A stretch of DNA of 64,000 bases, from assembly GCF_008033385.1 (NCBI RefSeq), contig NZ_VOGY01000009.1:62001-126000 (forward strand), in the 5' to 3' direction. A model generated the notes under the pieces. The model saw only the letters and a list, made by a program, of their open reading frames with translations. It made no database searches and was not told the DNA's origin. Within the stretch, counting starts at the first letter, position 1; every line of letters starts with the position of its first letter. The DNA is from Algibacter pacificus (GTDB lineage: Bacteria > Bacteroidota > Bacteroidia > Flavobacteriales > Flavobacteriaceae). A program made the translations under genes and the position numbers. Below, one piece after another: positions 1 to 64,000 of the stretch.

Positions 1-1150
1 TAATTAAATGGGCTTGGTCGTTATACCATAAAACTTCCGCAGGGCGTAAACGTGAGTTGTAATTACTCGCCATAGAGAAGCAGTAAGCGCCTGCATTTTT
101 AAACGCTAAAACATCCCCTTCATTAATTTCATTTATTCTTCGGTTGTTTCCAAAAGTATCGGTTTCACAAATATAACCTACAACCGTATAAAAACGCTCA
201 CGACCTTTTAAGTTAGAAATGTTGATAATATCATGATGCGACCCGTAAAACATCGGGCGAATTAAATGATTAAATCCAGAATCTACCTGTGCAAAAACCG
301 TTGAAGTGGTTTGTTTTACAGCATTGACTTCAGCTAAAAAATATCCAGATTCACTCACTAAAAATTTACCAGGCTCGAAAGCTAAGGTTAATTCTTTTCC
401 GTAATCTTTACAAAAATCGTTAAATCGTTTTGAAAGTTTTTTGCCTAATTCTTCAATATTAGTTTCTATATCACCTGGCTTGTAGGGCACTTTAAAACCA
501 GATCCAAAATCGATAAATTCTAAATTATCAAATTGTTTTGCTGTTTCAAATAAAATTTCACTTGCATAAAGAAACACTTCAATATCTAAAATGTCGCTTC
601 CGGTGTGCATGTGAATGCCGTTAATATTCATTTTAGTATTTTCAACAATACGTAAAATATGAGGGATTTGGTGAATTGAAATTCCGAATTTAGAATCAAT
701 ATGTCCCACAGAAATATTAGCATTTCCGCCAGCCATCACATGTGGGTTTATACGAATACAAACGGGTGTGTTTGGGTGTTTCGTTCCAAATTGCTCTAAA
801 ATAGACAAGTTATCAATATTAATTTTAACACCTAATTGCGCGGCTTCTTCAATTTCATTTAAAGACACACCATTTGGAGTAAAAATAATTTGCTCTGGTT
901 TAAAACCTGCAGCCAACCCTAATTGCACTTCTTGTATAGAAACGGTATCAATACCAGAACCTAAATTATGTAAAAGCTTTAAAATAGAAATATTCGATAA
1001 TGCTTTTACCGCATAATTAATTTTTAATTTCTTTACATTTTTAAATGCATTTGTAAGACGATGATATTGGTTTTCAATTTTATGACCGTCATAAACATAT
1101 ACAGGGCTGCCAAATTCGTTGGCAATTTTAAGCAATTGACTCTCTTGCAT
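1..1150 (-). CDS. lysA: Diaminopimelate decarboxylase, C-terminus cut by window edge
   Basis: PLP enzyme that decarboxylates meso-diaminopimelate to L-lysine, the last step of the DAP pathway, in the cytoplasm. I translated the minus strand from the ATG at 1150: 383 codons stay open to the window edge, so only the last few residues are missing compared with the usual 400 or so. Visible family marks are the PLP lysine in NYAVKALSN (about residue 49), HMHTGSDI, the glycine-rich FIDFGSGFKVPY, the EPGKFLV motif and the C-terminal GAYCFSMASNYNSRLRPAEV, which is characteristic of LysA rather than of arginine or ornithine decarboxylases. It is divergent from sucC; a minus-strand TATCTTTG box lies 18 bases upstream of the start. 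Confidence 0.93.
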   Translation of the reverse strand, partial: MQESQLLKIANEFGSPVYVYDGHKIENQYHRLTNAFKNVKKLKINYAVKALSNISILKLLHNLGSGIDTVSIQEVQLGLAAGFKPEQIIFTPNGVSLNEIEEAAQLGVKINIDNLSILEQFGTKHPNTPVCIRINPHVMAGGNANISVGHIDSKFGISIHQIPHILRIVENTKMNINGIHMHTGSDILDIEVFLYASEILFETAKQFDNLEFIDFGSGFKVPYKPGDIETNIEELGKKLSKRFNDFCKDYGKELTLAFEPGKFLVSESGYFLAEVNAVKQTTSTVFAQVDSGFNHLIRPMFYGSHHDIINISNLKGRERFYTVVGYICETDTFGNNRRINEINEGDVLAFKNAGAYCFSMASNYNSRLRPAEVLWYNDQAHLI

Positions 1151-1167
1151 GGTTTTTTAATTTTTGT

Positions 1168-1175
1168 CAAAGATA
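1168..1175 (-). promoter_or_regulatory. Probable -7 box for lysA
   Basis: Minus strand reads TATCTTTG, an exact match to the Bacteroidota -7 consensus TAnnTTTG, placing the transcription start about 13 bases before the lysA ATG. I see no clear TTTG -33 partner. Confidence 0.5.
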
Positions 1176-1310
1176 TTTTTTTTGCTTCAATAAAAAATAA
1201 ATAAAGCAAAAATTATACACATTAAACATTTTGTTAATTATTTAACACGATCTAAATGTTAATTCATAATTTCAACTTAAAATAAATTAGTGTAATTACT
1301 ATCGATTATT

Positions 1311-1318
1311 TACATTTG
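1311..1318 (+). promoter_or_regulatory. Probable -7 box for sucC
   Basis: TACATTTG matches TAnnTTTG and lies 26 bases before the sucC ATG. The -33 region is AT-rich with no good TTTG. The 194-base gap between lysA and sucC otherwise shows only AT-rich sequence. Confidence 0.5.
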
Positions 1319-1344
1319 TAGCACTTAAAATTATCAAGCAGATT

Positions 1345-2535
1345 ATGAATTTACACGAATATCAAGGTAAAGAAATATTAAGCAGTTTTGGCGTGCGTAT
1401 CCAACGTGGTATTGTTGCTCAAAATGCACAGGAGGCAGTTGCTGCCGCAAAACAATTAACTTCTGAAACAGGAACTAGCTGGCACGTGATTAAAGCACAG
1501 GTTCATGCAGGTGGTCGTGGAAAAGGTGGCGGCGTAAAATTGGCTAAAAATCTTCAAGAAGTTGAAGATATTGCAGGACAAATTATTGGGATGGACTTAG
1601 TAACACCTCAAACTTCTGCTGCTGGTAAAAGAGTACACCAAGTTTTAGTTGCCGAGGATGTTTACTATCCAGGTGAAACTGAAACTAGCGAGTTTTATAT
1701 GTCCGTTTTATTAAATAGAGGAACAGGACGTAACATGATTATGTATTCTACCGAAGGAGGAATGGATATTGAAACGGTTGCTGAAAAAACACCTCATTTA
1801 ATTTTTACTGAAGAAGTAGATCCTACAACTGGATTATTACCTTTTCAAGCGCGTCGTGTAGCTTTTAATTTGGGATTATCAGGATTGGCATTTAAAGAAA
1901 TGACAAAATTTGTTACAGCTTTATATACGGCTTACGTAAAATCTGATTCTTCTTTATTTGAAATTAATCCCGTTTTAAAAACGAGTGATAATTTAATTAT
2001 GGCGGTTGATGCTAAAGTGACTATCGATGATAATGCCCTTTACAGACATAAAGATTACTTAGCTTTACGTGATACTCGTGAAGAAAGTGCCATTGAAGTA
2101 GAAGCTGGAGAACTTGGCTTAAACTATGTTGATCTTGACGGAAACGTTGGTTGTATGGTTAATGGTGCTGGTTTAGCAATGGCAACTATGGATTTAATTA
2201 AGCAAGCCGGAGGAGAACCTGCTAACTTTTTAGATGTTGGTGGTACGGCCGATGCAGCTCGTGTTGAAGCGGCTTTTAAAATTATATTGAAAGATCCAGC
2301 GGTAAAAGCGATTTTAATTAACATTTTTGGGGGTATCGTGCGTTGCGATCGTGTTGCTCAAGGTGTTATTGATGCTTATAAAAACATGGGAACTATTAAC
2401 GTGCCAATTATTGTACGTTTACAAGGAACCAATGCGGATATTGCAAAAGAATTAATTGATAATTCTGGTTTAGCGGTAATGAGTGCTACAGAATTCCAAG
2501 AGGCTGCAGATAAAGTTCAAGAAGTTTTAGCTTAA
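1345..2535 (+). CDS. sucC: Succinate-CoA ligase (ADP-forming) beta subunit
   Basis: TCA-cycle enzyme subunit that, with SucD, converts succinyl-CoA to succinate with ATP synthesis. The 396-residue length is typical. It starts with the family N-terminus [12 protein letters not shown], has the ATP-grasp nucleotide loop AGGRGKGGG at residues 55-63, the metal/phosphate region [10 protein letters not shown], and the C-terminal CoA-ligase domain with [13 protein letters not shown] and [10 protein letters not shown] (about residue 326). sucD is not adjacent here: the gene is followed by a strong terminator, so it is probably monocistronic, as often seen in Bacteroidota. Regular codon use suggests high expression. 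Confidence 0.97.
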
Positions 2536-2560
2536 GCTTTTTCTAAAATATATATTGAAA

Positions 2561-2591
2561 AGAGCAGCACGAAAGTGTTGCTCTTTTTTTT
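2561..2591 (+). terminator. Rho-independent terminator after sucC
   Basis: Ten-base-pair stem AGAGCAGCAC / GTGTTGCTCT (one G-T pair) around a GAAA tetraloop, running straight into a run of T. Confidence 0.9.
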
Positions 2592-2721
2592 GTGATTTAT
2601 TTAGAATTTACATAGCTTTATAGTTGAAGGTCTTTAGGGAATTGTTTTTTTTGATATTGATATATTTTAGAAAAAATGTGTCGATTTAAAACACAAAACA
2701 GAAGCTAATTAATATTCCTAA

Positions 2722-2746
2722 TGTCACGCTGAGCTTGTCGAAGCAC
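2722..2746. repeat. Copy of a dispersed GCTGAGCTTGTCGAAGC-type repeat
   Basis: TGTCACGCTGAGCTTGTCG followed by AAGCAC is a word I recognise as a widely dispersed intergenic repeat in Bacteroidota genomes, usually in the form TTCGACAAGCTCAGCGTGACA. Here it sits 20 bases before the ATG of the dehydrogenase gene, so it may lie in its leader. A weaker relative of the same core (TTCGACAAACTCA) lies inside the palindromic element at 6113-6237. Confidence 0.5.
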
Positions 2747-2765
2747 CATAAAAAAACATAAGAAA

Positions 2766-3728
2766 ATGAAAATAGTAGTTCTAGACGGATACACATTAAA
2801 CCCAGGAGATTTAAGTTGGAAGGGAGTTGAAGCTTTCGGAGTATTAAAAGTACACGAAAGAACCGCTTTTGATAACGACACCATTATTAAGAATATTGGT
2901 GATGCTGAAATGGTTTTAACCAACAAAACACCATTACCAAAGGCCGTTTTGGAAAACGTACCTAATCTTAAATATATAGGTGTTTTAGCTACGGGTTACA
3001 ATATTATCGATGTTGATACTGCAAAAGATTTAGGAATTGTTGTAAGTAACGTTCCTATTTATGGCACACAGGCCGTTGGGCAATTCACCATGGCGCTTCT
3101 TTTAGAATTGTGTCATCATGTTGGGGATCATAATACAGCGGTTAAAAATGGCGATTGGACTAATTCTAAAGATTTTTGTTTTTGGAATTCCCCGCTCATC
3201 GAGCTATCTGGGAAAACCCTTGGCATTATTGGTTTTGGACGAATAGGGCAGGCGACAGCAAAAATAGCAAAGGCTTTCGGGTTACATATTTTAGCTTATA
3301 ACCGAAGTCAAGATTTAAGATTAGAATCTGAAACTTTAAAGTATGTGGCGTTGGATGAACTTCTTGAGCAATCAGATTTTGTGAGTTTACATTGTCCGCT
3401 AACGGAAAGTACCGAAGGATTGATAAACAGTAAATCTATAGCCAAAATGAAGGACGGCGCTTTTCTGATAAACACATCAAGAGGCGGATTAATAGTTGAA
3501 GACGATTTAAAAAAGGCACTTAACTCTGGAAAACTAGCTGGAGCAGCAGTGGATGTGGTGTCTACCGAGCCTATAAAAAGAGATAACCCATTATTAGAAG
3601 CCGATAATATCATTATCACGCCGCATATTGCTTGGGCATCAAGAGAAGCTAGAGCGCGATTAATGCAAACAACTGTGGAAAATATTGAAGCCTTTTTGGA
3701 AGGGCAACCCATCCATGTAGTAAATTAA
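2766..3728 (+). CDS. D-2-hydroxyacid dehydrogenase (glycerate/hydroxypyruvate reductase-like)
   Basis: NAD(P)-dependent reductase of D-2-hydroxyacids, 320 residues, full length for the family. The Rossmann nucleotide loop GIIGFGRIGQ is near residues 153-162. The catalytic triad can be read as Arg in NTSRGGLI (about 239), Glu in VSTEPIKRDN (about 268) and His in TPHIAWASR (about 286). The pattern with DVVSTEP and TPHIAWAS is closest in my memory to glycerate dehydrogenase/hydroxypyruvate reductase (HprA-like) rather than D-lactate dehydrogenase, but the substrate cannot be fixed from sequence. It stands alone between sucC and a tRNA on the other strand. Confidence 0.85.
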   Translation: MKIVVLDGYTLNPGDLSWKGVEAFGVLKVHERTAFDNDTIIKNIGDAEMVLTNKTPLPKAVLENVPNLKYIGVLATGYNIIDVDTAKDLGIVVSNVPIYGTQAVGQFTMALLLELCHHVGDHNTAVKNGDWTNSKDFCFWNSPLIELSGKTLGIIGFGRIGQATAKIAKAFGLHILAYNRSQDLRLESETLKYVALDELLEQSDFVSLHCPLTESTEGLINSKSIAKMKDGAFLINTSRGGLIVEDDLKKALNSGKLAGAAVDVVSTEPIKRDNPLLEADNIIITPHIAWASREARARLMQTTVENIEAFLEGQPIHVVN

Positions 3729-3753
3729 AAAGGTTGGTAGAAAAATTATAAAG

Positions 3754-3839
3754 TGCGCACGAGAAGATTCGAACTTCCACATCCTAAAACGGATACTGGC
3801 CCCTCAAGCCAGCGCGTCTACCAATTCCGCCACGTGCGC
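3754..3839 (-). tRNA. tRNA-Leu(GAG)
   Basis: On the minus strand the 86 bases fold as a class II tRNA: acceptor stem GCGCACG/CGTGCGC with A73, D-arm containing GGCGGAATTGGTAGAC, anticodon stem CTGGC/GCCAG closing the loop TTGAGGG (anticodon GAG, leucine CUC/CUU codons), a long variable arm ATCCGTTTTAGGAT, and the T-loop TTCGAAT. CCA is not encoded: the bases after A73 are CTT. Confidence 0.97.
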
Positions 3840-3908
3840 ATTTAAGGTTTTAAATCGGGCGTAAATATAATGATGTCTTTGTGAACTAAAAATATAAAAA
3901 GCAAATAA

Positions 3909-4304
3909 TTACAAGGTAAGCAACCAACTGCGTTGCAATTTTTTAAATTTTCTTAATTCGCTACGCAGAATAGGTAAAAAATCTTTCCCGTTGCTGTTCG
4001 ATTTTTCTAAGCGGTAGGCGTTTTTATAAAGTCTATTTGTTAATCGTTTTAAAGAAGCAATATGTTTGTGTTTTCTTTCGGAATAACGCTCTAATTCTGC
4101 ATTTACAATTTCAGGAACTAGTGATACAGATTGTTGGATAATATCGCCAGAAAAATAAATATCAGCATCTTCTGTACCATCAGCTTTTAAACCCGATAAA
4201 TCATGATTTAAATAGGTAGAAATCCTTTGAGATAGTGATAAAATCTCAATGGCTTTTTTATAAATCGGTAATTCCGATAGGTTTGGTGGGGTATTTGGGT
4301 TCAT
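3909..4304 (-). CDS. Small helical protein of unknown function (four-helix-bundle type?)
   Basis: 131 residues, no signal peptide, rich in Lys, Leu and Ser and predicted by eye to be nearly all helical. The opening LPIYKKAIEILSLSQRIS resembles the start of S23/four-helix-bundle proteins found near rRNA intervening sequences, but I cannot claim membership. The C-terminal half is strongly basic (RKHKHIASLKRL, RSELRKFKKLQRSW), so nucleic-acid contact is possible. It is divergent from the Lrp-type regulator at 4428, with a minus-strand TAAATTTG box upstream. Confidence 0.65.
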   Translation of the reverse strand: MNPNTPPNLSELPIYKKAIEILSLSQRISTYLNHDLSGLKADGTEDADIYFSGDIIQQSVSLVPEIVNAELERYSERKHKHIASLKRLTNRLYKNAYRLEKSNSNGKDFLPILRSELRKFKKLQRSWLLTL

Positions 4305-4329
4305 TATTTTTTTTCTCTAGCAATTTGAT

Positions 4330-4337
4330 CAAATTTA
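4330..4337 (-). promoter_or_regulatory. Probable -7 box for the helical protein gene
   Basis: Minus strand TAAATTTG, exact to TAnnTTTG, 26 bases before the ATG at 4304. It lies back to back with the box of the divergent Lrp gene. Confidence 0.45.
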
Positions 4338-4381
4338 GCGACAAGAAATTATATTTCGCTTTAGATTTTAAAGTAAAAACG

Positions 4382-4389
4382 TATATTTG
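4382..4389 (+). promoter_or_regulatory. Probable -7 box for the Lrp/AsnC regulator
   Basis: TATATTTG, exact to TAnnTTTG, 39 bases before the ATG. A TTTA 18 bases upstream (4360-4363) could be a weak -33 element. Confidence 0.5.
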
Positions 4390-4427
4390 CTTTAAATGTT
4401 ATGTTTTTGTGCTTAAAATTCTTTTAA

Positions 4428-4868
4428 ATGAAACTAGATGTACTTAATTCTAAGATTTTGAAATGTTTACAGGAAAATGCGCGTATGTCTAATGCGGAAA
4501 TTGGTAGGCAAGTTGGTATAACATCGCCTGCAGTTTCCGAGCGGATAAAAAAAATGGAAGACTTAGGTATTATTGAAGCATACAAGGCTATTGTTTCTCC
4601 TTTTGAAATTGGCTATCAGCTAAAAGCCATCATTACACTTCGTGCTTTTATGGGCAAGCTAAAACCCTTTTTAGACAAAGTTAAAACTTATGATGAGGTG
4701 GTAAACTGCTACCGTATTACTGGCGATGAAAATATTGTTATGGAAGTGGTTTTAAAAAACCACAAGCATTTAGAAACCTTTATCGATCAGTTGATTAGTT
4801 ACGGAGAATCTAAAACAAATATTGTGCTTTCTCGTGTTGTAAAACAGAAGGGAATTAAGCCCATTTAA
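4428..4868 (+). CDS. Lrp/AsnC family transcriptional regulator
   Basis: 146-residue DNA-binding regulator, the usual length. The N-terminal winged helix-turn-helix spans about residues 4-60, with SNAEIGRQVGITSPAVSERI as the helix-turn-helix, followed by the linker KKMEDLGIIEAYKAIV typical of the family. The C-terminal RAM (effector-binding, oligomerising) domain runs from about residue 65 to 140 and contains the CYRITGDENIVMEVV strand. The regulated genes are unknown; autoregulation through the shared divergent region 4305-4427 is common in the family but is an inference here. Confidence 0.9.
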   Translation: MKLDVLNSKILKCLQENARMSNAEIGRQVGITSPAVSERIKKMEDLGIIEAYKAIVSPFEIGYQLKAIITLRAFMGKLKPFLDKVKTYDEVVNCYRITGDENIVMEVVLKNHKHLETFIDQLISYGESKTNIVLSRVVKQKGIKPI

Positions 4869-4910
4869 TGGTCTTAGGTAATTAATAAAGCTTTAGTTTT
4901 TCCGTTTTTA

Positions 4911-4943
4911 TTTGATCTAAAATTTTCTTAAGTTGTATTTTTG
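4911..4943 (+). promoter_or_regulatory. Full Bacteroidota-type promoter before the 4962 lipoprotein gene
   Basis: TTTG at 4911-4914, a 21-base spacer, then TATTTTTG at 4936-4943: both halves of the -33/-7 consensus match with normal spacing. One of the best promoters in the window. Confidence 0.6.
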
Positions 4944-4961
4944 AAATGAAATAATTTACGG

Positions 4962-5480
4962 ATGAAGAAAATATATATAAGTTTTAGTTTGTGTTTTTTG
5001 CTGTTATCTTGCGGCAGTAGTTTTCAAGGGTTTTATAACAATCATAAAGCAGATATGGGGACAACCTCTTTTCAAGTCCCTAATTTTATGAAAGCGCTTT
5101 TAAGTCAAATTTCACCTGAAGTAAAATATACTATAGGTAATATTTCGGATTTAAAATATATTAAGTTTGATGCGCTTAGTAAATTTAAGCAAGAAAGTTT
5201 AATAGCCGAAATGAACGCGGTTACTAAAAATGGTTATACCGATATTTTTAGAAAGAATGATGTGGATAATACCCGGATAATTTCGGTTAAAGAATTAGGA
5301 GCATTGGTAACCGATGCTATTATATTTAACAGTAGTAAAAACGAAACAACGGCTTATTATTTACAAGGCCGCTTTGATCCAGAAAAAATTAAATCATTTT
5401 CAGACGAAGATGTTTTTAATCAGTTTTCAAGTAGTTTAATGCAATCCTATCAATCCAATACTAATCCATCTTTTAATTGA
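4962..5480 (+). CDS. Lipoprotein, probable DUF4252 family
   Basis: 172 residues with a lipoprotein signal peptide MKKIYISFSLCFLLLSC (lipid-modified Cys at residue 17). The mature part, with FQVPNFMKALLSQI near the start, a central IKFDALSKFKQESLIAEM and a C-terminal ETTAYYLQGRFDPEKIKSF, has the layout I associate with DUF4252 lipoproteins of Bacteroidota; the assignment is from memory of the pattern. No function is known. It ends 8 bases before the ATG of the next lipoprotein gene, so both are likely co-transcribed from the promoter at 4911-4943. Confidence 0.75.
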   Translation: MKKIYISFSLCFLLLSCGSSFQGFYNNHKADMGTTSFQVPNFMKALLSQISPEVKYTIGNISDLKYIKFDALSKFKQESLIAEMNAVTKNGYTDIFRKNDVDNTRIISVKELGALVTDAIIFNSSKNETTAYYLQGRFDPEKIKSFSDEDVFNQFSSSLMQSYQSNTNPSFN

Positions 5481-5488
5481 GAAAAGTA

Positions 5489-6097
5489 ATGAAACATTTT
5501 ATTTTAATAACCATTCTATTGGTTTCCGTTTTAAGTTGCCAACAAAAGAAACGTCCCATAAAAGGAGAAACTGCATTTCAGAAAACGATAAATGCAGAAT
5601 ATAAAGATGCTTCTACCTCGCCATTAAAAGATGAAGACAGAAAGGTGTTTGAAGGCTTAGAGTTCTTTAAATTCGATTCTACTTATGTGGTTACAGCAGA
5701 ATTAAAACGTGTTGAAAATTCTAAATGGTTTAATATGAAAACAACCACAGATAGAGTTTCCAAAGAGCGTGTTTTTGGTGTTTTAAGTTTTGAATTAAAA
5801 GGAGAAAAGTACAGTTTACAAGTATATCAAGGTGAAGAATTAATGCAGAAAGCGGGTTTTGAAGATTATTTGTTTTTACCTTTTTTAGATGAAACGAATG
5901 GTTTAGAAAGTTATGGCGGTGGACGCTATATCGATTTAAGAATACCCGATGCCGATACTTTAATAATTGATTTTAATAAAGCGTATAATCCGTACTGTGC
6001 TTATAATAGTAAATATTCTTGCCCTATTGTGCCACGACGAAATTATATAAAAACACGAGTAGAAGCTGGAGTAAAAGCTTTTGGAAAGCATGAGTAG
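5489..6097 (+). CDS. DUF1684 domain lipoprotein
   Basis: Predicted 202-residue lipoprotein. I chose the ATG at 5489 instead of the in-frame TTG at 5477 because it gives a clean lipoprotein signal peptide MKHFILITILLVSVLSC. The DUF1684 core is clear: FLPFLDETNGLESYGGGRYI, followed by DFNKAYNPYCAYNSKYSCPI and a C-terminal RNYIKTRVEAGVKAF. The conserved cysteines and the NPYCAY motif suggest a structural site, but the role of the family is unknown. Second gene of a two-gene lipoprotein operon. Confidence 0.88.
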   Translation: MKHFILITILLVSVLSCQQKKRPIKGETAFQKTINAEYKDASTSPLKDEDRKVFEGLEFFKFDSTYVVTAELKRVENSKWFNMKTTTDRVSKERVFGVLSFELKGEKYSLQVYQGEELMQKAGFEDYLFLPFLDETNGLESYGGGRYIDLRIPDADTLIIDFNKAYNPYCAYNSKYSCPIVPRRNYIKTRVEAGVKAFGKHE

Positions 6098-6112
6098 TCA
6101 CTAATTTATAAT

Positions 6113-6237
6113 GCCGCCTAAAAAGTATTTATTTTATGCTCTATTGGGCTTGTTAGAATGTTTTAATTTACAGATAATCTATATCGGTTTCGACAAACTC
6201 AACCGAATAAATAAAATATAATAGATTTTTAGGCAGC
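6113..6237. repeat. Long imperfect palindrome with inner hairpin (REP- or MITE-like)
   Basis: GCCTAAAAA (6116-6124) pairs perfectly with TTTTTAGGC (6226-6234), extended outward by two more pairs across one mismatch and inward by AT-rich partial pairing. Inside is a second hairpin TCGGTT/AACCGA (6184-6189/6201-6206) whose loop contains TTCGACAAACTC. It fills nearly the whole gap between convergent genes and may also serve as a terminator for one or both. Confidence 0.5.
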
Positions 6238-6245
6238 CTTTAAGT

Positions 6246-8111
6246 TTAATCCTCAAGTTTTGCTGAAAGTTCAAGCCAGCGCTCTTCTTTTTCATCAATA
6301 GTATCAATAATAACTTGAAGTTGTTCCGATAGTGTGTTTATTTCCTCGGGTGTTAAATCGGGATTATTAAATTTTTCTTCTAATTCCTTTTTATCAAAAT
6401 TTAAAGATTTTATCTTGCTTTCAATGTTATTTAATTCTTTTTCTTCATTGTAAGAAAGTTTTTTAGCATCGTTTTTTTTCCAAGCATTTTTGTCTTTTTT
6501 ATCTTCAGTATCAACTTCAGAAATCACGTCTTGACTATCTTCATAAATACGATAATCGGTGTAGTTTCCAGGGAAATCCTCAATTACACCTTCACCTTTA
6601 AAAACAAATAAGTGGTCGATAACTTTATCCATAAAATACCTATCGTGTGTTACCACAATAACGCAGCCAGGGAAATCTAAAAGGAAACTTTCTAGTACGT
6701 TTAGAGTTACAATATCTAAATCGTTAGTCGGCTCATCGAGGATTAAAAAGTTTGGATTCTGAATTAAAACGGTACATAAATACAATCGTTTTCGTTCGCC
6801 ACCACTTAGTTTTTCAACAAAATCATATTGTTTTTTTCTACTGAATAAAAAGCGTTCTAATAACTGTTGAGCGGATATTTGACGTCCTTTTTTAAGAGGG
6901 ATATAATCGCCAAACTCACGAATAACATCGATAACTTTTTGTTCGGGTTTTATCGTAATGCCGTTTTGAGTGTAATAACCAAATTTAACAGTTTCCCCTT
7001 TGGTGACTTTACCAGAATCGGGAGCTGCTGTTTGGGTTAAAATATTTAAAAATGTGGTTTTTCCGGTTCCGTTTTTTCCAATAATACCTACACGTTCTCC
7101 TTTTTGGAACATGTAACTGAAATTATCGAGAATGGTTTTGTCTTTAAAGCGTTTTGAAACTTTATGAAATTCTAAAATTTTACTTCCCAAACGTTCCATA
7201 TTCAATTCTAATTGAACTTCATGGTCGTTACGGCGTTGGTGAGCACGATGTTTTATATCGGCAAAATCGTTAATTCTAGATTTCGATTTGGTAGTTCTTG
7301 CCTTGGGTTGACGGCGCATCCAAGTTAGTTCTTTTTTAAAAAGTTGCTTGGCTTTATTGGTTTCTATAGCCTCATTTTCTATACGCGCTTCTCTTTTTTC
7401 TAAGTAATACGAGTAATTTCCTTTATAATTATAGATTTGTCCTTCATCGAGTTCTATAATTTCGTTACACACACGTTCTAAAAAATACCGGTCGTGAGTC
7501 ACCATAAAAAGTGTAATGTTTTCTTTGGCAAAAAAGGACTCTAACCATTCTATCATTTCTAAATCTAAATGATTGGTTGGCTCATCTAAAATAAGTAAAT
7601 CCGGTTTGTTTATAAGCGCGTTAGCTAATGCTAAACGTTTTATTTGTCCGCCAGAAAGGGCGCTTACTTTTTGAGATAAATCTTCCAGTTTTAATTTGAA
7701 AAGTATCTGTTTGTAAAGCGTTTCAAAATCCCAAGCATGATGACGTTCCATAGCATCAAAAGCAGTTTGGTAAGCATCTGTATCATCCGGGTTTAAAAGC
7801 GATTTTTCATAATTTGAAATGACTTTTAAAATGGGGTTTTCACTGGCTAAAATGGTTTCTTCAATAGTTAAACTATTATCAAAATTAGGGTCTTGAGATA
7901 AAAAGGAAATAGCAATGCCTTTTCGGAAAATTACGCTGCCTGAATTGGGTTCGTCTTTTCCTGAAAGAATGTTTAAAATTGAGGTTTTTCCTGTACCATT
8001 TTTAGCAACGAACGCTATTTTTTGGTCTTTGTGGACACTAAAAGAGATGTCGCTAAAAAGTTCAAGTTCTCCGTAAGATTTTGATAAGTTTTCTACTGTT
8101 AAATAATTCAA
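6246..8111 (-). CDS. ABC-F family ATPase (Uup-like)
   Basis: Soluble protein with two fused ABC ATPase domains and no membrane segment, a family acting on ribosomes or in DNA metabolism. Domain 1 has Walker A AKNGTGKTS, signature LSGGQ and LLILDEPTNHLD; the linker carries the basic ELTWMRRQPKARTTKSKSR typical of ABC-F; domain 2 has GIIGKNGTGKTT, LSGGERKRL and FLILDEPTNDLD. A C-terminal coiled coil of about 80 residues (ending ERWLELSAKLED) is as in Uup. I place the start at the TTG at 8111 (NYLTVENLSKSYGE), where the family begins; the open frame continues 22 codons to an ATG at 8177, but that extension (CFFGFLSVLC) looks unlike any family N-terminus. Confidence 0.9.
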   Translation of the reverse strand: MNYLTVENLSKSYGELELFSDISFSVHKDQKIAFVAKNGTGKTSILNILSGKDEPNSGSVIFRKGIAISFLSQDPNFDNSLTIEETILASENPILKVISNYEKSLLNPDDTDAYQTAFDAMERHHAWDFETLYKQILFKLKLEDLSQKVSALSGGQIKRLALANALINKPDLLILDEPTNHLDLEMIEWLESFFAKENITLFMVTHDRYFLERVCNEIIELDEGQIYNYKGNYSYYLEKREARIENEAIETNKAKQLFKKELTWMRRQPKARTTKSKSRINDFADIKHRAHQRRNDHEVQLELNMERLGSKILEFHKVSKRFKDKTILDNFSYMFQKGERVGIIGKNGTGKTTFLNILTQTAAPDSGKVTKGETVKFGYYTQNGITIKPEQKVIDVIREFGDYIPLKKGRQISAQQLLERFLFSRKKQYDFVEKLSGGERKRLYLCTVLIQNPNFLILDEPTNDLDIVTLNVLESFLLDFPGCVIVVTHDRYFMDKVIDHLFVFKGEGVIEDFPGNYTDYRIYEDSQDVISEVDTEDKKDKNAWKKNDAKKLSYNEEKELNNIESKIKSLNFDKKELEEKFNNPDLTPEEINTLSEQLQVIIDTIDEKEERWLELSAKLED

Positions 8112-8187
8112 GGTGATTTCTTTTTTACAAAGAACGGATAAAAAACCAAAAAAACAGGTATAAGTTTTATTCTTCATAACGAAAACT

Positions 8188-8195
8188 TATATTTG
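8188..8195 (+). promoter_or_regulatory. -7 box at the head of the polysaccharide locus
   Basis: TATATTTG, exact to TAnnTTTG, 20 bases before the chosen ATG at 8216. It overlaps an in-frame GTG at 8195, which therefore cannot be a real start if this box is used. Probably the main promoter of the locus. Confidence 0.55.
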
Positions 8196-8215
8196 TGGCT
8201 AATCTACTGACCTAT

Positions 8216-9019
8216 ATGTTAAAACAATTTGTCATTTTAATATTTGCCCTAGTTTCTATTTGTAATATTTCTTGTATTACAAATAAAGATGTGGTTTATT
8301 TACAAGATAAAGGCACGGCTGTTAGCGATTCGTTGCAAATACAGGCCTTAGCTAAGCCATACCGGGTTCAAATTAACGATATTTTAAGTATAAATGTTAA
8401 GGCATTAGATAAAGAATTAGTCGATATTTTCAACCCAACATCTGGTGGTACAAATGGAAATAATCAAAGAAATCAAGAATCACTTTATTTTACAGGATTT
8501 ACTGTCGATTTACATGGCAATATCAAGTTTCCTATTTTAGGAGATATAAATGTACTTGGTTTTACCGTTAAAGAAATAGAGGCTAAGGTGAAACGCGAAC
8601 TTTTACAGCAATATTTTAAAGAAACGGCTCAAATATTTGTAACGGTTAAACTGGCAGGATTAAAGTATACCACTGTTGGTGAAATTTCGACTAAAGGTGT
8701 ACAGGTTATATATCAAGACCGCGTTAATATTATTGAAGCCATAGCCAATGCTGGAGATATTATGCAAACAGGAGACCGTGCCGATGTTTTAATTGTTAGG
8801 CAATATCCTAATGGGCAAAAAATTCATCATATAGATTTAACCGATATTGCTGCAATGAAATCTGAGTTTTATTATATTCAGCCCAACGATATTATTATGG
8901 TAAAACCATTAAAACGTAAGGCATTAGGAGCCGGAGAAACAGCTACCGAAACCTTAACCACAATTGCTAGTATATTTTCAGTGCTAGTTAGTACTTATTT
9001 TTTAGTTAAGAATTTGTAG
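8216..9019 (+). CDS. Polysaccharide export outer-membrane lipoprotein (Wza-like)
   Basis: Outer-membrane export channel component. 267 residues from the ATG at 8216, which gives the signal peptide MLKQFVILIFALVSICNISC with lipid-modifiable Cys20; an upstream GTG start is rejected because it overlaps the -7 box. The poly_export domain (about 45-140) begins YRVQINDILSINV and continues with GFTVDLHGNIKFPILGDI. A SLBB-type domain follows (YTTVGEISTKGVQVIYQDRV, then IQPNDIIMVKP). A hydrophobic C-terminal stretch (TTIASIFSVLVSTYFLV) is usual for the Bacteroidota members. It is followed by the Wzc-like kinase with a 3-base gap, the standard export pair. Confidence 0.92.
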   Translation: MLKQFVILIFALVSICNISCITNKDVVYLQDKGTAVSDSLQIQALAKPYRVQINDILSINVKALDKELVDIFNPTSGGTNGNNQRNQESLYFTGFTVDLHGNIKFPILGDINVLGFTVKEIEAKVKRELLQQYFKETAQIFVTVKLAGLKYTTVGEISTKGVQVIYQDRVNIIEAIANAGDIMQTGDRADVLIVRQYPNGQKIHHIDLTDIAAMKSEFYYIQPNDIIMVKPLKRKALGAGETATETLTTIASIFSVLVSTYFLVKNL

Positions 9020-9022
9020 AAT

Positions 9023-11410
9023 ATGGAAGATGAGTTGGGTTTACAAAATAGTCAAAATTTTGATTTTAAGGACTTTCTTTTTCGTGCTTTAAGTTATTGG
9101 AAGTGGATCGTGTTAGGTTTGTGTATTGCATTTTATGTGGTTTACCATCAAAACATTAGGCGTGAATTTCCTTATACTTTAGGGGCGTCGATTACAGTTC
9201 AAGATGATAAAAACCCGTTGTTTACTTCAAATACGAGTTTAGTTTTTAACTATGGGGGTATTTCAGGGAAAGTTCAAGAAGTTTTATTAAATCTAACATC
9301 TAGAAAACACCATGAGAAAGTTGTAGATAGTTTAAATTTATATCTAACTTATTTAAAACAAGGACGTTTTTATAAAACAGATATATACAAGCAAGCCCCA
9401 TTTGAATTTGAAATTAATCATGATGGTTATCAAATAATAGGTCACCCTTTAAAAATTACACTTTTAAATGAAAATACGTTTCAATTAACTTACACTTTTG
9501 GAGAAGAAAAAGAAATTGCAGTACAAAATTTTAAGGATAAAGATGTTAAGTCGTTGATTGTTAGCGAAAAAAAGCTATCCAGAATTTACCAATTTGAGGA
9601 AGCGATAGATTTACCATTTTTAAAAGGCAGACTTGTTAAACGAGATGGTTTGCGCCTTGTTCCACAATCGGAATATTTTATTCAGTTTAATAATTTTAAT
9701 GCAACAGTCTCGAGTTTTATTAAGGCTTATTCAGTTCGAAATGAAGCTAACTCACCTTTATTAACCGTGAAATTAACCGATAAAAATAAAGATAAAATAG
9801 TCGATTATATCAATACATCAGTTTTTATTCTAGATCGCGATCAACTGCAACGTAAAAATCAATACGCTATTAATACGATATCCTTTATTGATAAGCAGTT
9901 AGCACGAGTTAAACGAGAGCTGACAAAAAAAGCCGACTCTTTAAACGATTTCAGAAAAACAAATAAGTTATTTAATATAGAAGAAGAGCGTACATTACTT
10001 AATACTAAAATTGAAGATTATAGTGGACAAAAAGAATCGTTAAATGAGCAGATTTTATCTTTAGATTTATTGAAAAACTATTTAATAACCAATAGTGATT
10101 ATAGTAATTTACAGGCACCTACAGCGATAGGAATTGCCGATGGAAATATAGGGAGTAATGTGTCTAAAATAGTGTTGTTATCGGCCGAAAAATCTAAATT
10201 AGCTTATTCAGTGCGGGATGATGCTTCTGTTTTTGATGATTTAAATCGACAGATTACTGCTTTAAAACAAGTGGTTTTAGAAAATATTACTTCTGCCAAA
10301 TCGAATTTGAAATCACAGATAAAAGTGCTAGATTCTAAGATTTATAATTCAAAACATAAGTATTCTGTAATACCTGAAAGTCAACAAAAATTAGAAGGTA
10401 TAGAACGCGAATATTTATTAAGTCAGAGTACATATAATTTATATTTAGCAAAACGAGGCGAAGCCGATTTAATCAAAGCTTCTAATGTTTCGGATATTGT
10501 TTTAATAGAACCAGCAAAAGATACAGGGCAAACACGAAATACGGTTAATTTAAATACACGATATATATTTGCTTTTTTTACGGTATTAATCCCGGTATTT
10601 TTAATTGCATTTATTGTTACATTTTTCGATACTAAAATTCATACGCCTGCAGATTTAGAAAAATTGAGCAGTATTCCATTATTAGGTGTTATTGGGCAAA
10701 ATGATTTAGCTAACAACTTAGTCGTTATAAATAAATCTCAGTCTGCTATTGCAGAAGCGTTTAGGGGGGTGCGATCGAGCTTACAATTTATATATAAAAA
10801 ATATGATTTGGCTGGAAGCAAAACGGTGTTAGTAACATCGTCTATTAGTGGAGAAGGAAAAACTTTTACAGCTATAAATATAGCATCGGTTTTTGCATTA
10901 AGTGGTAAGCGCACTGTTTTGGTTGGGTTAGACTTAAGGAAACCTAGGATTTTTGATGATTTTGGACTAAAAAATAACATTGGAGTGGTTAATTATTTAA
11001 TTGGTCAAAATTCATTAAACGACATTGTTCAAAACACTAGTGTTGAAAATTTAGATGTTATTACTTCTGGTCCAGTACCGCCAAATCCCTCTGAGCTTTT
11101 GATAAATGAAACAATGGATAAATTTATTGATGAACTAAAAGCCACATATGATTATATCGTTCTGGATACACCTCCCGTAGGGTTGGTAGCTGATGCTTTG
11201 GAACTTTTAGAATATGTAGATGCATCGCTTTATGTGATTAGGCAAGATTATACGCAAAAAGATATGCTGGCCTTAATTAATGACAAGTATAAAAATGGTG
11301 TGGTAAAAAATATAAGTTTTATATATAATTTCTACAATGTAAAAGGCAAGCATGGTTATGGCTACGGCTATGGATACGGCTACGGCTACGGAGATTATCA
11401 TGATGAATGA
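9023..11410 (+). CDS. Polysaccharide co-polymerase / tyrosine autokinase (Wzc-like)
   Basis: 795-residue inner-membrane BY-kinase that controls chain assembly and export with the Wza-like protein. TM1 WIVLGLCIAFYVVY (about 29-43), a large periplasmic Wzz-type region with coiled coil, TM2 IFAFFTVLIPVFLIAFIVTF (about 513-533), then a cytoplasmic kinase with Walker A SSISGEGKT (about 606), Walker A' VLVGLDLRKPR (about 632) and Walker B YIVLDTPP (about 711). The tyrosine cluster at the C-terminus, where autophosphorylation occurs in the family, is here an unusually regular (Gly-Tyr)6 followed by GDYHDE. Confidence 0.94.
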   Translation: MEDELGLQNSQNFDFKDFLFRALSYWKWIVLGLCIAFYVVYHQNIRREFPYTLGASITVQDDKNPLFTSNTSLVFNYGGISGKVQEVLLNLTSRKHHEKVVDSLNLYLTYLKQGRFYKTDIYKQAPFEFEINHDGYQIIGHPLKITLLNENTFQLTYTFGEEKEIAVQNFKDKDVKSLIVSEKKLSRIYQFEEAIDLPFLKGRLVKRDGLRLVPQSEYFIQFNNFNATVSSFIKAYSVRNEANSPLLTVKLTDKNKDKIVDYINTSVFILDRDQLQRKNQYAINTISFIDKQLARVKRELTKKADSLNDFRKTNKLFNIEEERTLLNTKIEDYSGQKESLNEQILSLDLLKNYLITNSDYSNLQAPTAIGIADGNIGSNVSKIVLLSAEKSKLAYSVRDDASVFDDLNRQITALKQVVLENITSAKSNLKSQIKVLDSKIYNSKHKYSVIPESQQKLEGIEREYLLSQSTYNLYLAKRGEADLIKASNVSDIVLIEPAKDTGQTRNTVNLNTRYIFAFFTVLIPVFLIAFIVTFFDTKIHTPADLEKLSSIPLLGVIGQNDLANNLVVINKSQSAIAEAFRGVRSSLQFIYKKYDLAGSKTVLVTSSISGEGKTFTAINIASVFALSGKRTVLVGLDLRKPRIFDDFGLKNNIGVVNYLIGQNSLNDIVQNTSVENLDVITSGPVPPNPSELLINETMDKFIDELKATYDYIVLDTPPVGLVADALELLEYVDASLYVIRQDYTQKDMLALINDKYKNGVVKNISFIYNFYNVKGKHGYGYGYGYGYGYGDYHDE
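11354..11389 (+). repeat. Six tandem Gly-Tyr codon pairs in the kinase tail
   Basis: Six consecutive 6-base units of the form GG(C/T/A)TA(C/T) encode (Gly-Tyr)6. Unit number could vary by slippage, changing the number of phosphorylatable tyrosines. Confidence 0.9.
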
Positions 11411-11510
11411 TAAGTAAAATATTAGAAAAAAATAAATTTAGTAAATCAAAATAGTAGCTTAATATAGCGGGTTTGTCTATATAAATGGATAATAATTAAT
11501 TGAATAAAAA

Positions 11511-12383
11511 TTGAATAAACAAGATACAAATTGGCTTTATACTATTTCTCCTAAGAAAAAACTGATAGATCTAAATTTTAAAGAAATTTGGCGTTATCGA
11601 GATTTGTTGTTTTTGTTTGTAAAACGTGATATTATTACGCAATACAAGCAAACCATTTTAGGCCCTTTATGGTATTTTATTCAACCCTTGTTTACAAGTG
11701 TTATATTTACTTTAATTTTCAATAATTTAGCAGCTATACCTACTGGTAATGGTATCCCGTCGTTTTTGTTTAATCTAGCAGGGATTACCTCTTGGAACTA
11801 TTTTAGCTCATGTTTAACAGGTACTAGTGATACTTTTAAAGCAAATCAAGGTATCTTTGGTAAAGTTTATTTTCCAAGAGTTATTACCCCGTTATCTGTG
11901 GTGTTTTCAAATTTAATTAAGTTTGGGATTCAACTTTTAGTATTTACTTTTTTTTATATTTATTTTGTGTTTTTTACAGATTCAGCTTATAGTGCTTTGC
12001 CACAATTCTCCTTACTTTTATTACCCGTTTTAGTAGCTTTTATGGGACTGTTTGGTTTAGGATTTGGGATGGTTATTTCGTCTATGACTACTAAATATCG
12101 TGATTTAACTTTCTTGGTTAGTTTTGGTGTACAGCTTTTAATGTACGCATCGGCTGTTATGTATCCTCTATCTTATTTTCAGGAAAAAATACCGGAATAT
12201 TCATGGATTATAGAATATAACCCAATGGCAACTATTATTGAACTCTTTAGGTATATGACTTTAGGTGTAGGAGATTTTTTGTTTTCTAGATTTTTATATG
12301 CTGGAATTGTGAGTGTCGTATTTTTTTTGGTAGGATTAGTTATATTTAATAAAACTGAAAAATCATTTATAGATACGGTTTAA
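11511..12383 (+). CDS. ABC-2 type polysaccharide export permease (Wzm/KpsM-like)
   Basis: 290-residue inner-membrane subunit of an ABC exporter for polysaccharide. About six membrane segments, preceded by the characteristic amphipathic LIDLNFKEIWRYRDLLFLFV and followed by KRDIITQYKQTILGPLWYFI, a hallmark of the family. The start is a TTG at 11511; no nearer in-frame ATG keeps the conserved NWLYTISPKKKL N-terminus. The gene for the partner ATPase follows after one base. Confidence 0.92.
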   Translation: MNKQDTNWLYTISPKKKLIDLNFKEIWRYRDLLFLFVKRDIITQYKQTILGPLWYFIQPLFTSVIFTLIFNNLAAIPTGNGIPSFLFNLAGITSWNYFSSCLTGTSDTFKANQGIFGKVYFPRVITPLSVVFSNLIKFGIQLLVFTFFYIYFVFFTDSAYSALPQFSLLLLPVLVAFMGLFGLGFGMVISSMTTKYRDLTFLVSFGVQLLMYASAVMYPLSYFQEKIPEYSWIIEYNPMATIIELFRYMTLGVGDFLFSRFLYAGIVSVVFFLVGLVIFNKTEKSFIDTV

Positions 12384-12384
12384 T

Positions 12385-13677
12385 ATGGGGAATAAAGATA
12401 TTATTTTAAAAGCCGAGAATATCTCAAAACAATACCGTTTGGGGCTTGTTGGTACAGGAACTATTAGTCACGATTTAAACCGCTGGTGGTCTAAAATACG
12501 AGGGAAAGAAGATCCTTATTTAAAAGTAGGCGAATCTAACGATCGAAGCACTAAAGGAAATTCTGAATATGTTTGGGCATTACAAGATATTAATTTTGAA
12601 GTTAAGCGCGGCGAAGTTTTAGGAATTATTGGTAAAAATGGCGCTGGGAAATCTACGCTTTTAAAAATTCTATCTAAAGTTACTGGACCAACCACTGGAG
12701 AAATTAAAACTAGAGGACGTATCGCGTCTTTATTAGAAGTTGGTACAGGGTTTCATGGTGAAATGACTGGGCGTGAAAATGTTTATCTTAATGGTGCTAT
12801 TTTAGGAATGACTAAAAAAGAAATAGCATCCAAAATTGATGAAATTATAGAGTTTTCTGGTTGTCAACGTTATATAGATACTCCGGTAAAACGCTATAGT
12901 TCGGGTATGACGGTGCGTTTGGCCTTTGCAGTCGCTGCTTTTTTGGAGCCTGAAATATTGGTGATTGATGAGGTCCTTGCTGTAGGAGATGCTGAGTTTC
13001 AAAAGAAGGCTATTGGGAAAATGCAGGATATTTCACGTGGTGAAGGGAGAACGGTGTTGTTTGTTAGTCATAATATGGCGGCGGTGAAGAATTTGTGTAC
13101 TAGGGCAATTGTTTTACAGCAAGGTAGAATTGTTTTTGATGGAGGTCAAAATGAAAGTGTCGATTATTATTTCTCAAATACAAGAGAAATTAATAAAAAT
13201 TATGTTCTATTAAACGATGCGCACAGAAGAAAAAGCAGATCAAAAGAAAGTATACTGAAAAGTGTAAAATTGATATCTAAAGAGTCATTGTTAAATAAAG
13301 TAATAGAATTAGAAATTGTTTTGAAAACAATTAATTTTGTTAATAACATGGTATGTGTAACAGGTACTATTTGCAATAGTAAAGAAGAAATACTTGGTTC
13401 TTTTTTCTCAGACTCTTTTCGCCTTCACAAAGGTGAAATGAAAATAAACCTAACAATATTAAATTCAAATTTAGCTTTAGGAGAATATTATATGAATTTT
13501 TCTATTTCAAAAGGACGCTTTAGAGAAAATAACCTTGAAATGTTGGATAATGTATATGAAGCCATTGGATTTGATGTTTTTAATGAGATTAATTTAGAAG
13601 GAGGGAATACTTATAAATGGGATAATTCTTGGGGCAATTTTCATTTTAAATCTATAATAAAACAAGAAAATAATTGA
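12385..13677 (+). CDS. ABC transporter ATP-binding protein with C-terminal Wzt-like domain
   Basis: ATPase of the polysaccharide exporter, 430 residues. Walker [13 protein letters not shown] (about 80-91), signature RYSSGM (about 171), Walker [13 protein letters not shown] (about 191). About 160 further residues (from about 265) form a beta-rich C-terminal domain ([36 protein letters not shown]), the position of the Wzt carbohydrate-binding domain that in E. coli O8/O9a recognises the capped chain end. The gene overlaps the next, a methyltransferase, by 4 bases (TTGA). Confidence 0.92.
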
Positions 13678-14333
13678 AAAATTTTAATCAATCTTATATA
13701 GGACTCAGGTCAGACTTAATAAAATATATTTCAGGTAAGAATAATAATGTACTTGATGTTGGCTGTGCTAATGGAACTAACGGAAATTATTTGTTGGAGA
13801 ATGATATTGCGGAAATTGTATATGGAATTGAGTTTGATAAAGAGATGTCTGCAGTTGCAGAAAATAATTATTCCAAAGTATTTGCAGGTGACCTAAACTC
13901 TAAATCTTTTAGAAGTGACATTTTAAAATGTAATATTAAGTTTGATTATATTTTATTTGGAGATATTCTTGAGCATTTATTAGATCCATATGCTGTTTTA
14001 AAAGAATTAAAAACGTTATTAAAACCTGATGGTAAAATCATAATTTCATTACCCAATATAGCTCATGTAGAAACATTTATACAATTATTTGTAAAAGGAA
14101 CTTGGCCTAAAAATTCCAGAGGAATATTTGATGCAACACATTTACGTTGGTTTACAAAAAAAGATGTAGAAAGTTTAGTAGCTCATAGTGAATTAAATTT
14201 GGATGTTTATGAGGCCAAATTAAGAGCCAGAGATGCTATTGGATCTAAATTTAATTGGAAGTATAATATTATTAAGAAAATTAATAAAGAGTGGGTTACA
14301 TTTCAACATATAATAGTCTGTTCGCATGTGTAA
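13674..14333 (+). CDS. SAM-dependent methyltransferase (class I)
   Basis: 219 residues. SAM-binding motif [16 protein letters not shown] at about 26-40, acidic end of strand 2 (YGIEFDKEM), and the post-motif [15 protein letters not shown] near residue 95, as in small O-antigen methyltransferases. The start is the TTG inside the 4-base overlap with the wzt-like gene. Its place directly after a Wzt with a C-terminal binding domain suggests methylation of the polysaccharide, possibly chain-terminating; that is inference. The acceptor is unknown. Confidence 0.8.
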
Positions 14334-15249
14334 TAAATATGATAAAATTTATATTGTTATTGTTACCTACAATGGAATGCCATGGTTGCAAAAATGTTTA
14401 GACAGTTGTAAAGATTACCCTGTTATAGTTGTTGATAATAATTCTAAAGATGGAACCGTTTCTTTTATTGAAAATAATTATTCAAAAATAAAACTATTTA
14501 AGCAGAGTTTTAATTTAGGATTTGGTCAAGCAAATAATCTAGGGATTTCTTTTGCGTTGAAACATGGAGCTAATCATGTTTTTTTACTAAATCAAGACGC
14601 TTATATTGTTGATGATTGTTTAGCAAAGTTAGTTTGGCATCAAAAAAACAATCCGGAATATGGAGTTTTAAGCCCAATACATCTTAATGGAGAAGGGAGT
14701 AAATTAGATAGGTTGTTTTCACATTATTTAAGTTATGATTATAATGAAACCTTTTATTTTGATGCAATTAAGAATAAACTATACCCAATATATCAAGTTC
14801 CTTTTGTTAATGCCGCAGCTTGGCTATTATCAAAAAATACACTAGATAAAATTGGGGGGTTTGATCCTTTGTTTTTTCATTATGGAGAAGATGTTAATTA
14901 CTGCCAAAGGTTAAATTATCATGGTTTTAAAGTAGGTGTAGTAACTAGTACATTTATTATGCACGATAGAGAGCGTGTTTTAGATCAAAAAAATGTAGAT
15001 TATAATAGTATAAAGGAAAAAGAAAAACAGTACAAAATTAGATGGGCCAATGTTAATATTGAAAGTCAAACTTTAATCTATAATAGGATTGAAGTGCTAA
15101 AGAAAAGACTTTTTAAATCATATTTAAAATTTAGTTTTAAAATCGCTAATAACTGTAAGGCAGAACTTAGGTTAATAAAAAGAATAAAAGAGGGTATATA
15201 CATTAGTAGAACTATAAACAAGAAACTAGGAAAGCACTATATTGAGTGA
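14326..15249 (+). CDS. Glycosyltransferase family 2 (rhamnosyltransferase-like)
   Basis: 307 residues, GT-A fold. N-terminal strand [18 protein letters not shown], nucleotide-binding [10 protein letters not shown], and a NQDAYIVDD at the DxD position (about residue 90), then [20 protein letters not shown] and [19 protein letters not shown], the acceptor-site pattern of WbbL/RfbF-type rhamnosyl or related transferases. Overlaps the methyltransferase by 8 bases. The donor sugar cannot be named. Confidence 0.85.
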
Positions 15250-15369
15250 GGTAATTTTTGTATAATTATTTAGAATTGTACTAAATGTAATTATTTCAAC
15301 CTAGAAACATCAAGGTTGGATAGTGTTAAATTGATATTTTATGTTTTAAAAATAATATAATTTGGATAA

Positions 15370-16314
15370 ATGGTATCAATAATAATTCCTACATATAATC
15401 GATCGCATGTAATTGAAAATGCGCTTCAATCTATCTTAAAGCAAACTTATTCTAATTGGGAATGTGTAATTGTTGATGATGGCTCTATAGATAATACTTT
15501 ACCGGTTTTAAAGAAATACACAGAAAAAGATGCTCGTTTTAAAGTATTAAGTCGCTCTTCAGATATCACCAAAGGAGCGTCGTCTTGCCGAAATATAGGA
15601 TTGTTTTTTTCTAAAGGCGATTATATCATTTTTTTAGATTCTGATGATTATCTTATGGAAACCTGTTTAGAAAATAGAGTACTTGAATTTGAAAGAAATC
15701 GGGATAAAGATTTTTTAGTTTTTCCCATGGCAATAAAAAAAAAGGGAGAAATTATTGACTATAAAATCCCGGAAAGTGAATCTTATCTAAACGATTTTTT
15801 GAATTACAAATTGCATTGGCAAACCATGTGTCCTATTTGGAAAAAAGAATTTATACAAAACCTAAAAGGGTTTAAAGCCAGTTACCCAAGACTAAATGAC
15901 CCAGAGTTAATGATAAGAGCTTTGCTTGTGCCAAATGTAAAGTTTAAGGTTTTTACCAAAGCTAATTATGATACCGTTTATAATATGAATGTAATAAATT
16001 GGGTGGCATTAAAAGATAAATACTACCAAAGTTTGATACTATTTATTCCAGAAGTAAGTCAAAGCTTAGAGGAGGTAAACAAAACAGATTTAAAAAAGTA
16101 TTTAAGCCGTTATTTAAAAGTTTGGTTTAGAGATTTTATGTTTCCAAGCCAATTAAATTTAGTAAAACAGAATAACACGTTAATTAATTTGTTTTATAAA
16201 CATCAAATAATTTCAATATTTAAAAAGTTTAAACTAAAGGGGTTGTTATTTGTTCATAATGTGTTTTATTATTTGAAAAGAAAGCTAAAAGATTTAATTA
16301 TAAACTTAACTTAG
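15370..16314 (+). CDS. Glycosyltransferase family 2
   Basis: 314 residues, GT-A fold. MVSIIIPTYNRSHVIENAL at the start, VDDGSIDNT, GASSCRNIGL and the metal-binding LDSDDYL (about residue 90). The C-terminal 100 residues are basic and helical, perhaps membrane-associated (LLFVHNVFYYLKRKL). It follows a 120-base gap holding a weak hairpin CAACCT/AGGTTG (15299-15320); I find no clear promoter there. Confidence 0.85.
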   Translation: MVSIIIPTYNRSHVIENALQSILKQTYSNWECVIVDDGSIDNTLPVLKKYTEKDARFKVLSRSSDITKGASSCRNIGLFFSKGDYIIFLDSDDYLMETCLENRVLEFERNRDKDFLVFPMAIKKKGEIIDYKIPESESYLNDFLNYKLHWQTMCPIWKKEFIQNLKGFKASYPRLNDPELMIRALLVPNVKFKVFTKANYDTVYNMNVINWVALKDKYYQSLILFIPEVSQSLEEVNKTDLKKYLSRYLKVWFRDFMFPSQLNLVKQNNTLINLFYKHQIISIFKKFKLKGLLFVHNVFYYLKRKLKDLIINLT

Positions 16315-16346
16315 TTTTTACTAATAAAAAAAACGCCTATTTAAAA

Positions 16347-17525
16347 ATGATTAAGTTTATAAAGTGGATCATTAAAGTAATTCAAGGTTATTTTAATTAT
16401 TTAAAATTCAGAATTACTGAAACAAAAAAAATAAAACAAGCCCATATTGTTTTTATTTTACCATACTATCACACCGGAGGTGCCGAAAAAGTACACCTTA
16501 ACATTGTTAAAGCATTAAGTCATCAAAAATGTTGTGTTATTTTCACCCATTTATCGGCAACCACTAATTTTTATGATGCGTTTAAAAAGCATGCCGAAAT
16601 TGTTGAAATAAATAGTATTAGAAATAAAAAATCTTATTTTTTACAAAAGCGTTTAGACAAAAACATAATTAAAACCATAAATAATAGTAATACAATACAT
16701 ACTGTTTTTGGCAGTAACACAAATTATTTTTATTCGGTAGTAGCCAAGTTTGATAACCATTTAAAAAAAATAGATTTAATTCATGCCATAAGCCCAAACG
16801 ATGAACGTGCATTAACATTTGCAAAAACGGCTAAAACCATAAGTTATAGAGTGTGTATTAATCAAAAAGCAAAAAACGATTTAATTTTAATTTATAAACA
16901 AAATAATATTAATAAAACTTATACTGAAAGGATTAAAATAATAGAAAATGGTATTAATATTATTGAAGCCGATACAGAAAAAAATCAATCTAAAACCAAT
17001 ATTACATTTGGATTTGTTGGCAGATGGTCTGAAGAAAAACGGCCTGAAATTTTTCTAGCCGTAGCCAAACAAATAAAAATAAAATATCCTAAAGTTCATT
17101 TTGTAATGGCAGGAACCGGAATGAAACCTAATATCAGGTTAATAAACAATTCAGGAGTTGAATATTTAGGTGAAATTACAAATTTTACTCAAATGAATAA
17201 ATTGTATAAGAGCCTAACAGGAGTGGTAATAACATCTATTTCAGAAGGATTTCCAATGGTTTTTATGGAGTCTATGATATTTGGAGTAATACCTATATCG
17301 ACTAATGTTGGTGGTATAAGTCAACACGTTAGTCATTTAGAAAATGGAATGTTAATAAATTCTAAATCTAAAGCAGTACTAATTGAAGAATTTGTTGAGA
17401 AAATTGAAGATTTAATTTGCGATAACTTATTGATGTCCAAATTAGCTTTTAACTCAAAAAAATATGCCACAAAACACTTTAATATTGAAAAATTCAATAA
17501 ATCCTATCAAGACTTATTTTTGTAA
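16347..17525 (+). CDS. Glycosyltransferase family 4
   Basis: 392 residues, GT-B fold retaining glycosyltransferase. The N-terminal domain opens with a basic segment and then IVFILPYYHTGGAEKVHLNI, the acceptor-side loop of GT4 enzymes. The donor-binding domain has TFGFVGRWSEEKRPEIFL and the EX7E region SEGFPMVFMESMIFG followed by ISTNVGGISQHV. Donor and acceptor unknown. Next gene 3 bases downstream. Confidence 0.87.
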   Translation: MIKFIKWIIKVIQGYFNYLKFRITETKKIKQAHIVFILPYYHTGGAEKVHLNIVKALSHQKCCVIFTHLSATTNFYDAFKKHAEIVEINSIRNKKSYFLQKRLDKNIIKTINNSNTIHTVFGSNTNYFYSVVAKFDNHLKKIDLIHAISPNDERALTFAKTAKTISYRVCINQKAKNDLILIYKQNNINKTYTERIKIIENGINIIEADTEKNQSKTNITFGFVGRWSEEKRPEIFLAVAKQIKIKYPKVHFVMAGTGMKPNIRLINNSGVEYLGEITNFTQMNKLYKSLTGVVITSISEGFPMVFMESMIFGVIPISTNVGGISQHVSHLENGMLINSKSKAVLIEEFVEKIEDLICDNLLMSKLAFNSKKYATKHFNIEKFNKSYQDLFL

Positions 17526-17528
17526 ACA

Positions 17529-18683
17529 ATGAAAATACTAATGGTCGCCATACCAAATCATCATTTTTTTCAATGGATAAACCAGTTGAAAAACTCTGGA
17601 TATCATGTGTACTGGTTTGATGTTACGGACGGTGGTCCTAAGTCGAAAAAAATAAAATGGGTCACCCAAATAAAAGGATGGAAATTGCGATGGGATTTTC
17701 CGTGGAGATCTTCAATTAAAAAGAATACTCCCAAACTATATAAGAGCATTCAAAGGTTTAATGAAAATTCAGTGCTTTCAACGTTTGAAAAAACGTTAAA
17801 TGAAATCAAGCCAGATGTTGTACATGTGTTCGAAATGCAGCTGGCAGGATTACCAATTTTACCAATAATGCTAAAAAATAAAACCCCTTTAATTTATTCT
17901 TCTTGGGGTAGTGATATGTTTAACTATAAAGCTTTAGGGGTTGGTGAAATTGAGGTGAAAACATTTTTAGCTCGAGTAAACTATTTAATTACCGATTGCA
18001 AACGCGATTATAAAATAGCAATCCAAAATGGATTTAATTCTAGTTTTTTGGGGGTGTTCCCAGGTAATGGAGGTATAGACATTAATCAATCCAATATAGA
18101 AATAAGTGAAACAAGAAACACTATTTTAATAAAAGGGTATGATGATGGTGTTGGGAAAGCTTCAATCGTTTTAAAAGCTTTAGAGCTAGTTGATCAAGTT
18201 CTACTAACTAGTAAAAAGATAATAATTTATAGTGCCGATCGGGGGTTGAAACTCCAGATAGATCAATCTAAGTTTCTTTTAAATTTAAATATCAAAATCT
18301 ATTATAGAACTGATTTTATCCCAAACAGAAACTTATTAGCTTTAATGGGAGCAAGTTGTATCCATATAGCAAATAGTATTTCCGATGGTATGCCAAATGC
18401 ATTGTTAGAAGCAATGGGAATGGGAGCATTTCCTATTCAATCTAATCCAGGAGGTGTAGGGGATGAGGTTATCGAACATAATAAAAACGGTTTACTAATT
18501 GATAATCCGATAGATGAAAAAGTCATAGCTAAACTAATAGAACAAGCTTTGAAGAATGAAAAATTACGAAAAGAAGCTCAAAATTTCAATGTTAATTTTA
18601 TAAACAGCAATTATAATAGAAGTAAATTGCTACCGCAAATTGTAAAGCTTTATAAAAATATAAAAGCAGAACCCTTTAAATGA
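17529..18683 (+). CDS. Glycosyltransferase, GT4-like
   Basis: 384 residues, GT-B fold. The N-terminal domain has DVVHVFEMQLAGLPI and YSSWGSDMFNY, a pattern of a divergent GT4 subgroup. The C-terminal domain has HIANSISDGMPNALLEAMGMG and IQSNPGGVGDEVIEHNKNG, a good EX7E/phosphate-binding region. The donor is unknown. Overlaps the next gene by 4 bases (ATGA). Confidence 0.82.
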   Translation: MKILMVAIPNHHFFQWINQLKNSGYHVYWFDVTDGGPKSKKIKWVTQIKGWKLRWDFPWRSSIKKNTPKLYKSIQRFNENSVLSTFEKTLNEIKPDVVHVFEMQLAGLPILPIMLKNKTPLIYSSWGSDMFNYKALGVGEIEVKTFLARVNYLITDCKRDYKIAIQNGFNSSFLGVFPGNGGIDINQSNIEISETRNTILIKGYDDGVGKASIVLKALELVDQVLLTSKKIIIYSADRGLKLQIDQSKFLLNLNIKIYYRTDFIPNRNLLALMGASCIHIANSISDGMPNALLEAMGMGAFPIQSNPGGVGDEVIEHNKNGLLIDNPIDEKVIAKLIEQALKNEKLRKEAQNFNVNFINSNYNRSKLLPQIVKLYKNIKAEPFK

Positions 18684-19558
18684 AAATTTCATTTTTAATA
18701 GTTACTAAAAATAGACCAGAAGATTTGGTGTTTACATTGATGCGATTGAAAGCATTAATCGATTTGTCTATCCATGAAGTTTTAGTTTTTATCGATGGCT
18801 GCAGTAAAACGGAGCCTTTAGTTACACAATATAATTGGGTAAAATGGACGGTTGCTAAACCATCGGTAAGCGCTTCGCCAGCTCGAGCAGTTCTTTATAA
18901 AAAAGCAAAAGGCGATATTTTTATTGGTTTGGATGATGATTCACACCCCATATCGTTAAATTTTATTCAGGAGGTTGAAACCGTATTTCGTAAAAATAGC
19001 AATATAGGTATTATAGCTTTTCAGGAAGTACGAGGCTTGTTTTTGTCGGATGCAGAGGCTTTAAAACAATCAAAATATAGAGTTGCTCATTTTACAAAAG
19101 ATTTTGTTGGTTGTGGGTTTGCCATTAAAAGGAAAGTGTATCAAGAAACCAATGGTTTTCCGTTATGGATTGATATTTATGGAGAAGAGCCCGCCTTGGC
19201 TTTAGAGGTTTTAGATTTGGGATATCAAATATTTTATCAACCCGATATAAAAGTGAATCATCGTATAGATATTGAAAAAAGAAAACTTCAAGGTCGAAAT
19301 TATTTCCGTTTTGAGCATCAATTACAAAATGCTATAAGGTTTTATTTAGTTTATTATCCAACCCCCGTTTTTAAAATAATAAAGTTATTATTTCACAATT
19401 TTAAAAAATATGCGTTAAGTGATGTTCATTATTTTAAGTTGTTTTTCAAGGTGTGTTTTTCTACTTTAGTTAATTTGCCAGGGGTTTTAAAATATAGGAA
19501 GCCAGTAAAACCCGAAACCATAAAGCTCGATTTAAAACAATTAAACTATTCTGCATAA
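18680..19558 (+). CDS. Glycosyltransferase family 2
   Basis: 292 residues, GT-A fold. MKISFLIVTKNRPEDLVFTL, then FIGLDDDSHPISL as the metal-binding DxD-like site (about residue 86-90) and FVGCGFAIKRKVYQETNGF, followed by IYGEEPALALEVLDLGYQIF. The C-terminal region is basic and may sit on the membrane. It ends exactly at the start of the MBOAT gene (TAAATG). Confidence 0.85.
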   Translation: MKISFLIVTKNRPEDLVFTLMRLKALIDLSIHEVLVFIDGCSKTEPLVTQYNWVKWTVAKPSVSASPARAVLYKKAKGDIFIGLDDDSHPISLNFIQEVETVFRKNSNIGIIAFQEVRGLFLSDAEALKQSKYRVAHFTKDFVGCGFAIKRKVYQETNGFPLWIDIYGEEPALALEVLDLGYQIFYQPDIKVNHRIDIEKRKLQGRNYFRFEHQLQNAIRFYLVYYPTPVFKIIKLLFHNFKKYALSDVHYFKLFFKVCFSTLVNLPGVLKYRKPVKPETIKLDLKQLNYSA

Positions 19559-20995
19559 ATGCTTTTTAACTCTTTAGATTTTGCCGTTTTTTTACCTGTA
19601 GTTTTTTTGCTGTATTGGTTTATAACGAGTAAAAATTTAAAACATCAAAACCTGTTATTAGTTGTTGCTAGTTACGTGTTTTATGGTTGGTGGGATTATC
19701 GGTTTTTAGCCTTAATTTTTTTGAGTTCTATAGTTGATTATAGTATTGGATTACAACTAAAAAAGGATAGAAAATCATCAAGAAGAAAACGACTCCTTGG
19801 GTTAAGTATAGTTTTTAATCTCGGCTTTTTAGGTTTTTTTAAATACTATAATTTTTTTGCAGATAATTTTGTTGAGGTGTTTTCATTTTTCGGGAAGCAA
19901 ATTAGTTCAAATACGTTAAATATTATATTACCTGTAGGGATTAGCTTTTATACCTTTCAAACCTTAAGTTATACTATAGATGTTTATAAACGGAAATTAG
20001 AACCCACAACAGATTTTATTTCATTTTTAGCCTTTGTTAGTTTCTTTCCGCAATTGGTTGCAGGCCCAATAGAGCGAGCAACAAATTTATTACCTCAGTT
20101 TTATAAAAAACGGAAGTTTCAGTACAATAAAGCGGTAGATGGTTGTAGACAAATACTTTGGGGGTTATTTAAAAAAATTGTCATTGCCGATAATTGTGCC
20201 GAATATGCGAATCAAATATTTAATGATACAAACGAGTATTCGGGTAGTACGTTAGTTATTGGTGCCGTGTTTTTTACATTTCAAATTTATGGTGATTTTT
20301 CAGGATATTCCGATATTGCTATCGGAACCTCTCGATTGTTTGGTTTCAACTTAAAGCAAAATTTTGCAACGCCTTATTTTTCAAGAGATATGGCTGAGTT
20401 TTGGAGGCGTTGGCATATATCATTATCTACTTGGTTTCGTGATTATCTTTATATTCCATTAGGTGGAAGTAGAGGCAGTACTAGAGTTAGTGTACGCAAC
20501 ACCTTGATTATATTTTTAGTGAGTGGTTTTTGGCATGGAGCAAACTGGACGTATATTGTTTGGGGCTTTTTAAACGCGTTATATTTTTTGCCGCTTTTAT
20601 TATGGCATAGAAATAGAATTAACACGAATATTGTTGCCGAAAACCGTAGTTTGCCTTCATTTATCGAGCTGTTGCAAATGGGGTTTACCTTTTGTTTGTC
20701 TGTTTTTGCTTGGATATTTTTTCGAGCTGACTCTATAGCACACGCCATGAATTTTATTTCTAGAATTTTTTCGAATACGTTATTTAAACTTCCAACGGTA
20801 CGGCCAACCTATTTAATTGTAATTGTTGTGTTGTTTATTATAATTGAATGGTTGGGGAGACATGGTAAACATACATTAGAAACTTTGTTTTCTAATAACA
20901 GTAGAGCACTTCGTTGGGCTTTTTACATGGTTTTAATTGGGTGTATTTTTATTTTCAAGGGCGAAGAACAAGAATTTATTTATTTTCAATTTTAG
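19559..20995 (+). CDS. MBOAT family O-acyltransferase (AlgI-like)
   Basis: 478-residue polytopic membrane protein with about ten hydrophobic segments, which passes acyl (usually acetyl) groups across the membrane for polysaccharide modification. AlgI-family marks: DFAVFLPVVFLLYWF at the start, LPVGISFYTFQTLSYTIDVY, FFPQLVAGPIERA, DFSGYSDIAIGTSRLFGF, EFWRRWHISLSTWFRDYLYI, and the catalytic-site FWHGANWTYIVWG with His at about 325. Paired with the SGNH-like gene two bases downstream, which is the typical two-part acylation module. Confidence 0.94.
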   Translation: MLFNSLDFAVFLPVVFLLYWFITSKNLKHQNLLLVVASYVFYGWWDYRFLALIFLSSIVDYSIGLQLKKDRKSSRRKRLLGLSIVFNLGFLGFFKYYNFFADNFVEVFSFFGKQISSNTLNIILPVGISFYTFQTLSYTIDVYKRKLEPTTDFISFLAFVSFFPQLVAGPIERATNLLPQFYKKRKFQYNKAVDGCRQILWGLFKKIVIADNCAEYANQIFNDTNEYSGSTLVIGAVFFTFQIYGDFSGYSDIAIGTSRLFGFNLKQNFATPYFSRDMAEFWRRWHISLSTWFRDYLYIPLGGSRGSTRVSVRNTLIIFLVSGFWHGANWTYIVWGFLNALYFLPLLLWHRNRINTNIVAENRSLPSFIELLQMGFTFCLSVFAWIFFRADSIAHAMNFISRIFSNTLFKLPTVRPTYLIVIVVLFIIIEWLGRHGKHTLETLFSNNSRALRWAFYMVLIGCIFIFKGEEQEFIYFQF

Positions 20996-20997
20996 GT

Positions 20998-21897
20998 ATG
21001 AAAACATTTTTTAAAAATATAACATTTTTTGGCTCTGTTTTTTTTGTTTTAGCTCAGTGTAGTTATTTTATTTTAGATAGAGCTTCTAGTTTAGAGTATG
21101 ATAAGCGTTTAGAGATGCTCATGGAAGGTGAGATAAATAAGGAGCTACTGGTTTTTGGCTCATCGAGAGGGAGTGGCAATATACTAGCGGCTCAATTAGA
21201 AAAGGAAACAGGGTTTTCATCGTATAATTTGTCTTATCAAGCAGCAAATTTATTATATCAAGAATTTATTTTAAAAACGGTTATTGCGTATAATAATCCG
21301 CCTAAAAAAATAGTAATGGCTATTGATAATCCTGCAGAATTTAATGGAAATACAGGAATGCGATTTAGAAACGATCGCTTATTCCCATTGTCTAAATATA
21401 ATTATATTAATAGTGAATTAATTAATCAAGACAAGCGAACAGTTTTGTCTAAATTACTATACATAGATAGGGTTAGCACCAATATGTTTAAAACAACCAA
21501 GGTAAACCCGCCTAGTTTAAATCCTTTTGAGTCCTGTGGATCGCGACCTATTATATTGAAACCTAAAGGCGAGTTGGTTTATTCTAAGGTATTGCCAGAT
21601 TATTCAATACATGTTGAGACGGCTAGTTATATTCAAGCCTTTAAAAACATGCAGTCCATTTGTAAAAAAAACAATATTCAAATTATTTTTGTGTTTCCAC
21701 CAAATTTTATGGTTTTTAATTCTAATTTTTACAATAGATTTAAACAGCTTATGTTTCCAGAAAACAAGGTGTTTGTTTATGATACGTTAAATCCCGCGTA
21801 TAAAAATGACAGGTACTTTTATGATGTTTCACATTTAACAAAAGATGGCGCTAAAATTTTTACGACAGAAATTAGTCAGTTTATAAAAAGTCTTTAA
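20998..21897 (+). CDS. SGNH-hydrolase-like protein, partner of the MBOAT acyltransferase
   Basis: 299 residues from the ATG at 20998, two bases after the MBOAT stop; the longer reading frame from 20914 is rejected because it runs far into the MBOAT gene and the true N-terminus MKTFFKNITFFGSVFFVLAQ is a membrane anchor or signal segment. A GSSRGSGN block (Ser about 54) stands where the SGNH nucleophile is expected, and YDVSHLTKDGAKIF (Asp about 276, His about 279) fits the catalytic Asp-His pair. Such proteins (AlgX/AlgJ-like or DUF1574-like) complete polysaccharide O-acetylation in the periplasm. Exact subfamily uncertain. Confidence 0.78.
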   Translation: MKTFFKNITFFGSVFFVLAQCSYFILDRASSLEYDKRLEMLMEGEINKELLVFGSSRGSGNILAAQLEKETGFSSYNLSYQAANLLYQEFILKTVIAYNNPPKKIVMAIDNPAEFNGNTGMRFRNDRLFPLSKYNYINSELINQDKRTVLSKLLYIDRVSTNMFKTTKVNPPSLNPFESCGSRPIILKPKGELVYSKVLPDYSIHVETASYIQAFKNMQSICKKNNIQIIFVFPPNFMVFNSNFYNRFKQLMFPENKVFVYDTLNPAYKNDRYFYDVSHLTKDGAKIFTTEISQFIKSL

Positions 21898-21948
21898 AGA
21901 GGCAAAAAAATGAAAGCTAAAAGTATTTATTCTCAGTATAAAAATATC

Positions 21949-21956
21949 TATATTTA
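21949..21956 (+). promoter_or_regulatory. Possible internal promoter before the nonulosonate genes
   Basis: TATATTTA (one mismatch to TAnnTTTG) with TTT at 21926-21928 about 20 bases upstream, in the 86-base gap before the CMP-sugar synthetase gene. One of only a few gaps of that size inside the locus. Confidence 0.35.
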
Positions 21957-21983
21957 GCACTTCGCCCTACAAACAATAATTCT

Positions 21984-23138
21984 ATGAAAAAAATAGGCTT
22001 TATACCTCTAAGAAAAAACTCTAAAGGCATCCCAAATAAAAACAAACGAAAAATGGTTGGCCGACCATTATTTACATGGGTTTTATGTGAAGCTATTTTT
22101 TCTCATTTAGATGAAGTTTTTGTTTATACTGATGATGAAAATATTATTGATTTTATAGCTAAAGAATATCATTGGACTCATAAAGTAAAAGCTGTTTTAA
22201 GAAGTGACGAAAGTGCTACAGATACCGCTTCTACTGAATCTGCAATTTTAGAATTTTGCAAAAAAATAGATTATAATTTTGATGTGTTTTGTTTACTGCA
22301 GGCCACATCACCTTTTACTCAAAGAAGTGATATAAATACCTGTTTGGAAAAACTGAGTGCTAATTATGACTCTGCCTTAACTGTCGTGAATACCCATCGG
22401 TTTTTATGGAATAGTGACGGAACTCCGATAAATTACAATCCCCTAAAACGTCCAAGGCGTCAAGATTTTGATGGTTTACTAGTAGAAAATGGAGCTGTTT
22501 ATACCATAACAAAAACGGCTTTGTTACAAAACCAAAATCGTTTGGGGAATAAAGTGGCAGTGGTTAAAATGAGTGAAGATTCTTTGATGGAAATTGATTC
22601 CGAAAGTGATTGGATCGCTATCCAACAATTATTAATTAACCGCCAGCAACGGGCAAAGGAATCTAAAAAAATAACCCATGTGGTGTTAGATGTTGATGGT
22701 GTTTTTACCGATGGTACTATTACTTATACTAAAGATGGTGAACACACAAAGGGCTTCGATATGCGAGATGGCATGGGCTTAGAAATTCTACGTCAGTTTA
22801 ATGTAAAAGTCATGATTATGACTTCCGAAAACTCAGCACTCGTTGCGCGTCGTATGGAAAAACTTAAAATAGAAAATGTATTTCTTGGGGTAAAAGACAA
22901 ATACACGCTGCTTCAAAATATTATATTAAAAGAAAATATATCAATTAATAATGTCGCTTATCTGGGAGATGATGTTAATGATTTAACCAATATATGTAGT
23001 GTAGGTTGGTCTTTAGCTCCCAACAATGCTACCGATGTGGTGAAGCAGAATGCCGACGTGGTACTATCAAAAAACTCAGGAGCAGGAGCCATTCGAGAGG
23101 CTTGCCAGTTTATAATGAATTATAACAAACGATTTTAA
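21984..23138 (+). CDS. Fused CMP-nonulosonate synthetase / HAD phosphatase
   Basis: 384 residues joining two enzymes. Residues 1 to about 225 are an acylneuraminate cytidylyltransferase (NeuA type): IGFIPLRKNSKGIPNKNKR is the CTP-binding loop, then VFVYTDDENI and FCLLQATSPFTQRSDI. Residues from about 229 are a KdsC/C-type HAD phosphatase: HVVLDVDGVFTDGTITYTKD with both catalytic aspartates, MIMTSENSALVARRMEKL, and VAYLGDDVNDLTNICSVG. It would dephosphorylate a nonulosonate 9-phosphate and activate the sugar as a CMP conjugate. The same domain order is found in animal CMAS. The synthase gene follows 4 bases later. Confidence 0.9.
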   Translation: MKKIGFIPLRKNSKGIPNKNKRKMVGRPLFTWVLCEAIFSHLDEVFVYTDDENIIDFIAKEYHWTHKVKAVLRSDESATDTASTESAILEFCKKIDYNFDVFCLLQATSPFTQRSDINTCLEKLSANYDSALTVVNTHRFLWNSDGTPINYNPLKRPRRQDFDGLLVENGAVYTITKTALLQNQNRLGNKVAVVKMSEDSLMEIDSESDWIAIQQLLINRQQRAKESKKITHVVLDVDGVFTDGTITYTKDGEHTKGFDMRDGMGLEILRQFNVKVMIMTSENSALVARRMEKLKIENVFLGVKDKYTLLQNIILKENISINNVAYLGDDVNDLTNICSVGWSLAPNNATDVVKQNADVVLSKNSGAGAIREACQFIMNYNKRF

Positions 23139-23142
23139 CAAT

Positions 23143-24027
23143 ATGTCTCAAGTAAAATTATATAAAAAGCCATACATTATTGCAGAAATAGGGTGCAACC
23201 ACAAAGGTGATATGGAAATAGCCAAAGAACTTATTAAAGTTGCCAAGATTTTTTGTAATGCCGATGCGGTAAAATTTCAAAAACGGCATAATAAGGAGCT
23301 TTTAACCGAGGAACAATACAACCAACCACACCCAAACCCTGCAAATTCATATGGCGATACTTATGGTGAGCATCGGGAATTTTTAGAGTTCAGCTTGACC
23401 CAGCATCAGGAATTAAAAACCTATTGCGAAGCGATTGGAATTACTTATTCAACCTCCGTTTGGGATGTGACATCAGCTAAGGAAATAACCGCTTTAAATC
23501 CAGAATTTATTAAGATACCTTCAGCCTGTAATAATAATATGGCTATGTTGGAATGGTTGTGTCAGAATTATAAAGGCGAACTGCACATTTCAACCGGTAT
23601 GACAACCAAAAATGAAATTGAAGATTTGGTGTCACTTTTCAAAAAATACAGTAGGAATAAGGATTTAGTGCTTTATAATTGCACATCGGGTTATCCCGTA
23701 CCATTTGAGGATGTTTGCTTATTAGATATTAATCTTTTAATAGAAAAGTATAAAGATGAAGTAAAGCATATTGGGTTTTCTGGTCACCATTTAGGGATTG
23801 CTGTGGATGTTGCTGCATATACTTTGGGTGCAAATGTTATAGAGCGCCATTATACCATAGATAGAACTTGGAAAGGGACCGACCATGCAGCGTCTTTAGA
23901 ACCTATGGGTTTACGTAAACTGTCTCGAGATTTAAATGCAGTACATAAAGCATTAAGTTTTAAAAATCAAGATATTTTACCTATTGAACAGGTACAACGC
24001 GATAAATTAAAGAATCAAAAAGGATAG
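23143..24027 (+). CDS. Nonulosonate (sialic-acid-type) synthase, NeuB family, without SAF domain
   Basis: TIM-barrel enzyme condensing phosphoenolpyruvate with a six-carbon sugar. 294 residues: KPYIIAEIGCNHKGDMEIAK, DAVKFQKRH, STSVWDVTSAKEI, EFIKIPSACNNNM, HISTGMTTKNEIE, YNCTSGYPVPFEDV, GFSGHHLGI and VIERHYTIDRTWKGTDHAAS are all NeuB family landmarks. Usual NeuB/SpsE proteins are near 340-350 residues with a C-terminal antifreeze-like SAF domain; this one stops soon after the barrel, so that domain is missing. Substrate (ManNAc, its phosphate, or mannose 6-phosphate) cannot be decided from sequence. Confidence 0.9.
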   Translation: MSQVKLYKKPYIIAEIGCNHKGDMEIAKELIKVAKIFCNADAVKFQKRHNKELLTEEQYNQPHPNPANSYGDTYGEHREFLEFSLTQHQELKTYCEAIGITYSTSVWDVTSAKEITALNPEFIKIPSACNNNMAMLEWLCQNYKGELHISTGMTTKNEIEDLVSLFKKYSRNKDLVLYNCTSGYPVPFEDVCLLDINLLIEKYKDEVKHIGFSGHHLGIAVDVAAYTLGANVIERHYTIDRTWKGTDHAASLEPMGLRKLSRDLNAVHKALSFKNQDILPIEQVQRDKLKNQKG

Positions 24028-24038
24028 AAAACTTAATA

Positions 24039-25439
24039 ATGAAGAATAAAATTTTTGTGTTTTTCCCCGATGGCGTTGGGCTAAGGAATTTTGCATTTAC
24101 CGATTTTAAAAATATTGGAGAAAAAATGAGTTTCGATATTCATTATTGGAACAATACCATATTCTCTTTAAAAGATAATTTAGGGTTTAACGAAGTTAAA
24201 ATTGAAAACCATAAAATTCATCCCTTAACGCCAATTTATTCAAGAATTAGAAAACGTATTGAACTTAATGTTTCAAGAGATAAATTTAATGATGAGGTCT
24301 ATCCAACCTATAAATTTCCGTTAAGTTATAAAGGTTTAAAAAACAGTGTTAAAAGCAGTTATATTTCGCTTTTAATAGGTTTGAATTCTTCAGAAAAAGG
24401 GATTATTAAAATACGAAAAAAGATAAATACCTTAGAACGTTCCACCGAAAAATATAAGTATTGTAAAGCTCAATTACAGGAACATAAACCTAATTTGGTT
24501 TTTTGTACCACCCAACGTGCTACTCAATCGATAAGTGCATTGTTGGCAGCAAAAGATTTAGGGATTCCTACCGTAGCTTTTGTCTATTCTTGGGATAATG
24601 TGCCCAAAGCCATGCAAGTAGTAGAAACCGATTTCTATTTTGTTTGGAGCGATTTAATGAAGGAAGAAGTTTTAAAATATTATCCTTTTGTAAAGGAAGA
24701 ACAGGTTTTTGTTACCGGTACACCACAATTTGAACCTCATTATGATACGCGTTTATTACAAACTCGGTCGGAATTTTTTAAAGAAAATAATTTAGACGAA
24801 AACAAAAAATATATCTGCTATTCTGGGGATGATGAAACGACTTCTCCATTAGATCAGTTTTATTTAGAAGATTTAGCAAACGCCGTACGTAGTTTAAACG
24901 GTAAAGGTTATAATTTAGGGATTATCTATAGAAAGTGTCCAGTAGATTTTACCACAAGATACGATGCCGTTATAAAAGCAAATAAAGATGTTATTGAAGT
25001 TATAGACCCCATTTGGAAACAGATTGGTGACCAATGGAATCAAGTGTTACCAGCAAAGGAAGACTTTAAAATGCTGTATAATGTTTGTGAACATTCGGAA
25101 TTTGTAACCAACGTCTGTTCGTCCACAGTATTCGATTTTGTAGCGCATAACAAACCGTGTATTTATTATAATTATGAACAACCACAACTTAAAAAGGGCA
25201 TTCGAGACATTGGGCAAAATTATAAATATGTGCATTTTAGATCCATGCCAAGTGATAAAGCAGCAGTGTTTTGTACAGACAAAACACAACTAGAGGGTTT
25301 AGTTAAGCAAATTTTGGATGGACAGTTATCTAATGTCGAAGAAGGCAAAAAATGGTACGAGATTATTGTTGGTAAAACGCCAACGAAAGCTTCTGAGAAG
25401 ATTTGGGAGGCTATAAATAAAATTATATCATGCACGTAG
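24039..25439 (+). CDS. GT-B type glycosyltransferase of unknown specificity
   Basis: 466 residues. The central AKDLGIPTVAFVYSWDNVPK, FYFVWSDLMKEEVLKYYP and VFVTGTPQFEPHYD form the pattern of a UDP-glycosyltransferase/CDP-glycerol-transferase-like GT-B fold, with CEHSEFVTNVCSSTVFDFVA in the second domain. The N-terminal third (VFFPDGVGLRNFAFTDFKNI) is not one I can place. Coming directly after the CMP-sugar genes it is a candidate nonulosonate transferase, but family resemblance alone does not show this. It overlaps the next gene by 10 bases. Confidence 0.7.
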   Translation: MKNKIFVFFPDGVGLRNFAFTDFKNIGEKMSFDIHYWNNTIFSLKDNLGFNEVKIENHKIHPLTPIYSRIRKRIELNVSRDKFNDEVYPTYKFPLSYKGLKNSVKSSYISLLIGLNSSEKGIIKIRKKINTLERSTEKYKYCKAQLQEHKPNLVFCTTQRATQSISALLAAKDLGIPTVAFVYSWDNVPKAMQVVETDFYFVWSDLMKEEVLKYYPFVKEEQVFVTGTPQFEPHYDTRLLQTRSEFFKENNLDENKKYICYSGDDETTSPLDQFYLEDLANAVRSLNGKGYNLGIIYRKCPVDFTTRYDAVIKANKDVIEVIDPIWKQIGDQWNQVLPAKEDFKMLYNVCEHSEFVTNVCSSTVFDFVAHNKPCIYYNYEQPQLKKGIRDIGQNYKYVHFRSMPSDKAAVFCTDKTQLEGLVKQILDGQLSNVEEGKKWYEIIVGKTPTKASEKIWEAINKIISCT

Positions 25440-26575
25440 GCTACATCACGTCCGAATATCCACATCCGAAAGTAACCCATGCAGCCGGTATTGCAACCAG
25501 TATTAAAAATCTAGCCATCACTTTAGTAAAAAAAGGTATTGATGTTACAGTCTTTGTATATCATCAAAATGAAAATGCTGTTTTTGTAGATCAAGGTGTG
25601 GAAATTCATCTTATAAAAAAGAAAAATTACAAATTATTTACATGGTTTTTCTATAGGAAACACATTCAGAATTATGTCAATAAAATTGTTAATAAAAAGC
25701 AAATTGATATTTTAGAAGCCCCAGATTGGACGGGGATTACAGCATTTATGCGTTTAAAAGGGCCATTGGTTATTCGGTTTCATGGCAGTGATGCTTATTT
25801 TTGTAAATTGGATAAACGTAAACAAAAATTCAAAAATTTTGTTTTTGAAAAATGGGCCTTACTTAATGCTGATGCTTATATTGCTCCAACCACTTTTGCG
25901 GGTGAAGAAACGGCTAAAATATTTGGTTTAAACCGAAAAAAAATAAAAACGATTCATTACGGGTTGCAACTGGATCATTTCGAAAATGAAAATCCCGAGG
26001 TTTACCAAGATAAAACTCTACTTTATATAGGGACTATGATTCGTAAAAAAGGCGTTTTAGAATTGGCTGAAATTTTCAATAAAATTATAGAAGCAGAGCC
26101 TGATGCAAAATTAAAATTAATTGGAGGCAATGCGCCTGATATAAAAACAGGATCAACGTCAACCTATGCATTAATGCAAGATTTGTTTTCTGAAAAAGCA
26201 AAAAGCAATGTTGAGTATTTAGGACAAATTCCATATTCCGAAGTTAAAAATCAAATAAAACAAGCACATGTATGTGTGTTTCCGAGTTTTGCAGAAACCT
26301 TAGGTATGGTAACTATAGAAAGTATGGCTTTACAAAAACCTGTAGTTAATACTAGTATAGGTTGGGCGCAAGAATTAATAGACGATGGTATTAATGGTTA
26401 TTTAGTTCATCCCTCAAATATTGAAAAGTATGGTCAACGCATTTTACAACTTTTTAACGATAAAGAGTTGTGTTTGCAAATAGGGGGGAAGGCAAGAGAA
26501 AAAGTCGAGTCCACTTTTGATATTAATACTAATGCAGAAATTAATATAGCATATTATAAAACGATTCTTGCATGA
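25430..26575 (+). CDS. Glycosyltransferase family 4
   Basis: 381 residues, GT-B fold. YITSEYPHPKVTHAAGIATS is the glycine-rich acceptor-side loop of GT4 starch-synthase-like enzymes; LVIRFHGSDAYFC, LYIGTMIRKKGVLELAEIF and VFPSFAETLGMVTIESMALQ (the EX7E motif) follow, then TSIGWAQELIDDGINGYLV. The start lies inside the previous gene (10-base overlap) and gives the proper N-terminal strand. Overlaps the next gene by 4 bases. Confidence 0.9.
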   Translation: MHVGYITSEYPHPKVTHAAGIATSIKNLAITLVKKGIDVTVFVYHQNENAVFVDQGVEIHLIKKKNYKLFTWFFYRKHIQNYVNKIVNKKQIDILEAPDWTGITAFMRLKGPLVIRFHGSDAYFCKLDKRKQKFKNFVFEKWALLNADAYIAPTTFAGEETAKIFGLNRKKIKTIHYGLQLDHFENENPEVYQDKTLLYIGTMIRKKGVLELAEIFNKIIEAEPDAKLKLIGGNAPDIKTGSTSTYALMQDLFSEKAKSNVEYLGQIPYSEVKNQIKQAHVCVFPSFAETLGMVTIESMALQKPVVNTSIGWAQELIDDGINGYLVHPSNIEKYGQRILQLFNDKELCLQIGGKAREKVESTFDINTNAEINIAYYKTILA

Positions 26576-28122
26576 TCATTTTAGTCCATGATAATACTAA
26601 AACAGTACAGCTTTTAAACTTTGATTTGGAGGTAATAGAAGTGTCTTTGAATAAGCAGATTCCAATTGCATTAATTGAAGTATCAAAACAATTTCCTGAG
26701 ACTTTAATTATTTGGTGTCACGAAGCTTTTGTTAATAGTATTAATACAGCAGCTCTTTCATCTATTTTTCATCATAAACGGATATTGGCCAGCTACAATC
26801 CTTCTTTTGTTAATTATTTACCAAATCAAATAGGATATATCGATCGAGAGTTTTTCTTGAAAATAAAGACATCAGTAAGTTATCCTACTTGGTTAACAAG
26901 TAGTAATATTGGAGGTGTATATTCTAGTGTTATTAATTCTTTAGTAAATCAGTTGAATCCTAAAGTAAGCTTCGATTATTTTTTAAATTCCTTAGCTAAA
27001 CGGGCTATGGTAAATGGTTTATTCTGTTACTCAGAACCTAAATTATTACAAGAAAACACTTCGGTTATAGTTGAAACGCAACAAGCTTCAATATCTGATT
27101 TATTTCTATTTGTAAAGCAACATTATAAATGGGTTTGGGTGTTTTTTTTATCAATAAGTTATTTTGTTTATGAAAAGAAAATAGTATTATTTCCTTTACT
27201 AAAAAGTTTGTTTTTTAAGCAGTTATCAACGGATTTAAACTTGGAAGCCATACCTGTAAAATCTACTAAAACAATAATTGATACTAAAACAATAGATGTT
27301 ATTATCCCAACCATAGGCCGTAAACAATACTTATATGATGTTTTACAAGATTTAGCAGCACAAACGCTCTTACCTAAAAACGTTATTATTGTAGAACAGA
27401 ATCCTTTACAGGAATCGGTGTCTGAATTAGACTATTTAAAAACTGAAAATTGGCCATTTATTATTAAACACACCTTTACGCACCAATTAGGTGTGGTCAA
27501 TGCTCGTAATATGGCATTGTCTCAAGTCACTAGTGAATGGGTGTTATTGGGGGATGATGATAATAGATTTAATGAGTTTTTAATAGAGGAATTATTGGAT
27601 CGTATTTCATGTTTTGGAGTTGCTTCTGGTTTGACTGTATATTTACAATCACATGAAAAACAATCCTTTTTTAAAACGGGACAGACTTCTATTTTCGGAG
27701 GGGGAAATGCTATTATAAAAAGCAGCTTGCTTAGTACTGTTTTTTTTAATTCAAAGTATGAGTTTAATTATGGAGAGGATACCGATTTTGGAATGCAAAT
27801 TAGATTGTCTGGAGAGGATGTTATTTATTTTTCAGATATAAAAATAGATCATATTAAAGCGCCAATTGGTGGGTACCGCACTAAAGTGAAACAGCCTTGG
27901 GCAGATGATGCTATTCAGCCTAAGCCATCTCCAACTATTATGCTTTTGAATGAAACATATTTTACAAAGGAACAACTTTTAGGCTATAAATTATTGCTAG
28001 GTATCCGTAACTTTAAACATACTAAAACTAAAAACCCTCTTAATTATATAAAGAGTTATAATAAACAATGGAGACAGAGTCAATTATGGAGTTCTAAACT
28101 GAAGTCTAAAACAAATGCTTAA
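26572..28122 (+). CDS. Two-part glycosyltransferase: unknown N-terminal half plus GT2 domain
   Basis: 516 residues. About residues 240-470 are a GT2 domain (DVIIPTIGRKQYLYDVLQDL, LGVVNARNMALSQV, WVLLGDDDNRF as DxD site, FGGGNAIIKSS, FNYGEDTDFGMQI). The first 240 residues match nothing I know and include a hydrophobic segment WVWVFFLSISYFVYEKKIVL (about 182-201), so the protein may be membrane-attached. Overlaps the next gene by 8 bases. Confidence 0.8.
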   Translation: MIILVHDNTKTVQLLNFDLEVIEVSLNKQIPIALIEVSKQFPETLIIWCHEAFVNSINTAALSSIFHHKRILASYNPSFVNYLPNQIGYIDREFFLKIKTSVSYPTWLTSSNIGGVYSSVINSLVNQLNPKVSFDYFLNSLAKRAMVNGLFCYSEPKLLQENTSVIVETQQASISDLFLFVKQHYKWVWVFFLSISYFVYEKKIVLFPLLKSLFFKQLSTDLNLEAIPVKSTKTIIDTKTIDVIIPTIGRKQYLYDVLQDLAAQTLLPKNVIIVEQNPLQESVSELDYLKTENWPFIIKHTFTHQLGVVNARNMALSQVTSEWVLLGDDDNRFNEFLIEELLDRISCFGVASGLTVYLQSHEKQSFFKTGQTSIFGGGNAIIKSSLLSTVFFNSKYEFNYGEDTDFGMQIRLSGEDVIYFSDIKIDHIKAPIGGYRTKVKQPWADDAIQPKPSPTIMLLNETYFTKEQLLGYKLLLGIRNFKHTKTKNPLNYIKSYNKQWRQSQLWSSKLKSKTNA

Positions 28123-29146
28123 ACTATACACAAAAAAAGAATTTCTAACAGAAACGTATCGACGTCAAGTCTTTCCGTTGTTATTCGATTTGGTATTTTT
28201 GAATAATAAAACTCTTTTAGAGCATTATAGAATAGTGGATACTGTTTCGGATGCCGATATTGTTGTGTTTCCTGTTGATTACGGCATGTTTTTAAAACAA
28301 AATGCCGCATTTATAAGTTTACTTCAATTAGCAAAGCAACATCAAAAACCAATATGGATTTATACGGCTGGCGATTATGGGTTTTCTACTTATATAGCCA
28401 ACAGTTATACTTTTAGGTTAGGCGGTTTTGATAGTAAATTAGATCGTACTACCAATATTATCCCTTCTTTTATTAATGATCCTTATGCCGTATATTTACC
28501 TAATGGTTTTTTACCTTTAAAAAAAGAAAATAAGCCCAGTATTGGCTTTGTTGGTCATGCACAATCTGGACTTTTAAAATATTTTAAAGAATATACCAAT
28601 CATTTAAAATATCAAGTAAAAAGAATCTTAAACAGGTTGCTCGCTGATAAGCAATCCTTTTATCCTTCCAGTATCAAACGTGCAAATTATTTAAGTAAAT
28701 TAGCCTCAAAAGACAGTTTAAAAACAGAATTTATATTACGAAACAAATACAGGGCGGGATCACATACGGTGCAGACGCAAAAAGAAAGTACGCAACAATT
28801 TTACGATAATATTTTCAATAATGCATATACATTTTGTAGTCGAGGAGTGGGTAATTTTTCAGTTCGTTTTTATGAAGCTCTAGCTGTAGGACGGATCCCG
28901 ATTTTATTAAATACAGATTGTCGTTTGCCTTTGCATAATAGTATGGATTGGTCAAAGCATATTTTAATTTTAGATGAAACTAAAGTTGAAAGTATTGAGG
29001 AGCAAATATTACAATTTCATAATAGTTTATCGGATTCAGAATTTGAAAACATACAAAAATCAAATCGTGAGTTATGGTTAACGACTTTAAGACGCGATGT
29101 TTATTATATAGAAATAGCTAAGCAGTTTAAAAAAATAAAACAATAA
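28115..29146 (+). CDS. Exostosin-like glycosyltransferase (GT47-type)
   Basis: 343 residues. The C-terminal part carries the exostosin pattern FCSRGVGNFSVRFYEALAVG followed by RIPILLNTDCRLPLHNSMDW, and the middle has PSIGFVGHAQSG. The N-terminal SDADIVVFPVDYG and QKPIWIYTAGDYGF also fit the exostosin layout. The family is best known from eukaryotic heparan-sulfate and plant cell-wall enzymes; bacterial members occur in surface polysaccharide loci. Donor unknown. One-base overlap with the next gene. Confidence 0.8.
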   Translation: MLKLYTKKEFLTETYRRQVFPLLFDLVFLNNKTLLEHYRIVDTVSDADIVVFPVDYGMFLKQNAAFISLLQLAKQHQKPIWIYTAGDYGFSTYIANSYTFRLGGFDSKLDRTTNIIPSFINDPYAVYLPNGFLPLKKENKPSIGFVGHAQSGLLKYFKEYTNHLKYQVKRILNRLLADKQSFYPSSIKRANYLSKLASKDSLKTEFILRNKYRAGSHTVQTQKESTQQFYDNIFNNAYTFCSRGVGNFSVRFYEALAVGRIPILLNTDCRLPLHNSMDWSKHILILDETKVESIEEQILQFHNSLSDSEFENIQKSNRELWLTTLRRDVYYIEIAKQFKKIKQ

Positions 29147-30150
29147 TGAGTCCATCATTTTCATTAGTAATTTGCACATACATGCGGTCCAAAGCGATTG
29201 TTACGTTATTACAATCTGTAACTTTACAGACTTTGTATCCAGATGAAATTTTAATTATTGATGGTTCTACAGATAATAAAACGGAAACAGTTTTAAATAA
29301 AAATACATTTAAAAATTTAAGCTATTATAAAGTCGATGATGCTAATAGAGGCTTGACTAAACAACGTAATATTGGTATTTCAAAAGTATCTAACACATCA
29401 AATATCATCTGTTTTTTGGATGACGACGTGGTTTTGGAGCCTCATTATTTTGAACAATTATTATCCACTTACAAAACCCATCCAGAAGCCTTAGCAGTTG
29501 GTGGATATATTACAAACGAAGTTCAGTGGGAAGCATCAGATAATAAAAATAATCCATCAAAATTTTATTATGATGGTTGGATGAGAAATGAGCCATCTCG
29601 TTTTAAAATGCGAAAAAAACTAGGTTTACAACCTGATAAAGCTCCAGGGTTTTTGCCAACCTTTGCACATGGACGTTCCGTTAGTTTTTTACCGCCATCG
29701 GGTAAAATTTATGAAGTAGAACAAATAATGGGTGGAGTATCTAGTTATAAAAAAGAAGTGTTTCAGAAAATAAAATTCTCAACCTATTTTGAAGGTTATG
29801 GTTTGTATGAAGATGCCGATTTTTCTTTACGACTTGCTAAAATTGGAAAATTATATATTAATACTAAGGCTAATTTAGCGCATTATCATGATGGTTCAGG
29901 GCGCCCTAATCAATATCGTTATGGTAAAATGGTGGTTAGAAACAGTTGGTATATTTGGCGTGTAAAATATCCGAAACCAAATCTTAATGCACGATTTAAA
30001 TTCCATGCTACATCATTATTATTAACTTTAATTAGGTTTGGAAATATTATAAATTCTAACCAGAAAAAAGAAGCCTTAACCGGTAGTCTAGGAAGAACTA
30101 TTGGATGGTTGTTTTTACTGTTTGATAAACCGAAAATTTTAAGAGAATAA
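29146..30150 (+). CDS. Glycosyltransferase family 2
   Basis: 334 residues, GT-A fold. FSLVICTYMRSKAIVTLLQS, ILIIDGSTDNKTE, GLTKQRNIGISKV, ICFLDDDVVLEPHYF (DxD site, about residue 87) and YGLYEDADFSLRLAKIGKLY with the conserved ED acid. C-terminal region rich in Arg and Lys with a hydrophobic end. ATG overlaps the preceding TAA by one base. Confidence 0.87.
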   Translation: MSPSFSLVICTYMRSKAIVTLLQSVTLQTLYPDEILIIDGSTDNKTETVLNKNTFKNLSYYKVDDANRGLTKQRNIGISKVSNTSNIICFLDDDVVLEPHYFEQLLSTYKTHPEALAVGGYITNEVQWEASDNKNNPSKFYYDGWMRNEPSRFKMRKKLGLQPDKAPGFLPTFAHGRSVSFLPPSGKIYEVEQIMGGVSSYKKEVFQKIKFSTYFEGYGLYEDADFSLRLAKIGKLYINTKANLAHYHDGSGRPNQYRYGKMVVRNSWYIWRVKYPKPNLNARFKFHATSLLLTLIRFGNIINSNQKKEALTGSLGRTIGWLFLLFDKPKILRE

Positions 30151-30160
30151 AACTATAAAT

Positions 30161-30949
30161 ATGAAATTAGCTTCTTTTTTTAATAAAAGTAATTATAAGC
30201 ATTTTTACCATTTATTGAAACCTTATCCAAAAGGTGTGGGAAATAGTAAACCTGATTTTAGTTGTTTTCCAGACATACAATCTATTGTTAATTATTTAGA
30301 GGTTGAAAAATACAAATCAATAGTAATTGTTGCTACTGGTCCATCATCTCGAAGTTTGAATTACAATAAAGAAAATTTATACTTTTGTACTAATAGAGCT
30401 TTGTATTTGATGAAGAATATGCCTTTTGTATATTTAGTAAATGACGGATATTGTTTAGTCAAATACTTGAAGAAATTTAAAAGTCCCTCAAATTGGAAAG
30501 GGACGTTTTTTTGGTATTTTACAACAAAAACAAGAAAAAATAGTAGAGAGTTTGATTTGTTGAATACGTATATTAAAACAAAAACCAGAAGTAAAAAAGA
30601 AGCTATTATAACAAATACAAATGAGCATCATGTATTAAATCATATACATAACGAATTAATAGATTTTTTAAAAAAAGAATTAGAAATTAATTTTTTTGGT
30701 GTGAATTCAGGTTATGTGCTTTTAGTTTTTACATATATAATAGCTTATTATGGGAAGAAACCAATTGAAATTTACGGATTGGATTTAGGAGAAAAAGAAG
30801 AAGCATATTTTAATAAAACTGTAGAGTTGGGGAAAACTATTAAAAGTGATTTTACAAAAAAACATTTTAAACAATTTTATGATGTGATTTATAATAATGA
30901 CAAGATTAATGTAATAAATCATTCTTTTTTTATGACAAAAACTCATTAA
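30161..30949 (+). CDS. Candidate sialyltransferase-like (GT42/DUF115-like) protein
   Basis: 262 residues. The layout IVIVATGPSSRSLNY (about 54-68), YFCTNRALYLMKNMPFVY (about 75), NFFGVNSGYVLLVFTYIIAY (about 178-197) and IEIYGLDLG (about 203) parallels the Campylobacter GT42 sialyltransferases (GxGPSL, CNQF, TSGVYMCAVAIALGY, IYLSGIDF). DUF115-type proteins share a similar core, so this is a fold-level guess. With a CMP-nonulosonate synthetase in the same locus, it is the best candidate for the transferase using that donor. Very AT-rich, as its neighbours. Confidence 0.6.
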   Translation: MKLASFFNKSNYKHFYHLLKPYPKGVGNSKPDFSCFPDIQSIVNYLEVEKYKSIVIVATGPSSRSLNYNKENLYFCTNRALYLMKNMPFVYLVNDGYCLVKYLKKFKSPSNWKGTFFWYFTTKTRKNSREFDLLNTYIKTKTRSKKEAIITNTNEHHVLNHIHNELIDFLKKELEINFFGVNSGYVLLVFTYIIAYYGKKPIEIYGLDLGEKEEAYFNKTVELGKTIKSDFTKKHFKQFYDVIYNNDKINVINHSFFMTKTH

Positions 30950-30957
30950 TTAAAATA

Positions 30958-32076
30958 ATGGTAAAATTTTTAATAATAACTCATGTCCTACACAAATCAA
31001 ATGCCAAACAATGGTACGCTTACGCACCCTACGTACGCGAGATGAATTTATGGCTAAAACATATAGATGAGGTTGAGATTGTAGCCCCAATAATTGATAC
31101 GTCAATTTCAGAAATAGATATTGCATATCAACACGATAATATTAAATTCACGCAAATACCAGCCATTGCTTTTATCAATTTTAGCAGTGGTTTAAAATCA
31201 TTATTAGCCATACCGTTTATTTTGTTTAGATTATTTCGAGCGTGTAAACGTGCCAATCATATCCATCTGCGCTGCCCCGGAAATATTGGTTTATTAGGGT
31301 GCTTCGTTCAAATATGTTTTCCGAAGAAAATAAAAACGGCAAAATATGCGGGCAATTGGGATCCAAAAGCTAAACAACCTTTAAGCTATAAATTTCAGAA
31401 ATGGATTTTAAGCAATACGTTTCTAACTAAAAACATGACCGTTCTTGTTTATGGGGAATGGGAACATCAAACCAAAAATATTAAACCTTTTTTTACGGCG
31501 TCTTTTAAAAACTCAGAAAAAGAAGATGTTGAACGTCGGAATTATAAAGCGGTGTTGAATTTTGTTTTTGTAGGGAGTTTAGTGTCAGGTAAACGTCCAG
31601 AGTTAGCTATTAAAATAGTTGAGGGTTTAGTCGGCAAAGGTGTGCAAGCTAAATTAACGTTGTATGGGGATGGAATTTTAAAAGAGTCATTGATAAATTA
31701 TGTTAATGTCAATAATTTAAATTCATTTATTGTTTTAGAAGGAAATCAACCCCTATCAGTTATTAAGGAAAACTTAAAAACAGCTCATTTCTCATTATTA
31801 CCATCAAAATCTGAAGGCTGGCCAAAAGCGGTTGCCGAGGCCATGTTTTTTGGAGCTATTCCTATTTCAACAGCGGTATCTTGTGTGTCTAATATGTTAG
31901 ATGATGGGCGTAGAGGGATTCTAATTGAAGCTGAGGTTGATAGTGCTGTTAATAAAATTATAAGTGTGCTAGATGAAAAGGATTTAAATAAGATGTCTAA
32001 ATTAGCGGCTCAGTGGTCTCAAAATTATACCTTAGATTATTTTGAATCGGAAATTAAAAAATTACTCACTAAATAA
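30958..32076 (+). CDS. Glycosyltransferase family 4
   Basis: 372 residues, GT-B fold. N-terminal KFLIITHVLHKSNAKQWYAY, then HIHLRCPGNIGLLGCFV and TAKYAGNWDP; C-terminal VFVGSLVSGKRPELAIKIV and the EX7E region SEGWPKAVAEAMFFGAIPIS. ATG of the following gene overlaps its stop by one base. Substrates unknown. Confidence 0.86.
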   Translation: MVKFLIITHVLHKSNAKQWYAYAPYVREMNLWLKHIDEVEIVAPIIDTSISEIDIAYQHDNIKFTQIPAIAFINFSSGLKSLLAIPFILFRLFRACKRANHIHLRCPGNIGLLGCFVQICFPKKIKTAKYAGNWDPKAKQPLSYKFQKWILSNTFLTKNMTVLVYGEWEHQTKNIKPFFTASFKNSEKEDVERRNYKAVLNFVFVGSLVSGKRPELAIKIVEGLVGKGVQAKLTLYGDGILKESLINYVNVNNLNSFIVLEGNQPLSVIKENLKTAHFSLLPSKSEGWPKAVAEAMFFGAIPISTAVSCVSNMLDDGRRGILIEAEVDSAVNKIISVLDEKDLNKMSKLAAQWSQNYTLDYFESEIKKLLTK

Positions 32077-33152
32077 TGCGTGTACTTCAATTAATTGATA
32101 GTTTAGAAGCTGGAGGCGCAGAACGGGTTGCGGTAAACTTAGCGAATAGTTTGGTGCCCGAAGTTGAAAAATCGTATTTATGTGCCACTCGAAAGGAGGG
32201 TTTACTAAAAAATAGAATTAACAAAGACGTTGGGTATTTGTTTTTAAACAAAAATTCAACTCTAGATTTTAAAGCTATATTTCGGCTACGGGGCTTTATT
32301 AAAAAGCATAAAATTTCTATTATTCACGCACATGCATCTTCCTTTTTTTTAGCAACACTAATAAAAATTTTAAATACAGAACTAAAATTAGTTTGGCATG
32401 ACCATTACGGCGATAGTGATTTTTTAACCCTAAGACCTAAACGTATTTTAAAGTTATGTTCTTTCTTTTTTAATCATGTGTTTTGTGTAAATACAAAATT
32501 GAAAGTTTGGGTAGAGCAGGAACTAAATGCTAAATCGGTAAGTTATTTACCTAATTTTGCAACAGTGAAAAATACGGTACAAGAAACCCTGTTAAATGGT
32601 ATGGCGGGTAAACGTATAGTCTGTTTGGCTAATCTACGACCTCAAAAAGATCATTTAAATTTATTAAAGGCATTTAAATTGCTTATTAAAATAGAGTCCA
32701 ATTGGAGTTTACATCTTGTTGGGAAAAATTTTAATGATCGTTGTTCTGAAGCCGTTTTTCAATTTATAAAAAACGAAAAACTCACCAAACATGTTTATTT
32801 TTATGGAACATGTAACGATGTTTCCGAAATATTAAAGCAAAGTGATATTGGTGTTTTGGCATCAAAATCAGAAGGCTTACCTTTGGCTTTGTTAGAATAT
32901 GGTTTAGCAGGTTTACCTGTGGCTGTAACTCATGTTGGAGATTGTGCAAAAGTTATAGAAAATAAGAGTTTAGGGGTACTAGTTAGTCCTGAAAATGAAA
33001 ATTCACTTTATAACGGACTCCTAGATATAATTAAAAACAAGGCTGAAAGTCTTCTTATGGGGAAAGCTTTAAGAAAACAGGTGGAATCTCATTTTTCTAA
33101 AATATCTGTTATACCTCAAATAATTGCCGTTTATAAAACTATTACTCGCTAG
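32076..33152 (+). CDS. Glycosyltransferase family 4
   Basis: 358 residues. MRVLQLIDSLEAGGAERVAV is the classical GT4 N-terminal loop; IIHAHASSFFLATLI, LVWHDHYGDSDF, IVCLANLRPQKDHLNLLKAF and SKSEGLPLALLEYGLAGLPV (EX7E) follow. Typical length and complete. Substrates unknown; genes on both sides are within 2 bases or overlap. Confidence 0.9.
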   Translation: MRVLQLIDSLEAGGAERVAVNLANSLVPEVEKSYLCATRKEGLLKNRINKDVGYLFLNKNSTLDFKAIFRLRGFIKKHKISIIHAHASSFFLATLIKILNTELKLVWHDHYGDSDFLTLRPKRILKLCSFFFNHVFCVNTKLKVWVEQELNAKSVSYLPNFATVKNTVQETLLNGMAGKRIVCLANLRPQKDHLNLLKAFKLLIKIESNWSLHLVGKNFNDRCSEAVFQFIKNEKLTKHVYFYGTCNDVSEILKQSDIGVLASKSEGLPLALLEYGLAGLPVAVTHVGDCAKVIENKSLGVLVSPENENSLYNGLLDIIKNKAESLLMGKALRKQVESHFSKISVIPQIIAVYKTITR

Positions 33153-33154
33153 TA

Positions 33155-34510
33155 ATGAAAAACTCCTATTTTAATATATTAGGCTTACATATTTTAATTG
33201 GTGTGTTTTTATTCCTGTTCAGAGGGTATGGTAATTTATTTTTATTTGGTATTGTTGGCTATTTTTTACTAAGAATAATAAATGCGCCTCAAAAATTAAA
33301 AGCGTTTGAAATATTAAAAGCAGGTAGTTATGTTATTGGGGCAGAGGTGGTCCTTAGAATGTCTGGCGGTATATTGTTTTATGAAGCAAATAAATACATA
33401 ATAATTTTGCTTGCCATTATGGGACTTATGCACCATGGGTTTAATAAAAAGGCGAGTGTTTATTTACTATATATTGTTTTACTAATCCCTAGTATTTATG
33501 TGTCTTTAGAGTTGTTAGATGCTGATATTAATATAAGAAAGGCCATTGCCTTTAATTTAAGTGGTCCGGTTTGTTTGGCAATTGCAGCACTGTTTTGTTT
33601 TGGTGTAAAAATTACTAAAACACAATTGGAAACTATTTTTAATTATGCCATTTATCCCTTGGTAAGTACATTAGTTTATATTTTTTTATATAATCCTAAT
33701 GTATCTGATGTTGCCACAGGAACAGCTTCTAATTTTGCCTCGTCGGGAGGTTTTGGCCCTAACCAAGTAGCAACGGTTTTAGGTTTAGGTATGTTTTTGG
33801 TGGCGGCTCGGTTTTTCTATTTTTCAACAACCAAATGGCATAAATATTTAGATTTACTCTTAATTTTTTTGTTTGCATTTAGAGCCATTGTAACGTTTAG
33901 TAGAGGCGGTGTAATTACCGCTGTTCTCATGATTTTTGCTTTTATGTTTTTCCAGTTTAGAACAATGAAAAAGCATGAACGTAAAGGTTTGGTTTTTTCT
34001 GGATTTGTTTTTTGTATCATAGCAGGAGTTACTGTGTTATTTTCGTCCATTCAAACCAATGGGTATATTGATAAGCGATACGCTAATCAAAACGCTATGG
34101 GGCATGAAAAAAAGGATGTTACTACAGGGCGGGGCGATTTATTTTTACTAGAAATTGAAGAGTTTTTTAATAACCCTTTTTTTGGCATAGGCGTTGGGCG
34201 AGCCAAAGAAGTGAGGTTTCAAAAAACGGGTATCCATGCGGCATCACATAACGAAGTCAGTCGGATCATTGCAGAACATGGCTTATTTGGTATTTTAGCC
34301 TTTTTAGTTTTATTATTAGCCCCACTTTTTTTAAGATTAGGGAATAAATCTAATGTGTTTTTTTATGCCTTTTACCTATTTTGGTTATTAACAATTAACC
34401 ATTCCGCTATGCGAATTGCAGCACCAGCGTTTATTTATGCTTTAAGTTTATTAGATATTGTAAATGAAAAAAATCCTGTACATAGGAAACAAGTTATCGC
34501 AAAAAGGTAA
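33155..34510 (+). CDS. O-antigen polymerase/ligase family membrane protein (Wzy/WaaL-like)
   Basis: 451-residue membrane protein with about eleven hydrophobic segments. The signature region is FRAIVTFSRGGVITAVLMIF followed by a large outside loop and then NNPFFGIGVGRAKEV and AASHNEVSRIIAEHGLFGIL, the Wzy_C pattern shared by Wzy polymerases and WaaL ligases. The two cannot be told apart by sequence alone; with an ABC exporter and no visible Wzx, a ligase role is as likely as polymerase. Its 3' end overlaps the next gene by 47 bases in another frame. Confidence 0.85.
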   Translation: MKNSYFNILGLHILIGVFLFLFRGYGNLFLFGIVGYFLLRIINAPQKLKAFEILKAGSYVIGAEVVLRMSGGILFYEANKYIIILLAIMGLMHHGFNKKASVYLLYIVLLIPSIYVSLELLDADINIRKAIAFNLSGPVCLAIAALFCFGVKITKTQLETIFNYAIYPLVSTLVYIFLYNPNVSDVATGTASNFASSGGFGPNQVATVLGLGMFLVAARFFYFSTTKWHKYLDLLLIFLFAFRAIVTFSRGGVITAVLMIFAFMFFQFRTMKKHERKGLVFSGFVFCIIAGVTVLFSSIQTNGYIDKRYANQNAMGHEKKDVTTGRGDLFLLEIEEFFNNPFFGIGVGRAKEVRFQKTGIHAASHNEVSRIIAEHGLFGILAFLVLLLAPLFLRLGNKSNVFFYAFYLFWLLTINHSAMRIAAPAFIYALSLLDIVNEKNPVHRKQVIAKR

Positions 34511-35474
34511 AACGGATTCCACGATCGACACTTTGGGAAAAGGGTTGGAAGAATTGGGGTTTCAGGTTGTCTATGCATCAAGCTATAAATCTATTTTACT
34601 TCGATTTATTGATATGATTTGGGCGGTTTTTAAGTATCGTAAAACCACAGATTATGTTTTAATTGATACCTACAGCACGTTAAATTTTTATTATGCTTTT
34701 GCAGTAAGTCAATTATGCCGATTGTTTCATTTAAAATATATACCAATATTACATGGTGGTAGCTTACCTACTAGGCTAAAAACATCACCTAAATTATCAA
34801 AAGCTGTTTTTAATTATTCATATAAAAATGTGGCACCTTCATTATATCTAAAATCGCATTTCGAAACAAATGGTTATACTAACATCCTATTTATACCTAA
34901 TGCTATTGCGCTAAAAACATATCAATTTCAAACAAAAAACTATGATACAGTTAAAATGCTTTGGGTGCGCTCATTTTCAGTAATATATAATCCTTCACTA
35001 GCCGTTAAAATTTTAAAAGCTTTAAAAGATGAAAATATAAAAGCCGAATTATGTATGATTGGTCCAGAAAAAGATGGTAGTATGAAAACCGTTAAAAGTT
35101 TAGCACAAAAACTACAAGTTGAGGTTGAGTTTCCAGGACGGTTAACAAAAAAACAATGGCATAAAAAAGCACAAGATTTTAATATTTTTATAAATACAAC
35201 AAATATTGATAATACTCCCGTAAGCGTTATTGAAGCCATGGCTTTAGGTTTGCCAGTGATATCAACACATGTAGGGGGAATGCCTTTTTTAATAAAAAAT
35301 AATATAGATGGGGTATTAGTAAAGGCAAATAGCGTAGATGCCTTTGTTTTGGCTATTAAAAAAATGATGATTAATAAAGATAATACCTACAAAATTGCTA
35401 ATAATGCAAAGAGAAGGGCGGAAGATTACGATTGGGATAAAGTTAGGCTAAAATGGTGCAATCTGTTAAGATGA
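34464..35474 (+). CDS. Glycosyltransferase family 4
   Basis: 336 residues, GT-B fold. Starts inside the wzy-like gene at an ATG giving the natural N-terminus MKKILYIGNKLSQKGKTDST; a later start would remove the first strand. YIPILHGGSLPTRL, MLWVRSFSVIYNPSLAVKIL, and INTTNIDNTPVSVIEAMALG followed by STHVGGMPFLIKNN are the donor-domain marks; the first acid of the EX7E motif appears replaced by Asp (DNTPVSVIE). Confidence 0.87.
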   Translation: MKKILYIGNKLSQKGKTDSTIDTLGKGLEELGFQVVYASSYKSILLRFIDMIWAVFKYRKTTDYVLIDTYSTLNFYYAFAVSQLCRLFHLKYIPILHGGSLPTRLKTSPKLSKAVFNYSYKNVAPSLYLKSHFETNGYTNILFIPNAIALKTYQFQTKNYDTVKMLWVRSFSVIYNPSLAVKILKALKDENIKAELCMIGPEKDGSMKTVKSLAQKLQVEVEFPGRLTKKQWHKKAQDFNIFINTTNIDNTPVSVIEAMALGLPVISTHVGGMPFLIKNNIDGVLVKANSVDAFVLAIKKMMINKDNTYKIANNAKRRAEDYDWDKVRLKWCNLLR

Positions 35475-35529
35475 TTAAGTCTGGTTTGCTATACTTTTAT
35501 ATCTTTACAGCACCCTAATTTACTTAAAA

Positions 35530-36921
35530 ATGTCCAAATTTAGTATCCATTTTAATATTTCGGAGCGCAAGGTGCTTTTGAAGGTATTAGATATTTTATC
35601 TGTATTATTGGTTTTATATGGCGTTAGCCATATTTTCGAATTTAATTATTTTGTAATAAATAGAGCAAACTGGAAAGGCATAGTTATACTCGTTATTTAT
35701 TTAGCTTTATTTGGAGCTATTTTTGAACTTTACGACTTGCAAAAGGCGAGTAAAATTGATAAAACCTTTGCAAATATTGTGCTTACGGTTTCTACGACCG
35801 TATTGTTTTATTTATTAACCCCTTTTTATTCGCCATTTTTACCCGATAACCGTTTGCAAATTCTATATTTTTACGGGTCTATATTATTAGGCTTATTTAT
35901 CTGGCGGTGGATGTATATTAGCTTTATTGCCTCACCCAGGTTTTATAAAAAAGCTTTAGTTGTTGGGGAGTTTTCTAACATAAAAGCGGTTGTTGCAGAA
36001 TTTAAAACTTCCGATCCAAATTATCATATTGTTGGGTTTGTAAACACAGAAATAGATCGAGACAACGGTATAAAATTTGACGGTTTAAAAGAATTTAATC
36101 CAAAGGATATTTGTCAGGTTGTTGAAGAAGAAAAAATATCAGAAATTGTTATAGCAAGTTATCACCCAGAAGCTATTACCGTTGAAATTTATCGTGATTT
36201 AATTACTTTGTTGGAAAGCGGTTTCCCTATTAAAGAGTACACCCAAATTTATGAGGAAATGACCCAAAGTGTGCCCGTACAATTTATAGGAAAAGATTTT
36301 TATAAGTACTTTCCGTTTAGTAGAAATAACCAAAATAAGTTGTATTTGTTTTTTAGACGCCTGTTCGATATCATTATTTCAGTAATTGGCATTATTGGGG
36401 GAGGCATTCTGTTGCCTTTAATTTTAATAGGGAATATAATAGGGAACCGAGGTAAACTATTTTACAAGCAAGAACGCGTAGGTAAAAATGGAAGGTTATT
36501 TCAAATGATAAAATTTAGAAGCATGATTAAAAATGCAGAAAAAGATAGAGCCGTTTGGGCAGAAAAAAATGATGTTAGAATAACACCATTTGGGCGGTTT
36601 TTACGCTATTCAAGGTTAGATGAAATACCACAATTTATCAATATTTTAAAAGGCGAAATGAGCTTGATTGGGCCACGACCAGAACGCCCTCCTTTTGTAA
36701 AAGAGCTGTCTGCACTAATACCTTTTTATGAAACAAGACACATGGTAAAACCAGGGCTTACCGGTTGGGCACAGGTAAAAATGAAATATGGAAATTCTAC
36801 CGACGATAGTTTATTAAAACTACAGTACGATTTGTTTTATATTAAATATCGTAGCTTTTTTTTAGATTTTAATATTGTAGTAAAAACAATAAGTACCATT
36901 ATTTTTTTTAGAGGACAGTAG
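35530..36921 (+). CDS. Polyprenyl glycosylphosphotransferase initiating polysaccharide synthesis (WcaJ-like)
   Basis: 463 residues. Transfers a sugar phosphate to undecaprenyl phosphate at the inner membrane, the first step of repeat-unit assembly. N-terminal four or so membrane segments, a central Rossmann-like domain (ALVVGEFSNIKAVVAEFKTS, about 137), one further membrane segment (IIISVIGIIGGGILLPLILI, about 282) and the catalytic bacterial sugar transferase domain: FYKQERVGKNGRLFQMIKFR, SRLDEIPQFINILKGEMSLI, GPRPERP and HMVKPGLTGWAQV. Last gene of the locus on this strand. A TATCTTTA box at 35500-35507 hints at an own promoter. Confidence 0.93.
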   Translation: MSKFSIHFNISERKVLLKVLDILSVLLVLYGVSHIFEFNYFVINRANWKGIVILVIYLALFGAIFELYDLQKASKIDKTFANIVLTVSTTVLFYLLTPFYSPFLPDNRLQILYFYGSILLGLFIWRWMYISFIASPRFYKKALVVGEFSNIKAVVAEFKTSDPNYHIVGFVNTEIDRDNGIKFDGLKEFNPKDICQVVEEEKISEIVIASYHPEAITVEIYRDLITLLESGFPIKEYTQIYEEMTQSVPVQFIGKDFYKYFPFSRNNQNKLYLFFRRLFDIIISVIGIIGGGILLPLILIGNIIGNRGKLFYKQERVGKNGRLFQMIKFRSMIKNAEKDRAVWAEKNDVRITPFGRFLRYSRLDEIPQFINILKGEMSLIGPRPERPPFVKELSALIPFYETRHMVKPGLTGWAQVKMKYGNSTDDSLLKLQYDLFYIKYRSFFLDFNIVVKTISTIIFFRGQ

Positions 36922-36948
36922 GCTTAAAAGCTTTTAAAAAAGGAGGTT

Positions 36949-38115
36949 TTAGTTATAATGTTTTATCAAGAATATATATCGGATAAATAGCGCTATTAAA
37001 AGCGGGATGAGTCCAATAGCAAAAACTTGAACACCAATAATCCAATGCAAGGTAAGTAAGCATAGCATAATGACTAAAAGTTTTAAATATTTACCAAACC
37101 AAGCACTTGGCGTATCTTTAAAAAATTGCCCAATTACAAAAATATTTAGAACAAACGCCCAGAGGAGATTGTAATTTTGGTGTGTTCCCGTGTGGTCTGT
37201 AGCAAACCAAAGTAGTAAAATAATAATACCGATAACGCCGGTAATAACAGATAAACTTACATCTAACCAGTTGCTTCGGGTTTGGTTTTTATAGTCTTTA
37301 TAAGTGATGAAAATAATAAAGCATCCTATAAGTCCTATTATAAATAACGGACTCGCTAAAAATGAATTAGAAACGAATTTGTCTTTTTTTTTGAATAAAA
37401 CCTGGCTTTGCAATACTAACGGTGTCTCTCCATTATTTATAGTGGCTACTTCAAAGAATTTATAAATATTTTCGGGTAGAAACATGTGCTCTTCAGGCGT
37501 TGCTTGTCTATCAATTACGGAGCCTAAAGCCAAATCGATACCAAAACTCCCCCAAGAATTTTTGTTTACATTTCCATAAATTAAAGTTCGAAATGTAGCA
37601 TCTTCAAAATCTTTTGGTTTATTAAATGTAAGCGTGTTGTTTACAGCTATATTGGTAACATCTTTTATTCTAGTGGCGCAATTATCAAAAAAGAACTCGT
37701 ATAAATAGCGTCTGTTTTCGGGTTTATAATTATTAATTAGAAAATCGTAAAGCTTTTGTTTTTCAGTTTGAGATAAATTTAAAACTTGCGATTTTATAGT
37801 GCGATTATAGTAAACGTAAACTTGATAAAATCTATTAAATTCTGTTTTACTAATTAAATAATCTAATTTGCCTTGAGCGAATTTTAAATAGAAATTAGGC
37901 GAATCAAAATCGTATTCACCATAGCCATAAACTACATCTAATCCTTTCGAAGTATCTTTTATTCTGAAGGCACTATGTCCAAAAGCATCATTTAATTCAG
38001 TTCCGGGACCAACGGTAAGCACGCTAATTTCAGCAGTATTCGATAGTAGGTTTTCTTGTGCTTGTATAAATTCAAATGAAAATATTAGAAGCAGTAAAAA
38101 GCATATTTTTTTCAT
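36949..38115 (-). CDS. Membrane protein with Lnb-type periplasmic domain (DUF4105)
   Basis: 388 residues. Signal peptide MKKICFLLLLIFSFEFIQA, then an N-terminal Lnb/DUF4105 domain: LTVGPGTELNDAFGHSAFRI with the conserved His, YGYGEYDFDSPNFYLKFAQG, and LYEFFFDNCATRIKDV with the conserved Asn-Cys-Ala pair expected at the active site. The C-terminal third has four or five membrane segments. Lnb proteins N-acylate lipoproteins in some Gram-positives, and relatives have been linked to lipoprotein N-acylation in Bacteroides. Convergent with the polysaccharide locus; the gap contains the 14-base palindrome TTAAAAGCTTTTAA (36924-36937). Confidence 0.82.
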   Translation of the reverse strand: MKKICFLLLLIFSFEFIQAQENLLSNTAEISVLTVGPGTELNDAFGHSAFRIKDTSKGLDVVYGYGEYDFDSPNFYLKFAQGKLDYLISKTEFNRFYQVYVYYNRTIKSQVLNLSQTEKQKLYDFLINNYKPENRRYLYEFFFDNCATRIKDVTNIAVNNTLTFNKPKDFEDATFRTLIYGNVNKNSWGSFGIDLALGSVIDRQATPEEHMFLPENIYKFFEVATINNGETPLVLQSQVLFKKKDKFVSNSFLASPLFIIGLIGCFIIFITYKDYKNQTRSNWLDVSLSVITGVIGIIILLLWFATDHTGTHQNYNLLWAFVLNIFVIGQFFKDTPSAWFGKYLKLLVIMLCLLTLHWIIGVQVFAIGLIPLLIALFIRYIFLIKHYN

Positions 38116-38127
38116 GAATATTGAATA

Positions 38128-39234
38128 TTATCTAAAGACGCTTAAGTCTACTTTTAATGAAAATACATTAGAATATAATGCCACACTTTGGTCGCCAATA
38201 TCGGTAAAAGCATAATCTATTTGGATGCCACGGTATTTAAAACCAACACCAAAACTAGGCTGAAAGCTTAATTGTTCTGTATTATCAATTTGTAACTCAT
38301 TTTGAAAATTTCCCATGCCACCACGTAAATACACCATGTCGATATACCCAAATTCAAAACCTAAAGCAGGGTTTATACTCGCCACCGATGTGGATATAAT
38401 ATCGTTGTTTTCAGCAAACCTGATATTCAAATTAACGGCAGTTAATAGGGTATAATCATAGTGGAAATCAATAAGTTTTGAAATTCCTATTTGTAATTTA
38501 GGAATGGTGATTTCGGTAGTTTCAGGAAGTTCTTGGTTTTGTCCTTCAACGGCATCTTGTACCGTTGCAAATTCTTCTTCATCTATAGCCCAAGCATTAA
38601 ATGTGGTAGTAATATCGCGAGCCATAATTCCGAATTTCCAATTATTATTGGTTTCAAATTGCATTCCTACATCGAAACCAAAACCCCAAGACGATGCAAA
38701 TTCACCAATAACTCGGCGAATAACTTTGGCATTTACGCCGTAATTTAAACCTTGTACTGGTAAGGCATGTGCGTATGAAAAGGTTAAACCATAATCGGCG
38801 GTAGAGAACAAACTTATTCTGTCGTAATTAATATTGCCTTGTGCATCAATAAGCTGCGTGGTGTTTAAAATATCGTCTACCGCAAAGCGAATTAGCGAGA
38901 TGCCAATAGCACTTCTATCATCCAAAGGCATAGCAAAAGCGGCATAATCGTAATTTGCAATATTAGCAAAGTAGCTCGAGTGCATTAAGGACAGTTGATT
39001 GTCTTCTAATTTTAAAAGCCCTGCAGGATTCCAATAACCGGAATTAACATCGGAAGTTTGAGCCGTTACAGCGCCACTCATACCTAAAGCTGCTGCATCT
39101 ACACCAATATTCATAAATTCATTGGAGTATTTTCTAACCGTTTGGCTAAATACTGACATACTAAGGGTGAAAAATAAAAAGCTAAGAAATGGTTTCAATC
39201 GATTTTTTTTTACAAAGATGCACATTATACCCAT
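38128..39234 (-). CDS. PorV/PorQ family outer-membrane protein (type IX secretion associated)
   Basis: 368 residues with an N-terminal signal peptide ending near SMSVFSQ and a beta-strand-rich body typical of FadL-like barrels. The opening FMNIGVDAAALGMSGAVTAQ followed by SDVNSGYWNPAGLLKLEDNQ is diagnostic of the PorV/PorQ family. PorV carries type IX secretion cargo at the outer membrane; this paralogue is most like the second PorV-type protein common in Flavobacteriaceae. A TTG start at 39198 is possible. Probably co-transcribed with the Lnb-like gene 12 bases downstream. Confidence 0.85.
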   Translation of the reverse strand: MGIMCIFVKKNRLKPFLSFLFFTLSMSVFSQTVRKYSNEFMNIGVDAAALGMSGAVTAQTSDVNSGYWNPAGLLKLEDNQLSLMHSSYFANIANYDYAAFAMPLDDRSAIGISLIRFAVDDILNTTQLIDAQGNINYDRISLFSTADYGLTFSYAHALPVQGLNYGVNAKVIRRVIGEFASSWGFGFDVGMQFETNNNWKFGIMARDITTTFNAWAIDEEEFATVQDAVEGQNQELPETTEITIPKLQIGISKLIDFHYDYTLLTAVNLNIRFAENNDIISTSVASINPALGFEFGYIDMVYLRGGMGNFQNELQIDNTEQLSFQPSFGVGFKYRGIQIDYAFTDIGDQSVALYSNVFSLKVDLSVFR

Positions 39235-39302
39235 TTAATCATAAAATTAAAATTGAAACTTCAACTTATTTAAGTTTATAAACTTGAAATTATTAGAGAT
39301 AT

Positions 39303-39333
39303 TGTTTTAGACGAAAATTGTTTGCTATTTTTA
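39303..39333 (+). promoter_or_regulatory. Probable promoter of pssA
   Basis: TTG at 39303-39305, 20-base spacer, TATTTTTA at 39326-39333 (one mismatch to TAnnTTTG), 20 bases before the ATG. An identical TATTTTTACAACTT block precedes the DUF1573 gene at 54621. Confidence 0.4.
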
Positions 39334-39352
39334 CAACTTTAAATAATTTTAT

Positions 39353-40111
39353 ATGAAAAGGCACATTCCAAACGCGATTACACTTTTAAATTTACTGAGT
39401 GGTTGTATTGCTGTAATTTTAGCTGTAAATAACGATTTTGTTGCCGCAGCTTTATTTGTGTTTTTAGGTATATTTTTCGATTTTTTTGATGGTTTTGCTG
39501 CTAGGAAATTAAAGGTCTCTAGTCCGTTGGGTTTACAGTTAGATTCTTTGGCCGATATGGTAACTAGTGGTTTGGTTCCGGGTGTTATTATGTACAAATT
39601 GTTACTTATGGCCACGGGTGGTTTTGAAACTTATACCGAAGCTTCTCATTGGCAAGAACATTCAAATTGGATGGACACAAAGTTAGAAATTTTGCCGTTA
39701 ATGGGGTTGTTAATTACTTTAGCATCGGCATATAGATTAGCAAAATTTAATATAGATGAAGATCAGCAAACTTATTTTAAAGGCTTGCCAACACCAGCTA
39801 ATGCTTTATTGATACTGTCGTTGCCTCTTATTATTGAATTTCAAAATAGTGATGTTATAAATGCTATTATTTTAAATCCATGGTTTTTAATAATACTCAC
39901 TTTGGTAAGCTGTTATATATTAAACGCTAACATAAAACTATTCGCATTAAAATTTAAAAATTATGGTTTTAGCGATAATGTTATGCGCTATGTTTTTATA
40001 ATTTTATGCGTTGTGCTTTTAATCGTTTTACAGTTTGCAGCAATACCATTAATCATATTATTATATATAGGCATGTCTGTTTTAGATAATGTGATTCCAA
40101 AAAAACAATAA
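39353..40111 (+). CDS. pssA: CDP-diacylglycerol-serine O-phosphatidyltransferase
   Basis: 252-residue membrane enzyme making phosphatidylserine, the precursor of phosphatidylethanolamine. The CDP-alcohol phosphotransferase motif DG(x)2AR(x)8-9G(x)3D(x)3D can be read in DGFAARKLKVSSPLGLQLDS followed by LAD, around residues 46-68, preceded by PNAITLLNLLSGCIAVILAV as the first membrane segment, as in Bacteroidota PssA. About seven hydrophobic segments. The following DUF808 gene begins 14 bases later. Confidence 0.92.
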   Translation: MKRHIPNAITLLNLLSGCIAVILAVNNDFVAAALFVFLGIFFDFFDGFAARKLKVSSPLGLQLDSLADMVTSGLVPGVIMYKLLLMATGGFETYTEASHWQEHSNWMDTKLEILPLMGLLITLASAYRLAKFNIDEDQQTYFKGLPTPANALLILSLPLIIEFQNSDVINAIILNPWFLIILTLVSCYILNANIKLFALKFKNYGFSDNVMRYVFIILCVVLLIVLQFAAIPLIILLYIGMSVLDNVIPKKQ

Positions 40112-40125
40112 TTTAAAGAAATATT

Positions 40126-41010
40126 ATGGCCTCAGGATTTTTTGCGTTATTCGATGATATTGCTGCACTCATGGACGATGTAGTGGTAATGAGTAAAATT
40201 ACCACCAAGAAAACGGCTGGGATTTTAGGAGACGATTTGGCTGTAAATGCTGAAAAAGCGACTGGGTTTGTGTCTTCTAGAGAATTGCCCGTATTATGGG
40301 CTATTACAAAAGGATCGTTTTTAAATAAACTCATTATTTTGCCCATTGCTTTTTTACTCAGTTACTTTTTGCCTTGGGTTGTGACTTTAATTTTAGTTTT
40401 AGGAGGTGTTTATTTAGCTTATGAAGGTGTAGAAAAAATAGTTGAATATTTTTTTCCACATGAGCTTGAAGTTAAAAGTGTTATAGAGGCACCACTTTCA
40501 GAAGAAGCCCTTTTATTAAAGGAAAAAACAAAGGTGAAATCGGCTATATTTACCGATTTTATTTTATCCATAGAAATTGTTATTATTGCTTTAGGAACCG
40601 TAGTTGGAAAGCCGCTTTTGTTTCAGGTATTAGTCGTGTCTATTGTGGCTATTATTGCCACTATTGGCGTGTACGGTATTGTGGCTTTAATTGTTAGAAT
40701 GGATGATATGGGCTATCGTTTAATAAAAAGCAGTAAGGACGGAAAGGGGTTTTTAGCAAGTATAGGTCATGTTTTGGTAAAAGCGCTTCCAATTATTATC
40801 AAGAGTTTGTCTGTTATAGGAACTATTGCGCTCATATTAGTTGCGGGTGGTATTTTTACGCACAATATTGAGTTTTTGCATCACTATTTAGAGACATTAG
40901 AATCCATTCCTGCATTTGTAAAAGATGCGGTTATTGGTTTAGGAGTTGGCTTAGTAGTTTTGTTACTAGTGAAATTATTTGGAGCTATTTTAAAAGCATT
41001 TAAGAAATAA
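40126..41010 (+). CDS. DUF808 family inner-membrane protein (YedI-like)
   Basis: 294 residues. MASGFFALFDDIAALMDDVV and SKITTKKTAGILGDDLAVNA at the N-terminus and RELPVLWAITKGSFLNKLII next are strongly conserved DUF808 blocks. About six membrane segments. No biochemical role is established for the family. It is likely transcribed together with pssA. Confidence 0.92.
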   Translation: MASGFFALFDDIAALMDDVVVMSKITTKKTAGILGDDLAVNAEKATGFVSSRELPVLWAITKGSFLNKLIILPIAFLLSYFLPWVVTLILVLGGVYLAYEGVEKIVEYFFPHELEVKSVIEAPLSEEALLLKEKTKVKSAIFTDFILSIEIVIIALGTVVGKPLLFQVLVVSIVAIIATIGVYGIVALIVRMDDMGYRLIKSSKDGKGFLASIGHVLVKALPIIIKSLSVIGTIALILVAGGIFTHNIEFLHHYLETLESIPAFVKDAVIGLGVGLVVLLLVKLFGAILKAFKK

Positions 41011-41132
41011 TGGGGTAATAACACAAAAAAACTACATGTTTTATGGTATCTTTTTGGTTATTAGTTAAATAGGTTGTGTTGTTTTTGAAAAAATGAGTAT
41101 ATTACGGATTTGTAAGAATTTAAAACTTTATT

Positions 41133-41867
41133 ATGAAGCATCTAAAAATATTATTTCCACTATTTTCTTTTTTATTGTTTAGTAGTACACTTTTTAGCCA
41201 AATAAAACCTGTAAAAAAGGAGTTGAAGGTTAATAAAATTGTAAAAACAGATATTAAATTGCGTTCTTTTACCATAAATAATAGCGCATTAAAAGTGGAT
41301 AATATAGAAGGGATGACTGTTTCTGAAATAAGTGGTTTAAGTATTCCTAAATTAGAGCCTATAGCTTTGGAGGTTTTAAATTCTTTAAATACACCGGAGT
41401 CTGAGGTTATAGATTCTACTTCTGAAAAAAACTCATGGGAAATTACTCCAGGACAATTAATTGATGATGATTTAACTTTTGTTTCGTTAGATGGGAAGTA
41501 TATTTATGATACCTCTTTTGAGTTATTACCTAAATCTTATCAATATGATCATAATGCTGTTTTATCAGGTAATCTTAGTTGTAGTTTTAAATCAGTAACA
41601 GACGATTTGTATTTGCTAGAAATTCGAATAAATACTATAAACACAAATTATAGAATGAGAGCGTTAAAAACTGTTTATGTTGGTATATCTGGACAATATC
41701 AGGAGCATGAAATAGTGGATGATAAAGTGATTATTGTTTTTAGTGCACCTAGAAGTATTACGCGTATTGATATAAAACAAGCTATTCCTTATACTTACGA
41801 TTTAGTAACGAAATTATCATGTGTTGATCGCGTTACATCCATTAAAATTAGAAATATTACAGAATAG
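41133..41867 (+). CDS. Hypothetical exported protein
   Basis: 244 residues with a Sec signal peptide, MKHLKILFPLFSFLLFSSTL ending near FSQ. The mature part is mixed alpha/beta with no domain I recognise; the region from about residue 140 (DHNAVLSGNLSCSFKSVTDD through AVLKTVYVGIS-like strands) looks like a beta-sandwich. Two Cys residues in the mature part (LSCS, LSCVD). Convergent with lptB, 9 bases apart. The 122-base gap before it shows no convincing promoter. Confidence 0.65.
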   Translation: MKHLKILFPLFSFLLFSSTLFSQIKPVKKELKVNKIVKTDIKLRSFTINNSALKVDNIEGMTVSEISGLSIPKLEPIALEVLNSLNTPESEVIDSTSEKNSWEITPGQLIDDDLTFVSLDGKYIYDTSFELLPKSYQYDHNAVLSGNLSCSFKSVTDDLYLLEIRINTINTNYRMRALKTVYVGISGQYQEHEIVDDKVIIVFSAPRSITRIDIKQAIPYTYDLVTKLSCVDRVTSIKIRNITE

Positions 41868-41876
41868 AATTAATTA

Positions 41877-42617
41877 TTATTCTCTAATATTTTTTTTACG
41901 TAACTCGAAGTTTTGGCCTAAATATACTTTACGTACCATCTCGTCATTAGCTAATTCTTCGGGTTCTCCTGCTTTTAAAATACTGCCTTCAAACATTAAA
42001 TAGGTTCGGTCGGTAATAGCAAGGGTTTCTTGTACGTTATGGTCTGTTATTAAGATGCCGATATTCTTTTTAGTTAGTTGGGCAACAATACGTTGGATAT
42101 CTTCTACGGCTACGGGATCTACTCCCGCAAAAGGTTCATCTAACAAAATAAAACTCGGGTCGGTTGCCAAGGCCCGTGCAATTTCTGTTCTACGGCGTTC
42201 TCCACCCGATAATAAATCGCCACGAGATTTTCTAATGTGGCCTAAACCAAACTCTTCAATAAGCGATTCCATTTTATGCATTTGTTCCTTTTTACTTAGT
42301 TTAGTAAGTTGGAGCACGCTTAAAATATTATCTTCAATACTTAATTTTCTAAAAACCGATGCTTCTTGTGCTAAATAACCAATGCCATTTTGTGCACGTT
42401 TGTACATAGGGTAGTTGGTGATTTCTTGGTTATCAAGAAAAATGTGTCCGCCATTGGGTTTTACTAAACCAACAATCATGTAAAACGAGGTGGTTTTTCC
42501 AGCACCATTGGGGCCTAATAATCCAACAATTTCACCTTGATTTACTTTTAGGGAAACATCTTTTACCACTTTGCGTCCGCTGTAGGACTTCATTAAATTT
42601 TCGGCTTTTAAAATCAT
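41877..42617 (-). CDS. lptB: LPS export ABC transporter ATP-binding protein
   Basis: 246-residue ATPase that powers LPS extraction from the inner membrane with LptFG. Walker [10 protein letters not shown] at 35-43, [20 protein letters not shown] (the LptB-specific Q-loop region), signature [15 protein letters not shown] and Walker [17 protein letters not shown]. The [20 protein letters not shown] stretch separates it from amino-acid transporter ATPases. Last gene of a minus-strand run that includes kdsD, matching lipid A/core export and Kdo precursor functions. Confidence 0.95.
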
Positions 42618-42688
42618 ATCTTTGTAATGAAGGTTAAAAATAGTGAAATCATATACACTTTTTTAACAGTTGTTGGTTTTTTATGTTT

Positions 42689-43045
42689 TTATTGGGTTTT
42701 ATGGTTGGCTTCCAGCTCGTCCCAAAATTCATACGCTCGGCGTAAATGCGGAATAACAATCGTGCCGCCTACTAAGGTTGCAATACTTAAAGCTTCTACA
42801 ACTTCGTCTTTTTTTAATCCTATTTTATAGCTGGTTTCTAAATGGTATTTTATACAATCGTCGCAGCGTAAAACAGCCGAAGCTACCAAGCCAAGTAATT
42901 CTTTGGTTTTTACATCTAGAGCACCTTCCGCGTAAGCGTTAGTGTCTAAATTAAAAATGCGTTTTATAATTTTGTTGTTATCGGCTAAAATTTTATCGTT
43001 CATTTTAGCACGGTAATCGTTGAAAGCTTTAACGGACTCTGACAT
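42689..43045 (-). CDS. Carboxymuconolactone decarboxylase / AhpD-like protein
   Basis: 118 residues, the short AhpD-like form. The redox motif is CDDC at residues 61-64 with His68 (LRCDDCIKYHLETSYKIG), followed by KKDEVVEALSIATLVGGTIV, as in the CMD family. Likely a small thiol-dependent antioxidant or related enzyme; the substrate is unknown. Overlaps tatC by 17 bases, so translation may be coupled. Confidence 0.9.
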   Translation of the reverse strand: MSESVKAFNDYRAKMNDKILADNNKIIKRIFNLDTNAYAEGALDVKTKELLGLVASAVLRCDDCIKYHLETSYKIGLKKDEVVEALSIATLVGGTIVIPHLRRAYEFWDELEANHKTQ

Positions 43046-43862
43046 CTTTTTTCTCTTTTCGTTTTTGATTTCTAACTACTATTTTAGAAATAGTAATACT
43101 TATTTGATATAAAATTAGAATGGGGATAGCTACAATAACTTGACTTGCAATATCTGGCGGCGTAATGACCGCCGATAAAATAAGGACAATTACCATGGCA
43201 TATTTTCTGTATTTTTTTAGAACTTCGGGAGTTACCAAACCTACTTTTGTTAAAAAATAGATAATTATGGGGAGTTCGAAAATTAAGCCCGAAGCCAATG
43301 CCGAAGCTCGTACTAAGGCAATGTAGGAGCTAATGTCTATTTGGTTATCTACCATGGTAGAAATACTGTAATTTGCTAAAAAGTTAATGGATAGCGGGGT
43401 GATGATGTAGTAACCAAATAGCACGCCTATAAAAAACAGAATAGAACAGATAATGATGAAGCCACGAGAATGTTTGCGCTCATTGCTATGTAATCCTGGA
43501 CTAATAAAGCTCCATAGTTGGTAAATAACATAGGGGAATGAAATTACAAAACCAGCCAAAATAGCCGTCCAAATATCGGCAGAAAATTGCCCCGCCATGG
43601 TTCTGTTTTGTAGTATTAGTGGAATTTTGTCGGCACAAAATGTGGTGTCTACTTCTAAAAACTGAGCCACCTTACATAAAAAATCGTAAGTTGGAAAATC
43701 CATGTGTAGTGGCGCAAAAATAATTTGATCGAAAATAAAACGACTAAAAATGTATGCTAATGTTGCTACTATCATTACCGCCGAACAAATTCTAATTAAG
43801 TGCCAGCGTAAATCTTCAAGATGGTCTAGAAAAGACATCTCGTTAATATCTTTCTTTGCCAT
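43029..43862 (-). CDS. tatC: Sec-independent protein translocase subunit TatC
   Basis: 277-residue inner-membrane core of the twin-arginine export system. MSFLDHLEDLRWHLIRICSA contains the signal-recognising first loop and first membrane segment; VISFPYVIYQLWSFISPGLH and NERKHSRGFI are conserved. Six membrane segments. TatA is not in the window. It shares a single base with the kdsD stop and overlaps the downstream AhpD-like gene, so the three form one operon. Confidence 0.95.
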   Translation of the reverse strand: MAKKDINEMSFLDHLEDLRWHLIRICSAVMIVATLAYIFSRFIFDQIIFAPLHMDFPTYDFLCKVAQFLEVDTTFCADKIPLILQNRTMAGQFSADIWTAILAGFVISFPYVIYQLWSFISPGLHSNERKHSRGFIIICSILFFIGVLFGYYIITPLSINFLANYSISTMVDNQIDISSYIALVRASALASGLIFELPIIIYFLTKVGLVTPEVLKKYRKYAMVIVLILSAVITPPDIASQVIVAIPILILYQISITISKIVVRNQKRKEKKDVRVR

Positions 43863-44827
43863 TATATAATACCTTCTTTTATTAAATCGTGAATGTGTAC
43901 TACGCCTGCATATTTGCCGTTTTCTTCAACTAAAAGTTGCGAAATATCGTTAGCTTCCATTAGCTCTAAAGCATCTATAGCCATAGCGTTTGCTTCTATA
44001 CGTTTTGGGTTTGCACCCATAATGTCGCTAGCGGTAAGTTTAGAGAAATCGTCAACTTTGGTTAACATTCTACGTAAATCACCATCGGTAATAATGCCTA
44101 TAATTTTGTGGTTATCAACTACAGCTGTAACACCTAGCATTTTTTTTGTAATTTCTACTATAACTTCTTTAATGGTAGCTGTACTTTTTACCGCAGGTTT
44201 TTCGTTGGTAGAAGAAATATCTTGAACCTTTAAATATAGTTTTTTGCCTAAAGCTCCACCAGGATGGTACTTGGCAAAATCGGTGCTAGAAAAGCCTCGT
44301 AAGTTTAACAAGCAAACCGCAAGAGCGTCTCCAATAACCAGTTGAGCTGTAGTGCTTGTTGTTGGCGCCAAGTTATTTGGGCAAGCTTCTTTTTCAACAT
44401 AGGCATTTAAAACATAATCGGCATGTTCCGCTAAGAACGAATTGGTGTTGCCTGTAATGGCTATCATTTTATTGTTAGCCCGTTTTATTAAAGGGATAAT
44501 CACTTTTATCTCCGGAGTATTTCCACTTTTAGATAAACAAATAACAACATCGTCTTTTAAAATTAAGCCCAAATCACCATGGATAGCATCGGCAGCATGC
44601 ATAAAAATAGCGGGGGTTCCTGTAGAGTTTAAGGTTGCTACAATTTTATTTCCAATAATAGCGCTTTTACCTATGCCAGTAATAATTACACGTCCTTTAG
44701 ATTTGTAAATAAGTTGTACCGCTGCAGAAAAATCATCTGTGACTAAACTAGACAAATTTAAAATGGCTTTACTTTCCATTTCAATAGTTTGCCTTGCGGT
44801 TTTAATAATAGAATTTTCTTTACTCAA
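43862..44827 (-). CDS. kdsD: Arabinose-5-phosphate isomerase (KpsF/GutQ type)
   Basis: 321 residues. SIS sugar-isomerase domain (GRVIITGIGKSAIIGNKIVA, MHAADAIHGDLG, SKSGNTPEIKVII, TTSTTAQLVIGDALA) followed by two CBS domains (about 200-320, with GIITDGDLRRML and VVHIHDLIKEGII). It interconverts ribulose 5-phosphate and arabinose 5-phosphate, the entry to Kdo for LPS inner core. First gene of the minus-strand operon toward lptB. Confidence 0.93.
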   Translation of the reverse strand: MSKENSIIKTARQTIEMESKAILNLSSLVTDDFSAAVQLIYKSKGRVIITGIGKSAIIGNKIVATLNSTGTPAIFMHAADAIHGDLGLILKDDVVICLSKSGNTPEIKVIIPLIKRANNKMIAITGNTNSFLAEHADYVLNAYVEKEACPNNLAPTTSTTAQLVIGDALAVCLLNLRGFSSTDFAKYHPGGALGKKLYLKVQDISSTNEKPAVKSTATIKEVIVEITKKMLGVTAVVDNHKIIGIITDGDLRRMLTKVDDFSKLTASDIMGANPKRIEANAMAIDALELMEANDISQLLVEENGKYAGVVHIHDLIKEGII

Positions 44828-44887
44828 AATTTATTATTTTTTTATAGGTTAACCATTAAAGATTTTATTATCTTTAAACTTGATAAC

Positions 44888-44895
44888 CAAATTTA
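44888..44895 (-). promoter_or_regulatory. Possible -7 box for the kdsD-tatC operon
   Basis: Minus strand TAAATTTG, exact to TAnnTTTG, 61 bases before the kdsD ATG. No clear -33 element. Confidence 0.35.
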
Positions 44896-44914
44896 ATTTT
44901 ATTTTGACTTATAC

Positions 44915-44938
44915 TTTTCGTTGCAAAACTAACGAAAA
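44915..44938. repeat. Perfect 8-base inverted repeat between kdsD and recQ
   Basis: TTTTCGTT and AACGAAAA flank an 8-base spacer, in the 209-base divergent region. It could be an operator or an RNA hairpin. The rest of the gap holds a 21-codon open frame (44944-45009) with no supporting evidence of being a gene. Confidence 0.4.
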
Positions 44939-45036
44939 AAAGAATGAGACACTCTAAATACGGAATGAAATTGACTGCAATTAACAGTCTTCGTACATGG
45001 GCATTCTAAGTAAGTGAAAAGTAATTTATACCATTC

Positions 45037-47241
45037 ATGTTGACAATAAAAAACGAGATTCATAGTGCCTTAAAAAAATATTTTGGATTTAATCAATTCA
45101 AAGGCCTACAAGAAGATGTAGTAACAAGTATTATTTCTGGAAATCATACATTTGTGATTATGCCTACCGGAGGCGGTAAATCTTTATGTTATCAATTACC
45201 GGCGTTAATGAAAGAAGGTACAGCCATTGTGGTGTCTCCTTTAATAGCATTAATGAAAAATCAGGTCGATGCCATTCGTGGGATTTCTAACGATGAAGGT
45301 GTGGCACACGTGCTAAATTCATCTTTAAACAAAACCGAAGTTAAGCGAGTAAAAGAAGATATTATTAACGGGGTAACCAAACTGTTATATGTTGCTCCCG
45401 AGTCGTTGACAAAAGAAGAAAATGTTGAGTTTTTGCGTACGGTAAAAATATCATTTATGGCCGTTGATGAGGCGCATTGTATAAGTGAATGGGGACATGA
45501 TTTTAGACCAGAATATCGTAATTTAAGACATATTATTGGGCGTATAGGTGATAATATTCCAATAATTGGTTTAACGGCAACCGCGACACCAAAAGTTCAA
45601 GAAGATATTATTAAAAATTTAGGTATTTCTGGGGCAACCACTTTTAAAGCTTCGTTTAATAGACCTAATTTATATTATGAAGTACGTCCAAAAACTAAAA
45701 ATGTAGATGCCGATATTATTCGGTTTGTAAAACAAAATGAAGGCAAATCGGGTATTATATATTGTTTAAGTCGTAAACGTGTAGAGGAATTAGCCCAAGT
45801 ATTACAAGTTAATGGTGTAAATGCATTGCCTTATCATGCCGGTTTAGATGCTAAAACAAGATCTAAACATCAAGACCTATTTTTAATGGAAGATTGTGAT
45901 GTTATTGTGGCAACTATAGCTTTCGGGATGGGAATAGATAAGCCAGATGTACGGTTTGTAATTCATCACGATATTCCAAAAAGTATCGAAAGTTATTACC
46001 AAGAAACCGGTCGTGCAGGTCGCGATGGCGGAGAGGGTCATTGCTTAGCATACTACGCTTATAAGGATATTGAAAAGTTAGAAAAATTTATGTCGGGTAA
46101 ACCCGTAGCCGAACAGGAAATTGGGCATGCTTTGCTTCAAGAAGTAGTTGCTTTTGCGGAAACATCTATTTCGCGGCGTAAGTTTATTCTACATTATTTT
46201 GGTGAAGAATTTGATACGGAAACTGGAGAAGGCGGTGATATGGATGATAATGTTAGGCATCCAAAAAAGAAAGTTGAAGCTAAGGATGATGTGAAATTAT
46301 TACTTGAAATTATATCCAAAACTAATGAAAAGTATAAGTCTAAAGATTTAGTAAATGTATTAACAGGTAAAGAAAATGCCTTAATAAATTCTCACAAAAC
46401 AAACGAACAAGAGTTTTTTGGCAAAGGAAAACATAAGGATAATAAGTATTGGATGGCACTATTACGTCAGGTGTTAGTTTTCGGTTTCCTTAAAAAGGAT
46501 ATCGAAACCTATGGTGTCATAAATATAAAAGATTCTGGAAAGGCGTTTATGGAAAACCCAGTATCATTTATGATGACGGAAGATCATATTTTTGATGGAA
46601 CACAAGAAGATGGCTCTGTAATTACAGCAGCCAAAGGAGCAAATGCCGTTGCCGATGCTGCTTTAATGCGCATGCTTAAAGATTTACGAAAAAAGAATGC
46701 CAAAAAATTAGGTGTGCCACCATTTGTCGTATTTCAAGATCCATCGCTCGAAGATATGGCGTTAAAATATCCGGTAACTATTGCCGAACTTGGTAATGTA
46801 CACGGTGTTGGAGATGGGAAAGCTAAAAAATACGGAAAAGATTTTGTAGCACTTATTGCTCAATATGTAGAGGATAATGATATTACACGTCCAGATGATT
46901 TGGTTGTGAAATCGACGGGGACAAATTCGACCAATAAACTCTATATTATTCAAAATGTCGATAGGAAATTACCGTTAGATGATATTGCATCGTCTAAAGG
47001 CATGTCTATGGAAGATTTTATAAAAGAAATGGAGGCTATTGTGTATTCTGGAACCAAATTGAACATCGATTATTGGATAGATGATATTTTAGATGAAGAT
47101 CAGCAGGAAGAGATACACGATTATTTTATGGAATCTGAAAGCGATAATATAGACGAGGCGATAGAAGAGTTTGATGGTGATTATGACGATGAAGAGCTAC
47201 GGTTATACCGTATCAAATTTATAAGTGAAGTTGCTAATTAA
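45037..47241 (+). CDS. recQ: ATP-dependent DNA helicase RecQ
   Basis: 734-residue superfamily 2 helicase for recombination and replication-fork repair. Motif [11 protein letters not shown] (42-51), motif [20 protein letters not shown] (DEAH about 142-145), LTATATP, motif [14 protein letters not shown]. The C-terminal part has an RQC region, an HRDC-like domain (about 527-607, [20 protein letters not shown]) and a long acidic end. Oddity: where classical RecQ has zinc-binding cysteines (CR-Q, CGNCDNC) this protein reads [14 protein letters not shown] and [10 protein letters not shown], so the zinc site is lost. Confidence 0.94.
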
Positions 47242-47344
47242 TATAGCCTTTTTATAGAATTGCATTTTTGGTTTTAAAAGCTTCATATTTTCTATGTAAC
47301 CGAAAAAACAAAGCACAAGATTCTTAACTACAAACTTACTTCCT

Positions 47345-47352
47345 TATATTTG
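47345..47352 (+). promoter_or_regulatory. Probable -7 box for the peptidyl-prolyl isomerase gene
   Basis: TATATTTG, exact to TAnnTTTG, 19 bases before the ATG. Confidence 0.5.
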
Positions 47353-47371
47353 CACTTTCTTAAAAATAACA

Positions 47372-48307
47372 ATGATGCAAGACGGATTATACGCAAAATT
47401 TAACACCACTAAAGGAGAAATTCTAGTTGGTTTAGAGTACAAAAAAACACCAGGAACAGTAGGGCATTTTGTAGCTTTAGCTGAAGGAAACCTTGAAAAC
47501 AAAGTAAAACCACAAGGAACACCTTATTACGATGGATTAAAATTCCACCGAGTTATTGAAGATTTCATGATTCAAGGGGGATGTCCACAAGGAACAGGAG
47601 CAGGAAACCCAGGTTATAAATTTGATGATGAATTTCATCCAGATTTAAAACACGACGGACCAGGCGTATTATCTATGGCCAATGCAGGACCAGGAACCAA
47701 TGGAAGTCAGTTTTTTATTACCCATGTTGAAACAGCTTGGTTAGATGGTAAACATACCGTTTTTGGAAAAGTGGTTGAAGGACAAGATGTGGTAAATACT
47801 ATTGCTCAAGGAGACTTAATAGATCGTTTAGAAATTATTAGAGTTGGTGCAGAAGCAGAAGCTTTTAATGCGGTAGAATCTTTTAGAACTTTTGAAGGAT
47901 CTCGTGCAAAACGAGAAGCAGAAGCTAAGGCGGCAGCCGAAGCAGAACTGGATAAATTAGCATCTGGATTTAATAAAACTGAAAGTGGTTTACGTTACCA
48001 AATTTTACAAGAAGGTAATGGAGTAAAAGCTGAAAAAGGTAAAACGGTTTCTGTTCATTATAAAGGACAATTATCTGATGGTACAGTTTTCGATTCTTCA
48101 TACAAACGTAATGCTCCAATCGATTTTGCTATTGGCGTAGGACAAGTTATTCCAGGATGGGATGAAGGTATTGGCTTATTAAAAGTTGGAGATAAAGCCC
48201 GTTTAGTAATTCCTAGTCATTTAGGATACGGAAGCGCTGGTGCTGGTGGAGTAATTCCTCCAAATGCAACTTTAATTTTCGATGTAGAACTTATGGCTGT
48301 AAAGTAA
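47372..48307 (+). CDS. Peptidyl-prolyl isomerase: cyclophilin-FKBP fusion
   Basis: 311-residue cytoplasmic protein (no signal peptide) joining two unrelated proline isomerases. Residues about 5-155 are a cyclophilin ([54 protein letters not shown]); a charged alanine-rich helix ([20 protein letters not shown], about 185-204) links to an FKBP domain (about 210-311: [59 protein letters not shown]). Codon use is markedly more uniform than in neighbours, suggesting high expression. Start could be either of two adjacent ATGs. Confidence 0.95.
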
Positions 48308-48393
48308 GCAGAGAACAACTTTTTTTGAAAAAAAAAGTTAGTGAATCGCTTATGCCGAGTGAAACTTCAATATTTAGAATATATCATGGAAAA

Positions 48394-48417
48394 GCACCTC
48401 TTATAGAGGTGTTTTTT
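48394..48417 (+). terminator. Rho-independent terminator after the isomerase gene
   Basis: CACCTCT and AGAGGTG form a 7-bp stem with a 3-base loop, followed by six T. It closes the isomerase transcript; the next gene has its own -7 box. Confidence 0.85.
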
Positions 48418-48499
48418 CTTTTAATCGTTTTCTTAATACCAACAAACTGGTGATGTTTTTAATTTATCGAATTTATTCTTCCCAAAGTACTTTAAAATA

Positions 48500-48507
48500 T
48501 ACTTTTG
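48500..48507 (+). promoter_or_regulatory. -7 box directly before the 48512 gene
   Basis: TACTTTTG, exact to TAnnTTTG, with only four bases (CAAC) to the ATG, so transcription would start at or very near the start codon. Confidence 0.5.
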
Positions 48508-48511
48508 CAAC

Positions 48512-48931
48512 ATGAATAGTATAGTTGAAACAAGTTTTTATCCTCAAGTGTTAAAGGAGTTTAATTATCCGTTTGGAAATGTTTTTATTTTCGACAAATT
48601 TGTTCTTTCTGAAATTGACGAAGGTATCGATTTTGGTTGGGATAATGGACGAACTATTATACAGGATGTTTTTGGTTTTCTTGGAACATCCAATGGTGCG
48701 ACTGTTAATTTTATTTCTAATAGGGTAAATTCATATTCTGTTATAGCCACCGATTGGATAAAATTTTTTAATAATAATTATCTCTTAAAATCTTATATTG
48801 TGGTGTTTGATAAATCTAGATTTTCTAATTTGGAGATAGAAAAATTGTTTTTTAAAGGGAATATAAAACATTTTACAGCGTTAGATATAGCTGTTAATTT
48901 TGTCGAAAATGATATGGTAGAAATGATCTAG
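48512..48931 (+). CDS. Hypothetical protein, possible STAS-like or regulatory domain
   Basis: 139 residues, cytoplasmic, no recognised motif. It alternates strands and helices (VFIFDKFVLSEID, ATVNFISNRVNSYSVIATDW, KSYIVVFDKS, HFTALDIAVNFVEND), a doubly wound alpha/beta layout that would suit a STAS-like or effector fold; this is only by eye. Low-GC with normal codon use. The next gene begins 21 bases after its stop with its own -7 box. Confidence 0.65.
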   Translation: MNSIVETSFYPQVLKEFNYPFGNVFIFDKFVLSEIDEGIDFGWDNGRTIIQDVFGFLGTSNGATVNFISNRVNSYSVIATDWIKFFNNNYLLKSYIVVFDKSRFSNLEIEKLFFKGNIKHFTALDIAVNFVENDMVEMI

Positions 48932-48939
48932 TATTGTTT

Positions 48940-48947
48940 TATATTTG
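48940..48947 (+). promoter_or_regulatory. -7 box directly before the DinB/YfiT-like gene
   Basis: TATATTTG, exact to TAnnTTTG, five bases (TTTCC) before the ATG at 48953; again leaderless geometry. Confidence 0.5.
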
Positions 48948-48952
48948 TTTCC

Positions 48953-49498
48953 ATGACAGATAAAGAACTTCAAAAACTTAAATACCCCATAGGTCAATTT
49001 ATTTGTCCAGAAAAAATTACTTTACAACATCTTGAAAGTTGGATTTCAATATTAGAACACTTCCCTGATAGATTAAATCATTTAGTAAAAGGATTAACAA
49101 ACCAGCAGCTAGATACTCCATACCGACCAGAAGGTTGGACTATTAGGCAGGTGGTTCATCATTTATCCGATAGTCACCACCACAGTTACACCCGTTTTAA
49201 ATGGGCTTTAACAGAAGATAAGCCTGTAATAAAAGCTTATTTTGAAGAACGTTGGGCAGAATTAATAGACTCCAAATCGGCACCGATAGCTATGTCTTTA
49301 GCACATTTACGTGCCATTCATTTTAAATTAGTGTATTTACTAAAAACCTTATCGGAAGAAGATTTACAAGTTTGTTTTATTCATCCGGAAACCCAAAGTG
49401 AAGTGCCGTTAAATTATAATATTGGCAACTATGCTTGGCATAGCAATCACCATTATGCTCATATTGAAAATCTAATGAAATTAAAAGGCTGGATTTAA
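48953..49498 (+). CDS. DinB superfamily putative metal-dependent hydrolase (YfiT-like)
   Basis: 181 residues, four-helix bundle of the DinB/YfiT type. Starts with YPIGQFICPEKITLQHLESW, has GWTIRQVVHHLSDSHHHSY (metal His residues) and the C-terminal YAWHSNHHYAHIENLM with the other His ligands, as in B. subtilis YfiT. Function in Bacteroidota is unknown; relatives are thiol S-transferases or hydrolases. The next gene begins one base after its stop, so both form an operon. Confidence 0.9.
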   Translation: MTDKELQKLKYPIGQFICPEKITLQHLESWISILEHFPDRLNHLVKGLTNQQLDTPYRPEGWTIRQVVHHLSDSHHHSYTRFKWALTEDKPVIKAYFEERWAELIDSKSAPIAMSLAHLRAIHFKLVYLLKTLSEEDLQVCFIHPETQSEVPLNYNIGNYAWHSNHHYAHIENLMKLKGWI

Positions 49499-49499
49499 A

Positions 49500-49985
49500 A
49501 TGATAAGAAAAGCAACGCTTACCGATGCTAAGGCACTTTTAGAAATTTACAACTATTATGTTATAAATACCGTGGTTACTTTTGATGAAACCCCTATATC
49601 TTTAAGTGTTTTTAAAGAAAAAATAGCACTTATTTTAAAAGGTTACCCTTTTTTCGTCTATGAAGAACATAATGAAATTTTAGGCTTTGCCTACGGTAGT
49701 AAATTCAGACCAAAACCCGCTTATAATTACACTGTAGAATCTACGGTTTATGTTAAAAATGGAGCGCATGGCAAGCAAATAGGATCTAAATTATACGCCG
49801 AGTTAATAGCAGGTTTAAAGCAACAAAAATTTAAATCGGTTTTGGGCGTTTTAACCATACCAAACCCAGCGAGTGTTAAGCTGCATGAAAAGTTTGGGTT
49901 TACTCAAGTTGCCCTTCTAAAAGACGTTGGTTTTAAGTTTGACACTTGGCTAGATGTTGGTATTTTTCAATTGAAACTTAATTAA
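49500..49985 (+). CDS. GNAT acetyltransferase (phosphinothricin N-acetyltransferase-like)
   Basis: 161 residues, GNAT fold. IRKATLTDAKALLEIYNYYV and TVVTFDETPISL at the start are typical of the PAT/YncA group; the acetyl-CoA loop lies in VKNGAHGKQIGSKLYAELIA and the final TIPNPASVKLHEKFGFTQVA closes the fold. The canonical R/Q-x-x-G-x-G/A loop reads HGKQIG. Substrate unknown; the pat/bar name is by similarity only. Its end overlaps the convergent thioredoxin-like gene by four bases. Confidence 0.88.
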   Translation: MIRKATLTDAKALLEIYNYYVINTVVTFDETPISLSVFKEKIALILKGYPFFVYEEHNEILGFAYGSKFRPKPAYNYTVESTVYVKNGAHGKQIGSKLYAELIAGLKQQKFKSVLGVLTIPNPASVKLHEKFGFTQVALLKDVGFKFDTWLDVGIFQLKLN

Positions 49986-50542
49986 GCTTTTTTCCATTTA
50001 ATACCACAACCTATGCTCGGTTTTTGTGGGCTATCATTATCTATATTACTAATTAAGCAATTTAATGCGTGGCGTAAATCTTTACCTGTAACGGGAATGT
50101 TATTGCCAGGTCGCGAATCGTCAAGTTGTCCTCTGTAAGTTAATTCAAGATTTGAATTGAATACATAAAAATCAGGGGTGCAAGCAGCATCGTAAGCTTT
50201 TGCCGTTGCTTGGCTTTCATCATATAAATAAGGGAAGGGGTAGCCTTCATTAAGGGCATGAATCTTCATTTTTTCAGGGCTGTCTTGCGGGTAATTAACA
50301 CTATCGTTACTGGAAATAGCGATACAGGTAATACCTTTTTCAGAATAATCATTAGCCAGTCGAACCAATGCTTCATTTACATGAATTACAAATGGACAGT
50401 GGTTGCAAATAAACATAATAATAGTGCCAACTTCACCCTTTAAATCATTAAGGTTTAAAGTTGTTCCAGAAACCGTATCGGGTAATGAAAAATAAGGTGC
50501 TTTTGTTCCTAAAGGCAGCATATTTGATGGGGTTTGAGCCAT
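49982..50542 (-). CDS. Thioredoxin-like (AhpC/TSA-type) protein
   Basis: 186 residues, no signal peptide. PLGTKAPYFSLPDTVSGTTL opens as in AhpC/TSA proteins, and the redox centre is CNHC in IMFICNHCPFVIHVNEALVR. It further shows CIAISSNDSVNYPQDSPEKM, YLYDESQATAKAYDAACTPD with the cis-proline and an ELTYRGQLDDSRPGN motif typical of this cytosolic group. Likely a thiol peroxidase or oxidoreductase; no substrate known. Its start is divergent from csaA. Confidence 0.9.
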   Translation of the reverse strand: MAQTPSNMLPLGTKAPYFSLPDTVSGTTLNLNDLKGEVGTIIMFICNHCPFVIHVNEALVRLANDYSEKGITCIAISSNDSVNYPQDSPEKMKIHALNEGYPFPYLYDESQATAKAYDAACTPDFYVFNSNLELTYRGQLDDSRPGNNIPVTGKDLRHALNCLISNIDNDSPQKPSIGCGIKWKKA

Positions 50543-50589
50543 AAATAAAATTTTTATGCTAAGTTCGCAATTTTTTGTATTTTTAAAAA

Positions 50590-50925
50590 ATGAACGAACT
50601 AATAACTTTTGAAGATTTTTCTAAAGTCGATTTACGCATAGGAACCATAATCAAAGTGAACGATTTTCCTGAGGCTAGAAAACCAGCTTATCAATTAACT
50701 ATCGATTTTGGGGATTTAGGCGTTAAAAAAACATCGGCACAAATAACTACACTTTACAGAAAAGACGATTTATTGGAAAAACAAATTGTGGCTGTTGTTA
50801 ATTTTCCGAAGAAACAGATCGCCAAATTTATGAGTGAGTGCTTGGTTGTAGGCGCGGTAAAGGCTAAAGATGTTATGTTGTTAAACCCAGAGCACAAAGT
50901 GAAAAACGGAACTCCTGTTTTGTGA
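50590..50925 (+). CDS. csaA: tRNA-binding domain chaperone CsaA
   Basis: 111 residues, a stand-alone EMAP/OB-fold tRNA-binding domain acting as an export-related chaperone in B. subtilis. Marks: FSKVDLRIGTIIKVNDFPEA, KKTSAQITTLYRKDDLLEKQ, VAVVNFPKKQIAKFMSECLV and the final MLLNPEHKVKNGTPVL. Complete. TATTTTTA at 50578-50585 lies four bases before the ATG, similar in geometry to the three leaderless candidates. Confidence 0.92.
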   Translation: MNELITFEDFSKVDLRIGTIIKVNDFPEARKPAYQLTIDFGDLGVKKTSAQITTLYRKDDLLEKQIVAVVNFPKKQIAKFMSECLVVGAVKAKDVMLLNPEHKVKNGTPVL

Positions 50926-51086
50926 TTTTAAGACGTTTTAACCGATGTGAACATTAATATTATATGTAGTGTGTTTGGTGCTGTTTAACTCGTATTACCG
51001 TTAACCATTGTAAATTTATTGACTCCCTATGTATGGGAGTTAAAAGTATGTTTGTGCTTGCTTTATTAACCACAAGGGCATAAAAA

Positions 51087-51119
51087 AAACCGTTACAATT
51101 TTATGTAACGGTTTTTTTT
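51087..51119. terminator. Bidirectional terminator between csaA and the PUR gene
   Basis: Perfect 11-bp stem AAACCGTTACA / TGTAACGGTTT with a 6-base loop, A-run on the left and T-run on the right, so it can stop transcripts from both sides. Confidence 0.9.
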
Positions 51120-51129
51120 ATTTAATCTA

Positions 51130-51525
51130 TTAAATATCGTCAAAGTTAATATCCGTAAAACTTTCTGGAGTTTTTAAATCGGCTTCGGTAACTCGCGAAC
51201 TATTATCTTCACTGGAATCATATTCTTTTTTGAAATCTTTTTGATGACGCTCACTAATCACTTCATCACCTTTTTCTTTTATGATATAATCGGTCATTTC
51301 GCTTAGAATATCTTTAAACTCAGTAAAATCTTCTTTATAAATATAAATTTTATGTTTTTTGTAATGAAAGGAGCCATCATCATTCGTGAATTTTTTACTT
51401 TCAGTAATTGTTAAATAATAATCTTCTGCTTTTGTTGCTCTTACATCAAAAAAATAAGTGCGTCTTCCTGCTCTCAATACTTTTGAAAAAATCTCCTCTT
51501 TCTCCATCATACCATTATTGTTCAT
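51130..51525 (-). CDS. PUR family DNA/RNA-binding protein (DUF3276)
   Basis: 131 residues. EIFSKVLRAGRRTYFFDVRA, YYLTITESKKFTNDDGSFHY, KKHKIYIYKEDFTEFKDIL and the closing SFTDINFDDI are hallmarks of the Bacteroidota PUR-alpha-like single-domain proteins, which bind nucleic acid as dimers. The linker (DYIIKEKGDEVISERHQKDF and a serine/acid stretch) is of usual kind. The start is uncertain among Met1, Met6 and Met7. Confidence 0.92.
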   Translation of the reverse strand: MNNNGMMEKEEIFSKVLRAGRRTYFFDVRATKAEDYYLTITESKKFTNDDGSFHYKKHKIYIYKEDFTEFKDILSEMTDYIIKEKGDEVISERHQKDFKKEYDSSEDNSSRVTEADLKTPESFTDINFDDI

Positions 51526-51663
51526 AATTATATAGAAATTTGTTTTTTATTCTAGTGTTTCAAAAATCTAAAAAAAACCTAAGTAAACCAACATTTTAAT
51601 GAGTTTCTTTTAAAAAAGTGAAATTTAATTACCGAAAGAATCGATTAATTTGTTGTAAGTGTT

Positions 51664-53421
51664 TTATTTTGAGGTTGTTTCGCTAAGTTGCTTTAAATAT
51701 AAATGTTGATAATAGCCATCGATATCAATAAGGGTGTCGTGTGTGCCTTGCTGAACAATTTTACCATCTTCCAAAACTATTATTTTATCTGCGTTTTTAG
51801 CCGATGATACGCGGTGACTAACTATAATTGTGGTTTTTCCTTTGGTAAGTTTGTTTAAGTTTTTAAGGATTTTCTCTTCGGTTTCGGTGTCGACAGCCGA
51901 TAAGCAATCATCGAAAAGTAATATTTTTGGTAGCTTTATAATAGCGCGGGCAATGGAAACTCGTTGTTTTTGTCCTCCGGAAAGGGTAATACCACGTTCG
52001 CCTAAAATGGTATCGTAGCCATTATTAAATTTCATAATGTTTTTATGAACTTGTGCGTTTTTCGCAGCTTGAATCACTTCGTCATCGGTAGCATCTTGTT
52101 TTCCGAATTTAATATTGTTTTTTAAACTATCGGAAAACAGGAAAGCTTCTTGTGGAACATAACCAATAGCGTCTCGTAAATTTGTTAAGTTTACTTGGTT
52201 AATTTCTTGTTTGTTAATGGTAATGCTTCCTTTATCTATATCGTAAAGGCGACCAATTAAGTCTAAAATGGTTGTTTTTCCAGATCCGGTTTTACCAATA
52301 ATAGCAAGTGTTTCTCCTTCGGTGATATTAAAGCTAACATCATGTAAAGCTTGAATATTAGTGTCATCATAAGTAAAGGATACATTTTTAAACTCGATAT
52401 CACCAGTGATTTCTGTTTCAGTTTTAACCGTGTTTTTAATTTCTGGTTCTGTTTGCAAAAATTCGTTAATTCGTTTTTGCGAGGCTTCTGCTTGTTGCAC
52501 AATAGAGGTTACCCAACCTACAGTCGCTACGGGCCAAGTTAGTAAGTTTACATAAATTATAAATTCGGCAATGGTACCAATACTTTCAATTTCACCATTA
52601 ATATATTGCATGCCACCAATGTAAATTACAATAAGGTTGCTAATGCCAATTAATAAAAGCATCATAGGGAAAAACCAGGCTTGTACTTGGGCTAAGCTAA
52701 TTTGTTTTTCTTTGCTTTTTTTAGCCAGAATCGAGAAGTTTTCTGCCGTTTGTGGCTCAATGCCATAGGCTTTTATTACTGAAATTCCGCTAAAAGATTC
52801 CTGAGTAAAGGTGGAAAGTTTGGATAAATATTCTTGTACAATAGTGCTTCGTCTATGTATTTCTTTACTTAATTTATAAATAACAATGGATAGAATTGGC
52901 AAAGGAATAATGGTGTACATTGCTAACGACGGCGATTCCTTAAACATATAAATTAGGGCAATAACAAAAAGGGTTATTGTGTTTATACTGTACATTATGG
53001 CTGGGCCAGCATACATACGAACACGCCCAACATCTTCGCTAATCCGGTTCATTAAATCACCGGTTCTATTTTTTTTATAAAAATTTAAAGATAGTTTTTG
53101 GTACTGTTCGTAGATTTCATTTTTTAAATCGAATTCAATATATCGCGATACATTAATAATATATTGACGCATAAAAAAAGTAAGGATACCGCCAATAATA
53201 GCGGCACCAATAATGTATAGAATCGTTTCAAAAAGTTCCGCCTTAAAATCTTCAATAGGAATATTGCCGTTAAAATATTTTTCGATGACAATAAATATTT
53301 TTTTTACATAACGAGGTGTAAAAAGCAAAAATATTCGGGCTATTATAGTTATAAAAATCCCGATTAAAAGGTTAGTTTTATATTTTAGAAAGTACTTATT
53401 TAAATGTTGTAATTCTTTCAT
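51664..53421 (-). CDS. ABC transporter, fused permease and ATPase (MsbA-like exporter)
   Basis: 585 residues, half-transporter type. Six membrane segments in residues 15-310 (first ends ARIFLLFTP) followed by an ATPase: Walker A IGKTGSGKTT, Q-loop YVPQEAFLFSDSLKNN, signature LSGGQKQR and Walker B LLFDDCLSAVDTETEE with the D-loop, then H-loop VSHR. The Walker B ends DDC, so the catalytic Glu is replaced by Asp, as in the MdlA/YheI-type half exporters that form heterodimers. Substrate unknown. A TATATTTG box lies upstream. Confidence 0.92.
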   Translation of the reverse strand: MKELQHLNKYFLKYKTNLLIGIFITIIARIFLLFTPRYVKKIFIVIEKYFNGNIPIEDFKAELFETILYIIGAAIIGGILTFFMRQYIINVSRYIEFDLKNEIYEQYQKLSLNFYKKNRTGDLMNRISEDVGRVRMYAGPAIMYSINTITLFVIALIYMFKESPSLAMYTIIPLPILSIVIYKLSKEIHRRSTIVQEYLSKLSTFTQESFSGISVIKAYGIEPQTAENFSILAKKSKEKQISLAQVQAWFFPMMLLLIGISNLIVIYIGGMQYINGEIESIGTIAEFIIYVNLLTWPVATVGWVTSIVQQAEASQKRINEFLQTEPEIKNTVKTETEITGDIEFKNVSFTYDDTNIQALHDVSFNITEGETLAIIGKTGSGKTTILDLIGRLYDIDKGSITINKQEINQVNLTNLRDAIGYVPQEAFLFSDSLKNNIKFGKQDATDDEVIQAAKNAQVHKNIMKFNNGYDTILGERGITLSGGQKQRVSIARAIIKLPKILLFDDCLSAVDTETEEKILKNLNKLTKGKTTIIVSHRVSSAKNADKIIVLEDGKIVQQGTHDTLIDIDGYYQHLYLKQLSETTSK

Positions 53422-53443
53422 TTATTTTAAAGGAAATAAGTGG

Positions 53444-53451
53444 CAAATATA
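53444..53451 (-). promoter_or_regulatory. Probable -7 box for the ABC exporter gene
   Basis: Minus strand TATATTTG, exact to TAnnTTTG, 23 bases before the ATG. Confidence 0.5.
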
Positions 53452-53564
53452 CGGTATTCATTGTAATTTATAATGTCGATATATTATAAGCAATTGTTAA
53501 ATATAGTCTAAAGGGTTTCCAAATAATAAAGTGTTTAAAATCTGTTTTTATTTAAATATAGTGT

Positions 53565-53572
53565 TATTTTTG
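53565..53572 (+). promoter_or_regulatory. Probable -7 box for nusB
   Basis: TATTTTTG, exact to TAnnTTTG, 49 bases before the nusB start; divergent from the exporter promoter 120 bases away. Confidence 0.5.
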
Positions 53573-53620
53573 CCGAAGGAAAGCAATAAAAAATTTTCAA
53601 CCTAAAAGAAGTTCTTTGTA

Positions 53621-54568
53621 ATGATGTTAAATAGAAGACATATTCGTGTAAAAGTAATGCAAACCCTATATGCCTTTAAAGGTAGTGAAAGCGATGATTT
53701 TAGTAAAGATCAAAAATTTCTGCTGTACAGTATAGATAATATGTATAATCTTTATCTGTTACTTATTTCACTAATTATAGAAGTGCAAAAAAAAGCCGAA
53801 AGTAATTTAGAGAAAAAACAAAATAAACATCTTGCAACTAAGGAAGATAAAGATCCCAACCGGAAGTTTGTTAATAATGAAGTGTTTCAGGTATTATTGA
53901 ATAGCACCGATTTAAAAGACAAATTGGAACTCTACAATATAAAAGATTGGGAACTAGATGGAGAGTATGTCGATGTTGTTTTTAAAGCCATTACTACTAG
54001 TGAGTTGTATGAAGACTATATGAAAACTAACACCTCTAGTTTTAAAGAAGATAGAGAGTTTTTAGTAGATGTTTTTAAAGAAATTATTGCGCCAAACGAC
54101 AAACTTTACGAATATTTAGAAGATAAAAATTTAACATGGTTGGACGATTTGCCGACGGTAAATACCACCATTTTAAAGTTACTTAGAAAGGTGAAGCCTT
54201 CATCTATAGAAAATCATTTTACACCAAAATTATATAAGGATTTAGAAGATAAACAATTTGCTATCGATTTGTTTAGAAAAACCTTGTTGAATAGAACAGC
54301 CATAAATAAGGAGATAGCATTGAAAACAAAAAACTGGGATTCAGATCGTATTGCTAATGTAGATTATGTGCTATTGCAAATGGCTATTTGTGAAGTAAAG
54401 AACTTTCCTTCTATTCCAGCAAAAGTGACTATTAATGAGTATTTGGAAATTGCAAAAGAATATTCTACACCAAAAAGTAGTGTGTTTATTAATGGTATTT
54501 TGGATAAGTTAGTGAAAGAATATACCGAAGCAGGAGCCTTAAACAAAATTGGCCGCGGATTGCTGTAG
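53621..54568 (+). CDS. nusB: Transcription antitermination factor NusB, long Bacteroidota form
   Basis: 315 residues, about twice the length of E. coli NusB. The N-terminal NRRHIRVKVMQTLYAF holds the RNA-contacting Arg-rich segment, and the C-terminal domain (about 200-305) has KNWDSDRIANVDYVLLQMAI, FPSIPAKVTINEYLEIAKEY and STPKSSVFINGILDKLV, the conserved NusB core. The middle (about 40-190) is the helical insertion typical of Flavobacteriia. Acts with NusE in rRNA transcription antitermination. Confidence 0.93.
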   Translation: MMLNRRHIRVKVMQTLYAFKGSESDDFSKDQKFLLYSIDNMYNLYLLLISLIIEVQKKAESNLEKKQNKHLATKEDKDPNRKFVNNEVFQVLLNSTDLKDKLELYNIKDWELDGEYVDVVFKAITTSELYEDYMKTNTSSFKEDREFLVDVFKEIIAPNDKLYEYLEDKNLTWLDDLPTVNTTILKLLRKVKPSSIENHFTPKLYKDLEDKQFAIDLFRKTLLNRTAINKEIALKTKNWDSDRIANVDYVLLQMAICEVKNFPSIPAKVTINEYLEIAKEYSTPKSSVFINGILDKLVKEYTEAGALNKIGRGLL

Positions 54569-54620
54569 GTTAATTTATGTTAAGAGTGTTTTAAAAATTT
54601 AAAAACCATTAAATAATTAC

Positions 54621-54628
54621 TATTTTTA
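54621..54628 (+). promoter_or_regulatory. Possible -7 box for the DUF1573 gene
   Basis: TATTTTTA, one mismatch to TAnnTTTG, 25 bases before the ATG, in the same TATTTTTACAACTT context as before pssA. Confidence 0.35.
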
Positions 54629-54653
54629 CAACTTCAATTTAAAATTATTAAAA

Positions 54654-55118
54654 ATGAGAAAAATACTTTTAGGATTAGGTGCCTTATGCTTGTTAGCATT
54701 AACATCATGTAAAGATAACAATGCCGCTAAAAAAATTGAAGAAGCTAATGTTGCAGCAGCAGCAGAAAGAGATGCAAAAGCCTCTAAATTTCCTGTAATT
54801 GAATTTGAAGAAACAATTCATGATTTTGGCGAAATTGAAGCAAAAAAATCTGTTGAAACCGTTTTTAAATATAAAAATGTTGGAGAAGCGCCTTTGGTTA
54901 TTACACACATAGCAACGTCTTGCGGGTGTACAGTACCGGAAAATTGGTCTAGAGAACCATTGCCTGTTGGTGAAACGGCCGAATTTACCGTTAAATATAA
55001 TGGTAGCGGTTCTGGTAAAATATCTAAAAGCTTAACCCTTACAGCAAATACAGAAAAAGGGAAAGAAGTGGTTAAAATTACGGCAATTGTTAAAACAGAT
55101 TCTAATGCGCCAGCATAA
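54654..55118 (+). CDS. DUF1573 domain lipoprotein
   Basis: 154 residues. Lipoprotein signal peptide MRKILLGLGALCLLALTSC (Cys19). After a short Ala/Glu-rich linker comes the DUF1573 beta-sandwich: EETIHDFGEIEAKKSVETVF, YKNVGEAPLVITHIATSCGC followed by TVPENWSREPLPVGETAEF and a final GKISKSLTLTANTEKGKEVV. These ASPM-SPD-2-Hydin-like folds are abundant in Bacteroidota; role unknown. Likely an operon with yajC 90 bases later. Confidence 0.93.
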   Translation: MRKILLGLGALCLLALTSCKDNNAAKKIEEANVAAAAERDAKASKFPVIEFEETIHDFGEIEAKKSVETVFKYKNVGEAPLVITHIATSCGCTVPENWSREPLPVGETAEFTVKYNGSGSGKISKSLTLTANTEKGKEVVKITAIVKTDSNAPA

Positions 55119-55208
55119 GTTTATATAAATCAACGGTTTTAAGTATTTGCAATAAGTTTAGCATACAACCCGACCACGAAGGTCTTAATAACGATTAATT
55201 AAAATATA

Positions 55209-55505
55209 ATGGGAGAAGGAATTGGTAGTTTATTACCGTTTGTATTAATGTTTGTAGTTGTGTATTTCTTTATGATTGCACCACAAATGAAACGAGCAAA
55301 AAAGGAAAAAAAGTTTATAGCCGAATTAAAACGCGGTGATAGAGTAATCACTAAAAGTGGTTTACATGGTAAAATTTTTGAAATCAATGAAAAAGATGAT
55401 AGCTGTGTTATAGAAACCATGTCTGGGAAATTAAAATATGAGCGTTCAGCACTTTCTTCGGAAATGAGTGCGAAGCTTAATGCGCCAGCTGTTGATAAAA
55501 AATAA
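55209..55505 (+). CDS. yajC: Preprotein translocase accessory subunit YajC
   Basis: 98 residues. One membrane segment GSLLPFVLMFVVVYFFMIAP (about 6-25), then QMKRAKKEKKFIAELKRGDR and VITKSGLHGKIFEINEKDDS, the classical YajC cytoplasmic domain. Associates with SecDF in the Sec translocon. Confidence 0.94.
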   Translation: MGEGIGSLLPFVLMFVVVYFFMIAPQMKRAKKEKKFIAELKRGDRVITKSGLHGKIFEINEKDDSCVIETMSGKLKYERSALSSEMSAKLNAPAVDKK

Positions 55506-55540
55506 ATAGTAACGTTTTTATAACGTGAAATAAAGCAAAA

Positions 55541-55570
55541 AAAGAACCTATTTGGGTTCTTTTTTTTTGC
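55541..55570. terminator. Bidirectional terminator between yajC and the DEAD-box gene
   Basis: AAAGAACC / GGTTCTTT stem with 6-base loop, preceded by an A-run and followed by a T-run. Confidence 0.88.
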
Positions 55571-55614
55571 TCTATACTGAATATATTAATGTCTTATTCT
55601 TTATTATAAGCAAA

Positions 55615-56856
55615 CTAATACCAGCGTTTTTTCTTCTTTTTAGAAGCTACACTTTTACGACCCTTTTTGTGTTTGCTTCCCGTTTTTTTCGATTTATGTA
55701 CTATAGGTTTTGCTTTTGGATCTAAAGGGTAAGGATGCTCATCGATAATATCTATCTGCATTTGTATAAGCTGTTGTATGGCTAATATGTAGCTTTTTTC
55801 ATCTGCGGAGCACAAGGAATATGCCATCCCTGTTTTTCCTGCTCTGGCGGTTCTTCCAATACGGTGTACATAAGTTTCGGGTATGTTAGGGATGTCAAAG
55901 TTTACTACGGCGTCCAAATCGCTAATATCAATACCTCGTGCAGCAACATCGGTGGCAATAAGAATATTAACCTCGCCATTTTTAAAGCGAAGTAAAGCAT
56001 CTTGGCGTGTCGTTTGGCTTTTATCACCATGAATACTATCCACTTTATAGCCATTTTTTGTTAAGGTTTTTTCAAGCTTATCGACACCAAATTTAGTACG
56101 TCTAAAAATAATAATATGACCTTTTATGGTATTTCTAAGTAAATGTAATCCCAATTCTATTTTACTTTGTTTAGGTACAAAATATAATAATTGATTAACG
56201 TTTTTGGATGTTGAAGAGTTTTGGGCCACTTCAACACGTTCAGGTTCGTTTAATATGGTATTTGCTAATTGCTCTACTTTATATGGAATCGTTGCCGAAA
56301 ACAATAAAATTTGTTTTTCGCTAGTACATAAACGTTCTACTTTTTTAACATCGTCAATAAATCCCATATCGAGCATTAAATCGGCTTCATCCAAAACAAG
56401 GGTTTCTACGTAATCTAAATTTAACGCATCTTGTTTATGTAAATCGAGTAAACGTCCCGGGGTAGCAATTAAAATATCGACACCTTTTTTTAATATCTCT
56501 TTTTGAGGTTCAATAGCTGTACCACCAAAAATAACAGAAGTTGTTAAATTGGTATACGTACTATAGCGTTTAAAATTATTCTCAATTTGAATCGCTAATT
56601 CACGTGTTGGGCTAATAATTAAAGCCTTAATTTTTTTTCCTTTTTTGGGAGCATCTTGGTTATTAAACAAACGCTGTAAAATAGGTAGCGCAAAAGCTGC
56701 CGTTTTTCCTGTGCCAGTTTGTGCCGAAACAATAATATCTTTTCCGTTTAAAACTAATGGAATGGTTTTTTCTTGAACCAAAGTCGGATTATCGTAACCG
56801 GCTTCGGCTACGGCTCTTAATATTGGGCGATTTAATTGTAAGTCTTTAAATGACAT
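55615..56856 (-). CDS. DEAD-box RNA helicase (RhlE-like)
   Basis: 413 residues. Q motif region PTLVQEKTIPLVLNGKDIIV, motif I AQTGTGKTAAFALPI, PTRELAIQ, TPGRLLDLH, motif II DEADLMLDMGF, SAT, and motif VI HRIGRTARAGKTG preceded by ATDVAARGIDI. The C-terminal 40 residues are highly basic (KKTGSKHKKGRKSVASKKKK), an RNA-binding tail. Roles in the family are ribosome assembly and RNA turnover, often at low temperature. TATCTTTG box 17 bases upstream. Confidence 0.95.
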   Translation of the reverse strand: MSFKDLQLNRPILRAVAEAGYDNPTLVQEKTIPLVLNGKDIIVSAQTGTGKTAAFALPILQRLFNNQDAPKKGKKIKALIISPTRELAIQIENNFKRYSTYTNLTTSVIFGGTAIEPQKEILKKGVDILIATPGRLLDLHKQDALNLDYVETLVLDEADLMLDMGFIDDVKKVERLCTSEKQILLFSATIPYKVEQLANTILNEPERVEVAQNSSTSKNVNQLLYFVPKQSKIELGLHLLRNTIKGHIIIFRRTKFGVDKLEKTLTKNGYKVDSIHGDKSQTTRQDALLRFKNGEVNILIATDVAARGIDISDLDAVVNFDIPNIPETYVHRIGRTARAGKTGMAYSLCSADEKSYILAIQQLIQMQIDIIDEHPYPLDPKAKPIVHKSKKTGSKHKKGRKSVASKKKKKRWY

Positions 56857-56872
56857 GTATAATAATTTACTG

Positions 56873-56880
56873 CAAAGATA
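56873..56880 (-). promoter_or_regulatory. Probable -7 box for the DEAD-box helicase gene
   Basis: Minus strand TATCTTTG, exact to TAnnTTTG, 17 bases before the ATG. Confidence 0.5.
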
Positions 56881-56897
56881 CTATAAACCACTTCAGC

Positions 56898-57533
56898 TTA
56901 TTTTAAATACGTTGCTAATTTGTTTCTTTTTTTCTTCGGAAGCGCTTCGTTTTTAATCGCTAATTTTAATAGGTTTTGGTCTTTGTTTTTAGTGTAAATT
57001 AAACGAAACATGTCTTGTACGGTTAAGGAATTTTTAGCTTCTTCTTGTAAAATCATAAGGTCTCCTGCTTTTACAAAACCTTCTTTTAAAACCCGAATGT
57101 AGCTTCCTGGAAATTCATGGTTTATAAAAGCTTTTAGTATATTTTGATTCTTAAATTTTACACCCAATTTAAAACAAGGTTCACGGGGTTGCGTAATCTG
57201 TACCAAAGCTTCTCCAATTTTGTAAATACTGCCGATATATATTTCCGATTCATCGAAATTAGAAATTGTTAAATTTTCACCAAACATGCCCCAGTTCCAA
57301 TTTAAATTTGGATAGCGTTTTTTCCAATAGTCATAATGTTTTTCAGAAAAAATATAGCAAGCTTTAAATTCCCCACCGTGATATTTACGATCGGTAACCG
57401 TGTCTTTTGCTACATCGGTTTTTCCTAAGAAAATAGCTGTGTTTGTTGGGGTTTTGTAAATACCTGTTACAACTTCTTTTTTATTCCAAATTATGGTGGT
57501 AGGTGTGGCAGTGTTGGTGGAAATTATTTTCAT
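56898..57533 (-). CDS. MOSC domain protein (YiiM-like)
   Basis: 211 residues. TGIYKTPTNTAIFLGKTDVA, DRKYHGGEFKACYIFSEKHY, NWGMFGENLTISNFDESEIY and VQITQPREPCFKLGVKF with the conserved Cys form the MOSC sulfur-carrier/molybdenum-cofactor fold; the 3-alpha end (TVQDMFRLIYTKNKDQNLLK) is as in YiiM. YiiM-type proteins reduce N-hydroxylated compounds using a molybdenum cofactor; whether this one does is not shown. Confidence 0.9.
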   Translation of the reverse strand: MKIISTNTATPTTIIWNKKEVVTGIYKTPTNTAIFLGKTDVAKDTVTDRKYHGGEFKACYIFSEKHYDYWKKRYPNLNWNWGMFGENLTISNFDESEIYIGSIYKIGEALVQITQPREPCFKLGVKFKNQNILKAFINHEFPGSYIRVLKEGFVKAGDLMILQEEAKNSLTVQDMFRLIYTKNKDQNLLKLAIKNEALPKKKRNKLATYLK

Positions 57534-57655
57534 ACTTTGAAAAAAAAGGGCTAATTTATTTCTATGTAAACCATATATACGAAGTTACTCTAATTTTAAT
57601 TGCTTTACAAGTAAACCATGATATGTGCTACTTTGTTAAAAAACACAGGTAATTA

Positions 57656-57687
57656 TTGAGTTATACCAAAATCAAATGTTAAATTTG
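57656..57687 (+). promoter_or_regulatory. Probable promoter of the sugar kinase gene
   Basis: TTG at 57656-57658, 21-base spacer, TAAATTTG at 57680-57687 (exact to TAnnTTTG), 29 bases before the ATG at 57717. It overlaps an in-frame upstream GTG, ruling that start out. Confidence 0.5.
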
Positions 57688-57716
57688 TGGTAATAATTTT
57701 AATTATAACCTTATTT

Positions 57717-58724
57717 ATGAGTCAGATAATCACCTTTGGAGAAGTGTTAATGCGTATATCACCTCGCGGACATAAAAAATTTATTCAATCTAATATGGTT
57801 GAATTTTATTTTGGGGGTACCGAATTAAATGTTGGGATTTCTATAGCAAATTTTGGAGGAAAGGTGAGGCATATTAGTGCAGTGTCGAACGATTTTATTG
57901 GAGAAACAGCACTTTCCTATATTAATAAATTTGGAGTTGATACCTCTGCTATTAGTTTGTCTAACCGGCCTTTAGGAGTTTATTTCTTCGAGGTTGGTGC
58001 TGTAATGCGCCCAAGTAATATTTCTTACAATCGCTCGCACTCATCATTTTCAGAGATTTTACCAACTATGGTAAATTGGGAAAAAGCTTTACATGGTGGT
58101 AAATGGTTGCACTGGACCGGGATTACTCCAGCGCTTACCCAAGGAAGTTATGATACCTTAAGAGAAGGACTCGTTTTAGCAAAACAAAAAGGTTTAACCA
58201 TTTCTGCCGATCCTACTTATAGAAGTGGGTTATGGAAATATGGTCAGGACCCTAAACAGGCTTTAATAGAATTATTGCATTATTCAACTATTTTTATTGG
58301 TGGAATTAATGAAATGAATGAAGTTTTAGGAACTCATTATGGATATTCCAATGAAGATTTTGTTGAAGCCAGTAAACAATTAATAGAAACATTTCCTACT
58401 ATAGAAAAAGTTTTCGATAAAATTAGAACATCCGTAAATGCATCATGGCATAAAATACGGGCTAGAATGTGGAATGGTATTGAGTTTAGAGAAACCAAAG
58501 ATTTGGATATTACACATGTGGTGGATAGAATTGGAACAGGTGATGCCTTTGCCGCCGGACTTATATATGGTTTAGAAGAATTGAATGACGATTACAGAGC
58601 CATTGAATTTGCAAGTGCTGCTTGTGCTTTAAAACACACTTATGAAGGGGATGTAAATTTGGCTACTGTAAAAGAAGTTATGGGAATTTTAGGTGGTAAT
58701 ACATCGGGAAGGTTAACTAGATAA
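57717..58724 (+). CDS. kdgK: PfkB family sugar kinase, probably 2-keto-3-deoxygluconate kinase
   Basis: 335 residues from the ATG at 57717 (MSQIITFGEVLMRISPRG). FYFGGTELNVGISIANFGG is the sugar-binding PfkB signature region and DRIGTGDAFAAGLIYGLEEL carries the catalytic GxGD near the C-terminus. Length and the RPSNISYNRSHSSFSEI region match KdgK of Bacteroidota, which phosphorylates 2-keto-3-deoxygluconate from uronate (for example alginate or pectin) breakdown. No kdgA aldolase or other pathway gene is next to it, so the substrate is inferred. Confidence 0.82.
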   Translation: MSQIITFGEVLMRISPRGHKKFIQSNMVEFYFGGTELNVGISIANFGGKVRHISAVSNDFIGETALSYINKFGVDTSAISLSNRPLGVYFFEVGAVMRPSNISYNRSHSSFSEILPTMVNWEKALHGGKWLHWTGITPALTQGSYDTLREGLVLAKQKGLTISADPTYRSGLWKYGQDPKQALIELLHYSTIFIGGINEMNEVLGTHYGYSNEDFVEASKQLIETFPTIEKVFDKIRTSVNASWHKIRARMWNGIEFRETKDLDITHVVDRIGTGDAFAAGLIYGLEELNDDYRAIEFASAACALKHTYEGDVNLATVKEVMGILGGNTSGRLTR

Positions 58725-58768
58725 CTTTAGATTTTAATACACATAAAATAAATATTATATGTTATCAA

Positions 58769-58798
58769 AGGCTGTCCAAAGGGACAGTCTTTTTTTTT
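58769..58798 (+). terminator. Rho-independent terminator after the sugar kinase gene
   Basis: AGGCTGTCC / GGACAGTCT stem (one G-T pair) with loop AAAG and a following run of T. Confidence 0.9.
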
Positions 58799-58876
58799 GC
58801 ACTATCTTTTAAATATGAAGTGTTCATTTATAGTGTTTTATGGATATCGTAATTATAATAGTTATTTTGTGGTAAT

Positions 58877-58890
58877 ATGACAATTGTCAT
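58877..58890. promoter_or_regulatory. Perfect 14-base palindrome upstream of tonB, possible operator
   Basis: ATGACAATTGTCAT is a perfect dyad, 50 bases before the tonB ATG, in an otherwise AT-rich gap. It could bind a dimeric regulator; none is known for it here. Confidence 0.4.
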
Positions 58891-58940
58891 TGTTGCTTGT
58901 GGGGAATTATAATAATTTTATAGTACTAAAAAAAGTAGTC

Positions 58941-59675
58941 ATGGAAGTTAAAAAGAACCCACAATTGGAAATAGGTCGTAATAGTAGTATATATTTTGCT
59001 ATCGGACTTAGTTTGATGTTATTCCTGTCTTGGCAAGCTTTAGAATTTAAAAGTTACGAGACAGATGAAGATGTTACTTTGGATGTTGTTAACATGGATG
59101 TTATTTATGAAGATGATATTCCTATCATTAAGGCAAGTGTACCGCCGCCACCAGCCGCACCACCTGTAGTGGTTACCGAAAGTATTGAAGTTATTGAAGA
59201 TGATGCGATCGATATTGAAGAAACCGTTTTTGAAAGTACTGAAACCGGACAAGACGATGCTATTTCAGAACATATAGTTGCTGTTGGTGATGTTGTTGTT
59301 GAAGAAGTAGAAGAAGAAGTTGAAGTGGCTTTTGCGGTTATAGAAGATGTTCCTGTGTTTCCAGGCTGTGAAGGGTTGGATAAAGCAAAAACTAAAGCTT
59401 GTTTTCAGAAAAAAATGCAAGAGCACGTGGTAAAAAACTTTACATACCCCCAAGCAGCGCTAGATATGGGAATTCAAGGTCGTGTTTCTGTTATTTTTGT
59501 AATTGATACTAAAGGACATGTAAAAGGTATCCGTTCTCGAGGACCCGATAAAATATTAGAAACCGAAGCAGAACGCATTATTAGTAAGTTGCCAACCATG
59601 CAACCAGGGAAACAACGTGGTAAACCGGTTAAAGTAGCTTATGCTGTGCCAATATTTTTTAAATACGAACAGTAA
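58941..59675 (+). CDS. TonB family protein (energy transducer)
   Basis: 244 residues from the ATG at 58941 (MEVKKNPQLEIGRNSSIYFA); an upstream in-frame start is rejected because it adds a segment unlike the family. One membrane anchor (IYFAIGLSLMLFLSWQALEF, about 16-35), a short proline stretch PPPPAAPPVV, an unusually acidic periplasmic spacer (VVVEEVEEEVEVAF), VPVFPGCEGLDKAKTKACFQ and the TonB C-terminal domain (about 160-244: YPQAALDMGIQGRVSVIFVI, GKPVKVAYAVPIFF). Transfers proton-motive force to TonB-dependent outer-membrane receptors; ExbB/ExbD are not in the window. Confidence 0.93.
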   Translation: MEVKKNPQLEIGRNSSIYFAIGLSLMLFLSWQALEFKSYETDEDVTLDVVNMDVIYEDDIPIIKASVPPPPAAPPVVVTESIEVIEDDAIDIEETVFESTETGQDDAISEHIVAVGDVVVEEVEEEVEVAFAVIEDVPVFPGCEGLDKAKTKACFQKKMQEHVVKNFTYPQAALDMGIQGRVSVIFVIDTKGHVKGIRSRGPDKILETEAERIISKLPTMQPGKQRGKPVKVAYAVPIFFKYEQ

Positions 59676-59700
59676 TAATAATAGTTTAATTTTATACACA

Positions 59701-59734
59701 AGCAGTCTAAAACATTTTTTAGGCTGCTTTTTTT
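59701..59734 (+). terminator. Rho-independent terminator after tonB
   Basis: AGCAGTCTAAAA pairs with TTTTTAGGCTGCT (one G-T pair), followed by a run of T. Confidence 0.85.
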
Positions 59735-59841
59735 GTAAATTACAATTCATCTTAAAAAAAATACGGTTCGGTAATTCAATTTTAAAAAATTAATAGTTCT
59801 GTTAGATATTTGTATCATCATTAATAAAGAAATAAATTATC

Positions 59842-59880
59842 ATGGAACAAATAAGAATTAAAATTAGAGGAAGCGATTAG
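59842..59880 (+). CDS. Possible 12-residue peptide upstream of the sensor kinase
   Basis: The leader of the kinase gene contains ATG-to-TAG encoding MEQIRIKIRGSD, ending 51 bases before the kinase ATG. The 5-base AT context looks like a usable start. It might be a leader peptide, a secreted signal, or nothing; no comparative evidence is available here. Confidence 0.25.
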   Translation: MEQIRIKIRGSD

Positions 59881-59931
59881 AAAAAGAACAAAATTTAATA
59901 ATACAAATCTTAAAACTACTAAAATTAAAGC

Positions 59932-61260
59932 ATGACAAAATCAGTAAAATATATTATAATCACCTTTGTGTTGGGCTGTTTTATTTTTTTAATTGGATCT
60001 TATTTGCAAAATAGATTTCAGTTTAATTCCCTTAACGATATATTTATTTCGTTTGCTTTTTATCAACTTTATACCTTTGTTTTGGGGTACTCTAATATGT
60101 TTTTTTTCGAATATATGGATCGAAAAAATTGGAAACCAACCCAGTATTTAAAACGTATTATTGCAGGGATTTTAGGGTCTACTTGTATTACACTTATAGA
60201 ATTGTTTTTTCTACGAGCCGTAACCGATATGATGTATTACGGATATTCATTTAAAACATTTTTAGGGCACCAACATTGGCAAAGTTATCAATTTGGGTTA
60301 TGGGTAACGTTATCTATAGTTACTGGATTTCACGTCGTATTTTTTTATAACCGCTACCAGCAAAATAAATTAAAAGAGCAGAAAGTTATAGCTGGAACGG
60401 CTAGCGCTAAATTCGATGCGCTAAAAAACCAATTAGATCCTCATTTCCTATTTAATAGTTTAAATGTATTAAGCAGTTTAATAGAGGAAAACCCTATAAA
60501 TGCTCAAAAATTTACAACAGGTTTATCTAAAGTATATCGCTATGTTTTAGAACAAAAAAATAAAGAATTAGTAACAGTAAGCGAGGAACTGAAATTTGCA
60601 AAAACTTATATGTCCCTGTTAAAAATGAGGTTCGAGGATAGTATTGTTTTCTCTATGCCAGAAACCGTACAAAACCCAGAAAGTAGAGTCGTACCTTTAT
60701 CCTTGCAATTATTACTAGAAAATGCCGTAAAGCACAATACGGTAAATTCTAGTAAACCATTAAACATAAAAATTTATGAAAGCAACGGGTATTTAATAGT
60801 TCAAAACAATTTACAACCTAAACAAATAGTAAAAAAGAGTACAGGCGTAGGTTTAAACAATATTAAGCAGCGTTATGCACTACTAACAAGTAAAAACATA
60901 ATAATTAATCAACACGCGAGCAGTTTTGCGGTAAGCCTACCCATGCTCACAAAAAAAATAACCATCATGAACACACAACAAACAGAAGTAAACGATCAAT
61001 ATTTAAGAGCGCGCAATCACGTAAACCAACTAAAAGGATTTTATTATAACCTTCTTACATATTGTTTAGTGATTCCTTTTTTAATTTTTGTAAATTATAA
61101 TACCTTTTGGGGCGTACAATGGTTTTGGTTCCCAATGTTTGGTTGGGGTATTGGGTTATCCATACAAGCTTACCGAGTATTTGTAAATCAAGCTGTTTTT
61201 GGAAGAAACTGGGAAAAGCGTAAAATGGAAGAGTTTATGCGTAATGACCGAAACCTTTAG
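59932..61260 (+). CDS. LytS-type sensor histidine kinase with C-terminal 2TM domain
   Basis: 442 residues. Four membrane segments in residues 8-140, then a His_kinase (PF06580) domain with the phospho-acceptor in LDPHFLFNSLNVLSSLI (His about 171), N-box LQLLLENAVKHNTV and G-box GVGLNNIKQRYALL. Unusually the protein continues after about residue 345 into a 2TM domain (YLRARNHVNQLKGFYYNLLT, then WFPMFGWGIGLSIQAYRVFV and NWEKRKMEEFM). The next gene encodes a stand-alone 2TM domain and the one after a LytTR regulator, so the three form one signalling module. Confidence 0.9.
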   Translation: MTKSVKYIIITFVLGCFIFLIGSYLQNRFQFNSLNDIFISFAFYQLYTFVLGYSNMFFFEYMDRKNWKPTQYLKRIIAGILGSTCITLIELFFLRAVTDMMYYGYSFKTFLGHQHWQSYQFGLWVTLSIVTGFHVVFFYNRYQQNKLKEQKVIAGTASAKFDALKNQLDPHFLFNSLNVLSSLIEENPINAQKFTTGLSKVYRYVLEQKNKELVTVSEELKFAKTYMSLLKMRFEDSIVFSMPETVQNPESRVVPLSLQLLLENAVKHNTVNSSKPLNIKIYESNGYLIVQNNLQPKQIVKKSTGVGLNNIKQRYALLTSKNIIINQHASSFAVSLPMLTKKITIMNTQQTEVNDQYLRARNHVNQLKGFYYNLLTYCLVIPFLIFVNYNTFWGVQWFWFPMFGWGIGLSIQAYRVFVNQAVFGRNWEKRKMEEFMRNDRNL

Positions 61261-61294
61261 AATTAGATTAACCAACTTAAAAAACACAGCAAGA

Positions 61295-61621
61295 ATGACA
61301 CAAATAGATCATAACAATAGCAACGATTTTAAAAAGCAAGACGCTTATTTACGTGCCGAAAAACAATTAAAAGCACTAAAAGGATTTTATTCACACGCAT
61401 TTTTTTACGTCGTCATAAATCTTATTTTAATAGGGGTGGTAGCCTTTCATTCCAACGGCCATTTCTGGAATTTTGGCACATTTAGTACAGCCTTCTTTTG
61501 GGGGATAGGTTTAGCCTTTCATGCCATAGGCGTGTTTGCCAAAGGTTGGATGTTTAGTAAAAAATGGGAAGACCGAAAAATACAGGAGTACATGAAAAAC
61601 GATCAAACCCGATGGGAGTAA
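61295..61621 (+). CDS. 2TM domain protein
   Basis: 108 residues from the ATG at 61295 (MTQIDHNNSNDFKKQDAYLR); a longer frame from 61199 is rejected because it overlaps the kinase gene and adds an unrelated leader. AYLRAEKQLKALKGFYSHAF, two membrane segments (FFYVVINLILIGVVAF and FSTAFFWGIGLAFHAIGVFA) and the closing KKWEDRKIQEYMKND are the 2TM family marks. It repeats the C-terminal domain of the kinase just upstream, so it probably interacts with that sensor in the membrane. Confidence 0.88.
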   Translation: MTQIDHNNSNDFKKQDAYLRAEKQLKALKGFYSHAFFYVVINLILIGVVAFHSNGHFWNFGTFSTAFFWGIGLAFHAIGVFAKGWMFSKKWEDRKIQEYMKNDQTRWE

Positions 61622-61644
61622 ATTTGGTTTCCATATAAATAGTA

Positions 61645-61739
61645 GGGCGTTCCCCTAACGGGTCAGGCTGTCACTACTCAATCTTTTTGTTTTTCACAAA
61701 ACAAAAAGGATTTCAAACAAACCGTTCCATCCTTAACGC
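61645..61739 (+). repeat. Structured dispersed intergenic element (Flavobacteriia type)
   Basis: GCGTT (61647-61651) pairs with AACGC (61735-61739) around CCC(CTAAC)GGG (61652-61662 region), GGGTCAGGCTGT, and a perfect 11-bp hairpin CTTTTTGTTTT / AAAACAAAAAG (61683-61693 / 61698-61708), then GGATT and CATCCTTAACGC. I recognise this architecture (GGGCGTTCCC...GGGTCGGGCT...hairpin...ATCCCTAACGC) from intergenic regions of many Flavobacteriia. Possibly a mobile palindromic element or a conserved RNA; I cannot tell which. Confidence 0.5.
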
Positions 61740-61876
61740 GGGCAAGTTTGCAGAAATAGTTTTTAAGAGCGTGTTTTTGTTAATCTGTAAAATACATATC
61801 AAAAAAATAGTATCATGTTCATAGCATATGGCACCCTTAAAAGAAAAACCGTAGTTTTAAAACAGAAATAAAATAC

Positions 61877-62632
61877 ATGAATATAATCATTATTGAAGAC
61901 GAAAAACCATCGGCACGCCGCCTTCAGCGTCAGCTAAAAACTTTAAATTTAGAAACTCAAACCATGCTACATTCCGTAGAAGAATCGATCTCATGGTTTA
62001 AGGATAATCCGCATCCCGATTTAATATTTTTGGATATTCAATTAAGCGACGGCTTGTCTTTCGAAATCTTCGAAACTATCGAAATAAAAAGTGCCGTAAT
62101 TTTTACCACAGCTTACGATGAATATGCGCTGCAAGCCTTCAAACTCAATAGTATCGATTATTTATTAAAACCTATAGACGACGAAGATTTAGAAATTGCG
62201 GTAAAAAAATATCAAGAACGTGCACCACAAAAAAAAGGTGTAACCTTAGATTTCAACGATATTAAAAAACTATTGGTAAACCCTATAGATCGGGTTTATA
62301 AAAAGCGGTTTTCTGTAAAAGTAGGACAACACTTAAAACTGATTAATATAGACGAAATAGAATGTTTTTATAGCGAAAATAAAGGCACCTATGCCCATAC
62401 TACCGAAGGTAGAAATTACTTGTTAGACACCACGCTGGATCAGTTAGAAGATGAGCTGGAACCACAAACCTTCTTCCGTATCAACCGAAAATTCTATGTA
62501 AATATTAATGCCATAAAAGATATGGTGAGTTATACCAATTCGCGTTTGCAAATAAAGTTACAATCCTATCACGAGCATGAGGTTATTGTGGCTCGCGAAC
62601 GGGTTAAAGATTTTAAAAACTGGTTGGAGTAG
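61877..62632 (+). CDS. LytTR family response regulator
   Basis: 251 residues. Receiver domain 1-120: acid pair E7-D8, phospho-acceptor Asp53 in DLIFLDIQLSDG, and IDYLLKPIDD with the conserved Lys. DNA-binding LytTR domain from about residue 150 to 250 (FSVKVGQHLKLINIDEIECF, YLLDTTLDQLEDELEPQTFF, RINRKFYVNINAIKDMVSYT). Partner of the LytS-type kinase 0.6 kb upstream, separated by a 2TM gene and a structured element. Targets unknown. Confidence 0.94.
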   Translation: MNIIIIEDEKPSARRLQRQLKTLNLETQTMLHSVEESISWFKDNPHPDLIFLDIQLSDGLSFEIFETIEIKSAVIFTTAYDEYALQAFKLNSIDYLLKPIDDEDLEIAVKKYQERAPQKKGVTLDFNDIKKLLVNPIDRVYKKRFSVKVGQHLKLINIDEIECFYSENKGTYAHTTEGRNYLLDTTLDQLEDELEPQTFFRINRKFYVNINAIKDMVSYTNSRLQIKLQSYHEHEVIVARERVKDFKNWLE

Positions 62633-62768
62633 AGGGGCAGCGTTTATAATTTACATAATAGAGGTATGGCGTTTTTAAATAGTCATTTTTTATTTTATCG
62701 TATAGTTGGCAGTAAGCTAAAAAAAACATTACTGATTGAATAATTTAGGTTATGAATTTAATATTTAG

Positions 62769-62776
62769 TACTTTTG
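62769..62776 (+). promoter_or_regulatory. -7 box of the Panacea antitoxin-toxin pair
   Basis: TACTTTTG, exact to TAnnTTTG, only four bases (CAAA) before the ATG at 62781; TTTAG at 62744-62748 is a weak -33 at about 20 bases. Same geometry as at 48500. Confidence 0.5.
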
Positions 62777-62780
62777 CAAA

Positions 62781-63269
62781 ATGAAAGCGACAGTATTAGG
62801 ACATATAATAACCGACTATGTAAATAGCAAAGGAGTTCCTGTATCACCAAAAAAATTACAGAAGCTTGTTTACTATGTAGAAGCTTGGCATTTAGTTCAT
62901 CTTAATTCTGAATTGATTGAAGAGAATTTTGAAGCTTGGGTTCACGGACCAGTTGTTCCTGAATTATATCAAGATTTAAAACAATTCGGATATAACGACA
63001 TTAAAGTACTTAATGACGAACTTGACTCTGCGGAAGAAAGAATCGAAAAAGTTGCAACAGAAAATGATTTAACTGAAAATCAACTTGAACTTATTTACTC
63101 TGTTCTAAATAAATATGGAACTTTAAGCTCATTTGAACTTGAAATGCTAACTCATAGTGAGAATCCTTGGATTGAAGCTAGAGAAGGTTTTCCACCTCAC
63201 GAAAGATGCAATAACGTAATTCCTAAAGATAGAATGAAAGAATTCTATTTAGCCCAATTATCTGCATAA
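62781..63269 (+). CDS. Panacea (SocA/DUF4065) domain antitoxin
   Basis: 162 residues. The N-terminal SPKKLQKLVYYVEAWHLVHL and the following FEAWVHGPVVPELYQDLKQF form the DUF4065/Panacea signature; the family serves as a promiscuous antitoxin neutralising toxins encoded next door (PanAT) and includes SocA, an antitoxin and proteolysis adaptor. The toxin gene candidate starts on the next base after the stop (TAAATG). Antitoxin-first order and own promoter fit a toxin-antitoxin operon. Confidence 0.85.
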   Translation: MKATVLGHIITDYVNSKGVPVSPKKLQKLVYYVEAWHLVHLNSELIEENFEAWVHGPVVPELYQDLKQFGYNDIKVLNDELDSAEERIEKVATENDLTENQLELIYSVLNKYGTLSSFELEMLTHSENPWIEAREGFPPHERCNNVIPKDRMKEFYLAQLSA

Positions 63270-63788
63270 ATGGCTAAAAAGGGTAAGAAGAATAAAGGAT
63301 TTGATATACCAGACCCAAAAAAGCAACTTGAAAATGCTATAAATTCATTATCCAAATATAAAGTCGGAGAACAAGGTATTCCATTTCATTCTGTAAAAAA
63401 TTTAAAACCATTTTTTGCATTTGACTATTTATCACTTGATAAAACTGATTTATGTTTTAATTGTAAAACTAACGACCGAGATGATTTATTAGGATTATTG
63501 GAAGGACTAAAAAAAGTTTCCTCATTTACTTACGAAAGTATGCGACTAACTAAAGCTTTGAGGTTTCATTCAATAGATTTATGGGATAAGGAAGTAAATT
63601 TACAGCCTAAAGATTTTTTAAAAATATTAGCACCTAGCTATCGTGGAATGACAGAAAATGAACTTCCTACTTTATATCAATTTGACTTACAATATACAAT
63701 CGAAGCTAGGGCAGTTGGATTTTTATATAAAGGTATTTTCTATTTAGTTTGGTATGATAGAAATCATATCATATACCCGAAAAAATAA
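63270..63788 (+). CDS. Putative toxin paired with the Panacea antitoxin
   Basis: 172 residues, basic N-terminus (MAKKGKKNKGF), no signal peptide. I do not know a named family, but the pattern SMRLTKALRFHSIDLWDKEV, LYQFDLQYTIEARAVGFLYK and the C-terminal FYLVWYDRNHIIYPKK (Trp-Tyr-Asp, Asn-His, Tyr-Pro) resembles hypothetical proteins ending VWLDPNHKLYP that occur near defence and toxin-antitoxin genes. Toxic activity is inferred only from the partner and spacing. Immediately downstream lies a decayed transposase. Confidence 0.7.
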   Translation: MAKKGKKNKGFDIPDPKKQLENAINSLSKYKVGEQGIPFHSVKNLKPFFAFDYLSLDKTDLCFNCKTNDRDDLLGLLEGLKKVSSFTYESMRLTKALRFHSIDLWDKEVNLQPKDFLKILAPSYRGMTENELPTLYQFDLQYTIEARAVGFLYKGIFYLVWYDRNHIIYPKK

Positions 63789-63835
63789 GGCCGACTTCCA
63801 ACAAAGTACTGTGGTAAAAAACAAGTAAAACCTCA

Positions 63836-63958
63836 TTAACTTTTCACTAAAACACTTCTATAATTATTATCATAGGTTAGACCAGATTTTGCGATAGCAA
63901 AAGCCTGTTTTAAAAGCTTATTACAAACCGCTATATATAATTTATTGCTGGTTCTAGC
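63836..63958 (-). pseudogene. 3' remnant of an IS110-family transposase
   Basis: Minus strand reads ARTSNKLYIAVCNKLLKQAF AIAKSGLTYDNNYRSVLVKS followed by TAA at 63838-63836, the typical C-terminal end of IS110-like transposases. Two in-frame stops (TAG at 63961-63959 and further out) and an apparent deletion after ARTSNK show it is decayed. Confidence 0.6.
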
Positions 63959-63966
63959 CTACTTAC

Positions 63967-63986
63967 GAAAATCCTCGCGGATTTTC
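63967..63986. repeat. Perfect 8-bp hairpin near the transposase remnant
   Basis: GAAAATCC and GGATTTTC flank a TCGC loop. It lies just outside the remnant reading frame; no terminal inverted repeat or duplication can be confirmed before the window ends. Confidence 0.35.
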
Positions 63987-64000
63987 TATTCGGTTTTTAT

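Follow-up and report, generated by a model that had tools for sequence, protein, structure and literature searches.

Our results indicate that two adjoining genes of Algibacter pacificus, panA and panT, probably form a type II toxin-antitoxin cassette of the PanAT kind, acquired horizontally, in which PanA binds and blocks a RelE-fold and probably mRNA-cleaving toxin. The pair is an outlier of a known kind (PanAT, NetFlax AarT) and not a separate system, and its toxin is a lone long branch. The window, by which we mean the whole stretch of 64,000 nucleotides that was analysed, contributes one divergent cassette of this sort, probably horizontally acquired. It also points to a probable fold, and to a chemistry that can be tested, for a toxin family that is common behind Panacea genes and has no Pfam match here. 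The sequence-only reading had proposed a Panacea toxin-antitoxin pair set in mobile surroundings, and this is supported as the best reading (Table 1).

Table 1. Positions in the window of the two genes and of the features that surround them.
Feature	Positions	Strand	Evidence
LytTR response regulator gene, left neighbour of the slot, outside the pair	61877-62632	+	Present in 5/5 same-genus genomes searched
Possible -7 promoter element TACTTTTG	62769-62776	+	4 bases upstream of the panA start codon
panA (P0001), stand-alone Panacea (DUF4065/SocA-like) antitoxin gene, 162 aa	62781-63269	+	PF13274, phrog_1281
panT (P0002), putative toxin gene, 172 aa	63270-63788	+	phrog_8366, AF2 model, structure matches, conservation
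Truncated 3' end of a presumed IS110-type transposase gene	63798-63934	-	Genome repeats

The first gene had been read as a DUF4065/Panacea antitoxin gene. PanA passes the gathering score of PF13274 (E=2.4e-25, 90.1 bits against a cut-off of 25.7), matches phrog_1281 of the PHROGs library at E=1.8e-40, and reaches 80.9 bits with the NCBIfam SocA model NF047745, under the model cut-off of 190. It is the sole PF13274 match in its own genome. The zero spacing claimed for the 172-residue partner is borne out, given that the ATG of panT directly follows the TAA of panA, leaving a gap of 0 nt where PanAT pairs are defined by a partner gene at ≤100 nt. A -7 box of its own had also been assigned to panA. 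The string TACTTTTG is present, but the pattern TANNTTTG shows no enrichment, with 120 occurrences in the window where shuffled sequence predicts 116.7. Since the pattern is no commoner than chance, the string is counted as a candidate promoter only, and it is possible that it acts as the -7 element of panA. If it were the true promoter, its short distance from the ATG would make the panA mRNA almost leaderless.

The second protein had been assigned to a family that could not be named. At E≤1, PanT matches nothing in Pfam, NCBIfam or PADLOC, which agrees with that view, but it matches phrog_8366, whose function is not given, at E=1e-7. This sole PHROGs match covers residues 34-170 on positions 22-139 of a profile of 140, for which the library gives no cut-off. 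PanT is made up of a lysine-rich N-terminus, a predicted helix at residues 16-27 and a RelE/HigB-like domain at about residues 45-172. An AF2 model (pLDDT 79.1, pTM 0.70) and its structure matches point to a RelE/HigB-like fold; the predicted fold covers the C-terminal ~125 residues and is the one that defines the RelE/ParE (BECR) superfamily. The chemistry of the partner, initially regarded as open, is narrowed by the model and its matches to that of a predicted RelE/HigB fold. PanT looks like a very distant relative of the RelE-type RNA-cutting toxins, as far as the model indicates. It resembles the BECR-fold mRNA interferases RelE, HigB, YafQ and YoeB in the predicted fold of its C-terminal part, and differs from them in having no Pfam match, about 40 extra N-terminal residues and the motif W-x-D-x-x-H in the last strand. 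The family-conserved positions H100, R147, G150, D163, H166 and P170 are kept in PanT, and four of them (D163, H166, R147 and H100) are candidate catalytic residues, should PanT belong to the RNase branch of the BECR toxins.

Nothing better than E=0.05 was found among PDB sequences for PanT alone, a PDB search with profile A10 gave one match, a designed protein, at E=1.1, and the viral structure library held no match at E≤0.001. PanT matches none of the 13 Pfam families of BECR toxins given in the available part of PMC11980606 at E≤1, and 10 of its relatives have no match to these families either. The NCBIfam model NF046006 (MAG6450 family, >40 bits required) has no match to PanT at E≤1; the relative L046 reaches 40.0, the cut-off of the model, which matches 14 of the 21 rows of set A13, PanT being one of the 21. 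Kinship with MqsR, the first guess, found no support either in the Pfam scan, which gave no match, or among the structure matches listed, which contain no MqsR chain.

Close relatives of PanT were found neither in viral contigs, plasmids or phages nor in 394 other genomes of the order, so that among 395 genomes PanT matches only itself. The phrog_8366 profile has matches in 19/395 genomes of the phylum, the window genome included; this number still counts G626 and G643, whose matches (E 8e-4), located in what appear to be RecQ helicase frames, were taken as chance. With the 7-row profile A2, matches were obtained in 8/395 genomes of the class and 4/397 of the family, the window genome counted each time. 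These counts are lower bounds, because A2 missed L090 (G1117), which was found via its neighbouring Panacea gene. Further relatives come from viral contigs, plasmids and genome contigs (13 loci), and viral scans with profile A7 and with L014 alone gave nothing. Single profile-profile comparisons connect the window set A4 with the A8 set (E 3.4e-6) and the A3 set (E 1.8e-10), and BLAST of PanT against the small set of gathered toxins gave 6.5e-9 for L079 and 2.3e-8 for L038. All 10 PanT relatives match phrog_8366, though this profile itself had retrieved them, and none has a Pfam match over the cut-off (best E 6.5e-4). In a maximum likelihood tree of 41 toxins, built without L022 and L024, two truncated rows and five nearly identical ones, PanT stands alone on a branch of length 1.85 within a group of 32 Panacea-paired rows (branch 100/99), and no starred smaller group contains it.

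After window repeats had been dropped, 77 toxin rows were reduced to 58 distinct proteins, including PanT and eight fragments of <105 aa; 25 of the 58 went into the toxin profile, and 16 neighbouring proteins into the Panacea profile. A Panacea gene precedes 47 of the 58 toxins, an AAA ATPase gene precedes 7, and 4 have neither (L003, where the gene is split; L089, at the edge of a contig; L022 and L024). At superfamily level, then, the second protein usually does have a Panacea partner; the opposite would have spoken against the pair. The conservation of the partner holds at this level, the own branch of PanT consisting of itself only among 395 genomes, and the mix of partners mirrors the toxin branches searched, because the counted loci were fetched by toxin and not by Panacea. 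The gap in the Panacea pairs ranges from -32 to +11 bases in 39/47 and from 54 to 215 in 8/47.

Seen from the antitoxin side, PF13274 occurs in 19/397 genomes of the family, with 26 matches. A PanT-type toxin lies beside the window Panacea gene and 4 of 25 others (L090, L098, L103 and L112), in a count for which the script chose no Panacea ORF at L101 and L104. The PanT type is therefore one of several Panacea partners, as published. The nearest relative of PanA is the Panacea protein of L062 (47% identity), and since the toxin of L062 belongs to the other, ATPase-associated clade, the histories of antitoxin and toxin may differ. One same-family genome (G1263) has 7 Panacea matches (L093, L108, L110-L114), and L112 alone has a PanT-type toxin. 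At L096, in a genome of the same genus (G1376), the Panacea gene comes after a gene that reads like a restriction enzyme, and no PanT-family partner is recognisable. A three-gene layout is seen at L030, L032, L035 and L036, where a gene of ~205-212 aa, similar by eye, lies directly upstream of Panacea (cut at the locus edge in L030).

The closest known systems include the published PanAT pairs and AarT. The available part of Kurata 2022 (PMC8832971) describes a PanAT data set of 88 clusters and nine validated PanAT pairs with complex formation; eight PanTs were non-toxic in E. coli. As in the PanAT pairs of that text, the Panacea antitoxin comes first here and the partner directly behind it, at a spacing far below 100 nt. 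The available part of Ernits 2023 (PMC10440598) reports that AarT (NetFlax node D3) of Acinetobacter guerrae, an RNase-fold toxin with the AAA ATPase D29, inhibits 35S-Met incorporation. AarT is described there as having an RNase-like fold without HHpred matches, and in this it recalls the predicted fold of PanT; unlike AarT, PanT is partnered by Panacea and not by an ATPase. Relatives of the L018 toxin on Acinetobacter and Klebsiella plasmids (tblastn E 1e-13 and 3e-8) follow the gene of an ATP-binding protein, in an AarT-like layout. We think that node D3 was reached directly from Panacea and is the PanT superfamily, given that the low-numbered nodes D2, D6, D8, D9 and D11 are named with Panacea in the accessible sections of PMC10440598. 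The same sections show node D5 with an ImmA partner, which calls for caution about D3.

The ATPase partners may link the superfamily with phage defence. PADLOC AbiLi was the top match in 3/3 of those examined (E 1.5e-88, 5.5e-71 and 3.6e-72). At L062, on a viral contig, and at L090, in a same-family genome and outside the 58, the toxin is of the ATPase-associated clade and its partner is Panacea; the swap sites are L062:3318-4348, and L090:1402-1893 with the gene after it. Both kinds of partner occur within one starred tree set of 9 rows, of which 7 have an ATPase and 2 Panacea. In an AU test, a single group of ATPase-paired toxins is not rejected (p 0.244), which is compatible with more than one number of partner swaps.

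A second link involves larger proteins. At L022:1492-2331 (- strand) and L024:961-1800 (+ strand), a protein of 279 aa matches the toxin profile with its C-terminal part (~184-275). The L024 protein is PADLOC NsnC (5.2e-85), which we take to be a protein of the Menshen system, and the gene before it encodes an AAA_21/AAA_15/DUF3696 ATPase. An NsnC model is matched by 14/21 rows of A13, by L037 at model positions 167-280. NsnC is like the PanT superfamily in that its C-terminal part is the toxin domain; unlike PanT, it has an N-terminal part of ~180 residues fused on and stands behind another ATPase, and PanT has no PADLOC NsnC match at E≤1. The accessible portion of the Menshen/NsnC literature, including PMC10952713, yielded no mention of a RelE-like part in NsnC. 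The earlier remark that the C-terminal pattern recalls proteins near defence genes applies to some relatives, namely those with AbiLi-type ATPase partners and the NsnC-like proteins. The own genome of the pair has two AbiLi-like ATPases; no gene next to either matches the toxin profile (the best E being 0.26 or worse). Beside one of the two ATPases lies a gene for a protein of 221 aa that is presumably RloB-like.

We tentatively propose, with a confidence somewhat short of even, that one RelE-fold effector domain is swappable under Panacea, AbiLi-type ATPases and the ATPase of NsnC (Menshen), and that PanT is the sole member found of a divergent branch, possibly with a different RNA target. 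If this is true, Menshen would be RNase-armed and its effector approachable by analogy with toxin-antitoxin pairs. If the same effector does occur next to AbiLi-type ATPases and within NsnC, as these matches suggest, a single RNase-like weapon may be passed between controllers in defence systems. The AbiLi-type partners and the NsnC identity of L024 also favour a role of the pair itself beyond addiction, as a phage-defence (abortive infection) module with Panacea as sensor and the RelE-like protein as effector. Panacea has been proposed as a sensor in the available part of PMC10440598, and PanT relatives are present in viral contigs. However, neither PanA nor PanT has a PADLOC match at E≤1, no defence gene was recognised among the ORFs listed around the pair, some of which were scanned, and AarT of A. 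guerrae showed no defence in the BASEL screen; we regard the defence module as possible but rather doubtful.

In the toxin-antitoxin reading that we prefer, panA encodes a stand-alone Panacea antitoxin, as its domain match shows, and panT would encode a toxin of RelE/HigB/YafQ (BECR) fold, to judge from structure prediction and distant homology. If PanT acts as RelE/HigB and AarT do, it most likely binds RNA, perhaps mRNA at the ribosome, and cuts it, which would stop translation. PanA would be translated first and bind PanT directly, as suggested by the published PanAT pairs, and its loss, via loss of the element or phage infection, would set the toxin free. The RelE/ParE fold spans both RNase and gyrase-inhibiting activity, according to the accessible text of PMC11980606, and the ParE-type chains 6n90, 6x0a, 5cw7 and 5czf share it and appear among the structure matches of PanT. 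These matches would also suit a toxin that has the RelE fold but lacks RNase activity, such as a gyrase inhibitor of the ParE type that PanA still neutralises; we consider this unlikely.

As for the origin of the toxin-antitoxin cassette, the response-regulator gene to its left is followed by the Panacea pair in 1/5 same-genus genomes searched. Elsewhere it is followed by an lpxD-like gene at 83 bp (G1434), an HTH-type gene (G1211) or another gene (G1376 and G1435), all named by reading. These differing genes indicate that the pair and the remnant occupy a variable slot, and the cassette was probably gained horizontally between the response-regulator and lpxD-like genes. The IS110-type remnant reported just downstream is confirmed as a repeat: 135-137 bp of it match five other places in the genome (L116, L117 twice, L118 and L119) at 95.6-100%. 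Its peptide has 10 genome matches, 6 of which, window copy included, are >90% identical. Judging by the longer copy L118, the remnant is probably the 3' part of a transposase gene of the IS110 type. The other remnant copies share 207-248 bp with the L118 copy.

Base composition was rejected as a sign of horizontal origin, the G+C content of the cassette (30.4%) not being unusual (71/315 windows at or below). Pairs of the L014 type recur with little or no change in Bacteroides, Hoylesella and Butyricimonas, among others, as well as on a Parabacteroides plasmid, which shows that this kind of pair is mobile. That it is a decayed or captured two-gene remnant of no present function, as the adjoining IS110-type debris, the presence of the pair in 1/5 same-genus genomes and the want of a close PanT relative for a selection test might suggest, is improbable, given that both ORFs are intact and exactly adjoining and that PanT retains the family-conserved positions.

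Near-identical or identical pairs also occur across several Bacteroidales genera at L048-L055, L058 and L027, the last with mob genes beside it, in what appears to be a recent spread. On the Vibrio alginolyticus plasmid pL29 (L026), a Panacea gene is followed by a split PanT-family toxin; about 1.4 kb further on lies a gene annotated as a retron Eco8 family effector, and beyond this comes a reverse transcriptase gene.
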